The position numbers and the translations under genes are program-made. A DNA stretch of 64,000 nucleotides, from positions 1,984,001-2,048,000 of the forward strand of contig NZ_LT906446.1 of assembly GCF_900187035.1 (NCBI RefSeq), written 5' to 3'. Below, piece by piece: positions 1-64,000 of the stretch (positions within the stretch are counted from its first letter, which is position 1; every line of letters starts with the position of its first letter). The stretch comes from Megamonas hypermegale (lineage in GTDB: Bacteria > Bacillota > Negativicutes > Selenomonadales > Selenomonadaceae). The notes beneath the pieces were generated by a model that worked only from the letters and a program-made list of their open reading frames with translations, had not been told where the DNA came from and searched no databases.

Positions 1-1050
1 CTCTTCATCTTCATTGCCATGTAATTGCACTACATCAAGCGATAATTTACTAGCGAGTTTTTCAATTATTTCAGGCTGTTCATCGACAAATACGCCGACT
101 TTTTTTATTTGTGGATTGAGATTTTTTACAAGCTTTGTAGCCGTATCTTCTGATATATAACGATGGCTTAATTTGGTGAATATAAAGCCTATATAATCGG
201 GCTTAACTTCATTTATTATAGAGATATCTTCAAGGCGAGTTATGCCACAGATTTTTGTTTGTACAGAAGGCATTTTTCCGTATAATTTGCTCAGTTCAGC
301 CGTTTTATCCAAAGCACGCATGAATGTTTCTCCTATCAAGGCTGCTTGTACATGATTTTGTCTTAAAAGCTCTATATCTTCAGCTGTTTTTAAACCGCTT
401 TCTGATACGAAAATTATATTTTCTGGTACGAGATGGCGCAATTTTAAACTATTGCGAACATCTACAGAGAAATCTTTAAGATTGCGATTGTTTACACCGA
501 TTATTCTAGCATTGACATTTAATGCCTTTTGTATTTCAGCTTCATCGTGAGCTTCCACTAGACAAGATAATCCTAAACTATCGGCGATTTGCAAAAAGTA
601 TTTTAATTTTTCTTCAGATAAGATAGCGCAGATTAATAAGATAGCAGAAGCACCTAAAATTTTAGCTTCATATATTTGATATTCATCTATGGTAAAATCC
701 TTGCGCAATACAGGAATATTAACGTTTTTAGCTATTTCTTTTAAATATGTATCTGAACCGAGAAAATAATCAGGTTCAGTCAATACGGAAATAGCACTTG
801 CGCCAGCTTGTTCATATTCTTTTGCTATTTCAAGATAAGGAAAATCAGGAGCGATTATACCTTTAGATGGAGAAGCTTTTTTCACTTCACAGATAAAATT
901 TATATCTTGCTGTGATAACGCTTGTTCAAACGGAAAGTTTTTATCTATAGGTAAAGTGAGTGCTTCTCGTTTTACATCTTCAAGGGATTTTTGCTGTTTT
1001 TGCTTTATAAGACGTTTTTGAGTTGCTTGTACTAATTTATCTAAAATCAT
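1..1050 (-). CDS. trpCF: Bifunctional indole-3-glycerol-phosphate synthase / phosphoribosylanthranilate isomerase (TrpCF), 3' end cut by window
   Basis: The reading frame is open from the ATG at 1050 to the window edge. Residues 1-259 are TrpC, with the motifs CEVKKASPSKG, LRKDF, LVEAH, NNRNL, SESG and ALIGETFMRA. The frame then continues without a stop into TrpF at about residue 260, with KICGIT (the family's catalytic Cys), GFIF, SHRY, GVFVDE and QLHG. The two halves therefore catalyse the isomerase and synthase steps of tryptophan synthesis on one polypeptide. An in-frame ATG at 273 lies at the junction, so internal initiation of a separate TrpF cannot be excluded, but I see no strong ribosome site there. 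The gene starts directly after the trpD stop (TAAATG), with GAGG 8 nt upstream. The C-terminal part of TrpF lies outside the window. Confidence 0.93.
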   Translation of the reverse strand, partial: MILDKLVQATQKRLIKQKQQKSLEDVKREALTLPIDKNFPFEQALSQQDINFICEVKKASPSKGIIAPDFPYLEIAKEYEQAGASAISVLTEPDYFLGSDTYLKEIAKNVNIPVLRKDFTIDEYQIYEAKILGASAILLICAILSEEKLKYFLQIADSLGLSCLVEAHDEAEIQKALNVNARIIGVNNRNLKDFSVDVRNSLKLRHLVPENIIFVSESGLKTAEDIELLRQNHVQAALIGETFMRALDKTAELSKLYGKMPSVQTKICGITRLEDISIINEVKPDYIGFIFTKLSHRYISEDTATKLVKNLNPQIKKVGVFVDEQPEIIEKLASKLSLDVVQLHGNEDEE

Positions 1051-2064
1051 TTAGGCTACCTCATTTGAATATTTTATGAACTGTTCCATTTGCTTATAAG
1101 CTTTGCCAGAATCTATGAGATTTTGGGCTAATTTTATGCCATCAGCAATGGATAAATCAGGTTTAGCGAGGTGAAGGCTCATGCCAGCATTTAAGAGAAC
1201 AGCGTTTCGTTTAGCTCCTTTTTCTCCTAATAGAATGTTTCTTGTGATTTGAGCATTGATAAATTTATCACCGCCGACAAGTTCTTCTGATTTTGCATAA
1301 TCCATGCCGTAATCTTTAGGGTCTAATGTGTAAACTTCTAATTTTCCATTGTTTATTTCACAGACGAGTGTTTTATTGCAAGCGGTGATTTCATCGAGTC
1401 CATCGTATCCGAAGACTACAGCACCGCGTTTTATGCCTAAATTAGCGAGTACTTGAGCTAGTGGCTCAACGAGTTCTTCAGAATATACACCCATTAACTG
1501 CATGGTAGCTCCAGCAGGGTTGCCTAAAGGGCCTAAGATATTAAATACTGTGCGAACACCGAGTTCGCGTCTTACAGGAGCGGCGTATTTCATAGAAGCA
1601 TGATAAAGTGGAGCAAACATAAAGCACATGCCTGTTTTATTTAGCATTTGTGTATTTTGGCTGGCGTTTAAATTTAAATTTGTTCCGAGAGCTTCGAGAC
1701 AATCGGCAGCGCCGCATTTACTCGATACACTGCGGTTACCATGTTTTGCTACTTGTACATCAGCAGAAGCGATTACAAATCCAGCAGTTGTGGAAATATT
1801 AAAGGTATTGGCTTCATCTCCGCCAGTGCCAACGATTTCAAATACATCTTGGCTATGTTTTACTGTAGAGCATTTTTCTTGCATAGCTTGGGCAAATGCT
1901 GTTATTTCATCGATTGTTTCACCTTTTAAGCGAAGTGCTGTTAAAAAACCGCCAATCTGTGCATTGGTTGCTTTGCCTTCCATGATTTCTTGCATTGCCT
2001 GTTTAGCTGTTGAGAAATCTAAATTTTTGCCGTTTATAACATCGTAAATTGCTTCTTTAATCAT
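1051..2064 (-). CDS. trpD: Anthranilate phosphoribosyltransferase
   Basis: Transfers the phosphoribosyl group of PRPP to anthranilate, the second step of tryptophan synthesis. The glycine-rich PRPP loop GTGGDEANTFNIST and the KHGNRSVSSKCGAADCLE block are intact, and the length (337 aa) is typical. I chose the ATG at 2064 because GGCGGTGG sits 5 nt upstream; an in-frame GTG at 2073 would add three residues but overlaps that ribosome site. The start overlaps the end of trpG by 8 bp and the stop abuts trpCF, so translation is probably coupled through the operon. Confidence 0.95.
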   Translation of the reverse strand: MIKEAIYDVINGKNLDFSTAKQAMQEIMEGKATNAQIGGFLTALRLKGETIDEITAFAQAMQEKCSTVKHSQDVFEIVGTGGDEANTFNISTTAGFVIASADVQVAKHGNRSVSSKCGAADCLEALGTNLNLNASQNTQMLNKTGMCFMFAPLYHASMKYAAPVRRELGVRTVFNILGPLGNPAGATMQLMGVYSEELVEPLAQVLANLGIKRGAVVFGYDGLDEITACNKTLVCEINNGKLEVYTLDPKDYGMDYAKSEELVGGDKFINAQITRNILLGEKGAKRNAVLLNAGMSLHLAKPDLSIADGIKLAQNLIDSGKAYKQMEQFIKYSNEVA

Positions 2065-2641
2065 TATTTCCACCGCCTATTGCTAAAAAATTTTTAATGA
2101 TTATATCGCCCTGTTTAGTTAAAATGGATTCCGGGTGAAATTGTAATCCATAAACTGGATAAGTTTTATGTTCAATAGCCATGATTTCCTCATCAGCTGT
2201 TTGTGCTGTAATCTTTAAATCATTAGAAAGTGTTTCACGTGAAACAGCTAAGGAGTGATATCTTGCAGCTGAAAAATTTTTATCTAATCCCGTAAATAAC
2301 GGTGTTTCGTCAATTATATTTATCGTGCTTTTCTTGCCATGCATGATTTCTTTAGCATATGTTATGGTTGCGCCAAATGTTTCTGCTATGGCTTGATGAC
2401 CGAGGCAGATGCCGAGAATGGGAATTTTATCTTTGAAATAATCGATAGCAGTTTCACAAATTCCAGCGTCTTTAGGTCTGCCAGGTCCTGGAGATATGAT
2501 TATATGACTTGGATTTAGTTGTTCAATTTGATTTATACTAAGTTCATCGTTGCGAATTACTTTGATATCTTGATTTATAGAACCGATGAGCTGATATAAG
2601 TTGTATGAAAAACTATCGTAATTATCAATCAGCAATATCAT
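2057..2641 (-). CDS. trpG: Anthranilate synthase component II (glutamine amidotransferase)
   Basis: Class I glutamine amidotransferase that supplies ammonia to TrpE. It has the N-terminal LLIDNYDSFSYN, the nucleophile elbow GICLGHQ (catalytic Cys) and the His-Glu pair in FHPES. The ATG at 2641 has AGGAGG 9 nt upstream; an ATG at 2647 is only 3 nt from it and is less likely. The start lies inside the last codons of trpE (17-bp overlap) and the end overlaps trpD. The gene carries an exact parS site within its coding sequence (2231-2246). No TrpD fusion is present, unlike enterobacterial TrpGD. Confidence 0.95.
   Translation of the reverse strand: MILLIDNYDSFSYNLYQLIGSINQDIKVIRNDELSINQIEQLNPSHIIISPGPGRPKDAGICETAIDYFKDKIPILGICLGHQAIAETFGATITYAKEIMHGKKSTINIIDETPLFTGLDKNFSAARYHSLAVSRETLSNDLKITAQTADEEIMAIEHKTYPVYGLQFHPESILTKQGDIIIKNFLAIGGGNND
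2231..2246. promoter_or_regulatory. parS centromere-like site inside trpG
   Basis: TGTTTCACGTGAAACA is read exactly and is a perfect 16-bp palindrome. It is identical to the canonical chromosomal parS of Bacillus and most bacteria (established knowledge). A ParB gene lies about 4 kb away. The site is embedded in the trpG reading frame, where it encodes ordinary residues. Confidence 0.93.
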
Positions 2642-4106
2642 AATCATTTACCTCCTGAGCTTTTTTTATTGCTTCAATCATCGATTGAGCTTTATTTACC
2701 GTTTCTTGATATTCGTTTTGCGGAATGGAGTCTTTTACTACACCGCCACCAGAGCGAACAAAGACTTTTCCTTGTTTAGCCACTGCCATGCGAATGCCGA
2801 TACACACGTCCATATTACCTGAAAAATCGAGATAGCCGATTGCTCCGCCGTAGATACCACGTGGACTTTTTTCGAGTTCATGTAAAATTTCAATAGCACG
2901 TATTTTTGGCGCACCGGATAATGTTCCAGCAGGGAGTGCCGCATTTATAGCATCGAGAGCATCAAATTCAGGTCGTATTTTTCCTTGTACTGTTGAAGTT
3001 ATATGCATTACATGAGAAAATCTTTCTATTTTATGAAAACTAGTCACTTTAACGGAATTGAATTCGCTGATTTTGCCTAAGTCATTTCTGCCTAAATCTA
3101 CAAGCATATTGTGTTCAGCTAATTCTTTATCATCGTGAATTAATATATCTTCAAAGGCTTTATCTTCAAGTTCATTTTTACCGCGTGGCATTGTGCCAGC
3201 GATAGGGAATGTCTCAAGCAAGCCATTTTGTAATTTTACGAGTGTTTCAGGTGAGGCACCTGTCAGTTCAATATCTTTGCCGCTTAAATAAAACATATAC
3301 GGTGAAGGATTAGTAGTGCGAAGTACTCTATAAGCGTTTAAAAGGCTTCCAGAAAAATCTGCTTGTTTTCGATTGGAAGGAACAGCTTGGAAAATATCGC
3401 CTTCTTTGATATAAGCTTGAGTTTTACGCACGACATCTTCATATTCTTCTGGTGTGAATTCTGATTTAAATTCAGATAAGAGCTTTCCTTCAGTGATTGG
3501 AGCTTGTTGACCTTTAGCCACTAAATCAGCTAATTCATTTAGTTCGCGTATTGCTTTATTGTAATTTTTTTCTAAATCATTTGTCTTAATATTGACAATT
3601 AATATTATTTTCTTTTTATAATGGTCAAAGGCAATTACTTTATCAAATAACATTAAGTCTACATCGTTAAAAGGAATGTCTTCTACATCTTTAAAATCGA
3701 GCTTTGGTTCACTGTAGCGAATATATTCATAGGCAAAGTAACCAACTAAGCCACCAGTGAAGGTTGGTAAGAAATCGAATCTAGGACTTTTGTATTGTTG
3801 AAGAATTTTACGAATTTCTTTAGTAGGGTTATCCGTGGTAAAAGTAGATGTCATAGCTCCTTTAATAGTCATTTGATGATTTTTGCAAAATATTTCCAGT
3901 GAAGGATTAAATCCTAAGAAAGAATATCTACCCCATTTTTCATTCGTTTCTGCACTTTCAAGAAGATACGTTGTTGAACTTATGTGTTTTAAAGCTCTTA
4001 ACACATTTATAGGTGTGCGTATATCGGAAAAAATTTCTTTGCAAACAGGTACTATATCATATTTATCAGATATTCTTTCTAATTCAATAAGACTAGGTTT
4101 TATCAT
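2625..4106 (-). CDS. trpE: Anthranilate synthase component I
   Basis: Converts chorismate to anthranilate together with TrpG. The N-terminal domain has the LLES element linked to tryptophan feedback inhibition in this family. The C-terminal chorismate-binding domain has GASPETLVKL, PIAGTMPRG, the DLGRNDLGK block and GGAIGYLDFSG. The open frame reaches back to 4274, but the extra codons run through the T-box leader. The true start is the ATG at 4106, preceded by AAAAAGGAG. Length 493 aa is normal. It is the first gene of the trp operon, controlled by the upstream T-box. Confidence 0.96.
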   Translation of the reverse strand: MIKPSLIELERISDKYDIVPVCKEIFSDIRTPINVLRALKHISSTTYLLESAETNEKWGRYSFLGFNPSLEIFCKNHQMTIKGAMTSTFTTDNPTKEIRKILQQYKSPRFDFLPTFTGGLVGYFAYEYIRYSEPKLDFKDVEDIPFNDVDLMLFDKVIAFDHYKKKIILIVNIKTNDLEKNYNKAIRELNELADLVAKGQQAPITEGKLLSEFKSEFTPEEYEDVVRKTQAYIKEGDIFQAVPSNRKQADFSGSLLNAYRVLRTTNPSPYMFYLSGKDIELTGASPETLVKLQNGLLETFPIAGTMPRGKNELEDKAFEDILIHDDKELAEHNMLVDLGRNDLGKISEFNSVKVTSFHKIERFSHVMHITSTVQGKIRPEFDALDAINAALPAGTLSGAPKIRAIEILHELEKSPRGIYGGAIGYLDFSGNMDVCIGIRMAVAKQGKVFVRSGGGVVKDSIPQNEYQETVNKAQSMIEAIKKAQEVNDYDIAD

Positions 4107-4434
4107 GGTCGTTCTCCTTTTTGAAAATAAAATACCCGCCCTATGACTAAAATAATAAGTCAAGGACGGGTATAAATATCTCGCATAGCAGAAGCTATGA
4201 TACTTTATAAACTCGCGGTACCACCTTGTTTGGACAATCTGTCCCTCTTTGCAGGATACTAACATATCCCTCACAGTTAACGCTTGTGTTGCGTTGCGGA
4301 ATACTCAGATTAAAAATCTTTTGACCGCACCCTCAGTGGTCCATTTAATATGCTGCGTACTATAGGCTCTCAGCTCCCCTACTCTCTGTAAGTGCATTTC
4401 ATATTTTTATCTCCACCTCATAGGTTTCATAAGG
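4107..4434 (-). ncRNA. T-box leader (tRNA-Trp-responsive riboswitch) of the trp operon
   Basis: The diagnostic T-box GGTGGTACCGCGAG is at 4225..4212 on the minus strand. It is followed by a terminator hairpin at 4173..4124 and then trpE. Upstream is a long structured stretch with AGAGAGT and GAGCTGAGAGCC elements typical of stem I. A TGG at 4343..4341, immediately followed by ACC, fits the specifier position and the tryptophan operon downstream. The specifier assignment is read by eye and was not folded. Known mechanism: uncharged tRNA pairs with the specifier and T-box and stabilises the antiterminator. Confidence 0.92.
4124..4173 (-). terminator. T-box-controlled intrinsic terminator
   Basis: On the minus strand ATACCCGTCC and the GGGCGGGTAT arm form a stem, with a second inner stem TGACT/AGTCA, followed by TTTATTTT. 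It sits between the T-box sequence and the trpE ribosome site, as expected for the attenuator. Confidence 0.85.
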
Positions 4435-4467
4435 CAAGTATTAAATTTTCTGATTGATTTTCTCATA

Positions 4468-4495
4468 TTATTACACATTAAAAATATATTGTCAA
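4468..4495 (-). promoter_or_regulatory. Probable sigma-A promoter of the trp operon
   Basis: TTGACA (4495..4490), a 16-nt spacer and TAATAA (4473..4468), placing transcription start about 30 nt before the first conserved T-box leader elements. Read by eye. Confidence 0.65.
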
Positions 4496-4601
4496 TAGTT
4501 TTTTGTAAAGTTTACAAAAATTTTATTTAGATTGTTTGAAAAAAATTTTAGCTATGTTGTATAATTTGATATGACAAAATAAATTGATGGAGATTTTTAC
4601 A

Positions 4602-5714
4602 ATGAATGATGATAAATGGGAACAAACTATAGCAAAAAGACGACAAGCTCGTTATAGAGAAAATAAAATAGGCTGTTTTTTTATTATTATCGTTTTAATC
4701 GCTGCTTTGATTGGTGCTGGATATTATGCATATTATAATCATACGCATAGTCCAGAGTATACTTTAAAAAGGCTACAGACAGCTTTTGACGAAAGAGATG
4801 TAGAGGAAATTCATAAATATGTGGATTTAAAATCCGTCCTTTCGCCTAATTATAAAGTATTATGTGATGATATCTTCGCCCATGATACTATTTACACAGA
4901 ACAAGAGCGAAATGTGTATCAGACTTTTTATGAAATAATAGAGCCGATTATCACAGATGGAACGATACAGAGTATTAACAAATACATTCAAACGGGCAAT
5001 TGGCAGCGATACAATTATAATTCTATGCTTAAAGGACGTCAGCTCGGCATAGATTATGCGGAACTTATTAATCGCTCATTGTTGTTTAATATCAATTTTA
5101 AAGAAGTTAAATCAATGGAGCAAATAGACGATACGCATGTTGCTGTTGTCTTAGCTGTTATGGATAAATACACTGAAACTGATTTTGATTTAAAGGTTAC
5201 TTTGACTAAAGATGAAGATAATGTTTGGAAAGTGACGGGTGTTGATAATTACCAAGAATATTTAAATACGATTTCTAAATTGTATCACGATGATATCACA
5301 AGTTATTTGTCTGCGACAAAAGCTGATTTAGATAGAAGTAATGCTCGTTTTGGTCAATTGCAAAGTGAATTTGTCATCTTAGCAGAAGGACTGAAAAACA
5401 ATCCTTCAGAAAGTCAACGCGCTTTGCTTAAATCGTATATTGAAAATAAAATCATACCGGCTTATCAAGATTGGTATAATTATTTGCAAAACAATCAAAT
5501 TCCACTTGGTGCGCGTCATTTGCATGAATTACGCTTAGAAAGTGCCTCTTACAGTATTCAGGCATGGAAAAAATATGCTGATGGAATTTATAAGAGTGAT
5601 TACAAGGAATTAGGCGAAGCAGAACGCATTCATAATAAAGCAATGGAAACAGAACAAAAAGTAACAGATACGATAAATAATATGCCAGCATTATTTATGC
5701 CTACAGTGGATTAA
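4602..5714 (+). CDS. Membrane-anchored protein of unknown function
   Basis: I do not recognise a specific function. The 370-aa protein has a short basic N-terminus, one hydrophobic segment at roughly residues 23-45, and a long soluble, probably extracytoplasmic region. The stretch after the membrane anchor (YTLKRLQTAFDERDVEEIHKYVD) recalls DUF2939-like proteins, but that is a weak resemblance. The C-terminal part is rich in charged helices. The ATG at 4602 is chosen because GATGGAGA lies 8 nt upstream. Transcription is convergent with the DUF4446 gene, with a shared terminator. Confidence 0.75.
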   Translation: MNDDKWEQTIAKRRQARYRENKIGCFFIIIVLIAALIGAGYYAYYNHTHSPEYTLKRLQTAFDERDVEEIHKYVDLKSVLSPNYKVLCDDIFAHDTIYTEQERNVYQTFYEIIEPIITDGTIQSINKYIQTGNWQRYNYNSMLKGRQLGIDYAELINRSLLFNINFKEVKSMEQIDDTHVAVVLAVMDKYTETDFDLKVTLTKDEDNVWKVTGVDNYQEYLNTISKLYHDDITSYLSATKADLDRSNARFGQLQSEFVILAEGLKNNPSESQRALLKSYIENKIIPAYQDWYNYLQNNQIPLGARHLHELRLESASYSIQAWKKYADGIYKSDYKELGEAERIHNKAMETEQKVTDTINNMPALFMPTVD

Positions 5715-5717
5715 AAA

Positions 5718-5752
5718 AAGAGCACTTTTCTTTTTTAGAAAAGTGCTCTTTT
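5718..5752. terminator. Bidirectional intrinsic terminator
   Basis: AAGAGCACTTTTCT and AGAAAAGTGCTCTT form a 14-bp stem with A- and T-runs on both sides, between two convergent genes. Confidence 0.9.
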
Positions 5753-5753
5753 A

Positions 5754-6245
5754 CTATTTTGCCATGGCTTCTTGTAAAACTTTGTTTTCTTCTTCGCTTA
5801 ATGGATATTTTGAAATACCGTTTTCAACTGGTTTGACATAAGTACAAGATTCTTGTCGACCGAAGATAGATGAGAATATAACACCGTTGTTATTATGGTC
5901 TAACATAGCAACAGCATAACTCATATCTCCACCCATATCATGAAAAGCACTGAAACGGTATACAGCGATTTTTTGTAATGATTTTTCAAAGAGATTGCGC
6001 ATAGCAGCGTAATCTTCATCAATTTTATTGTTTTTTACAACAAGTTCATTCATTTGAGCGATATTATCAGCAATAATATTTTCTAAATCTTCACCTGTAG
6101 CGCCGTTAACTAGCATTTTATAGCGTTTTTTAGTGCTACTGAGTTTTACTAATGTAACAATAGATAAAATAATCAATAATACCAGTAATATAGTCATAGC
6201 AATCAATATTATAGCTAAATTATCTTGCATAAATTGATTTAACAT
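5754..6245 (-). CDS. DUF4446 family membrane protein
   Basis: A 163-aa protein with one N-terminal membrane segment (about residues 10-35), a coiled-coil-like middle, and the C-terminal block KIAVYRFSAFHDMGGDMSYAVAMLD that characterises DUF4446. Function is unknown. In many Firmicutes this family is encoded beside parB, as here, where it follows parB on the same strand. A terminator at 6275-6306 separates the two, so it may also have its own promoter. GGAG lies 9 nt before the ATG. Confidence 0.85.
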   Translation of the reverse strand: MLNQFMQDNLAIILIAMTILLVLLIILSIVTLVKLSSTKKRYKMLVNGATGEDLENIIADNIAQMNELVVKNNKIDEDYAAMRNLFEKSLQKIAVYRFSAFHDMGGDMSYAVAMLDHNNNGVIFSSIFGRQESCTYVKPVENGISKYPLSEEENKVLQEAMAK

Positions 6246-6274
6246 AAATAAAAGCTCCTTTCTATGTATATTGA

Positions 6275-6306
6275 TAAAAAAGACTGTTTCTTCTATGAAA
6301 CAGTCT
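6275..6306 (-). terminator. Intrinsic terminator after parB
   Basis: AGACTGTTTC / GAAACAGTCT stem with a 6-nt loop, followed on the minus strand by TTTTTT. It lies between parB and the DUF4446 gene. Confidence 0.8.
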
Positions 6307-6366
6307 ATAGAAAATCAGCTTTATTATAACATTCGATATTTTTTTTGTAAAATATTTTGTTTTAGA

Positions 6367-7191
6367 TTAAACGTTGAAATCAAAGACTTTTGAAGTATTA
6401 TTTTTCTGTTTTGACAGTAATAATTCTATGATGCGGTCTAAATCATCATCACTGTAAAATTCAATCTCTATGCGAGATTTTTTCTTGCCTTGAGAGATGC
6501 TTACGTTTGTACCTAAAATCTGTTTTAATTGTTCAGCTACATCGCGTAAATAAATTTTTGTATCTTCCTGCTCAGGTTTTTCATCAAGCATGGAAGTATC
6601 GTTTTTGAGGATTTTTTTTACAAGTTCTTCTGTTTTGCGAGCAGAAAGTTCTTTTTCAATTACTAAATTAGCCACTTTTTGTTGGAGTTTTTCATCTTCA
6701 ATTGATAGCAGTGGTTTAGCTTGTCCCATATTGAGTTTACCTATGGAGATTAATTCTTGAATAGGTTTAGTTAATTTTAAAAGGCGCATGAAATTTGCGA
6801 TATGAGAGCGACTTTTACCAACTTTGCGGGCTACTTCATCTTGTGTCATGCTGAATTTTTCTGTTAAGGATTTATATGCGTGTGCTTCTTCAATGGCGTT
6901 TAAATTACTGCGTTGTAGATTTTCAATCAAAGCGATTTGCGCAGTTTTTTTATCATCATAATCTTTTAATATTACGGGAACTTCAGAAAGACCTGCCATT
7001 TGGGCAGCTCGCAGGCGACGTTCACCAGCAATTAATTCAAATTTATCTTGATTGTTTATACGTACTATGAGCGGTTCAATAATGCCGTATTCTTTAATAG
7101 ATGTAGTTAGTTCTATCATTTCATCGGCAGAAAAATCTTGACGTGGTTGGAAGGGATTAGGTAAAATTTCATCTATTTTTAAATATTCCAT
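6367..7191 (-). CDS. parB: ParB/Spo0J/Noc family chromosome-partitioning protein
   Basis: A 274-aa ParB. It has the N-terminal ParB/Srx CTP-binding domain (GERRLRAA motif, about residues 55-62), the ENLQRSNLNAIEEA block, the central helix-turn-helix (TQDEVARKVGKSRSHIANFMRLL), and a C-terminal dimerisation domain (IEIEFYSDDDLDRIIELLL). Known role: binds parS, spreads as a CTP-dependent clamp and aids origin segregation. An exact parS lies 4 kb away at 2231-2246, supporting ParB rather than Noc. No parA/soj is found next to it, since the next gene is divergent and encodes a methionine synthase activation protein. AAAGGA lies 6 nt before the ATG. Confidence 0.92.
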   Translation of the reverse strand: MEYLKIDEILPNPFQPRQDFSADEMIELTTSIKEYGIIEPLIVRINNQDKFELIAGERRLRAAQMAGLSEVPVILKDYDDKKTAQIALIENLQRSNLNAIEEAHAYKSLTEKFSMTQDEVARKVGKSRSHIANFMRLLKLTKPIQELISIGKLNMGQAKPLLSIEDEKLQQKVANLVIEKELSARKTEELVKKILKNDTSMLDEKPEQEDTKIYLRDVAEQLKQILGTNVSISQGKKKSRIEIEFYSDDDLDRIIELLLSKQKNNTSKVFDFNV

Positions 7192-7355
7192 GATGTGTCC
7201 TTTCTATAGTAATGATATAATACGTAACTAATATATTTTAGCGTATAAAATGGAATACAAGCAATAAAAAATAAATTTATTTTTTTGGCAGTGTAAATAT
7301 GTTCACTTTTATGATACAATTTTGCATTAGATACTATTTTAAAGGAAGATTTGTC

Positions 7356-8051
7356 ATGCCGAAATATAATACAGCATTAATGTCCATTGATGTTAATGAA
7401 ACGAGAAGATATGCTGGGCTAAATAAAGCACCGGATTTTAATAAGAAGACGATAAGAGAAGCTTGTAGAGAGATTTTATATGTAGCTGAACCGCGCGGTT
7501 CATGGGAAGTATACGATTATGATGCACAAAATGGCATAGTTTTAGCACCTACTCCGTTTAAATTAGAAGGGAAAAAAGTGACGAAACATTTATGTCGTGC
7601 TAAAAAAGTAGTCATAATGTCTGTTACCATTGGCGAAGAAGTAGAACGCGAGATTTCACGCCGTTTTAAAGATGGTGAATACACTTTATCTGTGCTAATG
7701 GACGCAGCAGCGACAACAGCAGTTGAACAAGTAGCTGATGGAATAGAAAAAGCCATCGACCAGAAATTTTTAATGCAGGGCTTTGTGCGTCGTTGGCGTT
7801 TTAGTCCTGGTTATGGGGATTGGCCGATTGATTGTCAAAAGCAGATGATTGAATTAGCTAAAGCTGATGAAATAGGCGTAGGTGTTACTTCTTCATTGAT
7901 GTTGACGCCACGTAAATCCATCACAGCTATTATTGGTCTTGTGCCAAAAGTAGATGATGTTGAAGTAGAAAAACAATCATGTAAATTTTGTCCGAAGGTA
8001 GATTGTAATTTTCGAACAAAAGATTTTGAGCCACAACCAAAAGAGGCTTAA
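7356..8051 (+). CDS. Methionine synthase activation-domain protein (reactivation of MetH in trans)
   Basis: A 231-aa protein matching the C-terminal activation domain of cobalamin-dependent methionine synthase (the part that binds S-adenosylmethionine during reductive reactivation). It includes FSPGYGDWP and LTPRKSITAIIGL, which correspond to the SAM-binding and conserved blocks of that domain. The C-terminus carries a Cys cluster (SCKFCPKVDC). It lies 31 bp before metH, whose product lacks this domain, so the two probably work as a split enzyme. The ATG at 7356 has AAAGGAAG 7 nt upstream; the open frame to 7299 has no ribosome site. Confidence 0.88.
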   Translation: MPKYNTALMSIDVNETRRYAGLNKAPDFNKKTIREACREILYVAEPRGSWEVYDYDAQNGIVLAPTPFKLEGKKVTKHLCRAKKVVIMSVTIGEEVEREISRRFKDGEYTLSVLMDAAATTAVEQVADGIEKAIDQKFLMQGFVRRWRFSPGYGDWPIDCQKQMIELAKADEIGVGVTSSLMLTPRKSITAIIGLVPKVDDVEVEKQSCKFCPKVDCNFRTKDFEPQPKEA

Positions 8052-8082
8052 TTGATAAAGAGAAAGAAGGATATGTAGGCTT

Positions 8083-10458
8083 ATGATACAGATTTTTGAT
8101 GGTGCTATGGGTACTATGTTACAAAATGCAGGAATGAAAACGGGTGATTGTCCTGAGTATTTAAATATAACAAATCCGAAAATGGTGCAAGATGTACATC
8201 GTGCTTATTTTGAGGCTGGTTCTGATATTATTGAAACGAATACTTTTGGTGCTTCTCGCATTAAATTAGCAGAATATAATTTATCAGATAAGGTTGCAGA
8301 AATTAATACAGCTGCTGTTCAAAATGTAAAAATAGCAACAGCTGGCAAAGCAAAAGTAGCTGGTTCTATGGGGCCTACAGGTGGATTTATAAAACCTTTG
8401 GGAGAGTTGGATTTTGATGAAGTTTATCAAAATTATTATGAACAAGCAAAAGCTTTAGCTACTGCTGGAGCAGATTATATTTTGATTGAAACATGTATTG
8501 AAATTCAAGAAATGCGTGCAGCTTTATTGGCGGCAAAAGATGCTTGTGATTTACCTGTAATTTGCCAATTATCCTTCAGTGAAGATGGACGCACTGTAAC
8601 AGGAACAGACCCTCAGTCAGCAGCTATTATTTTATCAGCAATGGGAGCTGATGTTATCGGTGCAAACTGTTCTTTAGGGCCTGAACAATTAGTGCCGATT
8701 GTCAAAGAATTAGCAGAAAATTGTAGTTGTCCTATCAGTATTCAACCAAATGCTGGTATGCCTCATCTCGTTGATGGAAAAACTGTTTTCCCTATGACGC
8801 CAGAAGATTTTGGCAAATGGGCACCTGAATTAGTAAAAGCTGGTGCTACTTTTATTGGTGGTTGTTGTGGAACTACACCAGCACATATCAAAGCGATTAA
8901 AGAAGCTTTAAAAGGTGTAGTTGAACCTGTTCGCAAAGAGCCAAGCAACGATTTAGCTTTAGCTAGTCGTTCTAAAACAGTATTTATTGGCAAAGATTTA
9001 CCTACACGTTTAATCGGTGAACGCATAAATCCTACAGGACGCAAAAAATTAGCGGCAGAAATAAAAAATGGTTCGTTCATTTCTGTAAAACGTGAAGCGA
9101 TTGAACAAGAACAAGCAGGTGCGCAAATTCTCGATGTAAATATGGGTGTTGCTGGAATCGACCAAGCTGAAGCAATGAAAAAAGCAGTCATGGAAATTTC
9201 TCAACTTGTAAACATTCCATTAGCTATAGATACGAGTGATGCCAAAGCATTAGAAGCAGGGCTAAAAGCATACCCAGGAAGAGCTTTGATAAACTCTGTA
9301 AGTGCTGAACCAGATAGATTAAAATATTTCATTCCTTTAGCAAAACGCTATGGTGCGGCAATTTTGTGCTTGCCTTTATCAGAAGAAGGAATTCCTAAAA
9401 CAGGCAAAGAAAGATTAGCTGTAGTGCAAAAAATTATCGATGAAGCTAAAAAATATGGATTAAAAGATAATAATTTCTTGCTTGATGCTCTCGTCATGAC
9501 AATAGCTACGGATAAAGATGCTTGTAATGAAGTTTTAAATACATTGCGTTTATATCGTAAATATATAGGAGCACCATCAACTATGGGACTCAGTAATATT
9601 TCCTTTGGGCTTCCAAATAGACCACTCATCAATAGTACATTTTTTGCAATGTGCTTAGCGGCTGGTTTAGATGCTCCAATCATGAATCCGTATGATGATT
9701 CTATGCAAAATGCATTATCTGCGGCAAGTGCACTCTTAGGTAAAGACCCAAGCGGTAGAGATTACAGCATAAGCCATTCAGGTCAAAATATTCCTGTAGC
9801 CAAAGCAAAAACTGTAGCTTCGACTGGCGATATTATAGAAGATATAAAAAATGCGATTATCAGTGGAGAAAAAGAAGCTATTGCTGATATGGTGGAAAAA
9901 GCTTTAAATGATGGATATAAACCAAATGAAATAACAGATAAAGCACTTAGTGCAGCGATGAATGTTGTCGGCAAGGATTTTGGTGCGAAGAAAATCTTTT
10001 TACCACAGGTAATGCTTTCAGCTGAAGCGATGAGAGAAGCATTTATTAAAATAAAAGAACGCATTCCTGCTGATAGCATGAGTGACAAAGGTAAAATTGT
10101 CATAGCGACAGTAAAAGGCGATATTCATGATTTGGGTAAAAATATCGTAGCTGCACTGTTAGAAAATAATGGCTATCGTGTCATTGACCTTGGCAAAGAC
10201 GTGGATAAAGAAGATATTATCAAAGCGGCTAAAGAAAATAATGCCGATATGATAGGTCTTTGTTCACTCATGACTACTACTATCACCCAGATTGATGAAG
10301 TTATAGAAGAGCTTAAAAATAGCGATTTCAAGACAAAAGTCATGATTGGCGGTGCCGTAGTAACGAGCGAATACGCCGATAAAGTTGGTGCTGATGCATA
10401 TGCTTCTGATGGTGTTGAAGCGGTAGAACTTGCTAAGAAATTAATCGTGAAAAATTAA
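8083..10458 (+). CDS. metH: Cobalamin-dependent methionine synthase, short form
   Basis: A 791-aa enzyme that methylates homocysteine using 5-methyltetrahydrofolate. Domains in order: homocysteine-binding barrel (about 1-290; zinc Cys in GANCS and GGCCGTTPAH), pterin-binding barrel (about 305-560; GERINPTGRK, DVNMG), cobalamin cap (about 580-660) and B12-binding Rossmann domain (about 665-791; DIHDLGKN, the base-off His motif). The C-terminal activation domain of the E. coli type enzyme (about 1,227 aa) is missing and is encoded by the gene just upstream. Same architecture as the Thermotoga-type enzyme. Start supported by AGAAGGA about 10 nt upstream. Confidence 0.95.
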   Translation: MIQIFDGAMGTMLQNAGMKTGDCPEYLNITNPKMVQDVHRAYFEAGSDIIETNTFGASRIKLAEYNLSDKVAEINTAAVQNVKIATAGKAKVAGSMGPTGGFIKPLGELDFDEVYQNYYEQAKALATAGADYILIETCIEIQEMRAALLAAKDACDLPVICQLSFSEDGRTVTGTDPQSAAIILSAMGADVIGANCSLGPEQLVPIVKELAENCSCPISIQPNAGMPHLVDGKTVFPMTPEDFGKWAPELVKAGATFIGGCCGTTPAHIKAIKEALKGVVEPVRKEPSNDLALASRSKTVFIGKDLPTRLIGERINPTGRKKLAAEIKNGSFISVKREAIEQEQAGAQILDVNMGVAGIDQAEAMKKAVMEISQLVNIPLAIDTSDAKALEAGLKAYPGRALINSVSAEPDRLKYFIPLAKRYGAAILCLPLSEEGIPKTGKERLAVVQKIIDEAKKYGLKDNNFLLDALVMTIATDKDACNEVLNTLRLYRKYIGAPSTMGLSNISFGLPNRPLINSTFFAMCLAAGLDAPIMNPYDDSMQNALSAASALLGKDPSGRDYSISHSGQNIPVAKAKTVASTGDIIEDIKNAIISGEKEAIADMVEKALNDGYKPNEITDKALSAAMNVVGKDFGAKKIFLPQVMLSAEAMREAFIKIKERIPADSMSDKGKIVIATVKGDIHDLGKNIVAALLENNGYRVIDLGKDVDKEDIIKAAKENNADMIGLCSLMTTTITQIDEVIEELKNSDFKTKVMIGGAVVTSEYADKVGADAYASDGVEAVELAKKLIVKN

Positions 10459-10476
10459 TTATTAATATATAGATAG

Positions 10477-10524
10477 AAAAAGAGTTATAACAAATATTTT
10501 TTACTTGTTATAACTCTTTTTTTT
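10477..10524. terminator. Bidirectional intrinsic terminator
   Basis: AAAAGAGTTATAACAA / TTGTTATAACTCTTTT, a 16-bp stem with T-runs on both strands, between convergent metH and the phytase gene. Confidence 0.9.
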
Positions 10525-11488
10525 AATGCGTTTGTAGCCATTTAGACCAGCTTATTTTATAGTTATTATTGTGATTTTCTTTAGCATATTGATAGAATTT
10601 TTTTATCATGGTTGCTTTTTGATTGTAATAAATATCTTTCCAATTATTGGACTTATTTGTATCTACAGTATAAGCAACATAATTTCCGCCGATTAAGTAT
10701 TGACGGTATAATATATCTTTTAACGGAATATCAGGATTTTTTAATATATCATACATTGCCATAAATTCAGTAGTGCGACCAGCACCAGCTTCACAATGAA
10801 AATGAAGCCAAGCATTTGGCGGTAAGTTGCGATATAAATCGATAAATTGGTCAATATATTCTGGTTTTGGCCAAATATGGTCTGTAGTAGTAATGCGAAC
10901 ATAATTTAAACCGTATTTATGCACTAAATCTTTTTCAGTCATAGCTGAATGTACTTTGATTTTATCAGTGGATATCACTTTATCTGAACTGATATTGCCA
11001 ATTTCAATCGTTTTACCTATTTGAGCATTGAGGCGTTGGCGTTCATCTTTAATTATTTCGGATGTAGTTTTATCGATATTTCCCCAATCGTGTAATCCGT
11101 ACCAACTAACAGCTGTATTATCGTTGAAAAAGCCGTGGGTTTCTTGGCGTAAATCAATGATGTAAATATCTTTATCAGTTTGTGTTTTTAAGTATTTGAT
11201 GAGTGATTTAAATTGCTTAGGTGAAAACTGAGCACTACCTGAAATATCAAGCTCATAAAGACCTTTGCGCGATGGAATGTAATTGCTATCTAAATCGTAT
11301 TTATCTGACATTTTTTGAAAATTTGATTTAGATGTGCGAAAATTACGCGGCATATTTGTATTATCTTCCACATCGTTTCGCCAAATATAGCCATTATAAT
11401 TTGTCTCTTGAGCGTAGGCAATATTACAAAGTAATAATGTGATGAGTGCCAATAAAATAAATTTTTTAGAAAGCATAGATGATGTCAT
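10523..11488 (-). CDS. Exported PTP-like inositol polyphosphate phosphatase (phytase family)
   Basis: A 321-aa protein with a signal peptide (hydrophobic residues about 8-24, AYA cleavage motif). The cysteine-phosphatase signature HCEAGAGRT (HCX5R) lies near residue 228, and DHIWP earlier in the chain matches the general-acid loop of PTP-like phytases. This is the family of Selenomonas ruminantium PhyA, whose signature is almost identical. Likely role: periplasmic or surface release of phosphate from inositol phosphates. It stands alone, convergent with metH. AAAGGAG lies 7 nt before the ATG. Substrate specificity is inferred from the family only. Confidence 0.88.
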   Translation of the reverse strand: MTSSMLSKKFILLALITLLLCNIAYAQETNYNGYIWRNDVEDNTNMPRNFRTSKSNFQKMSDKYDLDSNYIPSRKGLYELDISGSAQFSPKQFKSLIKYLKTQTDKDIYIIDLRQETHGFFNDNTAVSWYGLHDWGNIDKTTSEIIKDERQRLNAQIGKTIEIGNISSDKVISTDKIKVHSAMTEKDLVHKYGLNYVRITTTDHIWPKPEYIDQFIDLYRNLPPNAWLHFHCEAGAGRTTEFMAMYDILKNPDIPLKDILYRQYLIGGNYVAYTVDTNKSNNWKDIYYNQKATMIKKFYQYAKENHNNNYKISWSKWLQTH

Positions 11489-11540
11489 GAAATCACTCCT
11501 TTTAGTATATATGAATTTAACCTCATTATACCATGGACGA

Positions 11541-12422
11541 TTATAAACATTGCTTATTTTTTAGAAAAAAACTTTTGATGAAATCCATAAAACGGCGCGA
11601 AGCAAGTGACATTGTATGTTCATTTTTCCAAGCAAGTGCTACAGGTCGCATGGGTTTTTCTTTTATTGGTCTAATTTGTAAGCCTTTTTCAAAACCATTT
11701 AAAACAAGGCTGTACATTGCCGATACCCCAAGTCCTTGTCTGACCATGGCTAAGATAGAATAATCATCATATACTTCATATTCAATCTGTGGTGTTTGAT
11801 TTATTTTTTGAAAAGCATTCATTATGACGCTATAATCACCTTCATCAAGTAAAATAAATGGTTCACTGGCAAGTTGTTTTAGTGAAATACTTTTATATTC
11901 GATGAGTGAATGATTAGGTGGCAGTACAGCTAACAGTTCATCTTCATAGAGTATTTCTACCTTTATACCTTTTACAGCGTTGCTATTTACAAAGCCAAAG
12001 TCTACAATTTCTGTCTGCACCCATTTTTGAATGCTGGTATAATCTCCTTGTTTTAAGATGAAATTTACACCGGGATAAATTTTTTTAAATTGCTTCATTA
12101 ATTGAGGTAAGATATTACGGCTCACACTGGTAAAAGTCCCAATGCGAATAATACTATTTTCTAATCCAGTTAGTTCTTTTTGTTTTTGTTTTAAAGCACA
12201 TTCCGCACGGTAAATAGATTGAAGATATGGTAAAAATTCTTTTCCATCAGAAGTTAGAGTTATACCGTCTTTTTTGCGGTCAATTAAGATAACGCCTAAT
12301 TCTTGCTCAAGTGATTTTATCGTTTGGCTTATTGCGCTTTGTGAATAACCGATTTGTTTAGCGACTTTTGTAAAACTTGTGAGTTCAATAACTTTGCAAA
12401 AAATACCGTAACGTGATATCAT
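11541..12422 (-). CDS. LysR family transcriptional regulator
   Basis: A 293-aa regulator with an N-terminal winged helix-turn-helix (FTKVAKQIGYSQSAISQTIKSLEQELGV) and a periplasmic-binding-protein-like effector domain. It is divergently transcribed from azlCD with about 110 bp between, so it most likely controls that branched-chain amino acid exporter. The effector cannot be told from sequence. I chose the ATG at 12422, with GGAGGA 4 nt upstream; an in-frame ATG at 12434 has no ribosome site. Confidence 0.88.
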   Translation of the reverse strand: MISRYGIFCKVIELTSFTKVAKQIGYSQSAISQTIKSLEQELGVILIDRKKDGITLTSDGKEFLPYLQSIYRAECALKQKQKELTGLENSIIRIGTFTSVSRNILPQLMKQFKKIYPGVNFILKQGDYTSIQKWVQTEIVDFGFVNSNAVKGIKVEILYEDELLAVLPPNHSLIEYKSISLKQLASEPFILLDEGDYSVIMNAFQKINQTPQIEYEVYDDYSILAMVRQGLGVSAMYSLVLNGFEKGLQIRPIKEKPMRPVALAWKNEHTMSLASRRFMDFIKSFFLKNKQCL

Positions 12423-12531
12423 GTTTTCCTCCATTAGTATTACTTATGAAGTCATTATAAATATTCGTTTTCTTTATGTAAATAAGGTTGTTATAATAAT
12501 TAATGCAAAATATGAAAAAAGGAGAGATTTC

Positions 12532-13269
12532 ATGTATCAGAATTTGTCTGATAACAAACAAGTATTTAAAGAAGGTATGCGAGATGGTATTCCTATTGCC
12601 TTGGGATATCTAGCTGTTTCTTTTTCTTTGGGGATTGCTGCTAAAAATGCTGGATTATCTGCGTTTCAAGGTTTTTTTGCCAGTATTTTGACGAATGCTT
12701 CTGCAGGTGAATATGCAGGTTTTACAGTGATTGCTACTATGGCTACATATTTAGAAATGTTTCTTGTCATTTTGATTGCTAACTCACGTTATTTAATAAT
12801 GAGTTGTGCTTTAAGTCAGCGTATGCATCCAGATACGCCGTGGTATCATCGTCTTTTAATTGGTTTTGATATTACAGATGAACTTTTTGCAATAACGATT
12901 GCACGCCCTGGATATCTTAATCCATTTTATACTTATGGAGCAATGCTTGTCACAATGCCATGTTGGTCTATTGGAACAGCACTTGGTATTATTGCAGGTA
13001 ATTTACTTTCTGTAAGTTTAGTCAGCGCATTTAGCGTAGCATTATATGGTATGTTTTTAGCTGTAATAATTCCTCCAGCACATCAAAATAAAACAATTGG
13101 TTTATTTGTGCTTATAAGTTTTGTAGCAAGTTATATTGCCAATTATTTACCATATGTTTGTAATTTATCTGATGCTACACGCATAATATTACTTACTGTT
13201 ATATTAGCTTCAGTTGCAGCAATTTTATTCCCAATAAAACAAGAGGAGAAGGCACATAATGAGCAATAG
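12532..13269 (+). CDS. azlC: AzlC family branched-chain amino acid exporter, large subunit
   Basis: A 245-aa polytopic membrane protein with the AzlC signature near the N-terminus (GIPIALGYLAVSFSLGIAAK) and several further membrane segments. AzlC with the small AzlD protein exports branched-chain amino acids and analogues in Bacillus. The ATG at 12532 has AAGGAG 7 nt upstream; the open frame back to 12421 crosses the intergenic region. The azlD start overlaps its end by 11 bp. Confidence 0.92.
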   Translation: MYQNLSDNKQVFKEGMRDGIPIALGYLAVSFSLGIAAKNAGLSAFQGFFASILTNASAGEYAGFTVIATMATYLEMFLVILIANSRYLIMSCALSQRMHPDTPWYHRLLIGFDITDELFAITIARPGYLNPFYTYGAMLVTMPCWSIGTALGIIAGNLLSVSLVSAFSVALYGMFLAVIIPPAHQNKTIGLFVLISFVASYIANYLPYVCNLSDATRIILLTVILASVAAILFPIKQEEKAHNEQ

Positions 13270-13570
13270 TGAAATTTATATTTATATACTTATAATGGCT
13301 GGCGTGAGTATGGCCATTCGTGTTTTGCCACTTACTTTAATTCAAAAACAGATAAAAAGTCGTTTTATACAATCTTTCTTGTATTATGTACCGTATATTA
13401 CATTAGCTGTCATGACTTTTCCAGCGATAATAAATGCGACACAAAGTCCTTTTTCAGGAGCATTAGCATTAGTTGTAGGTATTATAACAGCATGGTTTGG
13501 AGCAAGTTTATTTCAAGTCGCTGTATCGTGTTGTTGTAGTGTATTTATTTTGGAATTATTTATTTTGTAA
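13259..13570 (+). CDS. azlD: AzlD family branched-chain amino acid exporter, small subunit
   Basis: A 103-aa protein with about four membrane segments and the conserved MAIRVLPLTLI and FLYYVPYITLAVMTFPAI blocks of AzlD. The gene overlaps azlC and is translationally coupled to it. Followed by a strong terminator. Confidence 0.92.
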   Translation: MSNSEIYIYILIMAGVSMAIRVLPLTLIQKQIKSRFIQSFLYYVPYITLAVMTFPAIINATQSPFSGALALVVGIITAWFGASLFQVAVSCCCSVFILELFIL

Positions 13571-13584
13571 TTTATATGAATAAA

Positions 13585-13628
13585 AAAGCTGTAATAAATT
13601 GAGCTAGCTCAATTTATTACAGCTTTTT
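13585..13628. terminator. Bidirectional intrinsic terminator
   Basis: AAAGCTGTAATAAATTGAG and its complement, separated by CTAG, followed by a T-run. It lies between convergent azlD and the pfkA-like gene. Confidence 0.9.
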
Positions 13629-13653
13629 ATCTTTAAACGCATAATATTTGTTC

Positions 13654-14619
13654 TCAATAAGAGATGATTTCTGCAAGATGTTTTAAGTCTTCTGGATAAA
13701 CTTTTTTATTGGTTACAGCATCACGTAAATCAACGCTTACGATTTGTCCTTTATTTAAACCAAATACAATACCATATAAACCAGATATAGCAGCAAGTGC
13801 AGCCTGTTCACCTAAAACACTAGCAAACACACGGTCATTAGCTGTTGGAGAACCACCGCGTTGTACTAAACCTAAAGTAGTTAAACGAGTAGAAACACCT
13901 GTTTTTTCTTGTAATTCTTTAGCTAAAGCTTGCATATCACCTACGCCTTCAGAAGCTAAAATTACGAGATAAGTTTTACCTTCGTCATGTAATTTTTTAG
14001 CTTTAGCAACGACTTTTTCTTGATCGTATTCATCATCTGGAACGATTACCATATTTCCGCCGCCGGCAACTGCTGTATATGTAGCGAGCCAGCCGTATTT
14101 GTTACCCATTACTTCTAAGATGAAAATACGATGATGTGCTGCTGCAGTATCTCTTATTTTATTGATAGCTTCCAAAATTGTGTTAGCTGCTGTGTCACAG
14201 CCAATAGCATAATCTGTACCCCAAATATCATTTTCAATAGTTGCAGGGATACCAATAACAGGAAAACCAGTTTCTCTAGCAAATTCTTCAGCACCACGTA
14301 AGCTACCATCACCACCGATGACGATAAGTGCATCTATATCACGTTTTTTTAGATTTTCATAAGCTGTTTGGCGTCCTTCTTTTGTGTACCAGCGTTTGCA
14401 AAAACTAGTACCAAGGAAAGTACCACCACGTTGAATTATATCAGCTACGGAAATAGAAGATAATTCTTCCATATTATCATCAACTAATCCACGATATCCA
14501 TCATAGACGCCCCAAACGCGAGAACCATTGCTAAGTATTGTACGAACAACAGCTCTAATAGCGGCATTCATGCCAGGTGCATCTGTACCACTAGTCAATA
14601 CAGCTATATTTTTATCCAT
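13654..14619 (-). CDS. 6-phosphofructokinase family protein with altered sugar-phosphate site
   Basis: A 321-aa member of the PfkA family with the usual length and fold blocks: LTSGTDAPGMNAAIRAV, GGTFLGTS, IGGDGS (ATP site), TIENDIWGTD, EVMGNKYGWLA and LGLVQRGGSP. Compared with E. coli PfkA (by eye), the catalytic Asp of TIDND is Glu, the Arg of EVMGR is Asn, the His of LGHIQRGG is Leu, the Arg72 region (SARF) reads TSFC, and the first SGGD glycine is Thr. Asp129, Arg243 and Arg252 equivalents are kept. It may be a weakly active paralogue or act on another phosphorylated substrate, so I give no symbol. Start at 14619 (AGGAGG 9 nt upstream); the open frame to 14655 is spurious. Confidence 0.85.
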   Translation of the reverse strand: MDKNIAVLTSGTDAPGMNAAIRAVVRTILSNGSRVWGVYDGYRGLVDDNMEELSSISVADIIQRGGTFLGTSFCKRWYTKEGRQTAYENLKKRDIDALIVIGGDGSLRGAEEFARETGFPVIGIPATIENDIWGTDYAIGCDTAANTILEAINKIRDTAAAHHRIFILEVMGNKYGWLATYTAVAGGGNMVIVPDDEYDQEKVVAKAKKLHDEGKTYLVILASEGVGDMQALAKELQEKTGVSTRLTTLGLVQRGGSPTANDRVFASVLGEQAALAAISGLYGIVFGLNKGQIVSVDLRDAVTNKKVYPEDLKHLAEIISY

Positions 14620-14775
14620 AAATAAAACCCTCCTAAAATTTTTCCAAAACATCAATATAAATCTATAAAAAAACTCTATTTTATGATTATTTCGCTAGAT
14701 GGTATACAAAATCCTTTTAAATCTTATGCTAATCTTGACAAGTAAAGCAATATAATGATAAATTTTATTTTAGAA

Positions 14776-14850
14776 ACTGTGTAACTGACGGAAGTGGAAT
14801 TAACTACATGAAGCACAGTAGATTATCAGCCGACCGTCTGGGCAAAATAT
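14776..14850 (+). ncRNA. ZTP (pfl) riboswitch upstream of AICAR transformylase
   Basis: The leader has an ACTGTG/CACAGT stem (14776-14781 with 14814-14819) enclosing TAACTGACGGAA and a small GTGG/CTAC hairpin. It is followed by a second domain, GCCGACCGTCTGGGCA, which matches the highly conserved 3' CCGCCUGGGCA of the ZTP riboswitch. Known ligand: the AICAR-derived alarmone ZTP, which accumulates when 10-formyl-tetrahydrofolate is short; the downstream gene uses exactly that cofactor. I see no T-run hairpin before the gene, so control may be translational. Confidence 0.88.
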
Positions 14851-14887
14851 ATTAATTTATCAATTTACTTACAGGAGGAAATCGTAA

Positions 14888-16063
14888 ATGAATTCTATGG
14901 AATTAAAGTACGGATGTAACCCTAATCAAAAACCAGCACGTGTGTATATGAAAGATGGACAAGATTTACCATTTACAGTTTTAAATGGCAAACCAGGATA
15001 TATTAATCTTTTAGATGCTTTTAATAGCTGGCAATTGGTTCGTGAATTGCGTGAAGCTACAGGTTTACCAGCAGCAGCTTCATTTAAACATGTAAGCCCA
15101 GCAGGTGCTGCTGTTGCTGTGCCATTATCTGATACTTTAAAGAAAATGTATTTTGTTGAAGGTGTAGAACTCACACCTATGGCTACAGCTTATATTCGCG
15201 CTCGTGGTGCAGACCGTATGTCTTCTTATGGTGATTTCGCTGCACTTTCTGATGAATGCGATGCTGCTACAGCTCGTTTCTTAGCTCGTGAAGTATCCGA
15301 TGGTATCATTGCTCCATCTTACAGCGCTGAAGCTTTAGAAATCTTAAAGACAAAACGCAAAGGTAATTATCTTGTAATTCAGATGAATCCTGATTACAAA
15401 GCACCAGAACTTGAAACAAAAGAAGTATTCGGTGTTACTTTTGAACAAAAACGCAACGATATTAAAATCACAGAAGAATTATTCAACAATGTACCTACTA
15501 AAAACAAAGAAATTCCAGAAGCTGCAAAACGTGATTTACTCATATCATTGATTACACTTAAATATACACAATCAAATTCCGTATGTTATGCAAAAGATGG
15601 ACAGGCTATCGGTATTGGTGCAGGTCAACAATCTCGTGTACATTGTACTCGTCTTGCTGGTAATAAAGCAGATATTTGGCATTTACGTCAAGCACCACAA
15701 GTATTGAACTTACCATTTAAACCAGATGTTCGCCGTCCAGACCGCGATAATGCAATTGATGTATATATCTCCGATGAATATATGGATTTACTCGGTGGCG
15801 ATGATTGGAAACGCGTATTCACAGAAAAACCACCAGTATTTACTAAAGAAGAAAAAGAAGCTTGGCTTGCTAAAGTAAAAGGCGTATCTCTCGGTTCTGA
15901 TGCGTTCTTCCCATTTGGCGATAATATCGAACGTGCTCATAAATCCGGTGTAGAATTTGTTGCACAAAGTGGCGGTTCTATTCGTGATGATAATGTTATT
16001 GAAACTTGTGATAAATACAATATGGCAATGGCATTTGTTGGAATTCGTTTATTCCATCATTAA
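14888..16063 (+). CDS. Stand-alone phosphoribosylaminoimidazolecarboxamide (AICAR) formyltransferase
   Basis: A 391-aa protein corresponding only to the AICAR transformylase half of PurH. It carries FKHVSPAGAAVAVPL (the Lys-His catalytic pair), YTQSNSVCYAKDGQAIGIGAGQQSR and AQSGGSIRDD. The N-terminal IMP cyclohydrolase domain is absent, so IMP closure must come from another protein not in this window. It transfers a formyl group from 10-formyl-THF to AICAR in purine synthesis. AGGAGG lies 9 nt before the ATG, and a ZTP riboswitch precedes it. Codon use is more biased than in its neighbours, suggesting high expression. Confidence 0.93.
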   Translation: MNSMELKYGCNPNQKPARVYMKDGQDLPFTVLNGKPGYINLLDAFNSWQLVRELREATGLPAAASFKHVSPAGAAVAVPLSDTLKKMYFVEGVELTPMATAYIRARGADRMSSYGDFAALSDECDAATARFLAREVSDGIIAPSYSAEALEILKTKRKGNYLVIQMNPDYKAPELETKEVFGVTFEQKRNDIKITEELFNNVPTKNKEIPEAAKRDLLISLITLKYTQSNSVCYAKDGQAIGIGAGQQSRVHCTRLAGNKADIWHLRQAPQVLNLPFKPDVRRPDRDNAIDVYISDEYMDLLGGDDWKRVFTEKPPVFTKEEKEAWLAKVKGVSLGSDAFFPFGDNIERAHKSGVEFVAQSGGSIRDDNVIETCDKYNMAMAFVGIRLFHH

Positions 16064-16072
16064 TATTAAAAT

Positions 16073-16104
16073 AAAAGGTTGAGGCTTTAAGCTTCAACCT
16101 TTTT
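16073..16104. terminator. Bidirectional intrinsic terminator
   Basis: AAAAGGTTGA / TCAACCTTTT with inner GCTTTAAGC, followed by Ts, between convergent genes. Confidence 0.88.
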
Positions 16105-16114
16105 TCGTTATAAA

Positions 16115-16894
16115 TTATAAATTGTACATATGATTTAAAGGCCCACTGCCTTTACCTAAATTTAAATTGGCTTTTAAAGCTCCTGTGATGTAATCTTTGG
16201 CATTTTGAATGCTTGTTACAAGGTCATGTCCAGCGGCAAGATTAGAAGCAATAGCAGAAGAAAGTGTGCAGCCCGTTCCATGTGTATTAGGATTATCTAT
16301 GCGTTCTCCTTTAAACCAATGAATAGAACCATTGTCCCAAAGTAAATCATCAGCACAATCTTCTAAATGACCGCCTTTAATTAAAATAGCTGTAGGAATT
16401 TTTTTGAAAATAGTTTCAGCGGCTTTAATGCAATCTTCCTTAGTCTTTATAGGAAAATTACATAAAACTTCTGCCTCAGCTAAGTTTGGAGTTATGACTG
16501 TAGCGAGTGGTAATAATTTTTCAATCAAAGTATTAGCAGCATCTTCTTCCATCAAACGACTGCCAGCAGTAGAAACCATTACTGGGTCAGCTACTATATT
16601 TTTAGCTTTGTATTCAATTAATTTATTAGCAATTGTTTTTATGATATCTTTATTAGCTACCATACCAATTTTTACAGCATCAGGATTAATATCTTTAAAG
16701 ATACAATCAAGTTGTAGTCCCATAAATTTTGCATCTGTTTCTAAAATACCATAAACGCCCGTAGTATTTTGTGCAGTTAAAGCGGTGATGGCACTCATAG
16801 CATACATTTTATGTGCTGTTATAGTTTTTATATCAGCTTGAATACCAGCCCCACCACTACAATCTGAACCAGCAATTGTTAAAACTTTTTTCAT
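16115..16894 (-). CDS. thiD: Hydroxymethylpyrimidine/phosphomethylpyrimidine kinase
   Basis: A 259-aa ribokinase-fold kinase of the ThiD family. It begins TIAGSDCSGGAGIQADIKT and has VADPVMVSTAGSRL, LIKGGHL and the anion-hole block NTHGTGCTLSSAIA. It phosphorylates HMP and HMP-P for thiamine synthesis or salvage; a pyridoxal kinase role is possible for this family. It stands alone, with no TPP riboswitch visible upstream. Start supported by a TGAGG sequence 7-8 nt upstream. Confidence 0.9.
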   Translation of the reverse strand: MKKVLTIAGSDCSGGAGIQADIKTITAHKMYAMSAITALTAQNTTGVYGILETDAKFMGLQLDCIFKDINPDAVKIGMVANKDIIKTIANKLIEYKAKNIVADPVMVSTAGSRLMEEDAANTLIEKLLPLATVITPNLAEAEVLCNFPIKTKEDCIKAAETIFKKIPTAILIKGGHLEDCADDLLWDNGSIHWFKGERIDNPNTHGTGCTLSSAIASNLAAGHDLVTSIQNAKDYITGALKANLNLGKGSGPLNHMYNL

Positions 16895-16985
16895 AATATT
16901 ACCTCACTTATATATAATTCTTCCTATTGTTAATTAATTGATAAGCAAGTTCATTTTATAATATTTTTATTTTACCTGCAAAATT

Positions 16986-17012
16986 TTTCAGCTTCTTTTC
17001 AGAAATATTCAG
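16986..17012 (+). repeat. Three short TTTCAG-type direct repeats before an ArnT-like gene
   Basis: TTTCAG at 16986-16991, TTTCAG at 16997-17002 and ATTCAG at 17007-17012, i.e. 11- and 10-bp periods. This spacing is typical of OmpR/PhoB-type response-regulator sites. No clear sigma-A promoter is positioned behind them, so the role is uncertain. Confidence 0.35.
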
Positions 17013-17050
17013 TAGTATTTTTTTAGAATAAGACAGGAGGATTAATAGAT

Positions 17051-18739
17051 GTGGGTAAAAATATAAATATCATATTAAATAAAAAAGATATAGTAGATAA
17101 ATTTACTATATCCAAATCTACAATATATATTATTTTTGCCATCTTATGTGTATTATATATTTGGCACTTAGGATATTATCCATTATTCAATCCAGATGAA
17201 GGTAGATATGCAGAAATTCCACGTGAAATGTTATTTAGTGGCAATTTTATTACGCCACATTTAAATGGTGTGGAATATTTTGAAAAGCCAGCTTTGCAAT
17301 ATTGGATTACGGCAATATCTATGCTTATTTTTGGTGAAAATGAATTTGCAGTGAGATTATTTCCAGCGTTATGTGCTTTAGGTGGTGTTTTTTGTACATA
17401 TTATTTAGGTACAAAAATGTTTAATCGTAAAACAGGTCTATTAGCTAGCATTATTTTAGCAACATCATTTTTATATTTGATAATTGGTTCTTTAAATATT
17501 TTAGATATGCCTGTATCTCTTTTTATAACGCTGTGTATGGTATCGTTTTATCAATTTAGTGTTACACAAAAATCTAAGTTTTTATATATTTTTTATGCAT
17601 CTATGGCATTTGGGGTATTAACAAAAGGGCTTGTTGCTATCGTTTTTGCAATAGCGATTGCAGTGATATATGCTATATGCACTAAACAATTTAAATTGAT
17701 ATGGAAACTTTTTTCACCTATTGGTATTAGTATTTTTTTAATAATTTGCGTACCTTGGTTTTATCTTGTTTGTAGGGATAATCCAGATTTCTTTTATTTC
17801 TTTTTCATTCATGAACATTTTTTGCGCTATACAACTACTACGCATCATCGATATGCTCCAGCATACTTTTTTATACCATGTATAATTTTAGGTATTTTCC
17901 CATGGACGGGCTTTTTATTTGCTTCAGTATCGTTAAGAAAAATATGGGCTAGATTAAAAAATAGTTTTAGATATAATCAATATATTTACTTAATTATTTG
18001 GTTTAGTATAGTATTTATTTTTTATTCATTATCTGATTCTAAGTTAGTACCGTATATCATACCGTGTTTTCCACCTTTAGCCATATTGATTGCTAGTAGA
18101 TTGGCTAATTTAGATAAAGATAATATCAATTTAAAAATACCTTTAATAATAAATGCAGTTATAGCTTTTTGTATTGTTTTGGCTTTGACAATTACAGTAG
18201 TAAAAAGTGATTTTATAACTGTTCGAGAATTTATGTTATTTGGCAGTCCTTTAATCTGTGTAGTGCTTATTTCAAATATTATTAGTTTAGTTTTGTGGTT
18301 TAGGTATAAAAATGCTTATCAAATTATTGTAATAACTATTATTTCAGCAATATTATTTAGCTTTTCTGTACAACCGATAATGACAGAAGTAGCAGAACAT
18401 CGTAGTGGAAAAGATGTTGCTCAAGTGGTTAATTTATGGAAAAATCCAGATACACTTATTATTTGTTATCAGGATTATTTACAAGATTTACCATTTTATA
18501 CGAAATCACGAATTGCACTTTACGATTATTATGGTGAATTGGAATTTGGTTCAAAACATGAAAGTGGTCAAAATTGGTTTTTTAATAAAACAGATTTACT
18601 AAAAGCTTGGCAAAATAATGAGAATGTTATTTTAGTAGTGCCTCAAAAGAGAAAAGAAGATTGTTTGGAAACATTGAATATCGATTTAGATAAAGTTGAG
18701 TATAAAGATTTTGAACGATATATTGTAATTAAGCGATAA
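17051..18739 (+). CDS. ArnT-like family 39 glycosyltransferase (paralogue of the gene at 28438)
   Basis: A 562-aa polytopic inner-membrane protein of the ArnT/PMT (GT39/GT83) type. After a first membrane segment it has the periplasmic acceptor loop NPDEGRYAEIPREML and GVEYFEKPALQYW, the catalytic acidic motif of lipid-linked sugar transferases, then about ten more membrane segments and a soluble C-terminal domain (SDSKLVPYI before it). It probably transfers L-Ara4N or a related sugar from undecaprenyl phosphate to lipid A or another envelope acceptor. The start is GTG at 17051, with AGGAGG 10 nt upstream; the overlapping ATG at 17049 is in a frame that stops at once. It is monocistronic. Confidence 0.85.
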   Translation: MGKNINIILNKKDIVDKFTISKSTIYIIFAILCVLYIWHLGYYPLFNPDEGRYAEIPREMLFSGNFITPHLNGVEYFEKPALQYWITAISMLIFGENEFAVRLFPALCALGGVFCTYYLGTKMFNRKTGLLASIILATSFLYLIIGSLNILDMPVSLFITLCMVSFYQFSVTQKSKFLYIFYASMAFGVLTKGLVAIVFAIAIAVIYAICTKQFKLIWKLFSPIGISIFLIICVPWFYLVCRDNPDFFYFFFIHEHFLRYTTTTHHRYAPAYFFIPCIILGIFPWTGFLFASVSLRKIWARLKNSFRYNQYIYLIIWFSIVFIFYSLSDSKLVPYIIPCFPPLAILIASRLANLDKDNINLKIPLIINAVIAFCIVLALTITVVKSDFITVREFMLFGSPLICVVLISNIISLVLWFRYKNAYQIIVITIISAILFSFSVQPIMTEVAEHRSGKDVAQVVNLWKNPDTLIICYQDYLQDLPFYTKSRIALYDYYGELEFGSKHESGQNWFFNKTDLLKAWQNNENVILVVPQKRKEDCLETLNIDLDKVEYKDFERYIVIKR

Positions 18740-18785
18740 AAAATAGCTTTTTGCAGTGATAATTTCTGCAAAAAGCTATTTTTTT
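18738..18785. terminator. Bidirectional intrinsic terminator
   Basis: AAATAGCTTTTTGCAG / CTGCAAAAAGCTATTT with T-runs on both strands, between convergent genes. Confidence 0.88.
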
Positions 18786-19596
18786 ATGGTTGTTCATCAT
18801 TTTCAGATGTATCATGTGTAAATTTAAATTTTTGTTGATAAGGCATTCTGACGATATTGCCTTTTTTATCGCGTGGCGGAATGATTTCAAATTTTTGTAA
18901 TGCTTCTAAAGCGGCAACATTTAAATCTTCCGCTACTTCTGGACTTAAATCTGGGTCAGAATCTTCACTTGAATATTTAAAATCAGCTTGAATAATTTTT
19001 CCATTATCATCCATGATATATTCCACAATGACGAAGATTTCTTCACTTTCTGGAATGAGATTGTGGTCATATACTGGTTCAGCTGATTTTTTTATAGTAG
19101 GATTATACGATTTTAAATTTTCAGGGTTATCTACATCTAATTGAATTTGTTTGATGAAATCATATTGAGATTCGTCGATTTTTCCTAAACGAATATTGAG
19201 GTCGCTTAATTTGCGATATTTAGGCTTTTTTTCTTTGGGTGAAGTGGCAGGAGTAGGAGAAGCGATATTTTGTTTTACTTCTTCTTTAGGAGTTTCTTTT
19301 TCTTCTTCTAATTGCTCTATTTTAGGTGCAACTTCGATATTTTCCTGTGTAACGGTTATATCTGATTGCGATGATATTTGTTGTTCAGAGCTAGTTATAT
19401 CATCTGTGGTCGTTTCTTTTGGTAGTTGTATATCTACATAAGTGATATCATCTTGAGTAATATTATCTTTTTGAGCAGACATACTATTTAAAGAATTAGT
19501 CATATTGCTCATAACATAGCCACCTACAGCGAAAAATCCTACATGTGCAATTAAAGAGATTATTAGACCTATTTTTAGATAATTTTTTGTCTGCAT
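18784..19596 (-). CDS. tonB: TonB-like energy transducer
   Basis: A 270-aa protein with one N-terminal membrane anchor (about residues 8-29), a low-complexity acidic/Lys-Pro periplasmic linker (EEEKETPKEEVKQ, SPTPATSPKEKKPKY), and a C-terminal domain reading VIVEYIMDDNGKII ... ALEALQKFEIIPP ... YQQKFKF, which follows the TonB C-terminal pattern. It should couple ExbB/ExbD proton flow to outer-membrane receptors. exbB and exbD are elsewhere in the window (52.5-53.5 kb). The receptor it serves cannot be told. The linker has fewer prolines than classical TonB. Confidence 0.78.
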   Translation of the reverse strand: MQTKNYLKIGLIISLIAHVGFFAVGGYVMSNMTNSLNSMSAQKDNITQDDITYVDIQLPKETTTDDITSSEQQISSQSDITVTQENIEVAPKIEQLEEEKETPKEEVKQNIASPTPATSPKEKKPKYRKLSDLNIRLGKIDESQYDFIKQIQLDVDNPENLKSYNPTIKKSAEPVYDHNLIPESEEIFVIVEYIMDDNGKIIQADFKYSSEDSDPDLSPEVAEDLNVAALEALQKFEIIPPRDKKGNIVRMPYQQKFKFTHDTSENDEQP

Positions 19597-19642
19597 ATAA
19601 AATCCTTCTTAATATTTGAGCTTTTACTATTGTATCACATAA

Positions 19643-20008
19643 TTAAGAACGATATAACAAAAATACACCAATGCAAATAATAGCTATTCCACCAATTTTT
19701 TGTAAAGTCATTGATTCGCCAAAATAAAAATAACCTACAAAAGCAGCGATGATATAGCCGATGCTTAAAAATGGATAAGCATAGCTAACTTCTACGCGGG
19801 ATAATACCATTAACCATACAATAAAACTGATTACATAAAATAATAAACCAGTCCATACATATAAATTTGTGCTTACTTTTAATATCATCGTTAAGATAGC
19901 ATTTATATCAACCTGAATAGTACCAATTTGAGACATGCCCTTTTTTAAAACAAGTTGTGCGGCAGCATTTAGTAATACACCGGTTAATATTAGTAGTAAG
20001 TTTGTCAA
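19643..20008 (-). CDS. Small EamA/SMR-type transporter, ArnE/ArnF-like
   Basis: A 121-aa protein with four predicted membrane segments. It begins LLLILTGVLLNAAAQLVLKKG, and has SYAYPFLSIGYIIAAFVGYFYFGE and a hydrophobic C-terminus. This size and pattern fit the subunits of the undecaprenyl-phosphate-L-Ara4N flippase (ArnE/ArnF), though general SMR exporters look similar. It lies near one ArnT-like gene and 8 kb from the arn operon, which lacks its own flippase genes. The start is TTG at 20008 with GAGGTG 8 nt upstream; no ATG fits. Confidence 0.75.
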   Translation of the reverse strand: MTNLLLILTGVLLNAAAQLVLKKGMSQIGTIQVDINAILTMILKVSTNLYVWTGLLFYVISFIVWLMVLSRVEVSYAYPFLSIGYIIAAFVGYFYFGESMTLQKIGGIAIICIGVFLLYRS

Positions 20009-20215
20009 ATTAATTCACCTCATGAAAAATAAATTATATTGTTATTGTAAATTATTTTAACAATATAATATGAAAATAAAATATAAACATATTATAATCT
20101 CTATAATTATTAATATCCACTAGATAGTTTGTTTATGATAAATGTATATATTATAAATGAAATATATACAAATATATTTATTTTTAAAATTGTTTAAAAA
20201 ATTTATAAAAACATA

Positions 20216-20244
20216 TTTACAAATAATTTTTTATGTGCTATATT
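20216..20244 (+). promoter_or_regulatory. Probable sigma-A promoter of the transketolase cluster
   Basis: TTTACA (20216-20221), 17-nt spacer, TATATT (20239-20244). The rest of the 20009-20215 gap is very AT-rich and shows nothing else I can support. Confidence 0.6.
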
Positions 20245-20263
20245 AAAGCCATAGGTTATGGGA

Positions 20264-20294
20264 TATGTGATATACCATAGATGGTATGTGATAT
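20264..20294 (+). promoter_or_regulatory. Candidate operator in the transketolase leader
   Basis: Two direct copies of TATGTGATAT (20264-20273 and 20285-20294) are 21 bp apart, and a palindrome ATACCAT-AG-ATGGTAT (20272-20287) sits between and partly over them. The block lies just downstream of the expected transcription start, a position suited to repression. A close relative (TATGTGAAAT) is found in front of the GntR gene at 28247..28238. Confidence 0.5.
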
Positions 20295-20315
20295 TGAAAA
20301 CGAGAAGGTGTAGTT

Positions 20316-21149
20316 ATGAAAAATACGTCTATTAGTGAATTAAAACAAATTGCTATCGAACTTAGAAAATCGGCTGTTACTATGATTTATGAAGCGCAAT
20401 CCGGTCATCCAGGTGGAGCTTTATCGGCAGCAGATATTGTAACTGCTTTATATTTTAAAGAAATGAATATTGATCCGAAAAATCCAAAATGGGAAGACCG
20501 AGACCGCTTTGTTTTATCAAAAGGTCATGTTTGCCCAATACTTTATGCAGTATTAGGTAAATTAGGATATTTTCCTGAAGAATACCTCCATAAGTTAAGA
20601 CAAGAAGGCTCTATTTTGCAAGGACATCCTGATATGAAAAAATGCCCAGGTATTGATATCTCCACCGGCTCTTTAGGACAAGGTTTATCTTGTGCTGTAG
20701 GTATGGCTATAGCGGGCAAACGTGACCATAAAGATTATCGAGTATTTGCTATGGTCGGTGATGGTGAATGCGATGAAGGTCAAATTTGGGAAGCAGTAAT
20801 GACTGGTTATAAATATAATTTAGATAATTTAGTTGTATTCGTAGATAATAATAGACTTCAGTTGGACGGAACTTGTGAAGAAGTAATGCCAAATATTGAT
20901 TTAGGAAAACGCTTTGAAGCATTTGGTTATGAAGTATTTTACATTGATGGTCATAACATGGAAGAAATTGTAGCTACACTTGATAAAATTAGAGCTTCTC
21001 ATAATGGACTTCCAAAAGCTGTTATTGCCAATACTATTAAAGGTAGAGGCGTTTCCTTCATGGAAAATCAAGTTGGTTGGCATGGTGTTGCTCCTAATGA
21101 TGAACAATATAAACAAGCAATGGAAGAACTCGAAGGAGGTTTAAAATAA
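20316..21149 (+). CDS. Transketolase, N-terminal (thiamine-diphosphate-binding) subunit
   Basis: A 277-aa protein with the transketolase N-terminal signature: SGHPGGALSAADI, RDRFVLSKGHVCPILYAVL, and the ThDP/Mg motif GDGECDEGQIWEA ... NLVVFVDNNRLQLDG (GDG-N pattern). It forms a split transketolase with the next gene, overlapping it by one base (TAATG). It transfers two-carbon ketol units between a ketose donor and an aldehyde acceptor. Its position in a cluster with a dehydrogenase and transporters suggests a dedicated catabolic transketolase rather than the housekeeping pentose-phosphate enzyme. GAGAAGGTG lies upstream of the ATG. Confidence 0.93.
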   Translation: MKNTSISELKQIAIELRKSAVTMIYEAQSGHPGGALSAADIVTALYFKEMNIDPKNPKWEDRDRFVLSKGHVCPILYAVLGKLGYFPEEYLHKLRQEGSILQGHPDMKKCPGIDISTGSLGQGLSCAVGMAIAGKRDHKDYRVFAMVGDGECDEGQIWEAVMTGYKYNLDNLVVFVDNNRLQLDGTCEEVMPNIDLGKRFEAFGYEVFYIDGHNMEEIVATLDKIRASHNGLPKAVIANTIKGRGVSFMENQVGWHGVAPNDEQYKQAMEELEGGLK

Positions 21150-22087
21150 TGGATACTACAAAAAAAATCGCTACACGTAATGGCTTCGGTGAAGAAATTG
21201 TTGAACTTGGAAAAAATAACGATAAAATTTATGTTATTGATAATGATATAGGTAAATCCTGCAAAACAAGTGCTTTTATGAAAGCATTACCACAGCAATA
21301 TATAAATGTAGGTATTGCTGAACAAAATGGTGCAGGTGTGGCAGCAGGTCTTGCTACTTGTGGCAAAATTCCATTTGTTGTAACTTATGCAGTTTTTGGT
21401 TCGTTACGTATGTGTGAACAAATTCGTCAAGAAGTTTGTTATCCTAATTTAAACGTAAAATTTGCTTGTTCACATGGCGGTGTTACTCCAGCAAATGATG
21501 GAGCAAGCCATCAAGCAATTGAAGATATGGGTGTTCTTCGTACTATTCCAAATATGACTGTAATTATGCCAGCAGATTATTACGCTGCTAAAAAATTGGT
21601 AAAAGCAGCTGCTGAAATGTATGGTCCTGTATTTTTAAGATTTACGCGTGATAACATCCCTGTTATTTATGATGAAAATACTGAATTTGAAATTGGTAAA
21701 GCTGTAAAACTTTCTGACGGTAAAGATGTAGCAATCATTGCTAATGGTGATACAGTTCGTTTAGCTATCGAAGCAAAAGAAACTTTGGAAAAAGAAGGAA
21801 TTTCTGTTCGTCTTCTTGATATGCATACAATTAAACCACTTGATAAAGAAGCAGTTATCTCTTGTATAAATGATATTGGTAAAATTATTACAGTAGAAGA
21901 CCATAATATTATTAATGGTTTAGGTAGTGCGGTTTGTGAAGTGGCAGCAGAAATGGGTAAAGGTAAAGTTTACCGTATTGGTATTCAAGACCAATTTGGT
22001 CAGTCTGCTCCATATGAAAGATTACTTGCCATGAATGGTATCACTGTAGAAAATATTATCGAACAAGCGAAAGCTATTCAAAAATAA
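21149..22087 (+). CDS. Transketolase, C-terminal (pyrimidine-binding and C-terminal) subunit
   Basis: A 312-aa partner of the preceding subunit. It has the pyrimidine-binding domain with GIAEQNGAGVAAGLA (catalytic Glu of the family), CSHGGVTPANDGASHQAIEDMGVLR, and a C-terminal Rossmann-like domain (VRLLDMHTIKPLD, VEDHNIINGLGSAV). Start overlaps the N-subunit stop by one base, with GAAGGAGG just upstream. Followed by an unusual 16-bp inverted repeat. Confidence 0.93.
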   Translation: MDTTKKIATRNGFGEEIVELGKNNDKIYVIDNDIGKSCKTSAFMKALPQQYINVGIAEQNGAGVAAGLATCGKIPFVVTYAVFGSLRMCEQIRQEVCYPNLNVKFACSHGGVTPANDGASHQAIEDMGVLRTIPNMTVIMPADYYAAKKLVKAAAEMYGPVFLRFTRDNIPVIYDENTEFEIGKAVKLSDGKDVAIIANGDTVRLAIEAKETLEKEGISVRLLDMHTIKPLDKEAVISCINDIGKIITVEDHNIINGLGSAVCEVAAEMGKGKVYRIGIQDQFGQSAPYERLLAMNGITVENIIEQAKAIQK

Positions 22088-22105
22088 AAGTAGTTAATCT
22101 ACCCC

Positions 22106-22168
22106 AGTAGTGTAATATTTTGTATTTATATGGATACGAATTTTAATGATATAAAATATTACACTACT
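22106..22168. repeat. Perfect 16-bp inverted repeat in the transketolase-SDR gap
   Basis: AGTAGTGTAATATTTT (22106-22121) and its exact complement (22153-22168) flank a 31-nt loop. No T-run follows, so it is not a standard terminator. It may be an mRNA-stabilising or processing hairpin, or a widely spaced operator. Confidence 0.6.
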
Positions 22169-22228
22169 TACAAATTAATTAATTTTTGAAATGAATTTTC
22201 ATATAAAATAGAGAAGGAGTCTTTAATT

Positions 22229-22987
22229 ATGTTAGATTTTACAAATCAGGTTGTCATCGTAACAGGTAGTGGTTCTCCAAAAGGTATCGGTCGTACTATT
22301 GCAAAAACTTTTGCTAATCAAGGAGCAAAGCTAGTTATTCTTGATATTAATGAAGCTGGTGTAAATGAAACAGTTGATATTATTAAACAAAGTGGTCATG
22401 AAGCTATTGGTATTAAGACAGATATTACATCTAAAGAATCTGTTGATGCAATGGTACAGACTGTTTTAGATACATTTGGACGTATTGATGTATTGGTAAA
22501 CAATGCAGGTATTTCTCAAAAAGTAACAGTAGAAGATATGACTTTAGATGATATGAAACGTATTTTTAACGTAAATATGTTTGGCTTATTCTTATGTTCT
22601 CAAGCTGTATTAAAACCTATGAAAGCTCAAAAATATGGCCGTATCATTAGCTTATCTTCTGTTTCTGGTAAGCGTGGTGGTGGTATTTTTGGAGGTGCTC
22701 ATTATTCTGCATCTAAAGCAGCTGTATTAGGTTTCTCTAAAAATCTTGCCCGTGAAGTAGCTATAGATGGTATTACTGTAAACTGTGTATGTCCAGGTCT
22801 TATTAATACTGAAATATGGAAGTCTTTACCAAAAGAACAAGCTGATAAAATTATTTCTGATATTCCGGTTGGTCGTCCAGGTGAAACTCAAGAAATTGCA
22901 AATACAATTTGTTTCTTAGGTTCAAAAGAAGCATCTTATATTACTGGTGAAGATGTAGATATTAATGGTGGCTCTCATATGGATTAA
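22229..22987 (+). CDS. Short-chain dehydrogenase/reductase (SDR), substrate unknown
   Basis: A 252-aa classical SDR with the nucleotide-binding loop TGSGSPKGIGR, an acidic residue after beta-2 (VILDINEAG, favouring NAD), NNAGIS, the catalytic Ser in SLSSVSG and the YSASK Tyr-Lys pair, and the C-terminal YITGEDVDINGG. It resembles sugar, polyol and gluconate-5-dehydrogenase type SDRs, but the substrate cannot be assigned. It lies between the transketolase genes and the permease/TRAP genes. GAGAAGGAG lies upstream of the ATG. Confidence 0.88.
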   Translation: MLDFTNQVVIVTGSGSPKGIGRTIAKTFANQGAKLVILDINEAGVNETVDIIKQSGHEAIGIKTDITSKESVDAMVQTVLDTFGRIDVLVNNAGISQKVTVEDMTLDDMKRIFNVNMFGLFLCSQAVLKPMKAQKYGRIISLSSVSGKRGGGIFGGAHYSASKAAVLGFSKNLAREVAIDGITVNCVCPGLINTEIWKSLPKEQADKIISDIPVGRPGETQEIANTICFLGSKEASYITGEDVDINGGSHMD

Positions 22988-23035
22988 ATAACAGGCTATC
23001 CTTGCTATTTTCTTTAATAATATACCCCCATCTTT

Positions 23036-23071
23036 AAAAACAGCAGGATATAAACTATCCTGCTGTTTTTA
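23036..23071 (+). terminator. Intrinsic terminator after the SDR gene
   Basis: AACAGCAGGATA / TATCCTGCTGTT followed by TTTT. It divides the cluster into transketolase-SDR and permease-TRAP units. Confidence 0.85.
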
Positions 23072-23228
23072 TGTAAATTATAATTTGTATAAATAATGAA
23101 CGTGATTAAATTGTCTGTAATTACTAAATATTATTTAAAAATTATACATATAAAAGTTTAATTTTTATTAAGGTAATATATGATTAATTAGTATTTCAAA
23201 AAGATATTTATAAATAAGAGGTGATTAA

Positions 23229-24515
23229 ATGAATTCAGCAGCGATAACTGCTCTTAGTATATTTATAGTAGTGTATATTTTTATAGTATCGGAAAAAATA
23301 CATCGTACGGTAATTGCTTTAGTTGGAGCAATGCTTATGATTCTTTGTGGTATTTTAACACAAGAAATGGCTATACATCATATTGACTTTAATACAATAG
23401 GGCTGTTAATAGGTATGATGATTGTTGTAAGTATTACAGGTACAACAGGATTATTTAATTATTTAGCAATATGGGCAGCTAAAAAAGTAAAAGCTAAACC
23501 ATTAAGGTTATTAGTTGCGTTATCTTTATTAACAGGGGTGTGTTCAGCTTTTTTAGATAATGTTACAACTGTATTGTTGACTGTTCCTTTAACATTTAGT
23601 ATTACAAAAAAATTAAATATACCAGTAAAACCTTTTTTAATAGCACAAATTCTTTCATCTAATATTGGTGGGACATCTACACTTATAGGAGACCCACCGA
23701 ATATCATGATTGGTAGTGCTGTACCTGAAATGGATTTTATGGCATTTATAAGTAATTTAGGTATAGTATGTATAGTTATTTTTGCAGTGACTATGGCTAT
23801 TTTACTTTTATTATATCGTAAACAATTAGTTACGGTGCCTCAGTTACAAGCAAAAGTCATGGCTATGAATGAATATGATGAAATAAAAGATAGTGCATTA
23901 TTGAAAAAATGTTTGTTCGTTTTATTTTTGATAATTGTTACTTTTGTATTACATTCACAATTACATTTGGAGTCTGCAACAGTAGCTTTATCAGGAGCAG
24001 CAATTTTAATGCTTATAAGTATTTCAGGAAATGAAAGAAAAATATCCAAGGTATTAAGTGAAGTTGAATGGTTGGCAATATTCTTTTTTGCAGGTTTATT
24101 TATTTTAGTAGGGGGTTTAGTAGAAACTGGTGTTATAAAAATGATGGCAGAACAATTATTAGAATTAACATCAGGAGATTTAACAAAGACGACAATGTTG
24201 ATTTTATGGCTAAGTGCTATAGCTTCAGCATTTATTGATAATATTCCTTTTGTTGCAACTTTGATACCTATGATAAAGGATATGGGAACGATGGGGATGA
24301 GCAACTTAGAACCATTATGGTGGGCACTGTCTTTAGGTGCTTGTCTAGGGGGTAATGGAACTATTATTGGAGCAAGTGCAAATGTTGTAGTAGCGAGTAT
24401 GGCAGCTATGTATGGCGAAAAACTTTCTTTTGGCGGATATTTTATAGTAGCTTTTCCTATAATGATAATATCAATTGTTATAAGTACAATATATTTACTT
24501 TTGTTTTATTTATAA
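23229..24515 (+). CDS. SLC13/ArsB-NhaD superfamily permease
   Basis: A 428-aa protein with about eleven membrane segments. It has the duplicated signature of the ion-transporter superfamily: GTSTLIGDPPNIMIGSA in the first half, and FIDNIPFVATLIP with GGNGTIIGASANVV in the second. Members move arsenite, Na+/H+ or dicarboxylates. In this context an organic-anion or Na+-coupled role is plausible, but the substrate is not shown by sequence. AAGAGGTG lies before the ATG. It is probably co-transcribed with the TRAP genes, 57 bp downstream. Confidence 0.85.
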   Translation: MNSAAITALSIFIVVYIFIVSEKIHRTVIALVGAMLMILCGILTQEMAIHHIDFNTIGLLIGMMIVVSITGTTGLFNYLAIWAAKKVKAKPLRLLVALSLLTGVCSAFLDNVTTVLLTVPLTFSITKKLNIPVKPFLIAQILSSNIGGTSTLIGDPPNIMIGSAVPEMDFMAFISNLGIVCIVIFAVTMAILLLLYRKQLVTVPQLQAKVMAMNEYDEIKDSALLKKCLFVLFLIIVTFVLHSQLHLESATVALSGAAILMLISISGNERKISKVLSEVEWLAIFFFAGLFILVGGLVETGVIKMMAEQLLELTSGDLTKTTMLILWLSAIASAFIDNIPFVATLIPMIKDMGTMGMSNLEPLWWALSLGACLGGNGTIIGASANVVVASMAAMYGEKLSFGGYFIVAFPIMIISIVISTIYLLLFYL

Positions 24516-24571
24516 AATGAAAATTTATTATAGTAGCTATGTTATTAAATTATATACGGGGGATAATTGCT

Positions 24572-25597
24572 ATGAAAAAATTATCATTTATATTAATAGT
24601 TTTTTTATGTGCTTTTTTTACAGGGTGTTCATCAGATAGTGACAAATCTGTTAATAATAATAATAACAGTGAATATCAAAAAATTGAATTAGTAATGGCA
24701 GTCAATGGTACGGATACTCAGATTGATACTAAAGTTGCTAATAAATTTTCTGAACTTGTAAGTGAAGCATCTGGCGGTAATGTTACTGTATCAGTATATC
24801 CAAATGACCAATTGGCAAGCGGTAATGCTACAAAGGGTATTGAAATGTTAGCAGTAGGTTCGGTGGATTTAGCAGCATACGCTACTAGTGTCATGGCGGC
24901 TTTGGATGAAAAAATTGGTATAGCGACAATACCGTATACTTTTGATAATTATCAAGAAGCAAGACAGATTATTGATACAACAGGTGGAGAATTTTATAAA
25001 GAACGCTTAGCAGAAAAAGGAATTACTTATTTAGGTTCATTTCATAATGGTTTTAGACAAATTTCAAATAGTAAACATGAAGTGCGTACACCAGAAGATG
25101 TACAAGGTTTAAAAATTCGTGTTCCAGGTGGAGAAGTTTATATGGATTTTTTCCGTACATTAGGTGCTGACCCAATAGCTATGAGTTGGAGTGAAGTATT
25201 CACAGCTATTCAACAAGGTACTATTGATGGACAAGAAAATGGTGTTAGTATTACAAAATCTTCCAAGATGAATGAAGTACAAAAATATATAACACTGTGG
25301 AATTATTCATATGAAAATGATTTGTTTATAGCTAATTCTAAAATATGGAATTCACTTGAACCTAAAACACAAGAATTATTGAGAGAAAAAGCAAGAGAAG
25401 CTTGTGAGTGGGGCCGCGATCAAGTAGAGCAAGAAGAAGATGTAATAATTCAAGAATTTAGAGATGATGAAATTATAGTTACAGAACTTTCTCCAACAGA
25501 ATTAAATGCATTTAAAGAAGCTGTTGAACCAGTTAGAGAAAAATTTATTCAACAGTATGGTGCAGATAATTATGCTGCGTTTTGTTTAAATCCGTGA
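24572..25597 (+). CDS. TRAP transporter solute-binding lipoprotein, DctP family
   Basis: A 341-aa extracytoplasmic receptor. It has a signal peptide with lipobox FTGC (Cys about residue 19) and the DctP-fold blocks FSELVSEASGG, GVEMLAVGS-like EMLAVGSVDLAA, and LKIRVPGGEVYMDFFRTLGADPIAMSWSE-type ligand region. The Arg in KIRVP is the usual carboxylate-binding residue, suggesting an organic acid ligand. I chose the ATG at 24572 with GGGGGA upstream; the open frame to 24539 would place residues before the signal peptide. Confidence 0.9.
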   Translation: MKKLSFILIVFLCAFFTGCSSDSDKSVNNNNNSEYQKIELVMAVNGTDTQIDTKVANKFSELVSEASGGNVTVSVYPNDQLASGNATKGIEMLAVGSVDLAAYATSVMAALDEKIGIATIPYTFDNYQEARQIIDTTGGEFYKERLAEKGITYLGSFHNGFRQISNSKHEVRTPEDVQGLKIRVPGGEVYMDFFRTLGADPIAMSWSEVFTAIQQGTIDGQENGVSITKSSKMNEVQKYITLWNYSYENDLFIANSKIWNSLEPKTQELLREKAREACEWGRDQVEQEEDVIIQEFRDDEIIVTELSPTELNAFKEAVEPVREKFIQQYGADNYAAFCLNP

Positions 25598-25616
25598 TAA
25601 GGAGAGGAGTTTTATA

Positions 25617-26141
25617 ATGTCTACATTCGATAAAATATTTGGCAAGATTGAAGAGATTATTGCTGGTATATGTTTAATTGTAATGTCAGTATTAGCATTT
25701 GCTAATGTTTGTGCACGTTATTTCTTCCATGCGTCATTTTCTTTTTCAGATGAGATAACGACATATCTATTTGTTTTATTAAGTCTTATGGGGGCAGCTA
25801 TAGCGGCTAAACGTCATGAACATTTAGGATTTACTGTTATTGAAGATTTAGTTTCTCCAAAAATAAAACGAGTTTTAAATTTTATAAGTTACTTAATGGC
25901 AGTAGTTTTTTCGGCATTGATTTTTTACTATGGAATTTTAATGGTAATTAGTCAATATAATTTGGAACAAAAAACAGCTAATATGCAGTGGCCAGAATGG
26001 ATTTTTGGTTCTTTTGTTCCAATTGGAGCGTTTTTTGTACTTGTAAGATTTTTACAGATACTCATTCATATTATTAAAGGTAAAAATCGCAAAGAAGAAC
26101 GTAAAGCTTTAGAACAACAACGTCAGGAGGAGATGATGTAA
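25617..26141 (+). CDS. TRAP transporter small permease, DctQ family
   Basis: A 174-aa protein with four membrane segments and the DctQ features ANVCARYFFHASFSFSDEIT and GAAIAAKRHEHLG. It pairs with the DctM subunit two bases downstream. AAGGAGAGGAG lies before the ATG. Confidence 0.92.
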   Translation: MSTFDKIFGKIEEIIAGICLIVMSVLAFANVCARYFFHASFSFSDEITTYLFVLLSLMGAAIAAKRHEHLGFTVIEDLVSPKIKRVLNFISYLMAVVFSALIFYYGILMVISQYNLEQKTANMQWPEWIFGSFVPIGAFFVLVRFLQILIHIIKGKNRKEERKALEQQRQEEMM

Positions 26142-26142
26142 G

Positions 26143-27429
26143 ATGATATCGGCAATTTTATTTATATCATTTGCTTTTTTTCTATTAATTGGTACGCCTA
26201 TTGCAATCTGTCTTGGAATGTCTAGTGTATTTGCTATAATCGCTGATAGTGCAGGTCGACCAATGGAAGCAGTACTCAGTGTTGTTCCAATGTTAGTATC
26301 TTCATCAAGTAGTAAGTTCGTATTATTAGCAATTCCATTCTTTATCTTGAGCGGTAATATCATGGAAAAAGCTGGTATTTCTGAAAAGTTAATTCGCTTA
26401 GCGGAAGTTTGCGTTGGTCATATAACAGGCGGTTTAGCTATTATTTGCGTTGTTGTTGCATGTTTTTTCGCAGCTATATCAGGTTCGGGTCCAGCAACAG
26501 TAGCAGCTTTAGGTATGATTATAATTCCAGCAATGATTTTTGCAGGATATAATCCTCAGTTTTCATCGGCTTTAATGGCGGCAGCTTCGGCAATTGGTGT
26601 AATTATTCCGCCTAGTATAACATTTGTTATTTTTGGTTCTATCACAGATACTTCAATTGGTTCATTATTTATTGCTGGCTTAATTCCAGGAATTATAATG
26701 GGTATCGGTCTTTTAGCTGTTGCTTTGTGGAAAGGCCGTAAAATGAAATTGGAAGTAATGGAAAAAGCAACAAATAAAGAAAGATGGCTCGCTTTTAAAG
26801 ATGCTATTTGGGGTCTTATGATGCCAGTAATTATCCTTGGTGGTATTTATGGTGGTATTTTTACGCCTACAGAAAGTGCAGCTGTTGCTGTTGTTTACGG
26901 TTTATTTGTTGGTATATTCATTTATAAGAAAATACATTTTAAAGAATTTTGTCATTTATTAATTGATTCTGCTAGTACTACTGCCGTTGTTATGTTTATA
27001 ACAGCTGCAGCAACTATTTTTGCTTATGTACTTACACGTGCTAAATTAAATACAATTATTGGGGATGCAATTTATAATTTCACTGGAGATAGTACAATTT
27101 TATTTTTGATATTGGTAAATATCGTATTTTTAATTGCAGGTTGCTTCCTTGATTCAACGTCAGCACTTTATATATTTGTTCCATTGTTTATGCCTGTAGC
27201 ATTGACTTTAGGAATTGACCCTATTCATTTTGGCGTTGTTATTATTGTAAATTTAGCAATTGGTTTATTTACGCCACCTGTAGGTATGAATTTATATGTT
27301 GCCTGTGGATTAGGAAAAGTTTCGTTAAAGGAACTTTCTATAGCTATATTACCTTTTGTTATAGTGTCTCTTGTAGTGTTATTGCTGATAACTTACATTC
27401 CTCAAATTTCACTTTTCCTCGTTCAATAA
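26143..27429 (+). CDS. TRAP transporter large permease, DctM family
   Basis: A 428-aa protein with about twelve membrane segments. DctM signatures include SGSGPATVAALG, IGVIIPPSITFV, FTPTESAAVAVVYG and GLFTPPVGMNLYVA. It forms a Na+-driven uptake system with the preceding DctQ and DctP proteins. It ends the cluster and is followed by a strong terminator. Confidence 0.94.
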   Translation: MISAILFISFAFFLLIGTPIAICLGMSSVFAIIADSAGRPMEAVLSVVPMLVSSSSSKFVLLAIPFFILSGNIMEKAGISEKLIRLAEVCVGHITGGLAIICVVVACFFAAISGSGPATVAALGMIIIPAMIFAGYNPQFSSALMAAASAIGVIIPPSITFVIFGSITDTSIGSLFIAGLIPGIIMGIGLLAVALWKGRKMKLEVMEKATNKERWLAFKDAIWGLMMPVIILGGIYGGIFTPTESAAVAVVYGLFVGIFIYKKIHFKEFCHLLIDSASTTAVVMFITAAATIFAYVLTRAKLNTIIGDAIYNFTGDSTILFLILVNIVFLIAGCFLDSTSALYIFVPLFMPVALTLGIDPIHFGVVIIVNLAIGLFTPPVGMNLYVACGLGKVSLKELSIAILPFVIVSLVVLLLITYIPQISLFLVQ

Positions 27430-27438
27430 ATATTTTTT

Positions 27439-27468
27439 AGGAATGAGCTTATGCTCATTCCTTTTTTT
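27439..27468 (+). terminator. Intrinsic terminator of the TRAP operon
   Basis: AGGAATGAGC-TTA-GCTCATTCCT type hairpin followed by seven Ts. Confidence 0.9.
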
Positions 27469-27473
27469 ATAAA

Positions 27474-27513
27474 AAAATACTTCTAAGTTTTATATTAAAC
27501 TTAGAAGTATTTT
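27474..27513 (-). terminator. Intrinsic terminator of the GntR gene
   Basis: AAATACTTCTAAGTTT / AAACTTAGAAGTATTT, 16-bp stem with T-rich flank on the minus strand, directly after the regulator stop. Confidence 0.85.
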
Positions 27514-27516
27514 AAT

Positions 27517-28212
27517 TTATTCTTTTGCAAAAGAATCAACTAATGTATCTCTAACAGTATTAAAAACATTAATTACATCGCGTTGTTCAATTAAATTTAC
27601 GATAGCATAGTGATTTTTTAAACATAAATCAATACCACCATCTTTTTGCAGTACTTTTTTTATTGATGGTTCAAACATTAGAACAAGTGTTTCTAAAATG
27701 GATTCTATCAATTTATTATGTACGCATTTCGCAATAGATAAGTGAAATTGCATATCGAGTTTTATTAAATCATCTATCGAACCTTGATTTGATTTGGCAA
27801 TATTATTTGTTTCATCTACTAAATCGCGAATGGATTGTATTTCTTCTGGCGAAGCTTTATATATAGCCATAATAATAACAATAGATTCTACCATTACACG
27901 TAATTCGAAAACATCAGTTGTATTTTTGGGGTCAAGAATTAAACGAAATATGAGAGGATTGAATACTTCGTGCGATATTGTATCTTGTAAAAAAGTACCT
28001 TGACCACGTTTTGTTTTAACTACTCCCATAGCATTTAATACACGAATAGCTTCTCTAAGTGAATTTCTACCGACAGCGAGTTGTTCGCATAGTTCAGCTT
28101 CTGATGGAAGTTTGTCACCAGGTTTAAAATCACCTTCAATAATAGCTTGAGAGAGTTGTGTGATAATTTCATTTACTAAAGTATCAGAATTTCCAATTTT
28201 AGCTAATCCCAT
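27517..28212 (-). CDS. FadR/FCD-type GntR family transcriptional regulator
   Basis: A 231-aa regulator. It has an N-terminal GntR winged helix (GDKLPSEAELCEQLAVGRNSLREAIRVLNAMGVV) and an all-helical FCD domain (VFELRVMVESIVI ... DLDMQFHLSIAKCVHN-like metal/ligand-binding block). It is convergent with the TRAP operon and is the obvious candidate regulator for the transketolase/TRAP cluster; FCD regulators usually sense sugar acids. I chose the ATG at 28212 with GTTGGTG 5 nt upstream; the upstream TTG at 28230 has no ribosome site. Confidence 0.88.
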   Translation of the reverse strand: MGLAKIGNSDTLVNEIITQLSQAIIEGDFKPGDKLPSEAELCEQLAVGRNSLREAIRVLNAMGVVKTKRGQGTFLQDTISHEVFNPLIFRLILDPKNTTDVFELRVMVESIVIIMAIYKASPEEIQSIRDLVDETNNIAKSNQGSIDDLIKLDMQFHLSIAKCVHNKLIESILETLVLMFEPSIKKVLQKDGGIDLCLKNHYAIVNLIEQRDVINVFNTVRDTLVDSFAKE

Positions 28213-28237
28213 AATTTCACCAACTAACAAATTATTT

Positions 28238-28247
28238 ATTTCACATA
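28238..28247 (-). promoter_or_regulatory. TATGTGA motif upstream of the GntR gene
   Basis: TATGTGAAAT on the minus strand, 25-35 nt before the start and just downstream of a TATAAT. It differs by one base from the TATGTGATAT pair in the transketolase leader, suggesting autoregulation. Short match, so tentative. Confidence 0.35.
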
Positions 28248-28326
28248 TATAATATTATAATACTACTTATTGTGACTCTATAATATTATTTTAAGCTAAA
28301 GTTTAAATAAATGCTATATATATAGT

Positions 28327-28355
28327 GTTTTTTCAGAGAATTTTCATGAAAAAAC
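28327..28355. promoter_or_regulatory. 29-bp palindrome upstream of the arn promoter
   Basis: GTTTTTTCA (28327-28335) and TGAAAAAAC (28347-28355) are perfect complements separated by 11 bp. The half-site centres are about 20 bp apart (two helical turns), and the element ends 15 bp before the -35 box. It fits an activator or repressor site for the arn operon. Confidence 0.5.
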
Positions 28356-28370
28356 GATAAAATTTCTTAA

Positions 28371-28399
28371 TTGTAGATAATAAAATAAAATAGTATAAT
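28371..28399 (+). promoter_or_regulatory. Probable sigma-A promoter of the arn operon
   Basis: TTGTAG (28371-28376), 17-nt spacer, TATAAT (28394-28399), 38 nt before the arnT start codon. Confidence 0.65.
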
Positions 28400-28437
28400 T
28401 ATAGCGCTTGTTATTTTTTAATAAAGGAGGCTATTTT

Positions 28438-30087
28438 TTGCGAGATTTTCTTTTACGTAATAAAGGTTTTATTGTCGGAATATGTATTTTGGCTGTTTTT
28501 TATCTGTATTTAGCTCATTTAGGTTCATATCATTTAATGGACCCAGATGAAGGTAGATATCATGAAATTCCGCGTGAAATGTTACTCACTGGTGATTTTA
28601 TTACACCTCATTTAAATGGCGTGGAATATTTTGAAAAACCAGCACTTCAATATTGGGCTACAGCGATTATCATGAAGATTTTTGGTGTAACTGAGTTTGC
28701 AGGACGAGTTTTCCCTGCTCTTTCAGCTATTGGATGCGTAGGACTTACTTTTTGTCTTGGTTCTATGATGTATACGCGCCGAGTAGGTTTATTGGCGGCA
28801 GCTGTTTTAGCTACATCATGCTTAAATCTTATTGTAGCTTCAATCAATATCTTAGATATGGCACTTACATTTTTTATGACAGGGTGTATGGTGTCTTTTT
28901 ATGCTTTTGAAAGAACCGAGAAGAAAAAATATTTACTGTTATTTTATATAGCAATGGGCTTAGGTGTACTTACAAAAGGTCTTGTGGCAATTATTTTGCC
29001 ATTAGGTATTTTGTTTTGGTATACGATTTTTACAAAAAGACCACGTTTATTTTTAAAGCTTTTTTATTTGCCGGGTATAATAGCTTTCTTGATAGTTACA
29101 GTACCATGGTTTTATCTCGTGTGTCAGGCAAATCCTGATTTCTTCTATTTCTTTTTCATTCGAGAACATTTCTTGCGTTTTACAACAAAGATGCATGATA
29201 GGTTTCAGCCTTGGTGGTTTTTCATACCATTTGTTTTCATTGGTATGCTTCCGTGGACTGGATTTTTGGTATCTTTATTCAGCAAAAAAGGCGTTATACG
29301 CAAGAGTGTATCAGAAAGAAATCGCTTTGATATAATTTATTTGTTAGTATGGTTTGCTGTAATTTTCGTCTTTTATTCGATTTCAGATTCCAAATTAGTT
29401 CCGTATATAATGCCATGTTGGATGCCGATGGCTGTATTAATTGCGGCTTCAATAAAACGATTTGAAGTAGAAAATTCTTGGCTTTGCCATAGTTTTTTAA
29501 TTAACAGTATTTTGTGCTTAGGTTTCGTCTTTGCTCTTGTGGGCTATGTTTTGATGTCTAATTATTTAACATTAGATGAATTCATTGCTGAAGGTGGTAT
29601 GCTCACCGCTGCACTGTTTTTAGGAACTTTAGCGGCAATCATCACTTGGTATAAAACGAGACGTTTTCGTTGTACAGCAACTGTGCTGTGTATTATGGGA
29701 TTTTTCTTTGGTCTTGGTTTGCACGATGTACAGCAGCAAATTCATAATAATCAATCAGCATATTATGTTAGTCAGAAAATAAATCAGTTAAATCCTCAAG
29801 ATAGTTTGATTGTAAATTATGGAGAATTCTATCACGGAATTGTATTTTATACAGACCAGCGTGTAGCGATGGCTGATTTTAAAGGTGAATTGGAATTTGG
29901 TTTATCTCATCCTTCTGGGGATGGTTGGTATTTTGATGGCAATCAGCTCAACGATTTGTGGAACAGTCAAAAGCGTATTATAATTGTAGTGAAAGACCGT
30001 TATAAAGATAAATGTCTTAGTGTATTATCTACTCCAGCGAAAGAAATGATAACTGAAGGAGCATACACTATTTTAGTTAATAAATAA
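28438..30087 (+). CDS. arnT: Undecaprenyl phosphate-L-Ara4N:lipid A transferase (ArnT)
   Basis: A 549-aa polytopic glycosyltransferase, clearly paralogous to the gene at 17051 along its whole length (shared DPDEGRY.EIPREML, GVEYFEKPALQYW, SDSKLVPYI and a C-terminal soluble domain). It heads an operon that encodes the L-Ara4N pathway, which makes transfer of L-Ara4N to lipid A the natural role. The first catalytic loop Asp-Glu pair is present. The start is TTG at 28438, with AAAGGAGG 7 nt upstream; the frame is open to 28408 but without a ribosome site. Confidence 0.9.
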   Translation: MRDFLLRNKGFIVGICILAVFYLYLAHLGSYHLMDPDEGRYHEIPREMLLTGDFITPHLNGVEYFEKPALQYWATAIIMKIFGVTEFAGRVFPALSAIGCVGLTFCLGSMMYTRRVGLLAAAVLATSCLNLIVASINILDMALTFFMTGCMVSFYAFERTEKKKYLLLFYIAMGLGVLTKGLVAIILPLGILFWYTIFTKRPRLFLKLFYLPGIIAFLIVTVPWFYLVCQANPDFFYFFFIREHFLRFTTKMHDRFQPWWFFIPFVFIGMLPWTGFLVSLFSKKGVIRKSVSERNRFDIIYLLVWFAVIFVFYSISDSKLVPYIMPCWMPMAVLIAASIKRFEVENSWLCHSFLINSILCLGFVFALVGYVLMSNYLTLDEFIAEGGMLTAALFLGTLAAIITWYKTRRFRCTATVLCIMGFFFGLGLHDVQQQIHNNQSAYYVSQKINQLNPQDSLIVNYGEFYHGIVFYTDQRVAMADFKGELEFGLSHPSGDGWYFDGNQLNDLWNSQKRIIIVVKDRYKDKCLSVLSTPAKEMITEGAYTILVNK

Positions 30088-30106
30088 TAAGTTTTGAAGG
30101 AGTAAT

Positions 30107-31279
30107 ATGATTATGCGTAAAGAGTTTTTACCTTTTGCTAAACCACTTGTAAGTGAAGAGGCAATTGCAGATGTAGCCGATTCCATTCGTAAAGGTTGGA
30201 TGGCAATGGGTCCTAAGACAGTTGATTTTGAAAATAAATTTGCCGATTATGTAGGTTCAAAATATGCTGTATCTGTAAATTCAGCAACAGCTGGATTACA
30301 TTTAGCTGTTATGGCACTTATTAAGCCAGGTGATGAAGTTATCACAACTGCAATGACATTTGCAAGTACTGTAAACGCTATTATTTTTGCTGGCGGAAAA
30401 CCTGTGCTTGTTGATATTGACCCACATACATTTAATATTGATGTAAAAGCAATAGAAAAAGCAATTACACCTAAGACAAAAGCGATAATCCCTGTACATT
30501 TCGCTGGTCGTCCATGTGATATGGATGCATTAGAAGCATTAGCTGAAAAATATAATCTTGGAATTATTGAAGATTCTGCTCATGCGCTTGGTGCACAGTA
30601 TAAAGGCAAGAAAATAGGTGCTGGACGCGGTAAAAATCATATAGCAGTATTCAGTTTTCATCCGACTAAAAATATTACAACTGGCGAAGGCGGTATGGTT
30701 TGCACTGATGATGAAGATGCAGCAGAAATCATGTCTATGCAACGTCAAAATGGTATGAGTAAAGGCGCATGGAACCGCTATCAAGCAAATGGTAAAGCTC
30801 ATTATGATATTTTTAAACCAGGTTTAAAATACCAGATGATGGATATTCAAGCTGCCATTGGTCGTGACCAACTTAAACATTTAGAAGAATTCAATACACG
30901 TCGTCGCGAAATTGTTGCACGATATCAAAGAGAATTAGCTAATGTAAGAGGTTTGATTTTACCACCAGAAATAGAAGAAGGAAATGTTCATTCTTGGCAT
31001 ATCTATACACCACTTATCGATATAGATACACTTGGTTTTAGTCGCGATGATTTTATGGCACAGATGAGTAAACACAATATCGGTACAGCTTATCATTATC
31101 AAGCATTACATTTATTCACTTGCTATGGAGAAATCACTGGACTTAAAGCTGGCGATTTACCAAATTCTGAATATGTATCAGAACGCATTGTATCATTACC
31201 ACTTTTCCCTGCAATGACAGATGATGATGTAACAGATGTAATTGAAGCGATTAAAGAAATATGTGGAATGAAAGGCTGA
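30107..31279 (+). CDS. arnB: UDP-4-amino-4-deoxy-L-arabinose aminotransferase
   Basis: A 390-aa PLP enzyme of the DegT/DnrJ/EryC1 family that aminates UDP-4-keto-pentose. It has VNSATAGLHLAVMAL, EDSAHALGA, and the PLP lysine in FSFHPTKNITTGEGGM. The block PFAKPLVSEEAI at the N-terminus is typical of ArnB. AAGGAG lies 4 nt before the ATG at 30107 and 10 nt before another in-frame ATG at 30113, so the start is uncertain by two residues. Confidence 0.94.
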   Translation: MIMRKEFLPFAKPLVSEEAIADVADSIRKGWMAMGPKTVDFENKFADYVGSKYAVSVNSATAGLHLAVMALIKPGDEVITTAMTFASTVNAIIFAGGKPVLVDIDPHTFNIDVKAIEKAITPKTKAIIPVHFAGRPCDMDALEALAEKYNLGIIEDSAHALGAQYKGKKIGAGRGKNHIAVFSFHPTKNITTGEGGMVCTDDEDAAEIMSMQRQNGMSKGAWNRYQANGKAHYDIFKPGLKYQMMDIQAAIGRDQLKHLEEFNTRRREIVARYQRELANVRGLILPPEIEEGNVHSWHIYTPLIDIDTLGFSRDDFMAQMSKHNIGTAYHYQALHLFTCYGEITGLKAGDLPNSEYVSERIVSLPLFPAMTDDDVTDVIEAIKEICGMKG

Positions 31280-31288
31280 TAAAAAATA

Positions 31289-32236
31289 ATGGCAGATAGT
31301 CCAGAAATATCAATAGTAATTCCTGTTTATAATGAGGAAGAATCACTTCCTCAGTTATTTAAGGAATTATATCCGGTAATGGAAAATTTAAATCGCAGCT
31401 TTGAAATCATTTTTATTAATGATGGTAGTCGAGATAAATCTTTCTCTATGCTGTATGATTTTCAGAAGAAACACAATAAAACAGTGCGTGTTATTGACTT
31501 AAACGGTAATTTTGGTCAACATATGGCTATTACATCAGGTTTTGCAAATGTGCGTGGTCAATATGTGATTACACTTGATGCAGATTTACAAAATCCACCT
31601 GAAGAAATCCCAAGAATAATTGCTAAGATGGATGAAGGTTATGATGTCATTGGAACATGTCGTCAAAATCGCCATGACCCACTATTTAGAAAAGTGGCTT
31701 CTCGATTGGTAAACAAGGCTACAAATCGCATCAGCGGTCTGCACATAAGCGATTATGGTTGTATGTTGCGTGGTTATAGTCGTCGAATTGTGGACATTAT
31801 TGTACAAAGCCGTGAAAGTACGACATTTATACCAGCACTCGGTCAAAAATTTGCAGTAAATCCAATTGAAATACCTGTAAGTCATCGTGAACGTGAATTT
31901 GGTGAATCTAAATACAGTTTTTTCCGTTTGTTGAGATTAAATTTTGATTTGATGACAAGCTTCTCCATTGCTCCATTGCAAATGGTAACAATGAGTGGGA
32001 TGGTAATTTCACTTTTAAGTTTTATATTTTTCTTGTACATGATGGTGCGCCGAATTATTGTGGGCTCAGAAGCGGCTGGCGTTTTTACACTGATGGCACT
32101 TAATTTCTTCTTATTCGGTATAACTATCATGGCACTAGGTGTTATTGGTGAGTATACGGGGCGTATTTATAAGCAAATTCAGCAAAGACCACATTATATA
32201 ATTCGCCATATTTATGAGGAAAAAGATAATGAATAG
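31289..32236 (+). CDS. arnC: Undecaprenyl-phosphate 4-deoxy-4-formamido-L-arabinose transferase
   Basis: A 315-aa family 2 glycosyltransferase with IVIPVYNEEESLPQLF, FINDGSRDKS, LDADLQNPPEEI (DXD-type metal motif) and two C-terminal membrane segments. It transfers formylated Ara4N from UDP to undecaprenyl phosphate on the inner membrane. It lies between arnB and the split arnA genes; the next gene overlaps its end by 8 bp. Confidence 0.93.
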   Translation: MADSPEISIVIPVYNEEESLPQLFKELYPVMENLNRSFEIIFINDGSRDKSFSMLYDFQKKHNKTVRVIDLNGNFGQHMAITSGFANVRGQYVITLDADLQNPPEEIPRIIAKMDEGYDVIGTCRQNRHDPLFRKVASRLVNKATNRISGLHISDYGCMLRGYSRRIVDIIVQSRESTTFIPALGQKFAVNPIEIPVSHREREFGESKYSFFRLLRLNFDLMTSFSIAPLQMVTMSGMVISLLSFIFFLYMMVRRIIVGSEAAGVFTLMALNFFLFGITIMALGVIGEYTGRIYKQIQQRPHYIIRHIYEEKDNE

Positions 32237-33143
32237 ACCACGTATAATAGTTTTCGCATATAGTGAACCAGGTTATGTTTGTCTTAATGAATTGATAAAA
32301 GCAAAAGCAAATATTGTAGCTGTATATACACATCAAGATGACCCTGATGAAGAAATATGGTTTCATTCAGTGTATGATTTAGCAAAGCAGAATAATATAC
32401 CTGTGTTTAGACCTAAAAAGATTGATGAAGAAACGGCTCAATATATAAAACAATTAAAACCGGAACTCATATTTTCATTTTATTATCGTCGTTTAATTCC
32501 CAATGAAATAATTTTAATGCCACGACTTGGTTCTTATAATTTACATGGAGCGCTTTTACCGAAATATCGTGGGCAAACTTGTATAAATTGGGCGGTAGTA
32601 AATGGAGAAAAATGTACAGGGGCTACATTGCATTTAATGACAGAAAAAGCCGATGAAGGTGATATTGTAGACCAGCGCGGTTTTGAAATTGCATTTACTG
32701 ATACATCTATTGATGTATTTAAAAAAGTTAGTGTGATAGCAGGACAGATTGTACATGATAACTTAAATAGTATTGAAGCGGGAACAGTAAAATTGACACC
32801 GCAAGACAATAGTAAAGCAACTAAATTTCCACGACGCAGACCAAAAGATGGCTTTTTAGATTTTAATAAAGATGCTATAAGTTTATATAATCTCATTCGT
32901 GGTGTAACACATCCATTTCCTGGGGCGTTTGCTTTTGTAGGTGATAGAAAATTATTCATTTGGTGGGCAAAACCGCTAGATGGAAAAGGTGACATTGGCG
33001 AGATTGTATCAGTTAAGCCACTTTGTGTTGGTACGGGAAATGGTTTATTGCAATTAGAAAAATTACAATGGGAAAATGGACAGGAACTAACCGCTTCTCA
33101 TTTTGTAGAAGATTTGCCAGTGGGCACAAAATTTAATATTTAA
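32229..33143 (+). CDS. UDP-L-Ara4N formyltransferase (ArnA N-terminal domain as a separate protein)
   Basis: A 304-aa formyltransferase matching the N-terminal half of E. coli ArnA. It has the catalytic Asn-x-His in YNLHGALLPKYRGQ and the Asp in DEGDIV, plus a C-terminal Fmt-like domain (FPRRRPKDGFLDF). It uses 10-formyl-THF. The decarboxylase half is the next gene, so ArnA is split here. I chose the ATG at 32229 with GAGG 9 nt upstream; the alternative ATG at 32214 is part of that ribosome site. Confidence 0.9.
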   Translation: MNRPRIIVFAYSEPGYVCLNELIKAKANIVAVYTHQDDPDEEIWFHSVYDLAKQNNIPVFRPKKIDEETAQYIKQLKPELIFSFYYRRLIPNEIILMPRLGSYNLHGALLPKYRGQTCINWAVVNGEKCTGATLHLMTEKADEGDIVDQRGFEIAFTDTSIDVFKKVSVIAGQIVHDNLNSIEAGTVKLTPQDNSKATKFPRRRPKDGFLDFNKDAISLYNLIRGVTHPFPGAFAFVGDRKLFIWWAKPLDGKGDIGEIVSVKPLCVGTGNGLLQLEKLQWENGQELTASHFVEDLPVGTKFNI

Positions 33144-33162
33144 AGAAGGAAGAGGCTTTCTA

Positions 33163-34191
33163 ATGAAAATTTTTGTTACTGGAGTTAATGGATTTATTGG
33201 CTCTCATTTTTTAGAAATGGCATTAGCTAAAACAGATTGGGAAATACAGGGTTTTGATTTAAGTGATAGCAATCTTAAACAATTTCTTGATAATCCGCGT
33301 TTTAAAATGAAAACGGGAGATATTTTTAAAGAAGAAGATTGGTTATATGAACAAGTAAAACAATGTGATGTACTTTTACCACTTATCGGCATTGCACGTC
33401 CCGCATATTATATAGAAAGACCATTTTGGACTTTTGAACTCGATTTTGAACAGAATTTGAAACTTGTTAAAAAATGTGCTGAATATAATAAACGTGTTAT
33501 TTTCCCATCTACTTCTGAAGTTTATGGTATGCCAGACCTTAATAATCATATAATGGATGAAGATACAAGTAATTTAACACTTGGTCCTATTGTACAAAGT
33601 CGCTGGATATACAGTTGTAGTAAACAGATGATGGATAGAGTTATTTTCGCATTAGGTCAAGAAAAAGGTTTGAAATTTACTTTATTCCGTCCATTTAACT
33701 GGGTTGGTCCACGTCTTGATAGATTTAAAGATGCAGCTGAACATAAAGCTCGTACAATTACACAATTTATCTATGATGTTTTATATACAGGTAAAATCAC
33801 TCTTGTAAATGGTGGTATGCAACGCCGTAGCTTCACATGGGTAGGTGATGGTGTAGAAGCACTTATTGATATTATTAACAATAAAGATAATCAAGCAGAT
33901 GGACAGATATTTAATATCGGTAATCCTGATAATAATTATTCCATCAAAGAAATGGCAGAAATTGTCGTTGATGAAATGAAAAAATTCCCATGCTTTAAAG
34001 AAAAAGCAGAAAAAGTACAGTTTGTCGTTGAAAATTCCGATAGTTATTATGGCAAAAATTATGCTGATGTACAGGATAGATTGCCGTCTGTTAAAAAATT
34101 GAAAACTCGTTTAGGCTGGAAACCTAAAACAACATTGCAAGATGCTATTTATTATACTTTGCAGTGGTATGAAAAAGAATTAAACAAATAA
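33163..34191 (+). CDS. UDP-glucuronate decarboxylase (ArnA C-terminal domain as a separate protein)
   Basis: A 342-aa extended SDR matching the C-terminal half of ArnA. It has GVNGFIGSHFLE (NAD loop), the catalytic FPSTSEVYG (Ser/Thr, Glu), WIYSCSKQMMDRV (Tyr, Lys) and RRSFTWVGDGVEAL (the conserved Arg region). It oxidises and decarboxylates UDP-glucuronate to UDP-4-keto-pentose. Encoded as its own polypeptide 20 bp after the formyltransferase. AGAAGGAAGAGG lies upstream of the ATG. Confidence 0.9.
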   Translation: MKIFVTGVNGFIGSHFLEMALAKTDWEIQGFDLSDSNLKQFLDNPRFKMKTGDIFKEEDWLYEQVKQCDVLLPLIGIARPAYYIERPFWTFELDFEQNLKLVKKCAEYNKRVIFPSTSEVYGMPDLNNHIMDEDTSNLTLGPIVQSRWIYSCSKQMMDRVIFALGQEKGLKFTLFRPFNWVGPRLDRFKDAAEHKARTITQFIYDVLYTGKITLVNGGMQRRSFTWVGDGVEALIDIINNKDNQADGQIFNIGNPDNNYSIKEMAEIVVDEMKKFPCFKEKAEKVQFVVENSDSYYGKNYADVQDRLPSVKKLKTRLGWKPKTTLQDAIYYTLQWYEKELNK

Positions 34192-34204
34192 TTTAATAGA
34201 AAAG

Positions 34205-34233
34205 TAAAGCCACCGCAAAGTGCGATGGCTTTA
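34205..34233 (+). terminator. Weak hairpin between split arnA and arnD
   Basis: TAAAGCCACCGC / GCGATGGCTTTA with one mismatch and a 5-nt loop, followed by TTTAT only. It may reduce read-through into arnD rather than end the operon. Confidence 0.5.
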
Positions 34234-34249
34234 TTTATATGAGGATATT

Positions 34250-35146
34250 ATGACAAAGAAAATTGCTATAAAAATAGATGTAGATACGAAACGTGGTTAT
34301 GATGTGGGTGTGCCACGCATGCTAGATGTTTTTAAACAAGAAAATATAAAAGCTAGTTTCTTTTTTTCTATGGGAACAGATAATTCGGGTAAGGCTATTC
34401 GCCGTATTTTCCGCAAGGGATTTTTAGCTAAAATGCTAAGAACTAAAGCACCGAGCACTTATGGTTTTAAGACAATGATGTATGGCACTCTTTTGCCAGC
34501 ACCGCATATTGTAGAACCTAATCCTGCACCGTTTTTACGTGCTATAAAAGAAAATCATGAATGTGGCATTCATTGCTGGGACCATGTTTATTGGCAAGAT
34601 AAATTGCCGTATTTATCGGAAGAGACAATTCGCAATGAACTAACAAAAGCAATAAACTTATTTGAGAAATTGGCTGGATTTAAAGCAAAAGCTTGTGCAG
34701 CTCCAGGTTGGCAAGTAACACCTCGTAGTTTAAAAGTACAGCAAGAATTAGGTTTTTCTTATTGTAGTGATGTTCGAGGATATTATCCATTTTATCCAGT
34801 TATGAATGGCAAAAAATATTTGCCATTACAAATTCCAGGAACTTTACTTACTATGGATGAATGTTTAGGCAGTACATTAGATGGAAAAGAAATTACAGAA
34901 GAAAATATCGTCGATTATTGGTTATCTCATTGTGACCAAGATTTTAATGTATTGACTATTCATTCTGAAATGGAAGGGTTAAAACAATTACCAATTTTGC
35001 AGACTTTTATAAAAAAAGCTAAAAAACTTGGTTATGAATTTATAAAATTAGAAGAGGGAAAAAATGTTCCTAATATTAAAGAATGTGAAGTATATCATGG
35101 CTATTTGCCAGGTAGAGCAGGAACAGTTGCCCGTCAAGGAAAATAA
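34250..35146 (+). CDS. arnD: 4-deoxy-4-formamido-L-arabinose-phosphoundecaprenol deformylase
   Basis: A 298-aa polysaccharide-deacetylase (NodB) family enzyme that removes the formyl group from the lipid-linked sugar. It has KIDVDTKRGYDVGVPRML (metal Asp), HCWDHVYWQD (His pair), KACAAPGW and LTIHSEMEG. The ATG at 34250 has TGAGG 5 nt upstream; the frame back to 34220 overlaps the hairpin. It is the last arn gene, followed by a strong terminator. No ugd gene for UDP-glucuronate supply is in the window. Confidence 0.93.
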   Translation: MTKKIAIKIDVDTKRGYDVGVPRMLDVFKQENIKASFFFSMGTDNSGKAIRRIFRKGFLAKMLRTKAPSTYGFKTMMYGTLLPAPHIVEPNPAPFLRAIKENHECGIHCWDHVYWQDKLPYLSEETIRNELTKAINLFEKLAGFKAKACAAPGWQVTPRSLKVQQELGFSYCSDVRGYYPFYPVMNGKKYLPLQIPGTLLTMDECLGSTLDGKEITEENIVDYWLSHCDQDFNVLTIHSEMEGLKQLPILQTFIKKAKKLGYEFIKLEEGKNVPNIKECEVYHGYLPGRAGTVARQGK

Positions 35147-35155
35147 TAAATTATT

Positions 35156-35199
35156 AAAGCCACAGTGCATATTTATGATACACACTGTGGCTTTTTTTT
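35156..35199. terminator. Intrinsic terminator of the arn operon (bidirectional)
   Basis: AAAGCCACAGTG / CACTGTGGCTTT hairpin followed by eight Ts, between convergent genes. Confidence 0.9.
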
Positions 35200-35205
35200 A
35201 ATTAT

Positions 35206-35772
35206 TTAATTTGGTTTTTTATAACCGCATTTTGGACAAACACCATTTTCTAATGCTATACCGCATAATGGGCAACGGTCTACATCGAGATGTGGCTCAT
35301 ATTCTTCAGAAGCTAAATTAACACCGCTGGAGAAAGTGAGTTTTACGATATTTAATTTATCTTTCAAAAGGTCATAAACAATTTTAATCATACCTTCAAC
35401 TGTCATTGTCTCTTTTGTAACGACGAGGCGACAATCTGGATATGCAGTAGCAAGTTCTGTTTTAAAAGCAGGCCCTTTCATTATATTGTTAGGTGCACCG
35501 CCTTTTATGCCTTGTTTTTCATAAACATCTAAAATAGCAGGGAGTAGAGGGTCATCTTCGCGTAAAATTAAGGCATGGTCGAAGTTTTTCAGAACTTCCC
35601 ATGCTGTTTTTTGAATTTCATTACAAGGGAATACCATATTTACACCAGAATTAATAGAGCCTTCAACTTCAATAGTCAGAACACCTGTGTGTCCATGGAG
35701 ATATTGAGCTTCGCCTTTAAAACCATAAAAACGATGTGCATACTGTAAGTCGAGTTTTGTGATACTTCTCAT
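35206..35772 (-). CDS. QueD/6-pyruvoyl-tetrahydropterin-synthase-like protein with C-terminal zinc ribbon
   Basis: A 188-aa T-fold protein. It has the zinc-binding His residues expected of the family (AHRF near residue 12, LHGHTG near 25) and a C-terminal glutamate region. The C-terminus adds a zinc ribbon, CPLCG ... CPKCG, after residue 165, which standard QueD lacks. The catalytic Cys that precedes the HGH motif in QueD (KCxxLHGH) is replaced here: the sequence reads EAQYLHGH. So it may be non-catalytic or catalyse a different pterin reaction. It is monocistronic, with GGAGAGG before the ATG. The family assignment is firm; the function is not. Confidence 0.8.
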   Translation of the reverse strand: MRSITKLDLQYAHRFYGFKGEAQYLHGHTGVLTIEVEGSINSGVNMVFPCNEIQKTAWEVLKNFDHALILREDDPLLPAILDVYEKQGIKGGAPNNIMKGPAFKTELATAYPDCRLVVTKETMTVEGMIKIVYDLLKDKLNIVKLTFSSGVNLASEEYEPHLDVDRCPLCGIALENGVCPKCGYKKPN

Positions 35773-35829
35773 AAATAACCTCTCCTTTGTAATAATACTG
35801 TACTTTCTAGTTATTAATAATTATTTTCT

Positions 35830-35867
35830 ATTGATATTATATTATTATTAATAAATAATATCAATAT
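35830..35867 (-). promoter_or_regulatory. Promoter overlapped by an inverted repeat, upstream of the QueD-like gene
   Basis: On the minus strand TTGATA (35865..35860), 17-nt spacer and TATAAT (35842..35837). The arms TATTGATATTAT (35830-35841) and its complement (35856-35867) cover both boxes, so a repressor bound there would block polymerase. Confidence 0.55.
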
Positions 35868-35949
35868 AGAAATAAAAATTTTTTATAAATTTTTTACATT
35901 TGCTTCATTATATTTTAAAATAGTTTATTTATAATAAAAGCATATCAGT

Positions 35950-36046
35950 TAGGAAATAGCACCTCTGGTACAAATAGCTTTATAGAGGAAGGTGACTCGC
36001 CCTGCGCGGCAGCAACTACCCTCTATAAAAATTCATTATCGAGGTA
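35950..36046 (+). ncRNA. Structured leader RNA of unassigned class before a HAD phosphatase gene
   Basis: An outer stem TTTATAGAGG (35979-35988) / CCTCTATAAA (36020-36029) encloses two small GC-rich hairpins, GGTG-ACT-CGCC (35991-36001) and CTGC-GCG-GCAG (36002-36012), and CAACTAC: a compact three-way junction. CCTC of the outer stem (36020-36023) can alternatively pair with the downstream ribosome site GAGG (36041-36044), and an earlier ACCTCT (35961-35966) can pair with AGAGG. This gives a plausible translational switch. GC-rich short hairpins stand out in AT-rich surroundings. I cannot match it to a known riboswitch. Confidence 0.55.
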
Positions 36047-36053
36047 TTTGATT

Positions 36054-36905
36054 ATGAACGATTACAGTAATATTTTTTTGCTAAGTGATATGGATGGCAC
36101 ATTAATTAATTCAAATTCACAAATTTCTGCGGTCAATAAATACGCATTGGAGCAATTTACTAAAAATGGTGGCACTTTTGCTGTTGCAACAGGTAGAACA
36201 ATCAGAAGTTGTCAAGATTTTCTTGGCGAATTACCGATAAACGCTCCTAGTATTTTTTATAATGGTACTATATTGCAGAATGTGTATAATAATGTAGCTT
36301 TAAAAACCTTGTCACTACAAAATAGTCAATTAACAGCTTTTTTAGCACAATGTTTAATTTATTGTCCTCAAATGTGCATTGAAATTCATACGAAAGATAT
36401 TTTTTATGTTATTACGGATAAGGCATACGATGACCCAGTGATAAAACGAGAAGCTTTACCGTATGTTCGTGCAAATTTGGGTGAGTTAAAAGACATTCCT
36501 ATTTTAAAAGTCCAGTTTTACACTGAAAAACCTGAATTGATATCATGGCTCCATAATTTCGCCCAAGCTATGGAGATTGATAAAATCGCCAAATATTTCA
36601 CTTCTTGGTCTAGTTATTTTGAAATTATTCCCCAAAATGCTTCCAAAGGCATTATGTTGAATGAACTGCGTAAAATGCCACAGTACCAAGGAAAAATATT
36701 TATCGCTGTTGGTGATTTTGACAATGATATAGAAATGCTTCGCTGTGCTGATTATGGCATTGCTGCTCAAAATGCTACACAAAATTTAAAACAAGTAGCA
36801 GACATCATCGGCGTGAGCTGTGATGACCACCTTCTTTCTCATGTTATTACCAAAATTATTCCCAATTTAACTAAGTATATGGCAGCAAATCTACAAACGG
36901 CATAA
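36054..36905 (+). CDS. Cof-type HAD superfamily hydrolase
   Basis: A 283-aa haloacid-dehalogenase phosphatase. It has motif I LLSDMDGTLINS (nucleophile Asp), motif II (ATGRT), a type IIB cap, the Lys of SKGIMLNEL, and motif IV VGDFDNDIEMLRCADYGIA. Substrates of this family are small phosphorylated metabolites such as sugar phosphates or FMN; not assignable here. The ATG at 36054 has GAGG 9 nt upstream. Preceded by a structured leader that may control translation. Confidence 0.88.
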   Translation: MNDYSNIFLLSDMDGTLINSNSQISAVNKYALEQFTKNGGTFAVATGRTIRSCQDFLGELPINAPSIFYNGTILQNVYNNVALKTLSLQNSQLTAFLAQCLIYCPQMCIEIHTKDIFYVITDKAYDDPVIKREALPYVRANLGELKDIPILKVQFYTEKPELISWLHNFAQAMEIDKIAKYFTSWSSYFEIIPQNASKGIMLNELRKMPQYQGKIFIAVGDFDNDIEMLRCADYGIAAQNATQNLKQVADIIGVSCDDHLLSHVITKIIPNLTKYMAANLQTA

Positions 36906-36937
36906 AAAAAGGTTAAGATTTTATCTTAACCTTTTTT
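36906..36937. terminator. Bidirectional intrinsic terminator
   Basis: AAAAAGGTTAAGAT / ATCTTAACCTTTTT with a 3-nt loop, between convergent genes. Confidence 0.9.
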
Positions 36938-36949
36938 CTTTGTATTTTT

Positions 36950-38137
36950 TTATTTTACAGCGAATGTTTTATAAGCATTGTATAAGCGAGTCAAAGCTGA
37001 TTTTATATACTTAGTTGGACAAGCTAAATTCCAACGTTCAAAACCTTCGCCAGCTTTGCCAAAGATATAGCCTTCATCAAAGTATAAGCAAGCTTTTTCG
37101 CGATTGATTTTTTCTAGTTCTTTAAAAGATAAATTAAAAGCTCGAAAATCTAACCATAATAAATATGTTGCTTGAAGCTCTGTGATTTTTACTTGTGGAA
37201 AATATTCATGCATAAAATCAATGACAATTTGCTTATTTGTATTGATTAATGTAATTAATTGTTTTAACCAATCTTCACCGTAATCATAAGCGAGACGACA
37301 AGCTTCATAACTTAGAATACTACAGGAAAAGTCTGCATCAGTAGCTTGTTCGGCTTGGAATAATTTGCGATATTTTTCATTAGGAATGAATATATTAGAA
37401 AGTTGCATACCTGCTAAGTTGAATGTTTTGCTTGGGGCTGTGCATACCATACAATTTTGGCGAGCTTCATCGGAGAGCGTTCCATAAGAAGTATGTTTAA
37501 AACTTGGCATAATTAAATCGGAATGAATTTCATCAGATACGACAAATACATCATTTTTTAAACAAATTTCACTTATATGAGTTAGTTCTTCTTTTGTCCA
37601 AATTCTGCCACAAGGATTATGTGGACTACATAAAATGAGCATTTTAGTATTAGGTTCAGAAGCTTTATTTTCTAATAAATCCCAATCGATATCATAAGCA
37701 GAATTATTATTTATTAAAGGAACTTCAACGAGTTTACGCTCATTTATTTCAATTGCTTTATACATTGGATAATACACTGGTGTAAATAAAATGACGCCAT
37801 CGCTTTTTTTTGTAAAAGCTTTAATGGCTGTGAAAAAAGCATTTACAACGCTATGTGTTTCAATTAACCAATCTGCTTTTACTTCCCAATCGTGATGTTT
37901 TTTCATCCAATTGCGTACACTTTGGCGGTATTTTTTATTACTGCCAGCATAACCTAAAATATTATTATCGATAAAATTTTTCAAACCCTCTACGATTTCA
38001 GGTGCTGTCTTTAATTCCATATCTGCAACAGAAAATGGAATGACTTTATCTGTAACGAGTGGGTTATTTTTCATTTCTTGCCATTTTTGTGAGCCAGTAC
38101 CAAAACGTGGCGAAATATTTTCAAAATCATATTTCAT
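36950..38137 (-). CDS. MalY/PatB family aminotransferase (probable cystathionine beta-lyase)
   Basis: A 395-aa fold-type I PLP enzyme with PFSVADMELKTAPEI, CSPHNPCGR, VVSDEIHSDLI and the PLP lysine in APSKTFNLAG. PatB/MalY proteins cleave C-S bonds of cystathionine or cysteine; some also regulate. It lies 27 bp after nirJ2 in the same direction, so probably in one transcript. AAGGAAG lies 9 nt before the ATG. Confidence 0.88.
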   Translation of the reverse strand: MKYDFENISPRFGTGSQKWQEMKNNPLVTDKVIPFSVADMELKTAPEIVEGLKNFIDNNILGYAGSNKKYRQSVRNWMKKHHDWEVKADWLIETHSVVNAFFTAIKAFTKKSDGVILFTPVYYPMYKAIEINERKLVEVPLINNNSAYDIDWDLLENKASEPNTKMLILCSPHNPCGRIWTKEELTHISEICLKNDVFVVSDEIHSDLIMPSFKHTSYGTLSDEARQNCMVCTAPSKTFNLAGMQLSNIFIPNEKYRKLFQAEQATDADFSCSILSYEACRLAYDYGEDWLKQLITLINTNKQIVIDFMHEYFPQVKITELQATYLLWLDFRAFNLSFKELEKINREKACLYFDEGYIFGKAGEGFERWNLACPTKYIKSALTRLYNAYKTFAVK

Positions 38138-38164
38138 TTGTCAGTACTTCCTTTAGTGTTTTTA

Positions 38165-39151
38165 TTATTTATGGCTATATAAACACCAAGGTTCTTCAGC
38201 CATATAATTTCCATCATTATAATAAGCAGCGCGAGCTCTACAACCACCACAGCTCATTTTGTATTTGCATTTACCGCAATTACCTTCAAATTCAAAGCTG
38301 CGTAATTTTTTAAGTACTTCGTTGTTTTTCCAGATTTCATCAAATGGAGTTTCACGAACATCGCCAAGTTCCATATTGAGATAAGCACATGGCTGAACTT
38401 TTCCACGTGGGCTGATTATGCAATAAGATGTTCCAGCTAAGCAACCACGGCGGAAACGCAATTTCATGCCAATTTGGTCAGCAATGCGCATGAATTGTGG
38501 TGCACATGTTGGTTTTAGTTCGATGTTTACTTCTTGTTGCTTTTTCATGATACGAGTGATGACATCTTCATATTCTTTAGCGCGCAATGTTTCAGCTTCA
38601 ATATTTTTAGCTCTTCCTGTAGGTACTAAGAAGAAAATATGATGAGCTACAGCGCCTTCTGCTACAGCAAAATCGGTTAAATCTTCTAATTCATGTTGGT
38701 TCCAATCCATTACAGTTGTATGAATTTGAAATGGCAATCCTGCTTTTTTGCAATTGCGCATACCAGCAACAGCACCATCCCAAGCGCCTTTATAGCAGCG
38801 GAATGTATCGTGTTTTTCTTTATCCATGGAGTCGAGTGAAATACCCATGCCCATTGCACCGGCTTCTTTTAATTTATATGCCATTTCTTCTGTAATCAAT
38901 GTTCCATTTGTGCCGAAAACACTGCGAAGACCTAAACTTGTAGCGTGTTTTACGAGTTCTAAAATATCTGGGCGCATGAGCGGTTCGCCACCAGAAAATA
39001 TCATGATTTTAAAGCCAGCTTTAGCAATCTGATTTAAGAGAGTTTTGGCTTCTTGTGTATTTAATTCTTCATCAGCTTTGCAACCGGCTTCACGATAGCA
39101 GTGTTTACAGAACATATTGCAAGCATTCGTTGTATTCCAAGAAATTATCAT
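38165..39151 (-). CDS. nirJ2: Radical SAM/SPASM protein, NirJ2 type (AhbD-like)
   Basis: A 328-aa radical SAM enzyme with the CNMFCKHC cluster motif near the N-terminus, the SAM-binding FSGGEPLMRP, and a C-terminal SPASM region with several Cys (GNCGKCKYKMSCGGC, WCLY) for auxiliary Fe-S clusters. The pairing and sequence style match NirJ1/NirJ2 of Firmicutes, related to AhbC/AhbD, which decarboxylate siroheme or coproheme side chains in the alternative haem pathway. Its start overlaps nirJ1 by 4 bp. Confidence 0.82.
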   Translation of the reverse strand: MIISWNTTNACNMFCKHCYREAGCKADEELNTQEAKTLLNQIAKAGFKIMIFSGGEPLMRPDILELVKHATSLGLRSVFGTNGTLITEEMAYKLKEAGAMGMGISLDSMDKEKHDTFRCYKGAWDGAVAGMRNCKKAGLPFQIHTTVMDWNQHELEDLTDFAVAEGAVAHHIFFLVPTGRAKNIEAETLRAKEYEDVITRIMKKQQEVNIELKPTCAPQFMRIADQIGMKLRFRRGCLAGTSYCIISPRGKVQPCAYLNMELGDVRETPFDEIWKNNEVLKKLRSFEFEGNCGKCKYKMSCGGCRARAAYYNDGNYMAEEPWCLYSHK

Positions 39152-40341
39152 TTATTAGAACCTCCTACGATACCGATTTCTTCATCAGTTAAATAGCATG
39201 ATGGGTCAGATTCCCAGAAATCACCAGTGCGAGCTTCAGCGCGAGTTCTGAAATTACCATTGCAGTTATCTAAGAATTTACATTTAGCACATCTGCCTTT
39301 TAAAAGAGGTTTTCTATCTTTAAGTCCTGCCATAATTGGATTAGAAGTATCTTGCCAGATATCGCCAAATTTGCGTTCACGAACATTGCCAAATGTGTGA
39401 TGTTGTGTGAATTGGTCGGGGTGAACATAACCCATAGGGTCGACTTCAGCAAAAGCTATGCCTGAACGATTGCCACCATTCATGGAGATATATTTTTTTA
39501 TTTGTTTAGCGAGTTCTTCTTTACCTTCTGATAAGGCTTTTAAATACATATAAACACCATCGCAATGATTATCAACAGTGAGAATTTCTTTTTTCAAACC
39601 GCGCTCTTCAAAATCGCGTGTGCGACGGATGATGATATCCATAGCGCGGCGGGATTCTTCAGCTGTTACATCTTCGTTCATCATTTGATTGCCACGGCCA
39701 GAATAAACGAGATGGTAAAAACATACACGGTCGATATTTTCTTCTTCAATAAAGTCAAAGATATTTTCTAATTCTTGGATATTATGATGATTTATTGTAA
39801 AGCGCAGGCCAACACGTTGATTTACAGCAACGCAATTTTTAATACCATTCATGGCAGCTTCAAAAGCGCCTTCTTTACCACGGAATTTATCGTTAACTTC
39901 GCGTAAACCATCGAGGGAAATGCCAACATAGCCAACACCGATATCTTTGATTTTTTGAGCTACTTGTGGTGTGATTAATGTTCCGTTTGTTGAAAGAGTA
40001 GGACGAACACCTTTTTTAGCAGCATAATCAGCTAATTCAAAAAAATCAGGACGAATTAGAGGTTCTCCGCCAGAAAATAACAATACAGGTACGTTGAAAT
40101 CTGCAAGGTCGTCAATGAATTTTTTTGCTTCAGCTGTTGTTAATTCATTTGCGTATTTTTTTGCATCGGAACTCATATAACAATGACGACATTTTAAATT
40201 GCAAGTACGTGTTGAATTCCACACAACAACAGGGCCAGCTCCTGGTCGTACGCCATTTTTAGCTTTATGAGCATCGCTTGTATAGCGAAGTTTATCGCCG
40301 TAATAATCAGTTGCAAAAAGTAATTTAGTAACACTTATCAA
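39148..40341 (-). CDS. nirJ1: Radical SAM/SPASM protein, NirJ1 type (AhbC-like)
   Basis: A 397-aa radical SAM enzyme. An N-terminal extension precedes VVWNSTRTCNLKCRHCYMSS (CxxxCxxC), then FSGGEPLIRPDFFEL, and a SPASM C-terminal part (CAKCKFLDNCNGNFR ... PSCYL). This is the pattern of the NirJ1 family, proposed to act with NirJ2 on siroheme-derived intermediates of haem or haem d1 type cofactors. No other haem genes are adjacent. AGGTGAGC lies before the ATG. Confidence 0.82.
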   Translation of the reverse strand: MISVTKLLFATDYYGDKLRYTSDAHKAKNGVRPGAGPVVVWNSTRTCNLKCRHCYMSSDAKKYANELTTAEAKKFIDDLADFNVPVLLFSGGEPLIRPDFFELADYAAKKGVRPTLSTNGTLITPQVAQKIKDIGVGYVGISLDGLREVNDKFRGKEGAFEAAMNGIKNCVAVNQRVGLRFTINHHNIQELENIFDFIEEENIDRVCFYHLVYSGRGNQMMNEDVTAEESRRAMDIIIRRTRDFEERGLKKEILTVDNHCDGVYMYLKALSEGKEELAKQIKKYISMNGGNRSGIAFAEVDPMGYVHPDQFTQHHTFGNVRERKFGDIWQDTSNPIMAGLKDRKPLLKGRCAKCKFLDNCNGNFRTRAEARTGDFWESDPSCYLTDEEIGIVGGSNK

Positions 40342-40445
40342 TTAGCTCACCTATCTTATAATATATTAAAATTATGAACGACATTCATTTTTACAATATA
40401 TTTATAATAACAATATCTTACTTAAAGGTCAATAAAAATACTTTA

Positions 40446-40480
40446 TGAAAAAAATAAGCCCCTGTTTCGGGGCTTATTTA
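40446..40480 (-). terminator. Intrinsic terminator after the purple-acid-phosphatase-like gene
   Basis: AAATAAGCCCC / GGGGCTTATTT with a 6-nt loop, followed on the minus strand by Ts. Confidence 0.88.
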
Positions 40481-40498
40481 AACTACAAGAAAAATATC

Positions 40499-42061
40499 TT
40501 ATTTTTTTATAATAGTGTACGTTTCATCAATTGGTGCGCCTGTTTCCACATCATATGTGGTAACGGAGAATTTATCCGCTGTTATATTGATGACGGAGTA
40601 TGACGGACGCCAGTTTTGATTGCGGGCTGCTATATAATCCTGTTGTTGAGGAATTAAATTGTAAAATTTAGAACCGGTAGCAGAGTTGGCTGTTAAATAG
40701 AACACGCCTTCCGGATTTACAAGCGTTCCCTGAGATTTGTCAGCAATATTATAGCAGAGGTTTTGTGATTTATAATAAGCTCTGAATACGCTGTTATTAT
40801 CAAACAGGTCATCAAACTTATCATGATTATCGCCGTTTTGACCTTGTGTATATTCTGTGAAATTGTCATGAGGCTGCCCATCGCTTGTGAGCTGATAAGT
40901 ACGGGCATAGCTATGGTCATGACCTTGTAGTACAACGTCAATGTCATTAGCATCGAAAATCGGTGTTAACTGCGTACGCAAAATAGTACCGTCAGAGTCG
41001 GAGTGGTCCAGTCCGCTTCCATAAATATCCTGGTGCATTACGACAATACGCCATTTTGTATCGGGATAAGTTTTGACAGCTTTTTCGATAAGTGCTTTAT
41101 GGTCAGCGGCGTTGAAATTGTTGCTGTTAATTACTATGAATAAAGCATTGCCATAAGTATAGTAATATCCATTGCCGGCAGGTGTTGGTGTACTTTCATC
41201 TGAAAATGTGTTCGGATTGTTGAAATGGTATTTATAAGCCGGCGTGGAGCAGTCATGATTGCCAATAGCGTTTGCCTGCGGCAGATTACGGAAAACAGTG
41301 GCGGATAAATATCCGGAATACTGGTCTTCTTGTTCTTTTAAAGCATTAGGACTTTCATCACCGGTAACGCTTATCTGGTCGCCAGGAGAAACGAGAAAGT
41401 CGATTTCCGGATGTTGCTGCATAGCTTTATTCAGCGTTATATTCCAGTTGTAAGAGTCATTCCTTGCCGCCATATCATTGCCGAGTTTCTTACCATTCGA
41501 TTCAGTATTTTTCTGTTTATAGGAAGAACCGATTTGCGGGTCGCCGACAAAAATGAAACTGAAATTTTCCGGGTCTCCTGTTTTATACTGTTGTGCCTGC
41601 TGCCATTGACCATTTAATAATACCTGATAGTAATACGTGCGGTTCGGTTTAAATCCGCTTGCCGTAACTTTATTGGAATAATATTGTACTCCGTTAATTA
41701 CTGCACCCGGCTGACAGGTACCCTTAAATTCTTTAGCATTATTCATTTCTTTATTGTCAGCTATACGCACTATAGCACTGTCGGACTGTTTTTCAGAATA
41801 CCAGCCGAAATTGAGTTTGGAAAAATCAGCTCCAGGAGTAAGAGCTACCTGTTGATAATTTGTTTTCAGATTATCCCAACCGGCTTTCCATTGTGCCCAG
41901 TTTGTATCATCAGATAATGAAGTTTTTGTCGTTACCTGCGGTTTTGTTGAAGCATCATTCCAATGTTCTGTAGCTGCATAGGCAGTGAAAGAGCCAATAC
42001 TTAAAGCGGCAGTAAGGCATAGAGCAATTATTTGTTTTTTGCTTTTTTTCAAATGAAGCAT
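40499..42061 (-). CDS. Secreted purple acid phosphatase-like metallophosphoesterase
   Basis: A 520-aa protein with a signal peptide (AYA cleavage near residue 30) and an N-terminal fibronectin-like domain typical of purple acid phosphatases. The metallophosphoesterase metal motifs are present: FVGDPQIG, SPGDQIS, GNHDCS, VMHQDIYG and LQGHDHSYAR. It probably releases phosphate from organic esters outside the inner membrane. Third-position G/C use and CCG/CGG triplets look richer than in neighbours, which may reflect acquisition. Immediately downstream of the porin gene on the same strand (35 bp apart), so read-through is possible. Confidence 0.88.
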   Translation of the reverse strand: MLHLKKSKKQIIALCLTAALSIGSFTAYAATEHWNDASTKPQVTTKTSLSDDTNWAQWKAGWDNLKTNYQQVALTPGADFSKLNFGWYSEKQSDSAIVRIADNKEMNNAKEFKGTCQPGAVINGVQYYSNKVTASGFKPNRTYYYQVLLNGQWQQAQQYKTGDPENFSFIFVGDPQIGSSYKQKNTESNGKKLGNDMAARNDSYNWNITLNKAMQQHPEIDFLVSPGDQISVTGDESPNALKEQEDQYSGYLSATVFRNLPQANAIGNHDCSTPAYKYHFNNPNTFSDESTPTPAGNGYYYTYGNALFIVINSNNFNAADHKALIEKAVKTYPDTKWRIVVMHQDIYGSGLDHSDSDGTILRTQLTPIFDANDIDVVLQGHDHSYARTYQLTSDGQPHDNFTEYTQGQNGDNHDKFDDLFDNNSVFRAYYKSQNLCYNIADKSQGTLVNPEGVFYLTANSATGSKFYNLIPQQQDYIAARNQNWRPSYSVINITADKFSVTTYDVETGAPIDETYTIIKK

Positions 42062-42096
42062 TTAGTTTTCACCAGACAATCTATTAATTAATGAAT

Positions 42097-43350
42097 TTAG
42101 AATGAAAATTCGACTTTGCTGTAGAATGTATCAGCATCTTCATCAGTGGATAAATCTTTACCAGTGAAATATTCGATATCAGCAATAGTATTTTCTGTTA
42201 AAGCGTATTGTATGCCAAAAACCATGCCTTTTTGGTCTGCACTAGCATCATCGTATGTTGGTTCAATAACGGCATTTTGACCTAAATGACGGTAACCTAC
42301 ATAAGCGCCCCAAGAACCAGGGTCAGATTTTTTGGCACCTTTATAGTCAAGTTCAATAACGCCAGCTTTTTCATAACTATCAGCATCAGATTGAGCATAT
42401 TGACCAACGAGTTTTACATTTTTATTGAAAGCATAGCTACCACCTGCATACCAAATGCCAAGACTATCATCATTTAAATCAATAGTTTTAACATCATGTG
42501 CTTCAAGATTATTTAAAGCTGTATAACCTGCATTGAGTGCTAATTTATCATTTGGTGTATAATCGAATTGTGCACCGTAATATTCGGCTGTAACATCTCT
42601 ACTTGATTCATTATCGCTAGGTGCATCATGCTCAGCATTGTAACGGCCTGCCATGAATATAGCATTTAATTTATCATTGCCCCAACTTGCTGTAACACCG
42701 GAGAATGGGTCATCAATTATCATACCTTGTGCAGTGAAAAGAGGTACTTTACCTGATTGAACAGTGCCACCAAATAATGGACCTTCAACCCAAGCACGGT
42801 CGACTTTAGTATCATCAGCGTTTGAATCAGTACTTAAATTCATTGTATGTTCAATACGAGCATTTGCGCTCCAACCAGAATTACCAATATAAGCTTTTGG
42901 TTCTAAACGAAGTGTGAGGCTATTAGTATTTTTGTCTTTGCCTACATCGTGATTTTCATCAACGTATTTATATTTGACTTTGCCTTTCCAAACGACATTA
43001 TCGCTTTTCTTTTCAAGGTCAGCTACGCGTACGCCAAGATTATCAAGTTCTTCTGCAAATTCAGCGGCTAATTTATCAACGAGAGCTTTATCTGCTTTTT
43101 CGATATCTGTTTTAGCCATAGCACGTGCCACAATTTGAGCCATTTCATAGCGAGTCATTGTATTTTGACCTTTGTATGTACCATCTGGATAGCCATCGAT
43201 TACACCATCAGCAGCAAGTGTAGATACTGCGTCATATGCCCAGCTATCAGCAGGAACATCACTAAATGGATTGCTAGCGGCAAATGTTGTGCTTGCTGCA
43301 CCGACTACAAGAGCAGCTGTTATAGCAGAGATAAGAGTTTTTTTAGACAT
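42097..43350 (-). CDS. OmpM-type outer-membrane porin with S-layer homology domain
   Basis: A 417-aa protein. It has a signal peptide (TTFAAS), one SLH domain at about residues 26-80 (FSDVPADSWAYDAVSTLAADGVIDGYPDG), a short coiled coil (AEFAEELDNLGVRVADLEKK), and a C-terminal beta-barrel of alternating aromatic strands ending in a terminal Phe (KVEFSF). This architecture is the hallmark of Negativicutes OmpM, which tethers the outer membrane to polyaminated peptidoglycan through the SLH domain. GGAGG lies 10 nt before the ATG. The 43351-43547 upstream stretch shows no other feature I can support. Confidence 0.92.
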   Translation of the reverse strand: MSKKTLISAITAALVVGAASTTFAASNPFSDVPADSWAYDAVSTLAADGVIDGYPDGTYKGQNTMTRYEMAQIVARAMAKTDIEKADKALVDKLAAEFAEELDNLGVRVADLEKKSDNVVWKGKVKYKYVDENHDVGKDKNTNSLTLRLEPKAYIGNSGWSANARIEHTMNLSTDSNADDTKVDRAWVEGPLFGGTVQSGKVPLFTAQGMIIDDPFSGVTASWGNDKLNAIFMAGRYNAEHDAPSDNESSRDVTAEYYGAQFDYTPNDKLALNAGYTALNNLEAHDVKTIDLNDDSLGIWYAGGSYAFNKNVKLVGQYAQSDADSYEKAGVIELDYKGAKKSDPGSWGAYVGYRHLGQNAVIEPTYDDASADQKGMVFGIQYALTENTIADIEYFTGKDLSTDEDADTFYSKVEFSF

Positions 43351-43547
43351 GAAATAATAACCTCCGAATATAATATAGATAATAACTATGTCATGTGCAA
43401 ATGTTCATATTAAAGAATCCTTGTTACCTTTAATAGATTAATCATTTGTACATCAACGGATTTTATTATAAAAAAACTATAAAAAATAATTATGAAGTTA
43501 TAGTAAATAGATATTTAATTTTTTGTAAAAAAAATATAAAATTATTT

Positions 43548-43607
43548 GTTTTTGTAAAGGAAAAATGAGTTTTTGTAAAGGAAAAATGAGTTTTTGTAAA
43601 GAGAAAC
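43548..43607 (+). repeat. Three tandem 21-bp direct repeats upstream of a two-component system
   Basis: GTTTTTGTAAAGGAAAAATGA occurs at 43548-43568 and 43569-43589, with a third, diverged copy at 43590-43607. A TATAAT at 43615-43620 follows, so the third copy covers the -35 region. A 21-bp period (two turns) suits dimers of an OmpR-type regulator bound on one DNA face. Confidence 0.75.
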
Positions 43608-43664
43608 ATGATGATATAATAAAATTGGAGGATATTATTATAATTACAATAGAGAGGGATTTAT

Positions 43665-44339
43665 ATGCGAATTTTATTGGCAGAAGATGATAAACGTCTA
43701 TCAAAAATGTTAGAATTCTTATTGAAAAAAGAAAATTATATTGTTGATTGTGTATATGATGGACAAGAAGCGTTAGATTATGCTAACTTATCTGATTATG
43801 ATATTGTGATATTGGATTGGATGATGCCAATAAAAGATGGTATTGAAGTCTGTCGTACACTTAGACAGACAAATAAACAGATAGCAATATTAATGCTTAC
43901 TGCTAGAGATACTTTAGATGATAGAATAGAAGGCTTAGATAGTGGTGCTGATGATTATTTAGCAAAGCCCTTTGAATTTCCAGAGCTACTGGCAAGACTT
44001 AGAGCTTTATCACGAAGAATTGATAAGACTTTTTATAGCGATATAATAAAATATAAAGATTTAGAGCTTAATTGTTCTAGTGCAAATTTACGTTATAAGG
44101 ATAAAAAAACTATATTAAGTCCAAGAGAATGTCAAATAATGGAATTATTTGTACGTAATATAGATTGTGTTTTACCGCGTGAGCAAATTATGGATAAAAT
44201 TTGGGGATATGATACGGAAGTAAGTTCAAATACATTAGATGTCACGATAAAGGCTATTCGTCAAAAGCTATCTAAAATAGAAGCGAACGATTGTATTCAT
44301 ACAATACGTGGTATTGGCTATAAATTTAAAATGGATTAA
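43665..44339 (+). CDS. OmpR-family response regulator
   Basis: A 224-aa regulator. The receiver domain (1-about 120) has the acidic pair EDD, the phospho-acceptor Asp in VILDWMMP, Thr in MLTARD and Lys in AKPFEF. The C-terminal winged helix has LSPRECQIMELF and SSNTLDVTIKAIRQKL ... IRGIGYKF. It is encoded 12 bp before its sensor kinase. The 21-bp repeats upstream are likely its own binding sites. Target process unknown; the divergent porin gene is a candidate. Confidence 0.94.
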   Translation: MRILLAEDDKRLSKMLEFLLKKENYIVDCVYDGQEALDYANLSDYDIVILDWMMPIKDGIEVCRTLRQTNKQIAILMLTARDTLDDRIEGLDSGADDYLAKPFEFPELLARLRALSRRIDKTFYSDIIKYKDLELNCSSANLRYKDKKTILSPRECQIMELFVRNIDCVLPREQIMDKIWGYDTEVSSNTLDVTIKAIRQKLSKIEANDCIHTIRGIGYKFKMD

Positions 44340-44351
44340 CGGATTGAATTT

Positions 44352-45638
44352 ATGTTTTTAGAATTTAAACAAAAAATAGTTAAAGATTATACTTTTTTTA
44401 CTAGTATATTGCTTATGGCGATATCTCTTTCAATTTATGTAACGAGTTTTTATATGTCGTACAAAGAGCAACTTTCTCATATAGAAATGTTGGCAATAGA
44501 AGAAAGTGAAGATTTATTTTATAAATTAAATGATAATGGATTGAAAAATTTATCTATTAAAGAAGAACTCACTACTGAAGATGAAGGTTATTTTGCTAGA
44601 ATTTTTGTGTATGGTTTCGATATTAGACATGATGTGGTATTTGAACACAATACACTAGAGTGGAGCAAAAGTTTTATGGAAAAAGCGATTTCACAAGATT
44701 TATTAGAATATGATAAAGTGTATTTTAAATTTGAATTAGTAGATAATCGCCATTTGAAATTATTTACGACAATGAGGTATCCTTTGATAGAGCAACAAAA
44801 ATTTTTAGGTGAAGTTTATGTCGGTATTGAAGCAACACATTGGGCACGTGAGCAGGTACGTATTTTTTGTTATTTAATATTATTTAATTTATTGGCAAGA
44901 TTTTTTATTCGTTATGTTGCTTATAGAATGGCAAACAAGGCTATGGAACCTGTTGTACAATCGTTTGAGCAACAAAAGCAATTTGTGGCAAATGCATCAC
45001 ATGAGCTTAGAACACCGCTTAGCATCATAATTTCAGGACTTGAAGTCTTAAAATTAGATGATGATAATAAATTATCGCCATTTTCACGGGATGTGATGGG
45101 GGATATTAATGATGAAGCTTTGCGGATGAAAAAATTGATAGATAATTTGCTTATAACGGCAAGAAATGATAATAAAACGCTAAAAGTAAACAAAAATTTA
45201 TTTTCATTAAATGATGTATTGACTAAATTATACAATAAATTTTTCTTATTAGCTGATAGGAAAAATATTAAAATCAATTTAAATTTGATAGATGATATTT
45301 CTATTTATGCGGATAAATTGCATATTGAACAAATATTAGCTATTTTGATTGATAACGCTATTAAATACACAGCGGAGAATGGAAGAATTAATATTAAAGT
45401 ACAAAAGCAAAAACAAGAAGTTATAATATCTGTTATAGATAACGGAAAAGGAATTTCTAAAGAAGATTTACCACATATTTTTGAGCGTTTTTATCGAGCT
45501 GAGAAATCTCATACAGATTACGGCAATGGATTGGGTTTATCCATAGCTAAAATATTGGCAGAAAAAAATAATGGAAAAATTACAGTTGAAAGTGAAGAAA
45601 CTGTCGGTTCTTGTTTTAATTTGATTTTAAAGATATAA
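44352..45638 (+). CDS. Membrane sensor histidine kinase
   Basis: A 428-aa kinase with two membrane segments (about 14-36 and 170-195) flanking an extracytoplasmic sensor domain. It has a HisKA domain with NASHELRTPLSII (phospho-His) and a HATPase domain with the N box (LIDNAIKYT), G1 (IDNGKGI), F (IFERFYR) and G2 (GNGLGLSIAK) motifs. Forms a two-component system with the preceding regulator. Followed by a terminator. The signal is unknown. Confidence 0.94.
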   Translation: MFLEFKQKIVKDYTFFTSILLMAISLSIYVTSFYMSYKEQLSHIEMLAIEESEDLFYKLNDNGLKNLSIKEELTTEDEGYFARIFVYGFDIRHDVVFEHNTLEWSKSFMEKAISQDLLEYDKVYFKFELVDNRHLKLFTTMRYPLIEQQKFLGEVYVGIEATHWAREQVRIFCYLILFNLLARFFIRYVAYRMANKAMEPVVQSFEQQKQFVANASHELRTPLSIIISGLEVLKLDDDNKLSPFSRDVMGDINDEALRMKKLIDNLLITARNDNKTLKVNKNLFSLNDVLTKLYNKFFLLADRKNIKINLNLIDDISIYADKLHIEQILAILIDNAIKYTAENGRINIKVQKQKQEVIISVIDNGKGISKEDLPHIFERFYRAEKSHTDYGNGLGLSIAKILAEKNNGKITVESEETVGSCFNLILKI

Positions 45639-45640
45639 AA

Positions 45641-45686
45641 TAAAAGGCACTATTTATAAATTTAAATATAAATAGTGCCTTTTTTA
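45641..45686. terminator. Bidirectional intrinsic terminator
   Basis: AAAAGGCACTATTTATA / TATAAATAGTGCCTTTT with Ts on both strands, between convergent genes. Confidence 0.9.
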
Positions 45687-45689
45687 TAT

Positions 45690-46433
45690 TTAGTTTTTTA
45701 TTTTTTTTAGAATGTGATTACAGAGGATAAACAATATAATCATATAAAAAATCAATACCCCTATAGATGAAATTGACGGAGATTGTCCATGTGTTATGGA
45801 ACGGAGTAGGGTGCTCGTATGGGTTAGGGGTAAACATTCAATAAAATATTGCAAGAGTGCAGGGAGTTTATCAGTATTAAAAAATGTACCGCAAAGAAAA
45901 GACATAGGAAGTAAAATATACGTATTAAATCGAGACATATCTTCAAATGTCTGTACGGTCATTGCAGCATAAAAACCAATTTGAGCAAAAATTATACAAT
46001 TTATAATTAATACTATTAAAAATAAAGGTGTAATAGTAAGTTTTGCCCCAAATAGGTAAGCTAAAATGATGATTATAGCGGAAGATATCATACCGCGCAA
46101 GACAGCAGCTAAAACTTTGCCTGCTACAAAAGCAAGGGGTTTTATAGGCGCAATAAAATATTCTTCGAGTGATTTATGATAAACTTTTTCAGCATGAACA
46201 GGGGTTAAACTATTAAAAGCGATATTCATTGAATTTAGTGCTAAAATACCTGGTACGAGAAAATCAAGATATGAACCCCCTGTACTAGTATTTATAGCAC
46301 GACCGAGCCCCCATCCAAAGGCTACCATATATAAAATAGGTGCTACCATACGGCTTAAGATGAATTTTATCATGCGATGTTTTAAAACAACCCAATCACG
46401 CCAAAAAACAGTCCAAATATCGTATAACATCAA
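45690..46433 (-). CDS. ABC-2 type transporter permease
   Basis: A 247-aa protein with six membrane segments in the ABC-2 (DrrB/NodJ-like) arrangement, including DFLVPGILALNSMNIAFNS and FLCGTFFNTDKLP. It pairs with the overlapping ATPase gene (4 bp). Substrate unknown. It is the last gene of the cobalamin-riboswitch operon, which otherwise encodes import and tetrapyrrole enzymes. Confidence 0.88.
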   Translation of the reverse strand: MMLYDIWTVFWRDWVVLKHRMIKFILSRMVAPILYMVAFGWGLGRAINTSTGGSYLDFLVPGILALNSMNIAFNSLTPVHAEKVYHKSLEEYFIAPIKPLAFVAGKVLAAVLRGMISSAIIIILAYLFGAKLTITPLFLIVLIINCIIFAQIGFYAAMTVQTFEDMSRFNTYILLPMSFLCGTFFNTDKLPALLQYFIECLPLTHTSTLLRSITHGQSPSISSIGVLIFYMIILFILCNHILKKIKN

Positions 46434-47293
46434 TTAACCGTCCTTCCTGTCAGTTCGACGAAGACATCTTCTAAATTACTATGGCGAATAGTGGTACTCG
46501 TATCAAGTGTAGAAGCGAATTGTGCGCATTCTTGGCGAGAATTAAAAAATTTATATTCACGGCTATTTTCTCCATCCCACTCAACGACGTATTTACCGAG
46601 TTGATGACAAAGTTCAGTAGGGGTGTCAAGTTTGATTAATTTTCCTTTATTTAAAATGGCAACACGATTACATAAATTTTCAGCTTCTTCAATATAATGG
46701 GTGGTTAAAACGACAGTCACCCCATCTTTGGGGAGACGGCGAATTAAATCCCATATACGGCGGCGAACTTGTGGGTCTAATGCGACGGTCGGTTCATCTA
46801 AAAATAAAATTTTAGGATTGTGCATTAAAGCTCTAACGATGAGCAAACGGCGCTTCATACCGCCAGATAATTTTTTTACGCTATCATTTATTCTATCTTG
46901 TAATTCTACATATTCAAGCAATTCATTGATGCGCTTATGGCGTTGTTTTGTCGGCATATGGTGCAATCTTCCGTGAAGTTCCATATTTTCCCATACTGTT
47001 AAATCTTGGTCAAAATTTATGTGTTGAGGAACAACACCAATGTATTTTTTTATTTCCTGTTCATAGGAGAAGATATCTTTATTATCGTATAATATCTTTC
47101 CACTAGTAGGTTTAGTTAACATGGTAAGCATACGAATAGTAGTTGTTTTGCCAGCACCATTTGGCCCTAAGAGGCCGAAGATTTCTCCACTATTGATGTT
47201 TAAATTGAGATTATCCACTGCTGTTTTTAAAAGTATTTTTCCATCTTTGTTTTTAGTAGGAAATTTTTTTACTAAAGAATTAATAGTTAGCAT
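46430..47293 (-). CDS. ABC-2 type transporter ATP-binding protein
   Basis: A 287-aa ATPase of the DrrA/NodI type: Walker A GPNGAGKTT, Q-loop VVPQHINFD, signature KLSGGMKRRL, Walker B LFLDEPT and H-loop TTHYIEEA. A C-terminal tail typical of exporters follows (LEDVFVELTGR). Co-encoded with the ABC-2 permease; 13 bp after the importer ATPase gene. Confidence 0.92.
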   Translation of the reverse strand: MLTINSLVKKFPTKNKDGKILLKTAVDNLNLNINSGEIFGLLGPNGAGKTTTIRMLTMLTKPTSGKILYDNKDIFSYEQEIKKYIGVVPQHINFDQDLTVWENMELHGRLHHMPTKQRHKRINELLEYVELQDRINDSVKKLSGGMKRRLLIVRALMHNPKILFLDEPTVALDPQVRRRIWDLIRRLPKDGVTVVLTTHYIEEAENLCNRVAILNKGKLIKLDTPTELCHQLGKYVVEWDGENSREYKFFNSRQECAQFASTLDTSTTIRHSNLEDVFVELTGRTVN

Positions 47294-47306
47294 ATATTCA
47301 CCTTGT

Positions 47307-48092
47307 TTATTTTGTTAGTGCTACTGGAAAAATTATCTTATCTTGCGGGTTTTGACAATTTTGGTAAATATCGGCTTTTACACCGAATACGTTAGCAAGA
47401 TTATCGGGATTTAATGTGTTTTGAGGGCTACCTTGAGCAAAGACTTGTTTATCTTTGATGATGACAATATCATCGGCATACATTCGAGCATGGTTGATGT
47501 CGTGTAATACCATTATTATAGTCATATTTTCTTTTTTATTTAGTTCTGTTACAATCTGCATTACTTCTAATTGATGAGCGATATCAAGATATGTTGTCGG
47601 TTCATCTAAAAGTAATATCTGTGGTTGTTGAGCAAGTGCCATAGCTATCCAAGTGCGTTGTCGTTCTCCACCAGAAAGTGTTGAAACGAGGCGGGATGCA
47701 AATTTATCTACTTTAGTTTTAGCCATAGCATTTTCAATGATGTCTTTATCGTTTTGATTGTCAGAGCTTTTAAATAAAGAGCGATAAGGAAATCTACCAT
47801 AGGAAACGAGTTCTTTTACTGTTAAATCATTCGGTGTAGTAGCTCCTTGAGGCAGTATTGCCATCTTTTTAGCGATTTTTTTTCGCGACCAATTTTTGAT
47901 ATTTTGGCTATCTAAGAATATATCACCTTTGTAATTTCGTGATAAACCAGAAATAGCTTTTAAAAGTGTTGATTTACCGCAACCATTTGGCCCAATGATA
48001 GCAGTGCGCTTTCCTGGTTTAAAATCGAGGTTGATATCATTTAAAATGATTTTATTGTTTATTTTGATAGTTAAACCACGTGTCGATAGCAT
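47307..48092 (-). CDS. FecE/BtuD-type ABC transporter ATP-binding protein
   Basis: A 261-aa importer ATPase with GPNGCGKSTLLKAISG (Walker A), the LPQG Q-loop, LSGGERQRTWIAMALAQ (signature), LLLDEPTTYLD (Walker B) and VLHDINHA (H-loop). These are the marks of iron-siderophore, haem and cobalamin importers. It lies one base after the permease stop. In this operon cobalamin or another tetrapyrrole/metal chelate is the best guess. Confidence 0.92.
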   Translation of the reverse strand: MLSTRGLTIKINNKIILNDINLDFKPGKRTAIIGPNGCGKSTLLKAISGLSRNYKGDIFLDSQNIKNWSRKKIAKKMAILPQGATTPNDLTVKELVSYGRFPYRSLFKSSDNQNDKDIIENAMAKTKVDKFASRLVSTLSGGERQRTWIAMALAQQPQILLLDEPTTYLDIAHQLEVMQIVTELNKKENMTIIMVLHDINHARMYADDIVIIKDKQVFAQGSPQNTLNPDNLANVFGVKADIYQNCQNPQDKIIFPVALTK

Positions 48093-48093
48093 A

Positions 48094-49113
48094 TTAAAGC
48101 TCCTTTCTTAATAGGAACAAAAAGAATGGCGCTCCAAGTATAGCCATAAAAATTCCGACTGGTAGTTCCATTGGCGCAAAAGCCACGCGTGAGAAAGTAT
48201 CGCTATAAGTTACGACAGCTATTCCGAGTAGCGCTGAAGCTGGTATTAAAAAACGGTAATCTGAACCGATTATAAGGCGAGCTGTATGAGGTACTATGAG
48301 GCCGACAAAACCGAGTAGTCCAGCCACTGAAACAGCACTTGCTGCGAGCAGTGCCCCTATTGCTGTCAAAATGATGCGAGTAGCTTCTATATTTACACCG
48401 AGACCTTTAGCTATATCATCGCCTAATTGTAATATGTTTAAATGGCGTGAGCCAATCATGGCTAATATAAAGCCAATGATGGCATATGGTAAAATGATTT
48501 CTACATGTGGCCAAGAGCGTGCGGAAAGACCGCCGACCATCCACATCAGTGCACCATGAACTCTATCACTGTACAATACGAGTATAGCTGATATACCTGC
48601 ACCTAAAAATGCAGAAACTGCGACACCTGCTAAAATTATGCGCAATGGACGAATGCCGTTTTTCCAAGCAAGGGCATAGATGCAAACAGCAGCAAACATA
48701 GCACCAACAAAAGCTATTGGTGTGATTAAATATTCCATATTGGGAAATAATACGATTACTAATATACCGGTAAGCCCTGCACCGGAGGAGATACCGATAA
48801 TATGTGGGTCTGCAAGCGGATTTTTCATTACCGCCTGTAAGATAGCACCAGAAATGGCTAAATTCATACCAACGAGTGCTGCTACAATTGTGCGAGGCAG
48901 GCGAATGTTCATCAATATTTGTTGATGAGAACCAACTGCACCGGTTGATACATTTTGCCATAATTCATCAAAAGGTATAGCAACTGCGCCGTTCATGATA
49001 CTGCATAAAAAGCCTGTAAAAGCCAAAATGGCGAATACTGCTAGCATTAGTATTCGCCATTTATCAATTGCTATGCCCAATTTTGTATTTTCATTAATTG
49101 ATTTATTTTGCAT
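48094..49113 (-). CDS. FecCD/BtuC family ABC transporter permease
   Basis: A 339-aa protein with about ten membrane segments and FecCD signatures: IRLPRTIVAALVGMNLAISGAILQ, NPLADPHIIGISSGAGL, GFVGLIVPHTARLIIGSDYR, PMELPVGIFMAILGAPFFLFLL. It forms the channel of the B12/siderophore-type importer with the adjacent ATPase and binding protein. GGTGG lies 8 nt before the ATG. Confidence 0.93.
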   Translation of the reverse strand: MQNKSINENTKLGIAIDKWRILMLAVFAILAFTGFLCSIMNGAVAIPFDELWQNVSTGAVGSHQQILMNIRLPRTIVAALVGMNLAISGAILQAVMKNPLADPHIIGISSGAGLTGILVIVLFPNMEYLITPIAFVGAMFAAVCIYALAWKNGIRPLRIILAGVAVSAFLGAGISAILVLYSDRVHGALMWMVGGLSARSWPHVEIILPYAIIGFILAMIGSRHLNILQLGDDIAKGLGVNIEATRIILTAIGALLAASAVSVAGLLGFVGLIVPHTARLIIGSDYRFLIPASALLGIAVVTYSDTFSRVAFAPMELPVGIFMAILGAPFFLFLLRKEL

Positions 49114-49127
49114 AGTCTAATCCACCA

Positions 49128-50084
49128 TTAATTGAATTTATCCGGATAAGCCAGTTTTGCCATAGTTTCTACAGCTTCTGGATAATGAATACCAGGGCTT
49201 AACAAAAACATCTCTTGAGGTAAGAAATAAACTTTATTCGTTTGTACAGCTGGAAGTGTTTGCCAAGCTGGATTGTTCTCTACATTTTTCAGCATAGCTT
49301 CTTTAATCGTTTCCATTTTCCCCATACTTGTTACAAATATTATTTCTGGATTTTTTTCTACGAGTGTTTCTAAGCTGTATGGTGCTGCTGTAGGATTGCT
49401 TTCAAGTGGTGTTATGCCATCTGCGATATTTGTGAAGCCTAAGATTTTGGCAACAGAACCAGCAATACTATTTTCTAATTGTACTGTAACATTTTGTGAT
49501 GTACTGTGTAAAATAGCGATGCGCTTATTTTCTTGCGGAATTTTCGCTTTTATAGCAGCGATTTTACTGTCCATATCATTTATGAGTTTTTGAGCTTTAT
49601 CAGTATTGCCTGTAATTTGACCTAAGATATCGACTGTATGTTGAACTTGTTCGTAAGTGCGCATATCAAGTACGATTACAGGAATGTTATTATCTTCAAA
49701 AGTCGATACAAATTTGTCATTCATGCCTTTATAGGCAATTACTAAATCAGGTTGTTGTTCGATAACTTTTTCTAAATTGATATTGTAGACATTGCCGACT
49801 TCAGGTAAATCTTTATCTTCATCTGGAATGCCTGTTTTTGCAGATACTCTGGCAATAATTTTGCCGTCTACAGCATGAAGTGGTTCCAAAAATGAAGCAG
49901 ACAGCGGAAGAATTCTTTCAGGTTTTTTATTTAACGTTACGACTCTGTCAGCAGCATCTGTAATAGTTAAATAACTATCAGTATTTTGTGCTGTTTGTTC
50001 ATTTTGATTGCCACAGCCTGTGAATATAAAACAAATGCTAATGATGAGCAAAAGACATGCCAGAGATATTTTTATATTTCTCAT
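49128..50084 (-). CDS. Periplasmic binding lipoprotein of a FecCD-type importer (BtuF/FepB-like)
   Basis: A 318-aa class III substrate-binding protein with lipobox FTGC (Cys about residue 24) and the helical-backbone fold (ERILPLSASFLEPLHAV, PEVGNVYNINLEKVIEQQPDLVIAYKG, NPEIIFVTSMG). Ligand could be cobalamin, a corrinoid or a ferric siderophore. No clear ribosome site precedes the ATG. A short hairpin with AAAAGCGTTT/AAACGCTTTT arms (50095-50117) spans the end of cbiL just upstream and may tune expression. Confidence 0.88.
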   Translation of the reverse strand: MRNIKISLACLLLIISICFIFTGCGNQNEQTAQNTDSYLTITDAADRVVTLNKKPERILPLSASFLEPLHAVDGKIIARVSAKTGIPDEDKDLPEVGNVYNINLEKVIEQQPDLVIAYKGMNDKFVSTFEDNNIPVIVLDMRTYEQVQHTVDILGQITGNTDKAQKLINDMDSKIAAIKAKIPQENKRIAILHSTSQNVTVQLENSIAGSVAKILGFTNIADGITPLESNPTAAPYSLETLVEKNPEIIFVTSMGKMETIKEAMLKNVENNPAWQTLPAVQTNKVYFLPQEMFLLSPGIHYPEAVETMAKLAYPDKFN

Positions 50085-50105
50085 AACGTCTATTAAAAGC
50101 GTTTA

Positions 50106-50813
50106 TTAAACGCTTTTGCTCCTTCTAGTCAAGATTGTAGATAAATAATTGAGTTTTTTATCTTTTTGAGCTGGTAAATCAGTGATTACTTCTTCATCTG
50201 GTAAACCGCAACGGCTTACGAGAACAGCATTTTCAATCATATCATTATCTGTTAACGCATCTACGATTTCAGGATAATTTTTGTAGACTTTCATCATTAC
50301 AACATTGTTTGATACAGCAAGTGCTTTATCGATAGTTTCTTTATCTGCTGTTGCTGGAATAACGCTGATAATATCATTTCCTTCAACGAGTGGATAACCG
50401 AGTTTACTTCCAATAGCACAAAATGCTGGAACACCTGGAATTGTTTCAATATTGATGTCTTTTTCTTTAGCTAAAAGGCGATAAACATAGATGTATGTGC
50501 TATAAAACATTGGGTCGCCTAAAGTTAAGAATACGACATTTTTACCAGCTTGCAGTAATGCAAGGATTTCTTCTTTATTTTTTTGCCAAGCATCAGTCGT
50601 TTCAAAATTAACGACCATAGGGAATACCTGGTAAACTATTTCAATATCTTTTTTTAAATATGGTTTTGCAATGCTAAGTGCTACGCTACCATCTTTTTTT
50701 TCTGTTTTTGGGGCGATTAAAACATCAGCTTTTTCAATAGCTTTAATCGCTTTCATTGTTAATAATTCTGGGTCTCCAGGTCCTACTCCAATACCATAAA
50801 AAGTTCCTGCCAT
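50106..50813 (-). CDS. cbiL: Precorrin-2/cobalt-factor II C20-methyltransferase
   Basis: A 235-aa tetrapyrrole methylase with TFYGIGVGPGDPELLTMKA (SAM-binding glycine loop), FLTLGDPMFYSTYIY, and the GVPAFCAIGSKLGYPLVEG block. It adds the C20 methyl group in corrin ring synthesis. Together with CbiK upstream this suggests the anaerobic (early cobalt) route, although the rest of the cobalamin pathway is not here. AGGAGG lies before the ATG, after a leaky terminator-like hairpin. Confidence 0.92.
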   Translation of the reverse strand: MAGTFYGIGVGPGDPELLTMKAIKAIEKADVLIAPKTEKKDGSVALSIAKPYLKKDIEIVYQVFPMVVNFETTDAWQKNKEEILALLQAGKNVVFLTLGDPMFYSTYIYVYRLLAKEKDINIETIPGVPAFCAIGSKLGYPLVEGNDIISVIPATADKETIDKALAVSNNVVMMKVYKNYPEIVDALTDNDMIENAVLVSRCGLPDEEVITDLPAQKDKKLNYLSTILTRRSKSV

Positions 50814-50830
50814 AAAAAATCCTCCTGTAC

Positions 50831-50870
50831 AAAAAGGTATGTAGCGGAAAAATCTACTACATACCTTATT
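50831..50870 (-). terminator. Terminator-like hairpin between cbiK and cbiL
   Basis: AAGGTATGTAG (50834-50844) / CTACATACCTT (50857-50867), 11-bp stem, followed on the minus strand by five Ts and then the cbiL ribosome site. It probably lowers expression of the genes after cbiK. Confidence 0.7.
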
Positions 50871-50938
50871 TTTTTACTTGTTTTAGATACGTTATTTATT
50901 TTACACTTGCAAAATAGAACGCGTCAAGCTTAGTAATA

Positions 50939-51940
50939 TTATTCAGCTTCAAGAGCATTCCAAGATTCATTAGCTCTATCTACAAATAATTGGCGAATAT
51001 TTGCATTTTCACCTAAGCCGTGAATATATGTTGTTACATTGAAACCTTCTGCCTGTAATATTGATTTATGTGAGTCAGGTTCATCGCCTGCCATATCGTT
51101 GTTAGCATGGTCGCCTGCTACCATCATTAATGGCATTATAGTTACGTTTTTAATTTTTTGTGCTTTTAATTTAGGGATAATGTCTTCAAGATTTGGTTTA
51201 CCTTCAACAGTGTAAATCATTACTTTTCCACCGTAAAGAGCATCTAAACGGTCTTGCATTACAGCGTAATAAGCATTGGCAGGGTCTGGTGTGCCATGAG
51301 CCATGATAAGCACAGCATCATCTTTGCCGAGTTTTGGCATTTGACTGCCGAGAGCTTTCATAGTGTCTTCTACGTCATCTCGTTGGTTTTCTTGTCCCAT
51401 CCAATACATTAAAGGTGTACCGATTGTCATTTTCTTGAATTGATTTTTATAAATGTCATAAACGGCTGTTTTATAATTGTATTCCATGCCAGGAATTATA
51501 TCCAAAGATGTAAGGGCTACGCGAGTATAACCTTCTGCTTTTAATTGAGCTAAAGCTTCTTCTGGTGTAGGAATAGTGATGCCTTCTTTGGCTTTTATGC
51601 GGTCAATGATGATATGGGAAGTAAAAGCAAGCACTACTTTTGTATCAGGGTGAGCTGCTTGAATTTGTTTTACAGTAGCTTCGATTGTTTTTGCACGTGT
51701 TTCTGGGTAAGTAGTTCCAAAGCTCATAACTAAGATAGCATCTTTGTTTGGAGCTTTTTGTAAATCCGCATCAGTTGTATTATAAGTACGAACACCTATT
51801 TGAGATGCTTGTAAAAGTGCAGGTGTAGCATCTTTTACTTCAGTATTGAGGCTGTAAGCTGCAAATGATGTGGTGCAAAAGCCTGTAAGTGCCATACAAG
51901 CCATAGATGCAATTAACATTCTTTTCCATTTTGATTTCAT
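50939..51940 (-). CDS. cbiK: Sirohydrochlorin cobaltochelatase CbiK with signal peptide
   Basis: A 333-aa class II chelatase: VMSFGTTYPETRAKTI, MAHGTPDPANAYY (metal-binding His) and MMVAGDHANNDMAG (second His region). It inserts cobalt, or iron, into sirohydrochlorin. Unlike the cytoplasmic enzyme it begins with a clear signal peptide (hydrophobic residues about 8-25, SFAA cleavage), like the periplasmic CbiK(P) of Desulfovibrio. It is the first gene after the cobalamin riboswitch. An exported chelatase next to an importer suggests a role in tetrapyrrole or metal handling in the periplasm. Confidence 0.92.
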   Translation of the reverse strand: MKSKWKRMLIASMACMALTGFCTTSFAAYSLNTEVKDATPALLQASQIGVRTYNTTDADLQKAPNKDAILVMSFGTTYPETRAKTIEATVKQIQAAHPDTKVVLAFTSHIIIDRIKAKEGITIPTPEEALAQLKAEGYTRVALTSLDIIPGMEYNYKTAVYDIYKNQFKKMTIGTPLMYWMGQENQRDDVEDTMKALGSQMPKLGKDDAVLIMAHGTPDPANAYYAVMQDRLDALYGGKVMIYTVEGKPNLEDIIPKLKAQKIKNVTIMPLMMVAGDHANNDMAGDEPDSHKSILQAEGFNVTTYIHGLGENANIRQLFVDRANESWNALEAE

Positions 51941-52114
51941 ATTATCGTTCCTTTCTCTTTGTACAAACTAAAACTTAAAGTTGTCTATTAAAATTAATTG
52001 TGTTGTTGAGTGAGTGAGTGTTGATAGAAAGATTTTATTAATTTTAATAATGACAAACGATAAGTTTTCAAATGAGTTATCACGATAATACCTGCTTTAG
52101 TCTTTTTAGGTTAA

Positions 52115-52395
52115 AAGTTCAAAAAAAAAGAACCTTCTGCGCGCTAAAAGGTTCTTTGGATTGCTTAATAAAGCTTCAAATCTCCTACCTATCTCTCGCA
52201 GGTCATAACGGTGATTGACAAACAGGCAGTTCTTCTGACTCAAGTTCATAGCGTCTTCAAGCCTTCCCAGGATATAAAAAATATCCCAGTGACGTAATTT
52301 TGAAGTTGCTCCCTTCTACAGCGGCGGGACCGTAGCAGCTTATACTGCTTTCTCTATTAAGTCCAATAATGGACACCTGTTCCACTCAATATTAA
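52115..52395 (-). ncRNA. Cobalamin riboswitch with terminator
   Basis: On the minus strand the conserved core is visible in order: the AACAGGTG...P2/P3 region, GCTACGGTCCCGCCGCTGTAGAAGGGAGC, CACTGGGAT ... TCCTGGGAAGGC, and the B12 box AGTCAGAAGAACTGCC (52240..52225). It ends in an intrinsic terminator (AAAGAACCTT / AAGGTTCTTT followed by nine Ts, 52157..52121). The remaining 160 bp to cbiK show only short GAGT repeats. Known behaviour: cobalamin binding turns the downstream operon off. Confidence 0.93.
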
Positions 52396-52476
52396 ATTAT
52401 AAATTAAACTAATTGTATAATTAATTTAATCTCTTTTTTTACAATACCATTGTTATTCATATTTTGTCAAGGTATT

Positions 52477-52896
52477 TTACTGTTGGGAAACGTTTATGGT
52501 ATCAGTGGCAAGTCCAAATTTTGTAATTCCTGCTCCTTTTAATTTATCTAAAAGTGCCATTATTTTTCCATAATCAATACTTTCATCAGCGCGAATGACA
52601 ACTGCAAAATCAGGATTTTGACTGTATTGTACCTTGGCATTTTGAATTAGAGTTTCTTCATCAATGGGTTTATCTTCTAAGTACAAAGAGCCATCAGCTT
52701 TCATGGTAACGAGATAATTGACATTTGTCTGTGTTTGGGCATTAGCCACCTTAGGCATATTTACAGGGATTGTTTTTAAATCCACCATATATAAAGTGCT
52801 GAGCATGAAAAATACGAGTAAGAAGAACATGATATCAATCATTGGGATAATCATGACTTCTGGTTTGCGGAAAGAACGTCTGTTGCGAAGGCGCAT
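52477..52896 (-). CDS. exbD: Biopolymer transport protein ExbD
   Basis: A 139-aa protein with one N-terminal membrane segment carrying the essential Asp (MIPMIDIMFFLLVFFML) and a periplasmic domain (VIRADESIDYGKIMALLDKLKGAGITKFGLAT). Works with ExbB to harness proton motive force for TonB. Start overlaps the exbB stop by one base (TAATG). The cobalamin riboswitch begins about 80 bp downstream, so the two operons are separate. Confidence 0.94.
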   Translation of the reverse strand: MRLRNRRSFRKPEVMIIPMIDIMFFLLVFFMLSTLYMVDLKTIPVNMPKVANAQTQTNVNYLVTMKADGSLYLEDKPIDEETLIQNAKVQYSQNPDFAVVIRADESIDYGKIMALLDKLKGAGITKFGLATDTINVSQQ

Positions 52897-53516
52897 TATT
52901 TATCACCTCTATTAATTAACCCTTCAATTAGTGAGAAGGCTTGTTCCATATCAGTTACAATATGGTCAATGCGCTGTACGAAATAAGAGTGAATGGCTAG
53001 TGAAATGATAGCAACACAAAGACCTGTAGCTGTAGCTATCAAAGCTTCACCGACGCCACCTGTAATGGCAATAGCTTGACCTTCTTGGAGATTGAAGATA
53101 CTAAAAGCAGAAATCATGCCGACAATAGTACCTAGTAAGCCAAGCAGTGGAGCCATAGTTACAATTACATTTAAATAATACAGGCGAGCTCTAAATTTAG
53201 ATAAGCTGATACCTGATTGAACTTCAAGCATTAACATGATGTTGATATTCTTGTTGTGCATTTTGTTAAAGGCAAAGCTTAATAAAGCAGCTAAATCTCC
53301 TTTAGTATTGTTTGCTAAATTTTTGGCTTCATCAATTTTGTCATTTACCATTAAACGGTAGAATTTATCGGCAAATTTTCTACCAGAGTCCGCTTTAGAA
53401 AAATAAAATAATCTCTCTACACCAACGGTAATTATAAAAATAGAACATAATAGCAGAATGTACATGACAAATCCGCCTTTATGAAAATATTCTACGCCTT
53501 GCATTAATAAATCCAT
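52896..53516 (-). CDS. exbB: ExbB/TolQ-type proton channel protein
   Basis: A 206-aa protein with three membrane segments and the MotA/TolQ/ExbB block (LGLLGTIVGMISAFSIF ... ITGGVGEALIATATGLCVAIISLAIHSYF), including the conserved Thr/Glu region. Start at 53516, with AGGAGG 7 nt upstream; the frame open to 53588 runs through the promoter. Partners: ExbD (overlapping) and probably the TonB protein at 18.8-19.6 kb. Confidence 0.94.
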   Translation of the reverse strand: MDLLMQGVEYFHKGGFVMYILLLCSIFIITVGVERLFYFSKADSGRKFADKFYRLMVNDKIDEAKNLANNTKGDLAALLSFAFNKMHNKNINIMLMLEVQSGISLSKFRARLYYLNVIVTMAPLLGLLGTIVGMISAFSIFNLQEGQAIAITGGVGEALIATATGLCVAIISLAIHSYFVQRIDHIVTDMEQAFSLIEGLINRGDK

Positions 53517-53559
53517 AAAAAATCCTCCTGTTGTAAAACATCTAAAATAACTCATAAAA

Positions 53560-53588
53560 ATGATAGTATTATAAATGAACATTGTCAA
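53560..53588 (-). promoter_or_regulatory. Probable exbBD promoter
   Basis: TTGACA (53588..53583), 17-nt spacer, TATCAT (53565..53560). A TGATAGTATTATAAA-like sequence over the -10 region weakly recalls a Fur box; that part is speculative. Confidence 0.6.
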
Positions 53589-53605
53589 TTAAACATTTTT
53601 ATAAG

Positions 53606-54280
53606 CTATTTATTCAAGAGCCATTTAATTGCCATAGCTGTTCTTTGCGCAGAATTATGGTAATGGTTTCCATGATTTAATTGAAATACGGTATTAATTT
53701 TTTTAGCATGATAAAATTGTTCGATTTCTTTAGTATTTAATTCAACTTTCTTTAAAAATTGATTGCGTGATTTAGCTTCTTTATCACCTAAGGAAAAATA
53801 TAAATATTTAGGAATTGTTTTCATTTCATGAGAAAAAATAAATTCTTTAAAATTAGGGAACCATAAAGAGCCAGAAACACTAGCACATCTTGAAAACAAA
53901 TCTGTTTTATAAAGTGAGTAAATGGCAAATAAACCACTTAGTGAATAGCCTATGATACCTCGCCAAGCGATTGATTTTGATAGATTTTTTTCAACAGCAG
54001 GAATTATTTTTTGCGTTAAAAATGTTAAATATTCATCTGCCCCACCTGTATAAGAGTCGCCATTTTTGAAAATAGGCGGTGTATTCCATGGAACCATATC
54101 ATAATTCCAGTTAAGATTACTGATGGATACGAGTGTAAAATCCTCATGATATGTATCTTTTATTAATTTATATATTGTGTTACTTTCATCAATATAGTTG
54201 TTTAAATAAATGATGGGTTTATTTTCTGTGTTACTTTCATAAATTAAAATTTTTTTGTTGTTTATAGTAAAATCTTTCAT
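53606..54280 (-). CDS. Alpha/beta hydrolase, siderophore-esterase (Fes/IroE/BesA)-like
   Basis: A 224-aa esterase-D-like hydrolase with the nucleophile motif GYSLSG, a preceding region typical of the putative-esterase family (GGADEYLTFLTQKIIPAVEKNL), and a late His in NHGNHYHNS. No signal peptide, so cytoplasmic. It lies just upstream of exbBD on the same strand, which favours hydrolysis of an imported ester siderophore, but general esterases share this fold. I chose the ATG at 54280 (AGGTG 6 nt upstream) over the GTG at 54289. Confidence 0.75.
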   Translation of the reverse strand: MKDFTINNKKILIYESNTENKPIIYLNNYIDESNTIYKLIKDTYHEDFTLVSISNLNWNYDMVPWNTPPIFKNGDSYTGGADEYLTFLTQKIIPAVEKNLSKSIAWRGIIGYSLSGLFAIYSLYKTDLFSRCASVSGSLWFPNFKEFIFSHEMKTIPKYLYFSLGDKEAKSRNQFLKKVELNTKEIEQFYHAKKINTVFQLNHGNHYHNSAQRTAMAIKWLLNK

Positions 54281-54405
54281 CTTATTCACCTGCTATCTAT
54301 GATGTTTTAATTTGATTGTATATCAAAAAGAAAACTGAAAAAAGCTGAAAAACATGATATTATGTAGTAAATTTGAGAAATCAAAGAGATAAGGAAGTGC
54401 TTTAA

Positions 54406-55035
54406 ATGATAACAACAAAAATAACAGTGGCACATAGTGATGTTGCATCGTTTTTATCAAAGTTTCAGAATGTTCCACGATTTTTGGCGTACTGCAAACA
54501 ATGTCAAAATTACAATGCTAAATGGTCATGTCCAGAACTTACGATAAATCCTAAAACGTATTTAAATGATTATAGTGAGATTTATCTAATCGGTTTAAAA
54601 ATAATTTACGATGAAGAAACAAAAAAAGAAATAAATACAAAAGAAAAAATAATTGATTTTACAACTAAATTATTGCGTAAAATGAAAAATCAATTATCAG
54701 ATTGCTTATTGGAAGTAGAAAAAGAAATTCCAAATTCAGTATCATTTTCTTCAGGCGGTTGTGCGTGGTGTTGTAAATGTACAAGACCTAGTGGAAATCC
54801 ATGTAGAAAACCAGAAAAAATGCGCTATTCGTTAGACTCTTTTGGTATAGATTTAAGTAGAGTTACAGAAGAATTTTTAAATATAAAGCTTTTATGGGGC
54901 CTAGATGAATTGCCAGATTATCATACATTAATTCATGCTATAGTTGTTAAAAAAGATACTGATTGCGAATTATTAATGCAAAAATTAAATGCTATCAAAA
55001 TTAATGCTATACAATTAAATAAAAGTTTGAAATAA
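54406..55035 (+). CDS. DUF2284 family cysteine-rich metal-binding protein
   Basis: A 209-aa protein with Cys motifs CKQC (near residue 30), AKWSCPEL, and a cluster GGCAWCCKCTRPSGNPCRKPEKMR (read as spaced Cys residues), followed by YSLDSFGIDL. This is the DUF2284 pattern, thought to bind an Fe-S cluster or metal. Function unknown. Divergent from the esterase gene, with about 125 bp between. Confidence 0.8.
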   Translation: MITTKITVAHSDVASFLSKFQNVPRFLAYCKQCQNYNAKWSCPELTINPKTYLNDYSEIYLIGLKIIYDEETKKEINTKEKIIDFTTKLLRKMKNQLSDCLLEVEKEIPNSVSFSSGGCAWCCKCTRPSGNPCRKPEKMRYSLDSFGIDLSRVTEEFLNIKLLWGLDELPDYHTLIHAIVVKKDTDCELLMQKLNAIKINAIQLNKSLK

Positions 55036-55045
55036 ATAATAAAAA

Positions 55046-55080
55046 ACAGCGTATGACAATAAGTCATACGCTGTAGTTTT
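55046..55080. terminator. Intrinsic terminator
   Basis: ACAGCGTATGAC / GTCATACGCTGT hairpin with 5-nt loop and A/T-rich flanks, between convergent genes; the T-run is weak (AGTTTT). Confidence 0.75.
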
Positions 55081-55149
55081 AAAAAGAATCTTTCCTCCTA
55101 TAAAGTTAAGGGAAATATAAAATTGGGGGAAAGAAAGAGAGTTAGCAAA

Positions 55150-56634
55150 TTATTTTAATTTCCAAGCGATGTCGGAAAGGAATAATTGGTCTTTGAAAGC
55201 ATCGAGGTCGAGGTCTTTTGTGATATGAACGAATTCGATACCCATGATGTTTGCCCAGTCGCGGAGTTGTTCAGCAGTTACAGTGTAGCTGATTACGCAG
55301 TGATGAGCACCACCTGCTAAAATCCAAGCTTCAGCGGATTTTTCAAGGCAAGGAAGTGGTTTCCACATAACGCGAGCAACAGGGAGGTTTGGCATAGGCA
55401 TGATAGGTTTAACGCATTCAACATCGTTTACGATAAGACGCATTCTGCCACCCATATCGATTAATGTAGCAACAATTGCTTTGCCTGCTTTACCTTCAAA
55501 TACGAGACGAGCTGGGTCATCTTTGCCGCCGATACCGAGTTCATGAACTTCGATTTTTGGTTTGCCAGCAGCAACGCTTGGGCATACTTCAAGCATGTGA
55601 GCACCGAGGTTGTAGCTATCTTCGCCATCTTTACCGAAATGGTAAGTATAGTCTTCCATTAAAGCTGTACCTTCATCAATGCCCTGTGCCATAGTTTTCA
55701 TAACAGCAGTGAGGCAGGAAATTTTCCAGTCGCCTTCAGGACCGAAGCCATAACCTTGAGCAGTCAAATCTTGAGTTGCAAGACCAGGAAGTTGGTCCAT
55801 ACCATAGAGGTCTTCAAATGTATTTACAAATCCATCAGCATCATTATCTTCGAGGAATTTTTTAATGCCGACTTCCATTTTTGCTTGATAGCGAACAGAT
55901 GCAATGTTATCTGTATTCATTTCATATTTTGCTTCATATTCTTTTACTTGAGCATCAATCTGTTCTTCTGTTACAGCGTTGATGTATTGTACTAAATCGC
56001 CAACAGCCCAAGTATTTACAGACCAACCAAATTTGATTTCAGCTTCTACTTTATCGCCTTCAGTTACTGCAACGTTACGCATATTGTCGCCAAAACGAAC
56101 AACTTTTAATGTACGGCTAGCAATAACACCGATAGCAGTACGCATCCAGCTTGCGATTTTTTGCTGAACAGCATCAGTTTCCCAGTAACCAACAACAACT
56201 TTACGAGCAAGACGCATACGAGTGCCGATAAAGCCATGTTCACGGTCGCCATGAGCGGACTGATTAAGGTTCATGAAGTCCATATCAATTCCTTCGTTAG
56301 GAATTTCTTGGTTGTATTGTGTATGAAGATGTAAATAAGGTTTTTGTAATTTTTTCAAGCCACGAATCCACATTTTGGATGGGGAGAATGTATGCATCCA
56401 AGTGATGATACCAGCGCAAGTATCGTCATAGTTAGCATCCATTACAAATCTGTCGATTACTTCGGCAGTAGTACCTACAGCTTTGAATTCAATTTTAGCT
56501 GGTAATTTACCAGAAGCATTTAAGCCGTCAACCATTTTTCTAGCATCGTCTTCAACGGATTTTAAAGCTTCAGGACCATAGAGAAACTGGCTACCAACGA
56601 TGAACCAAAATTTGTAGTCTTGTAATTTTTTCAT
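55150..56634 (-). CDS. araA: L-arabinose isomerase
   Basis: A 494-aa AraA with FWFIVGSQFLYG, TWMHTFSPSKMWI, LHLHTQYNQEIP, and metal-site Glu/His residues in the GPEGDWK and GAHMLEVCPS regions, ending in an HHCVISY block. It converts L-arabinose to L-ribulose. araB and araD are not in the window. ATG at 56634 chosen (AGAAG 9 nt upstream); an in-frame TTG at 56643 is less likely. Strongly biased codon use suggests high expression. Divergent from the sugar transporter across a 480-bp regulatory region. Confidence 0.95.
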   Translation of the reverse strand: MKKLQDYKFWFIVGSQFLYGPEALKSVEDDARKMVDGLNASGKLPAKIEFKAVGTTAEVIDRFVMDANYDDTCAGIITWMHTFSPSKMWIRGLKKLQKPYLHLHTQYNQEIPNEGIDMDFMNLNQSAHGDREHGFIGTRMRLARKVVVGYWETDAVQQKIASWMRTAIGVIASRTLKVVRFGDNMRNVAVTEGDKVEAEIKFGWSVNTWAVGDLVQYINAVTEEQIDAQVKEYEAKYEMNTDNIASVRYQAKMEVGIKKFLEDNDADGFVNTFEDLYGMDQLPGLATQDLTAQGYGFGPEGDWKISCLTAVMKTMAQGIDEGTALMEDYTYHFGKDGEDSYNLGAHMLEVCPSVAAGKPKIEVHELGIGGKDDPARLVFEGKAGKAIVATLIDMGGRMRLIVNDVECVKPIMPMPNLPVARVMWKPLPCLEKSAEAWILAGGAHHCVISYTVTAEQLRDWANIMGIEFVHITKDLDLDAFKDQLFLSDIAWKLK

Positions 56635-56742
56635 AAAAAACAACTTCTTTCTTAAATATATTTATCTAAAACAATTTTAATAAACGTAACCCTGTATATC
56701 AAATATAAATATTGCAATTTGTGTGAAAATTTATATTTATAT

Positions 56743-56753
56743 TTGTCATACAA
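56743..56753. promoter_or_regulatory. Candidate AraR operator at the araA transcription start
   Basis: TTGTCATACAA, an imperfect palindrome (TTGT/ACAA) resembling the TTGTACGTACAA core of Bacillus AraR sites. It lies a few bases downstream of the expected araA start site and shares TCATACAAC with the transporter leader. Confidence 0.5.
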
Positions 56754-56762
56754 CATGAGTTT

Positions 56763-56792
56763 ATTATATCATATATGTTTTACAATTATCAA
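56763..56792 (-). promoter_or_regulatory. Probable araA promoter
   Basis: TTGATA (56792..56787), 18-nt spacer, TATAAT (56768..56763). Between this and the transporter promoter (56793-56973) I see only AT-rich sequence and an unconvincing cre-like TGAAAACG. Confidence 0.65.
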
Positions 56793-56973
56793 TACTAAAA
56801 TAGAAAAATCTTATAATTTTTTTAATTCTCAATGAATAGTTTTGTTGACACAATTATATGGAAGGAAAGTGAAAAAATAACTGAACGGATAAAAAATGAA
56901 AACGAAAAATTTGGTAAAAGTAACTTTAAATAAATAATTCTGAAAAAAATTAAAAATTAAACTAAAATACCTA

Positions 56974-57002
56974 TTGTCAAATATTCGATAATGTAGTACA
57001 AT
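56974..57002 (+). promoter_or_regulatory. Probable promoter of the sugar transporter operon
   Basis: TTGTCA (56974-56979), 17-nt spacer, TACAAT (56997-57002), about 110 nt before the start codon. Confidence 0.65.
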
Positions 57003-57018
57003 AATTCACATGAAGATA

Positions 57019-57033
57019 TCATACAACTTATAT
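57019..57033. promoter_or_regulatory. Candidate AraR operator in the transporter leader
   Basis: TCATACAACTTATAT. Its first nine bases also occur at araA (56746-56754) and its last eleven at araR (60302-60312). It sits just after the expected transcription start. Confidence 0.5.
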
Positions 57034-57115
57034 ACATATTTCATAATAAGTATGATGTATGAATTGTCAGTTAATTCTAATATGTACAATTTAAATGAAA
57101 AGGTAGGTTTTTTCT

Positions 57116-58519
57116 ATGTCCACAGCTATTAACACAGAAGCGCTTCAACAAAGTAAACGTATGCGCAAATTAGTATCTGTTGCAGCCGGTATGGCTGGTC
57201 TGTTGTTTGGTCTTGATATTGGGGTAATTGCTGGTGCATTGCCATTTATTACAGACCAATTATCACTTACAAGCCAAATGCAGGAATGGATTGTAAGTTC
57301 TATGATGTTTGGTGCGGCTATTGGTTCGGTTATTACTTTATGGATTTCATCTAAATTAGGTCGTAAAAAATCTATTTTAACAGCAGGTCTCTTATTTATT
57401 ATTGGTTGTTTTGGTTCCGCATTCGCTACAAATTATGAAATTTTGTTGGTTTCTCGTATAATCTTAGGTTTCTCCATTGGGGTTGCTTCTTATGTAGCAC
57501 CACTTTACCTTTCTGAAATGAGTGAAAAGGAACATCGTGGTCGTTTGATTTCCATGTATCAGCTCATGATTAACTTCGGTATCGTTATTGCATTCATCTC
57601 TGATACACTTCTTGCTCCAACAGAAAGCTGGAGACTCATGCTTGGTATTATCAGTATTCCTGCATTCTTATTAGTAATCGCTGTTTCTAAATTACCAGAC
57701 AGCCCACGTTGGCTCGCATCTAAAGGTTTCACAACTGAAGCTCAAAAAGTACTTAATGTTCTTCGTGGTAGCAAAGAAAAAGCTCATGAAGAACTCCAAG
57801 ATATTACAGATAGCTTAAAAGTTAAACAAGCTGGTTTCTCTTTATTCAAAGCAAATAAAAATGTTCGTCGTGTTGTTTTCCTCGGTATGTTCTTGCAGTT
57901 CATGCAACAGTTCACTGGTCAAAATATTATCATGTACTATGCTCCAAAAATCTTCAGTCTTGCTGGTTTTGAAAGCCATACAGACCAAATGTTTGCTACT
58001 ATCTTAGATGGTATGACATTCGTTGTATTCACATGGATTTCCATGCAGTTCATTGATAAAACTGGTCGTAAAATTGCTTTAAAAATTGGTTTTGGTATCA
58101 TGGCTTTAGCTCTTATCGTTCTTGGTTGGTGCCTCATGCAGTTTGAAGGTGGCAATACAGCTCAATGGATTTCTTACACTGCTGTTGGTATGACAATTCT
58201 TTCCATCGCTGGTTATGCTATGAGTGCTGCACCTGTTATCTGGATTTTATGTTCTGAAATTCAACCTCTTAAGAGCCGTGACTTTGGTATTGCTTGCTCC
58301 ACTACTACAAACTGGGTATCCAATATGATTATCGGTGCTACATTCCTTTCCCTTCTCGAAGGTATTGGTTCCGCTCAGACATTCTGGTTATATGGTATTT
58401 TGAACGTAATCTTCATTTTCTGCACAATCTACATTGTTCCAGAAACAAAAGGTGTTTCACTTGAAAAAATTGAAAGCAATCTTATGGAAGGTAAAAAACT
58501 TCGCGATATCGGTTGCTAA
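57116..58519 (+). CDS. MFS sugar:proton symporter (AraE/XylE/GalP type)
   Basis: A 467-aa protein with twelve membrane segments. Sugar-porter signatures: [76 protein letters not shown] and [13 protein letters not shown]. Divergent from araA and flanked by araR, so L-arabinose is the likely substrate. Strong codon bias suggests high expression. AAAAGGTAGG lies upstream of the ATG. Confidence 0.93.
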
Positions 58520-58549
58520 TGATGGGATAAGTTCAAGGAGGAAAATATT

Positions 58550-59128
58550 ATGTTAATTACAATTGGTCGTCAGTATGGTGCTGGCGGACGTGAAGTTGCT
58601 GAACTTTTAGCTAAAGAATTACAACTTCCATTATACGATAGAAAACTTGTTGCACTCATTGCTGAACACTTAGAAAAAGGCTGTAAATTAGAAGAACTTA
58701 ATTTGACATATGCTAATCTTTATGGTGAAGAATCCCCATATGAACATATTTTTGATAATGTCATTAAAAATGATGACATGTTCATGTTCCGTCCACAGGC
58801 AAAGGCTATTAGAGCTTTAGCTGAACAAGAAGGTTCTGGTATTTTCGTTGGCCGTTGTGCTAACTATATCTTAGATGACCACAAAGCATTTTCATTCTTC
58901 ATTGTAGCTGATGATGAATTTAGAAAAACACGTGGTAAACTTGTTTATCACAAGTCTTTAGATGAACTTAAAAAAGAAGATAAGAAACGTGCTTCTTATT
59001 ATAATTATTATACTAGCCTTAATTGGGGTGATGCCAAAGATTACGATTTAGTAATTAACACAGGCAAGACAGGCATCGAAGGTGCTGTAAAAATCATAAA
59101 AGATTATGTTATGAGTCATTCCAATTAA
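58550..59128 (+). CDS. Cytidylate kinase-like family protein
   Basis: A 192-aa P-loop protein of the cytidylate-kinase-like family. It begins LITIGRQYGAGGREVAELLAKEL, with GRQYGAGGREV in the Walker A position, and has FVGRCANYIL and KRASYYNYYT later. Classical CMP kinase would have GPSGSGKST here, so the substrate is uncertain. It follows the MFS transporter by 30 bp with its own AAGGAGG, in one transcript. Why a kinase-like protein belongs to an arabinose unit is unclear. Confidence 0.82.
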   Translation: MLITIGRQYGAGGREVAELLAKELQLPLYDRKLVALIAEHLEKGCKLEELNLTYANLYGEESPYEHIFDNVIKNDDMFMFRPQAKAIRALAEQEGSGIFVGRCANYILDDHKAFSFFIVADDEFRKTRGKLVYHKSLDELKKEDKKRASYYNYYTSLNWGDAKDYDLVINTGKTGIEGAVKIIKDYVMSHSN

Positions 59129-59130
59129 AT

Positions 59131-59168
59131 AAAAAAACCCGCGGTACTGCTACTACTGCGGGTTTTTT
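59131..59168. terminator. Bidirectional intrinsic terminator
   Basis: AAAACCCGC / GCGGGTTTT hairpin with A- and T-runs, between convergent genes. Confidence 0.9.
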
Positions 59169-59177
59169 CTATTTGTC

Positions 59178-60263
59178 TTAAATTGTCTTAACAGAATCGC
59201 GTTCTACTAATTTTGGTGGGAATTTTATGCTAGCATTGAAATTTGGATTATCCAAAAGTTTTAAAAGCTGAACAGCCACGATTTTTCCCAATTCTTGTTT
59301 TGGATGAGCGAAAGTGGTTAGCCCTATCGTAGATTCTAATGCTAAATCATCAAAACTGATGATAGAAATATCATCAGGAATTTTTTTACCTACCTTAGAG
59401 AAAATGTCGATGATAGTTTTAGCCATTTCATCATTATAGCAAACTAGAGCAGTAGCATCGCCTATACGGTCAAAAATTTCTTTATCTAAGTCGCCTCTTA
59501 TTATAGGTTTAATATCTTCTGTTGTGTACCAGTACATATTTCGTTCGGAAGCCAGCAAATGGTGGTGTTTCAGCGCATTTATTACACCAGAGTAACGCAG
59601 TTGACCCTGCATGTCATCGGATTTAAAAATACCAGCGATATTTTTATGACCATGTTTTATTAGATATTCAGCAGCAGCTTCACCTAATTTATAGTCATCC
59701 ATTCGTATGCTAGGAATGCCCATTAATGGATTGGTATCTGCATGAACAAAGATACAAGGAATACTTAAAGCTTTTATTTTTTGATAAAAATCAGTGTTGA
59801 TGAACGGTATACCGCTTTTAGATGGTTCGATAATCAATCCATCAATATTATTTTTCAACATGCTATCTAAAATATATGCTTCTTTTTCTACTCTATTATA
59901 AGTAAAAGCTAATTGCATAAAATAGCCGTTTTTAGTCAATACTTTTTCTATTCCTTTTACAATGCTTGGGAAGATATAATCATCTAAATATGTTAAGATT
60001 ACGCCAATATTACGAGAGGAGTTCTTCTTAATTAGATTTTTTGAAGCTGATACATATGTACCACTGCCGCGACGGCGTTCAAGTAAGCCTTCACTTTCGA
60101 GTACACTTGTTGCTTGGCGAACAGTTTGACGACTTATAGAGAATTTTTTACCTAATTCATTTTCAGAAGGTAAGCGCATACCTACAGTAAATTCTCCACT
60201 TAAAATCTGTTCTCTAATCCAGTTCATTAAATCTATATATTTTGGTGCATCTATAGAAGCCAT
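59178..60263 (-). CDS. araR: AraR-type transcriptional repressor
   Basis: A 361-aa protein that fuses a GntR winged helix (about 1-70: MRLPSENELGKKFSISRQTVRQATSVLESEGLL) to a LacI-like sugar-binding domain (NIGVILTYLDDYIFPSIVKGIE ... DGLIIEPSKSG ... ISIISFDDLALES). This chimera is the AraR architecture of Bacillus, which releases DNA when L-arabinose binds. Its gene lies beside the araA/transporter genes. A motif before its start matches those near araA and the transporter. Confidence 0.93.
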   Translation of the reverse strand: MASIDAPKYIDLMNWIREQILSGEFTVGMRLPSENELGKKFSISRQTVRQATSVLESEGLLERRRGSGTYVSASKNLIKKNSSRNIGVILTYLDDYIFPSIVKGIEKVLTKNGYFMQLAFTYNRVEKEAYILDSMLKNNIDGLIIEPSKSGIPFINTDFYQKIKALSIPCIFVHADTNPLMGIPSIRMDDYKLGEAAAEYLIKHGHKNIAGIFKSDDMQGQLRYSGVINALKHHHLLASERNMYWYTTEDIKPIIRGDLDKEIFDRIGDATALVCYNDEMAKTIIDIFSKVGKKIPDDISIISFDDLALESTIGLTTFAHPKQELGKIVAVQLLKLLDNPNFNASIKFPPKLVERDSVKTI

Positions 60264-60301
60264 AGTATATTCTCCTTTCTTTTAAATTTTTAAATTAGTA
60301 A

Positions 60302-60312
60302 ACAACTTATAT
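60302..60312. promoter_or_regulatory. Candidate AraR site upstream of araR
   Basis: ACAACTTATAT is identical over 11 bp to 57023-57033 in the transporter leader; suggests autoregulation. The rest of 60264-60404 is AT-rich with nothing else clear. Confidence 0.4.
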
Positions 60313-60404
60313 TAGTTTAGCAAATAATGAATATATAATACAAGTATTATGGTGTATAAAGAAAATAATTTTCAATTAACTTATACGGTTTTTATAATAA
60401 TAAA

Positions 60405-60437
60405 ATAGAGGAATATTAAAGTTTGAAATATTCCTCC
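60405..60437 (-). terminator. Probable terminator of the HAD phosphatase gene
   Basis: GAGGAATATT (60408-60417) / AATATTCCTC (60427-60436), followed on the minus strand by TATTTTATTATT. Confidence 0.65.
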
Positions 60438-60468
60438 ATGGCATGAAATTTTTGTAATAATACAGGGA

Positions 60469-61263
60469 TTAAAGATTGTCTAAAAGCATTTCACCTACAC
60501 TGTCATATAATTTGCTAGCGCATTGTTTTGCTTGTTCTTTAGCTGAATTTAAGCTAAAACCATTGAATTCTTTAATCATAGGTACATCATTTTGAGCATC
60601 ACCAATAGTTAAAATTTTTTCAACTTGCCAATCTGGGTGAAGTTTTAATAATTCTTTAATACCATTTGCTTTAGTGATATTTTTTTGGCATACATCAATA
60701 CAATTTAAATTCAAATTAGCTGAGAAAGCATTGTTAAATTCACTTTCAATGCGTTTAGCATACATTTCAGCTATTTGTTCATTTTCATAAGCAAGACTTA
60801 TTTGTACAGGATTTATTTCTTTTAAAGCTTCTTCAATGGTGATGATTTTAATGATATTTTGATTTTTGTATTTTGGTAGTTGAAAATATTTGAGTAATTG
60901 GGATTTATCACTGTGTATAGTAGTTCGCATCATATCTACAGAAGAATACATTATGTGCCAACTGTTTGTTGCTATATCTGAATAAACGAGCTTAGTTAGC
61001 ATTTTTTTATCTAAAAGAAATGATTTTTTTATATTTAAATTTTTATCAAATAGAGTTCCACCGTTATTGCAGATGATAAAATCGTATTCTAAATCGGATT
61101 TATTGACTTCAAACATTAAAGAGCGTACATCGCGACCACTGCAAAAACAAAAAATATTACCAGCTTTACGCCATTTTTTTACAGCTTCAATATTTATTTG
61201 CGGAATAGTATCATTTTGATGAAAAAATAGTGTTCCATCAAAATCACTGACTGCAATTTTCAA
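60469..61263 (-). CDS. Cof-type HAD superfamily hydrolase
   Basis: A 264-aa phosphatase with motif I AVSDFDGTLFFH (nucleophile Asp), motif II (CSGRDV), the Lys in TKANGIKELL and motif IV IGDAQNDVPMIKEF. Same family as the product at 36054-36905 but clearly a different member. Substrate unknown; neighbours suggest a sugar phosphate. GAAAGGAG lies before the ATG. The IS200 element lies just upstream. Confidence 0.88.
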   Translation of the reverse strand: MKIAVSDFDGTLFFHQNDTIPQINIEAVKKWRKAGNIFCFCSGRDVRSLMFEVNKSDLEYDFIICNNGGTLFDKNLNIKKSFLLDKKMLTKLVYSDIATNSWHIMYSSVDMMRTTIHSDKSQLLKYFQLPKYKNQNIIKIITIEEALKEINPVQISLAYENEQIAEMYAKRIESEFNNAFSANLNLNCIDVCQKNITKANGIKELLKLHPDWQVEKILTIGDAQNDVPMIKEFNGFSLNSAKEQAKQCASKLYDSVGEMLLDNL

Positions 61264-61306
61264 AATAAAAGACTCCTTTCAGGAATGGACTATTTTCATT
61301 ATACAA

Positions 61307-61336
61307 AAAAAAGCAGACAAAAGTCTGCTTTTTATT
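61307..61336 (-). terminator. Intrinsic terminator, probably the original gnd terminator
   Basis: AAAGCAGAC-AAAA-GTCTGCTTT hairpin with Ts on both strands (eight on the minus strand). No gene ends here except gnd, which is separated from it by the IS200 element. Confidence 0.75.
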
Positions 61337-61357
61337 GTCGCCGAATAGGTATGATAA

Positions 61358-61380
61358 AACCCACAGTTTAACTGGGGGTT
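61358..61380 (+). repeat. IS200 left-end hairpin
   Basis: AACCC / GGGTT and CAGT / ACTG pair around TTA with one A-G mismatch. Shares CAGTTTAACTGG with the right-end hairpin. Confidence 0.8.
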
Positions 61381-61406
61381 GTTAAGAATTCTTAAAGAAA
61401 AGGAAA

Positions 61407-61462
61407 GAACCTCCGTACTACAATATAAGTGGTCTGGCAACCATATAAAGTATAGGAGGTTC
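61407..61462 (+). promoter_or_regulatory. Hairpin that hides the tnpA ribosome-binding site
   Basis: GAACCTCC (61407-61414) pairs with GGAGGTTC (61455-61462), which contains the tnpA Shine-Dalgarno. Further inner pairing is possible (TACT/AGTA). Such sequestration is known to keep IS200 transposase translation low. Confidence 0.8.
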
Positions 61463-61468
61463 GTGTCA

Positions 61469-61933
61469 ATGAATGATATAAAAAGTTTATCACATAGTAA
61501 GTGGAGATGTAAATATCATATTGTTTTTGCACCAAAATACCGTAGACAAGTTATTTATAAAAAAATAAGAGTAGATATAGGAAAGATATTAAGACAGTTA
61601 TGCGAAAGAAAAAAAGTAGAAATAATAGAAGCAGAATGTTGCCCAAATCATATCCATATGTTAGTGGCAATACCACCGCATTTGAGTGTAGCAGGATTTA
61701 TGGGGTATTTGAAAAGTAAGAGTAGTTTGATGATATTTGATAGACATGCAAATTTAAAATATAAGTATGGAAATAGACATTTTTGGTGCAGAGGATATTA
61801 TGTAGATACAGTAGGAAAATATGAAAATGCGATAAAAGAATATATAAAAAACCAATTAGAAGAAGACATAATGATAGATCAAATAAGTTTAAAAGAATAT
61901 ATAGACCCGTTTACAGGTAGCAAGGGACAATAA
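61469..61933 (+). CDS. tnpA: IS200 transposase TnpA (HUH, Y1)
   Basis: A 154-aa Y1 transposase: WRCKYHIVFAPKYRR at the N-terminus, the HUH motif in CPNHIHML, and the catalytic Tyr region RGYYVDTVG. Full length for IS200, with no frameshift, so it may be active. The ATG at 61469 follows AGGAGG by 9 nt; the open frame to 61379 runs through the leader hairpin. Confidence 0.95.
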   Translation: MNDIKSLSHSKWRCKYHIVFAPKYRRQVIYKKIRVDIGKILRQLCERKKVEIIEAECCPNHIHMLVAIPPHLSVAGFMGYLKSKSSLMIFDRHANLKYKYGNRHFWCRGYYVDTVGKYENAIKEYIKNQLEEDIMIDQISLKEYIDPFTGSKGQ

Positions 61934-61943
61934 GGCAAAAATA

Positions 61944-62045
61944 AAAGCCCCAAAGAGGGGCTTTGCCAGTGAAAAAAATGTGGTTGTCAGATTATTCAGC
62001 GCATCTTTTAAGATGCAACCACAAGAGAAAAACCCTTATAGGGTT
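61944..62045 (+). repeat. Chain of hairpins in the IS200 3' non-coding region
   Basis: Three hairpins precede the right end: AAAGCCCC/GGGGCTTT (about 61944-61965), GTGGTTG (61980-61986)/CAACCAC (62016-62022) enclosing GCATCTT/AAGATGC, and AACCC-TTATA-GGGTT (62031-62045). The first may be the tnpA terminator; the others have no assigned role. Confidence 0.65.
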
Positions 62046-62050
62046 GAGCA

Positions 62051-62073
62051 AACCACCAGTTTAACTGGTGGTT
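62051..62073 (+). repeat. IS200 right-end hairpin
   Basis: Perfect 10-bp stem AACCACCAGT / ACTGGTGGTT with loop TTA. Confidence 0.85.
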
Positions 62074-62087
62074 TTGATTTTATCATA

Positions 62088-63497
62088 TCAATAATGTTTT
62101 TGCCATTGATGATGAAATGTTCCTTCACGGTCAATGCGTTTATACGTATGAGCACCGAAATAATCTCTTTGGGCTTGTATGAGATTTGCTCCGACTGTTT
62201 TTGTACAAAGACCATCAATATAAGCCATTGCATTAGAAAATGCTGGTATTGGTACACCAAAGCTAACTGCTTTAGCAATGGTTTTCCTAAGGCTTTGTTG
62301 GTTTTCTTGCACTTTATGGAAGAAGAAATCATCTTCAAGTAAATTTTCTAGGTTAGGATTTTTTTGATAAGCATTTGTAATATTATTTAAGAATTTAGCT
62401 TTGATGATACAACCAGCTCTAAAGATAGAAGCTACTGAACCTAAATCTAAATGCCAGTTATGAATTTCAGAGGCACTTTTATATAATTCAAATCCTTGTG
62501 TGTAAGCTGCTATTTTAGCAGTGTACAATGAGCGACGTACATCTTCTACAAAGTTTTCATCAATTTCAACAGGCAATGTTTGTTTTAAATCACTATCTGC
62601 GAATTGCTGGCGTTTTGCGTAAAAAGAACTGATGTTACGAGCATTACAAGCACTCGTCATAATGGATGTATTAACACCTTGTTCTAATGCGGCGATGCTA
62701 GTCCAGCGACCAGTTCCTTTTTGTCCAGCACTGTCGAGAATTTTGTCGACGAGATAACCTTCAGCCATATCGTCAGTTTCTTTTAAGATATCAGCTGTTA
62801 TGCTGATTAAGAAGCTACTTAATTCGCCTTGGTTCCATTCATGAAAGATTTGGGAAATTTGTTCGTTAGATAAATTGCCTACGTTTTTTAATAAAAGGTA
62901 AGCTTCAGCGATTAGTTGCATATCAGCGTATTCAATGCCGTTATGAACCATTTTTACATAATGACCAGCGCCATCTTCACCGATATAAGTACAACATGGT
63001 TTACCATCATCAGCTTTGGCTGCGATTGCTTCCATTACAGGTTGAATTTCTTTATAGCTTTCAGCGTTACCTCCTGGCATTAAAGCTGGTCCATTTAACG
63101 CGCCTTCTTCACCACCAGAAACGCCGATACCAAAATATTTAAATCCTTTGCTTGTCACATAATCATAGCGGCGTTGTGTATCTTTATAAAATGAATTGCC
63201 ACCGTCCATGATGATATCATCTGGGTCAAGATGTGGAAGTAAGCTGTCGATTACTGAATCAACGGCTTTGCCGGCTGTTACCATGATGAAAAATTTACGA
63301 GGACGTGCAACTGAATTTATAAGTGATTGAATATCATAATAAGCTGTGATATTTTTGTGCGGATGATTTTTAATAAATTTATCTGTTAAATCGGGCGTAT
63401 AGTTGTATACAGAAACTTTGAAGTTATGATTTGCCATGTTAAGGGCAAGACAACTACCCATAACACCCATACCAATAACGGCTATATTTGCATTCAT
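62088..63497 (-). CDS. gnd: 6-phosphogluconate dehydrogenase, decarboxylating
   Basis: A 469-aa enzyme with the NADP loop VIGMGVMGSCLALNMANH, MVTAGKAVDSVID, GDGGNSFY-like MDGGNSFYKDT, the catalytic block GVSGGEEGALNGPALMPGG and MVHNGIEYADMQL, and the family's C-terminal FHHQW. It oxidises 6-phosphogluconate to ribulose-5-phosphate. Start at 63497 with GGAGG 8 nt upstream; the in-frame TTG at 63512 is part of that site. It follows the gluconate permease gene by 17 bp. The IS200 element begins within about 10 bp of its stop, but the C-terminus appears complete. Confidence 0.95.
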   Translation of the reverse strand: MNANIAVIGMGVMGSCLALNMANHNFKVSVYNYTPDLTDKFIKNHPHKNITAYYDIQSLINSVARPRKFFIMVTAGKAVDSVIDSLLPHLDPDDIIMDGGNSFYKDTQRRYDYVTSKGFKYFGIGVSGGEEGALNGPALMPGGNAESYKEIQPVMEAIAAKADDGKPCCTYIGEDGAGHYVKMVHNGIEYADMQLIAEAYLLLKNVGNLSNEQISQIFHEWNQGELSSFLISITADILKETDDMAEGYLVDKILDSAGQKGTGRWTSIAALEQGVNTSIMTSACNARNISSFYAKRQQFADSDLKQTLPVEIDENFVEDVRRSLYTAKIAAYTQGFELYKSASEIHNWHLDLGSVASIFRAGCIIKAKFLNNITNAYQKNPNLENLLEDDFFFHKVQENQQSLRKTIAKAVSFGVPIPAFSNAMAYIDGLCTKTVGANLIQAQRDYFGAHTYKRIDREGTFHHQWQKHY

Positions 63498-63514
63498 AAA
63501 AAATACCTCCAAAT

Positions 63515-64000
63515 TTAAAATAAAATGATATTAAGTATTATAACACCTATTAAACCGGCAACAGCAATGATTGTTTCAAGGGCACACCAAGTACGCATGG
63601 TGCCTTTGATACTTAATCCAAAAAATTCTTTAAATAACCAAAAGCCAGGGTCGCTAGGTGGACTTAAAATTACGCTACCAGCACCAACAGCTAAAACCAT
63701 AAGTTCAGGACTTACACCAGTAAGTGGAATAAGTGGAGCTATAATGCCACCGGCAGTGAGTGCTGCAACTGTAGCTGAACCTACAGCAATACGAATAACA
63801 GCAGCAATAAGCCAACCCATAAATAATGGAGATAAAGCTGCGTCTTGAATAAGTGTGCCGATATAGGTACCGAGACCACTGTCAATTAAGATTTGTTTTA
63901 ATACTCCTCCACCAGCAACAACAAGTAAAATCATGGCTATAGTTTTGACAGCTCCATCAACGCTTTCCATTACTTCTTTCATAGATTTACCACGATTTAG
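63515..64000 (-). CDS. GntP-family gluconate:H+ symporter, C-terminal part (5' end outside window)
   Basis: The frame is open to the window edge, reading RGKSMKEVMES before the first internal Met, so this is the C-terminal 161 residues of a longer permease (family about 440 aa). It has AMILLVVAGGGVLKQILIDSG, GSATVAALTAGGIIAPL and SVILSPPSDPGFWLFKEFFGLS, typical of GntP/GntT. Operon with gnd supports gluconate uptake feeding the pentose phosphate route. Confidence 0.9.
   Translation of the reverse strand, partial: LNRGKSMKEVMESVDGAVKTIAMILLVVAGGGVLKQILIDSGLGTYIGTLIQDAALSPLFMGWLIAAVIRIAVGSATVAALTAGGIIAPLIPLTGVSPELMVLAVGAGSVILSPPSDPGFWLFKEFFGLSIKGTMRTWCALETIIAVAGLIGVIILNIILF

Follow-up and report, generated by a model that had tools for sequence, protein, structure and literature searches.

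A putative modular cassette for an aldonate-like anion, built around a split transketolase, in Megamonas hypermegale and other Bacillota

In the D-apiose route, the apulose-4-phosphate transketolase AptAB is reportedly a split enzyme serving an unusual sugar, and the route is said to need an isomerase and a kinase, the dedicated transketolase (TK) acting after the latter. Catabolism of gluconate and L-idonate (IdnD, IdnO, GntK and Gnd) combines GntP-type uptake with two enzymes, one SDR and one MDR, that act at C5 of the hexonate, and the ketone is reduced and phosphorylated. Kinase-free entry through a TK is described for sulfoquinovose: as outlined in PMC11659671, the split TK SqwGH of the sulfo-TK pathway moves a ketol unit from an unphosphorylated, negatively charged sugar to glyceraldehyde-3-phosphate (G3P), yielding xylulose-5-phosphate without a substrate kinase. 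A search of titles and abstracts of the open-access literature, in which one phrase query misses the spelling 'split-gene', returned no description of the cassette presented here.

The window analysed (a 64,000-nucleotide stretch of Megamonas hypermegale contig NZ_LT906446.1) carries eight genes at the positions originally proposed, as established from the open reading frame list and a Pfam profile search (Table 1). Profile matches support the presence of the split TK, an SDR dehydrogenase, a permease, a complete TRAP transporter (DctP, DctQ and DctM together) and a GntR/FCD gene. The permease had been described as SLC13-like in the initial annotation; it scores 97.4 bits against the DASS/SLC13 model TIGR00785 (cut-off 198.6) and is instead assigned to the CitMHS family.

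Table 1. Features of the transketolase-TRAP region (window coordinates)
Feature	Position	Strand	Evidence
Promoter-like site ahead of TK genes	20216..20244	+	TTTACA-17-TATATT, TG before second hexamer; consensus match only
Transketolase N-terminal subunit (TKN), ThDP-binding domain	20316..21149	+	PF00456 193 bits
Transketolase C-terminal subunit (TKC), Transket_pyr + Transketolase_C	21149..22087	+	PF02779, PF02780
20-nt inverted repeat, stable hairpin between TKC and SDR	22106..22168	+	fold z -6.1
SDR dehydrogenase, classical	22229..22987	+	PF13561 227 bits
Perfect 16-bp hairpin and U-run, probable terminator, SDR/permease gap	23035..23071	.	fold -21.9 kcal/mol, z -7.6
CitMHS/ArsB-type permease	23229..24515	+	PF03600 317 bits, cut-off 31.9
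TRAP receptor DctP	24539..25597	+	PF03480 265.6 bits
TRAP small permease DctQ	25617..26141	+	PF04290 110 bits
TRAP large permease DctM	26143..27429	+	PF06808 403 bits
Intrinsic terminator after dctM	27439..27462	+	terminator scan and fold
GntR/FCD regulator	27517..28230	-	PF00392, PF07729; alternative ATG start possible at 28212

The start of the TKC gene overlaps the stop of the TKN gene by one base, and the promoter call ahead of the pair is weak, since 63 such sites occur in the region against 53.7 in shuffled sequence. The TK-TK-SDR and permease-DctPQM blocks are probably two transcription units rather than the single operon first envisaged, because the hairpin with its U-run sits between the SDR and permease genes; this hairpin was not reported by the terminator scan and was detected by inverted-repeat search and folding. 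Placement of the locus under the FCD regulator likewise found no backing: the gene is convergent on the transporter genes and lies behind the terminator following dctM, its claim to control being one of family membership. A search of the AT-rich region for operators in the form of inverted repeats gave nothing convincing, and 33 of the 55 loci of the TK clade described below have a GntR gene of at least 24% identity no further than 6.5 kb away.

The TK was confirmed to be split, with separate N- and C-terminal chains carrying the TK domains and the conserved sugar-site residues. It is a second copy in this genome, as a full-length TK is encoded elsewhere, which removes the possibility, raised in the initial annotation, that it is the sole TK of the organism. 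The phosphate-site residues R10, S37, H109 and R167 are retained in TKC, and the same R/S/H/R set is found in all 51 clade sequences, which fits the need for a phosphorylated acceptor. Tyr80 of TKC, which we take to correspond to F434 of E. coli, is also present in 51 of 51 clade sequences, whereas 21 of 22 generic TKs have Phe; Asn116 is present in 47 of 51, whereas 20 of 22 generic TKs have Glu. Clade-fixed changes occupy seven of 18 positions near the distal donor pocket (six pocket residues themselves and the positions next to them) versus 28 of 294 positions elsewhere (Fisher p 0.0016, post hoc). As judged from these alignments, this is a dedicated TK clade with fixed substitutions around the donor pocket and intact phosphate-binding residues. 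At E 1e-120, TKC was recovered from only its own genome and one other in a phylum sample of 398 genomes, so that this sample added no neighbourhoods. Among the 20 of 28 non-cassette TKC matches examined in four genomes, three carry AFDR or SFDR (two in F. contorta and one in Blautia schinkii, 37-39% identical to the window TKC), and both of these genomes possess the cassette as well.

The grouping is more than chance, because it is shared by eight of ten family relatives and recurs in distant Bacillota. TRAP, TK and SDR genes occur together in eight of the ten family relatives having an orthologous TK (one of these cassettes spans a contig break and two contain broken genes), while the remaining two (G039 and G069) possess the TK but neither TRAP nor SDR. 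Across Bacillota, 38 clade loci are well flanked, with over 3.5 kb of sequence to either side of the TK, and within 6.5 kb on either strand 27 of these have an SDR, 26 a TRAP transporter and 33 an oxidoreductase plus a transporter, as opposed to none for SDR, TRAP or both in 13 generic split-TK loci. These counts rest on tblastn maps for which the representatives of all families except SDR, TRAP, CitMHS and GntR came from clade loci, and zero counts of those other families in generic loci are therefore biased. Five of the 38 loci are without an oxidoreductase or transporter by this count, although in one, L104, an ApbA-family gene is present that the representative failed to detect. In relatives the gene order is DctPQM-TKN-TKC-SDR, both in Selenomonadaceae and in distant Lachnospiraceae and Oscillospiraceae. 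This neighbourhood survey, a check proposed at the outset, supports a shared function for import, oxidation and two-carbon transfer.

The catalytic Ser144-Tyr159-Lys163 of the SDR is present and invariant in nine of nine aligned sequences. Among the matches listed (25 of 234 models) the enzyme passes only the two broad models NF005559 and NF009466, and it falls below the gluconate 5-dehydrogenase model NF006070 (191.2 bits, cut-off 279). In relatives, the alternatives to the SDR are Gfo/Idh/MocA, ApbA, Zn-ADH and 2-hydroxyacid dehydrogenase proteins, and the oxidoreductase type switches at least six times along the TK tree among rows having one, when the SDR is taken first if several are present and when intermediates and the generic locus L158, which has a 2-hydroxyacid dehydrogenase, are included.

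The transporters vary similarly. Relatives of the CitMHS permease (57-58%) lie beside the SDR in two of the eight family cassettes (L065 and L072) and in one of 55 clade loci (L086); the protein is thus outside the core of the cassette, and could possibly serve as a second importer or as an exporter of the leftover acid. DctP, which likely starts at an inner Met at 24572 (MKKLSFILIVFLCAFFTGC) as read from the sequence, is a lipoprotein judging by its N-terminus. Its predicted model (pLDDT 89) matches C4-dicarboxylate, sialic-acid, isethionate and sugar-acid receptors all with Z 36-41, with identities of 31-32% to the C4-dicarboxylate receptors PA0884 and PA5167 and 29% to the sugar-acid receptor DctPAm; the modelled fold thus appears about equally close to C4-dicarboxylate and sugar-acid receptors. 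In some loci the TRAP transporter is replaced or accompanied by a GntP permease (three loci, above the family cut-off) or by an MFS permease resembling D-galactonate transporters (below its cut-off), both of which point to sugar acids.

On balance, we lean towards a catabolic cassette of modular build that handles an aldonate-like anion by import, oxidation and ketol transfer, of which the substrate class, direction, acceptor and leftover fate are what we infer. The acid would be imported by the TRAP transporter (in some relatives by GntP, MFS, ABC or another DctP system), the SDR or the other dehydrogenase of relatives would convert the hydroxyl adjoining the terminal CH2OH to a ketone, and the dedicated split TK would pass the HOCH2-CO- unit to G3P, so that xylulose-5-phosphate is formed with no need of a substrate kinase. 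The leftover aldehyde acid, two carbons shorter, would be reduced or oxidised elsewhere, or exported; no gene for it was found within the window. The statement that kinase, isomerase and aldolase are missing held for the window but not for some relatives, in which RpiB, RPE, PFK, PPi-PFK or class II aldolase genes lie near the TK (18 of 55 clade loci), which fits xylulose-5-phosphate as the product. TK action on 5-keto-D-gluconate, reported in PMC12016104, also speaks for this reading, whereas the hairpin between the two blocks, the likeness of DctP to C4-dicarboxylate receptors, the family relatives and clade loci with an incomplete set, and the 2-hydroxyacid dehydrogenase at the generic locus L158 weigh against it. 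A wider proposal, to which we give slightly less than even weight, is a widespread and undescribed oxidise-and-transfer catabolism of Bacillota, in which the specialised TK clade would be the entry enzyme for one ketoaldonate, with interchangeable importers, dehydrogenases of five families and an outlet via pentose phosphate enzymes whose genes often lie nearby. On this wider view, the split-TK paralogues with many different head-group motifs in single gut genomes would each represent a separate kinase-free route.

As regards the substrate, a four- or five-carbon acid is a minority possibility: oxidation at the penultimate carbon and the TK cut would leave glyoxylate from L-threonate or D-erythronate, or tartronate semialdehyde from D-arabinonate or L-xylonate. 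Consistent with this, four of 55 clade loci, versus one of 22 generic loci, have a glyoxylate/hydroxypyruvate-reductase-like 2-hydroxyacid dehydrogenase no more than 9 kb from the TK and on its strand. Glycerate kinases neighbour the TK in L134 and L115 and in the intermediate locus L131, and sugar-acid receptors are among the PDB receptors near DctP. Furthermore, all 11 family genomes searched, M. hypermegale among them, encode a glycerate kinase, compared with 5 of 14 controls, and DUF1537 four-carbon-acid kinases are encoded by 16 of the 20 genomes that have a cassette or an intermediate locus, compared with 3 of 14 controls. However, none of these genes belongs to the window cassette, glycerate kinase also occurs in a same-genus genome without the cassette, and a genome search found no DUF1537 kinase in M. 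hypermegale, where a tetronate fate via DUF1537 was accordingly discarded.

A hexonate other than D-gluconate (e.g. L-idonate, D-mannonate or 5-keto-D-gluconate itself) is a rather doubtful candidate; the TK would take carbons 5-6 of a 5-ketohexonate and leave a four-carbon semialdehyde, destined for tetronate or tartrate. TK action on 5-keto-D-gluconate is among the findings reported in PMC12016104, and a LarA-family gene, from a family described as including D-gluconate 2-epimerases (PMC7583248), lies upstream in L089 and L092. The GntP loci also favour a hexonate, as does a Zn-ADH near the TK, which accompanies the SDR in L096, L102, L110 and L123 and occurs without an SDR in L091, as though epimers at C5 were converted to a single ketone; this Zn-ADH matches the Tdh and L-idonate 5-dehydrogenase models, both below cut-off. 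Additionally, Lactonifactor has two adjoining cassettes, one with an SDR and the other with a Zn-ADH, and PdxA with a D-threonate-kinase-like DUF1537 protein (below cut-off) lies near the L116 cassette. Against a hexonate stand the lack of a DUF1537 kinase in M. hypermegale and its gntK-gntP-gnd locus (~34 kb away, window 62088 onward), because of which D-gluconate is an unlikely substrate here, and the 6PGDH carried by 9 of the 13 named cassette genomes. Since Megasphaera paucivorans is one of the nine, and the literature consulted did not state its gluconate phenotype, it was dropped as an argument concerning gluconate.

Oxidation of D- or L-glycerate to hydroxypyruvate, from which the TK would transfer two carbons to G3P while CO2 is released, is improbable. 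Hydroxypyruvate is a classical TK donor, ApbA and 2-hydroxyacid dehydrogenases, which act on 2-hydroxy acids, lie near the TK in some loci, and the neighbouring glycerate kinases in L134, L115 and L131 count here as well; yet the clade-fixed changes cluster at the distal donor pocket, which a three-carbon donor should hardly call for, and longer acids are suggested by the GntP permeases and those resembling D-galactonate transporters. Most improbable is that two unrelated neighbours are involved, a sugar-directed TK-SDR unit and a separate C4-dicarboxylate TRAP operon, for, while the terminator-like hairpin between the blocks and the slightly higher identity of DctP to PA0884 and PA5167 than to DctPAm would suit it, relatives in Selenomonadaceae and distant families rearrange the same genes into one order.

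If the import, oxidation and ketol-transfer reading is correct, kinase-free entry through a dedicated TK would extend to carboxylated sugars, and this would suggest a way in which certain Bacillota of gut and soil exploit an acid left unnamed by their annotation. The clade signature (TKC Tyr80 and the AND loop) could separate such enzymes from generic transketolase in annotation.

Compared with described systems, the split TK of Carboxydothermus hydrogenoformans shares the two-chain arrangement and is the best solved match of both subunits (TKN to the N-chain of 6yak; TKC to 6yaj, E 4e-90), but by alignment it has a generic pocket with a GED loop and Phe. Unlike the apiose route, the window set is without a kinase or isomerase by profile search. 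The SDR and Zn-ADH types and GntP-type uptake recall gluconate and L-idonate catabolism, while the cassette differs in having a TK and no kinase. The cassette resembles the sulfo-TK pathway in its dedicated split TK and in kinase-free ketol transfer to G3P with xylulose-5-phosphate as product, the transfer being presumed for the cassette. However, the cassette TK has the motif R-S-Y-H-R in 51 of 51 clade sequences where the SF transketolase is given R-A-F-D-R in PMC11659671, the SQ isomerase SqvD and SEu isomerase SqwI are absent from the eight window genes, and in the cassette a dehydrogenase would make the ketone. The cassette is therefore best read as working like sulfo-TK catabolism rather than as a member of it.

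Gene and domain calls in the window placed all eight genes where the initial annotation had described them: a split transketolase (TKN and TKC, the start of TKC overlapping the end of TKN by one base), an SDR, a CitMHS/ArsB-type permease, the TRAP genes dctP, dctQ and dctM, and a GntR/FCD gene convergent to the transporter genes. The genome, a single contig of 2.23 Mb, additionally encodes a full-length transketolase (TK) of ~660 residues at contig position 1386766 and, therefore, the split enzyme is not its sole copy. Based on the hairpin after the SDR and the predicted terminator after dctM (see table), two transcription units are likely, namely TKN-TKC-SDR and permease-DctPQM, while the hairpin between TKC and SDR is possibly a processing site or mobile repeat. 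Next to the second ArnT-like gene come aminotransferase, glycosyltransferase and formyltransferase-like genes (named by eye), and the cassette looks as if it were placed inside a lipid A modification cluster.

Features of the cassette region and the gluconate locus (window positions)
Feature	Position	Location	Remarks
ArnT-like membrane glycosyltransferase gene	17051-18739	flanks cassette	named by eye; similar to that at 28408-30087
Inverted repeat	22106-22168	between TKC and SDR	20 nt, 95% complementary; strong hairpin without U-run
Hairpin	23035-23071	after SDR	perfect, 16 bp, ends in U-run; fold z -7.6
Terminator (predicted)		after dctM	
ArnT-like membrane glycosyltransferase gene	28408-30087	flanks cassette	named by eye
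IS200-like transposase ORF	61379-61933	adjoins gluconate locus	named by eye
gnd and end of gntP	62088-64000	window end of gluconate locus (L191)	continues to ~2050440 of contig

Orthologous TKN genes were found in 11 of 121 family genomes (own genome included), nine being intact at ≥65% identity and two broken. TRAP, TK and SDR genes occur together in eight of the ten relatives holding the TK (counting G120, whose gene set spans a contig break), most commonly in the order DctP-DctQ-DctM-TKN-TKC-SDR, and the CitMHS permease adjoins the SDR in only two of these eight cassettes. Several cassette genes are split over frames in G019 (L073), TKN of G112 (L072) contains a stop, and G039 and G069 hold the TK without TRAP or SDR. 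Neither TRAP nor SDR was seen at five further family TK loci (L074-L078), and the same-genus genome G007 yielded no TKN or DctP match at the thresholds used. This patchy distribution is suggestive of acquisition by transfer or of repeated loss.

GTDB genomes were scanned with the TKC alignment, and the best 80 of 588 related loci, to which all locus counts below refer, were sorted by TKC identity into 55 cassette-like (≥69%), three intermediate and 22 generic (<53%) loci. Among the 38 cassette-like loci flanked by >3.5 kb on both sides, 27 carry an SDR and 26 a TRAP system, while any oxidoreductase is present at 36, any transporter at 34 and both at 33; the exceptions are L087, L104, L106, L113 and L121, although L104 does hold an ApbA-family gene missed by the search representative. 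Without flank filter, the 55 loci include 31 with SDR, 38 with TRAP and 41 with both kinds of gene. SDR and TRAP were not found at 13 generic loci, one of which (L158) has a 2-hydroxyacid dehydrogenase; as the search sequences for all families but SDR, TRAP, CitMHS and GntR were drawn from cassette loci, the comparison is free of bias for SDR and TRAP alone. This neighbourhood conservation supports the architecture of the pathway initially proposed, i.e. acid import, SDR oxidation and two-carbon transfer by a dedicated TK. Hosts among the matches listed include Lachnospiraceae, Oscillospiraceae, Selenomonadaceae, Bacillus, Metabacillus, Oceanobacillus, Paenibacillus, Clostridium drakei and Megasphaera paucivorans. 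At E 1e-120, only the own genome and one other of 398 genomes of the phylum contain TKC, which is thus rare overall, and a search of the open-access literature found no published description of the cassette.

Replacing or alongside TRAP, GntP occurs at three loci, a D-galactonate-transporter type MFS at four, a sugar ABC system at L085 (all but the receptor named by eye) and a Liv-type ABC system at L120, L126 and L135 (named by eye). At six such loci (L093, L098, L099, L100, L105 and L129), a DctP receptor gene adjoins a PF03616 glutamate-symporter-like permease with no DctQ/DctM match there, an unusual receptor-permease pairing. Similarly, the SDR is replaced or accompanied, on the same strand within 9 kb, by Gfo/Idh/MocA (seven loci), Zn-ADH (six, with L092 at the 9 kb limit), ApbA (five) or 2-hydroxyacid dehydrogenase (four) proteins. 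At least six changes of oxidoreductase type were counted on the TK tree among loci having one (SDR taken first if several; intermediates and generic L158 included). Lactonifactor longoviformis (G122, L159 3685-17233) possesses two complete adjacent cassettes with different receptors, one with an SDR and one with a Zn-ADH. As importer and dehydrogenase vary across loci, the TK is the constant part, and the cassette would represent a module feeding one ketone to it.

Residues were compared between 51 cassette TKCs (the window and 50 of the 55 loci, five with stops or <280 residues being omitted) and the 22 generic sequences. R10, S37, H109, D117, H121 and R167 (window TKC numbering) are invariant in all 51, as are Thr166 and Asp168 flanking R167. 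Tyr80, equivalent to E. coli F434, is present in 51/51 cassette TKCs versus Phe in 21/22 generic sequences, and the own full-length TK also has Phe. The generic GED loop is changed to AND (Ala115 51/51, Asn116 47/51, Asp117 51/51). Clade-specific positions number 7/18 near pocket residues versus 28/294 elsewhere (p 0.0016), an enrichment that is suggestive only, because the test was devised after the residues had been seen and the clade is one lineage. In a quick tree, generic sequences and cassette sequences plus the three intermediates occupy the two sides of one branch (SH-aLRT 100). All 13 named genomes searched hold further TKC matches, among them ordinary TK, DXS and PDH-like proteins. 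Four genomes (G121, G122, G124 and G133; L196-L215) each hold many split-TK C-subunit paralogues with differing head-group motifs (RAFHR, RSFSR, RSFDR, AFDR, KSFHR, KSPSR and RTMNR), whose neighbourhoods may hold further TK-based routes.

A TK donor must read HOCH2-CO-CH(OH)-, with D-threo hydroxyls by general TK preference. With stereochemistry assigned by hand, admissible ketone sources would be L-idonate, D-gluconate, D-mannonate, D-arabinonate, L-xylonate, L-threonate and D-erythronate. D-gluconate is an unlikely substrate in the own genome because of a gntK-gntP-gnd locus ~34 kb from the cassette; its FGGY gluconokinase-like gene, beyond the window beside gntP and gnd, scores 472 bits to the gluconokinase model (cut-off 649), while the adjacent GntP and Gnd pass theirs. 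The structure model of DctP is confident (pLDDT 89), and its structural neighbours bind many different acids. The substrate is probably an aldonate, most likely one of four to six carbons.

RpiB, RPE, PFK, PPi-PFK or class II aldolase genes lie ≤6.5 kb from the TK at 18/55 clade loci and 0/22 generic loci, a contrast that is biased because the representatives were drawn from cassette loci. With these enzymes, xylulose-5-phosphate can be recycled (via sedoheptulose bisphosphate where transaldolase is lacking), which fits it as the putative TK product. Candidate genes for the leftover acid differ between loci: L116 has PdxA and a D-threonate-kinase-like protein; L098, L099 and L129 have PdxA, the last two together with an AEC-type carrier; and L115, L131 and L134 have glycerate kinases. 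None of these candidates was found in the window, where the CitMHS permease may export the leftover acid.

According to the published account, the SF transketolase reads R-A-F-D-R and canonical TKs R-S-F-H-R (PMC11659671), whereas the cassette TKC reads R-S-Y-H-R. This motif and the absence of SQ and SEu isomerase genes among the eight window genes place the cassette outside the sulfo-TK group. AFDR or SFDR copies do occur at 37-39% identity to the window TKC, two in F. contorta and one in Blautia schinkii (from 20/28 non-cassette matches in four genomes), and both genomes also hold the cassette. Although separated from sulfo-TK catabolism by these two features, the cassette would work in a similar manner.
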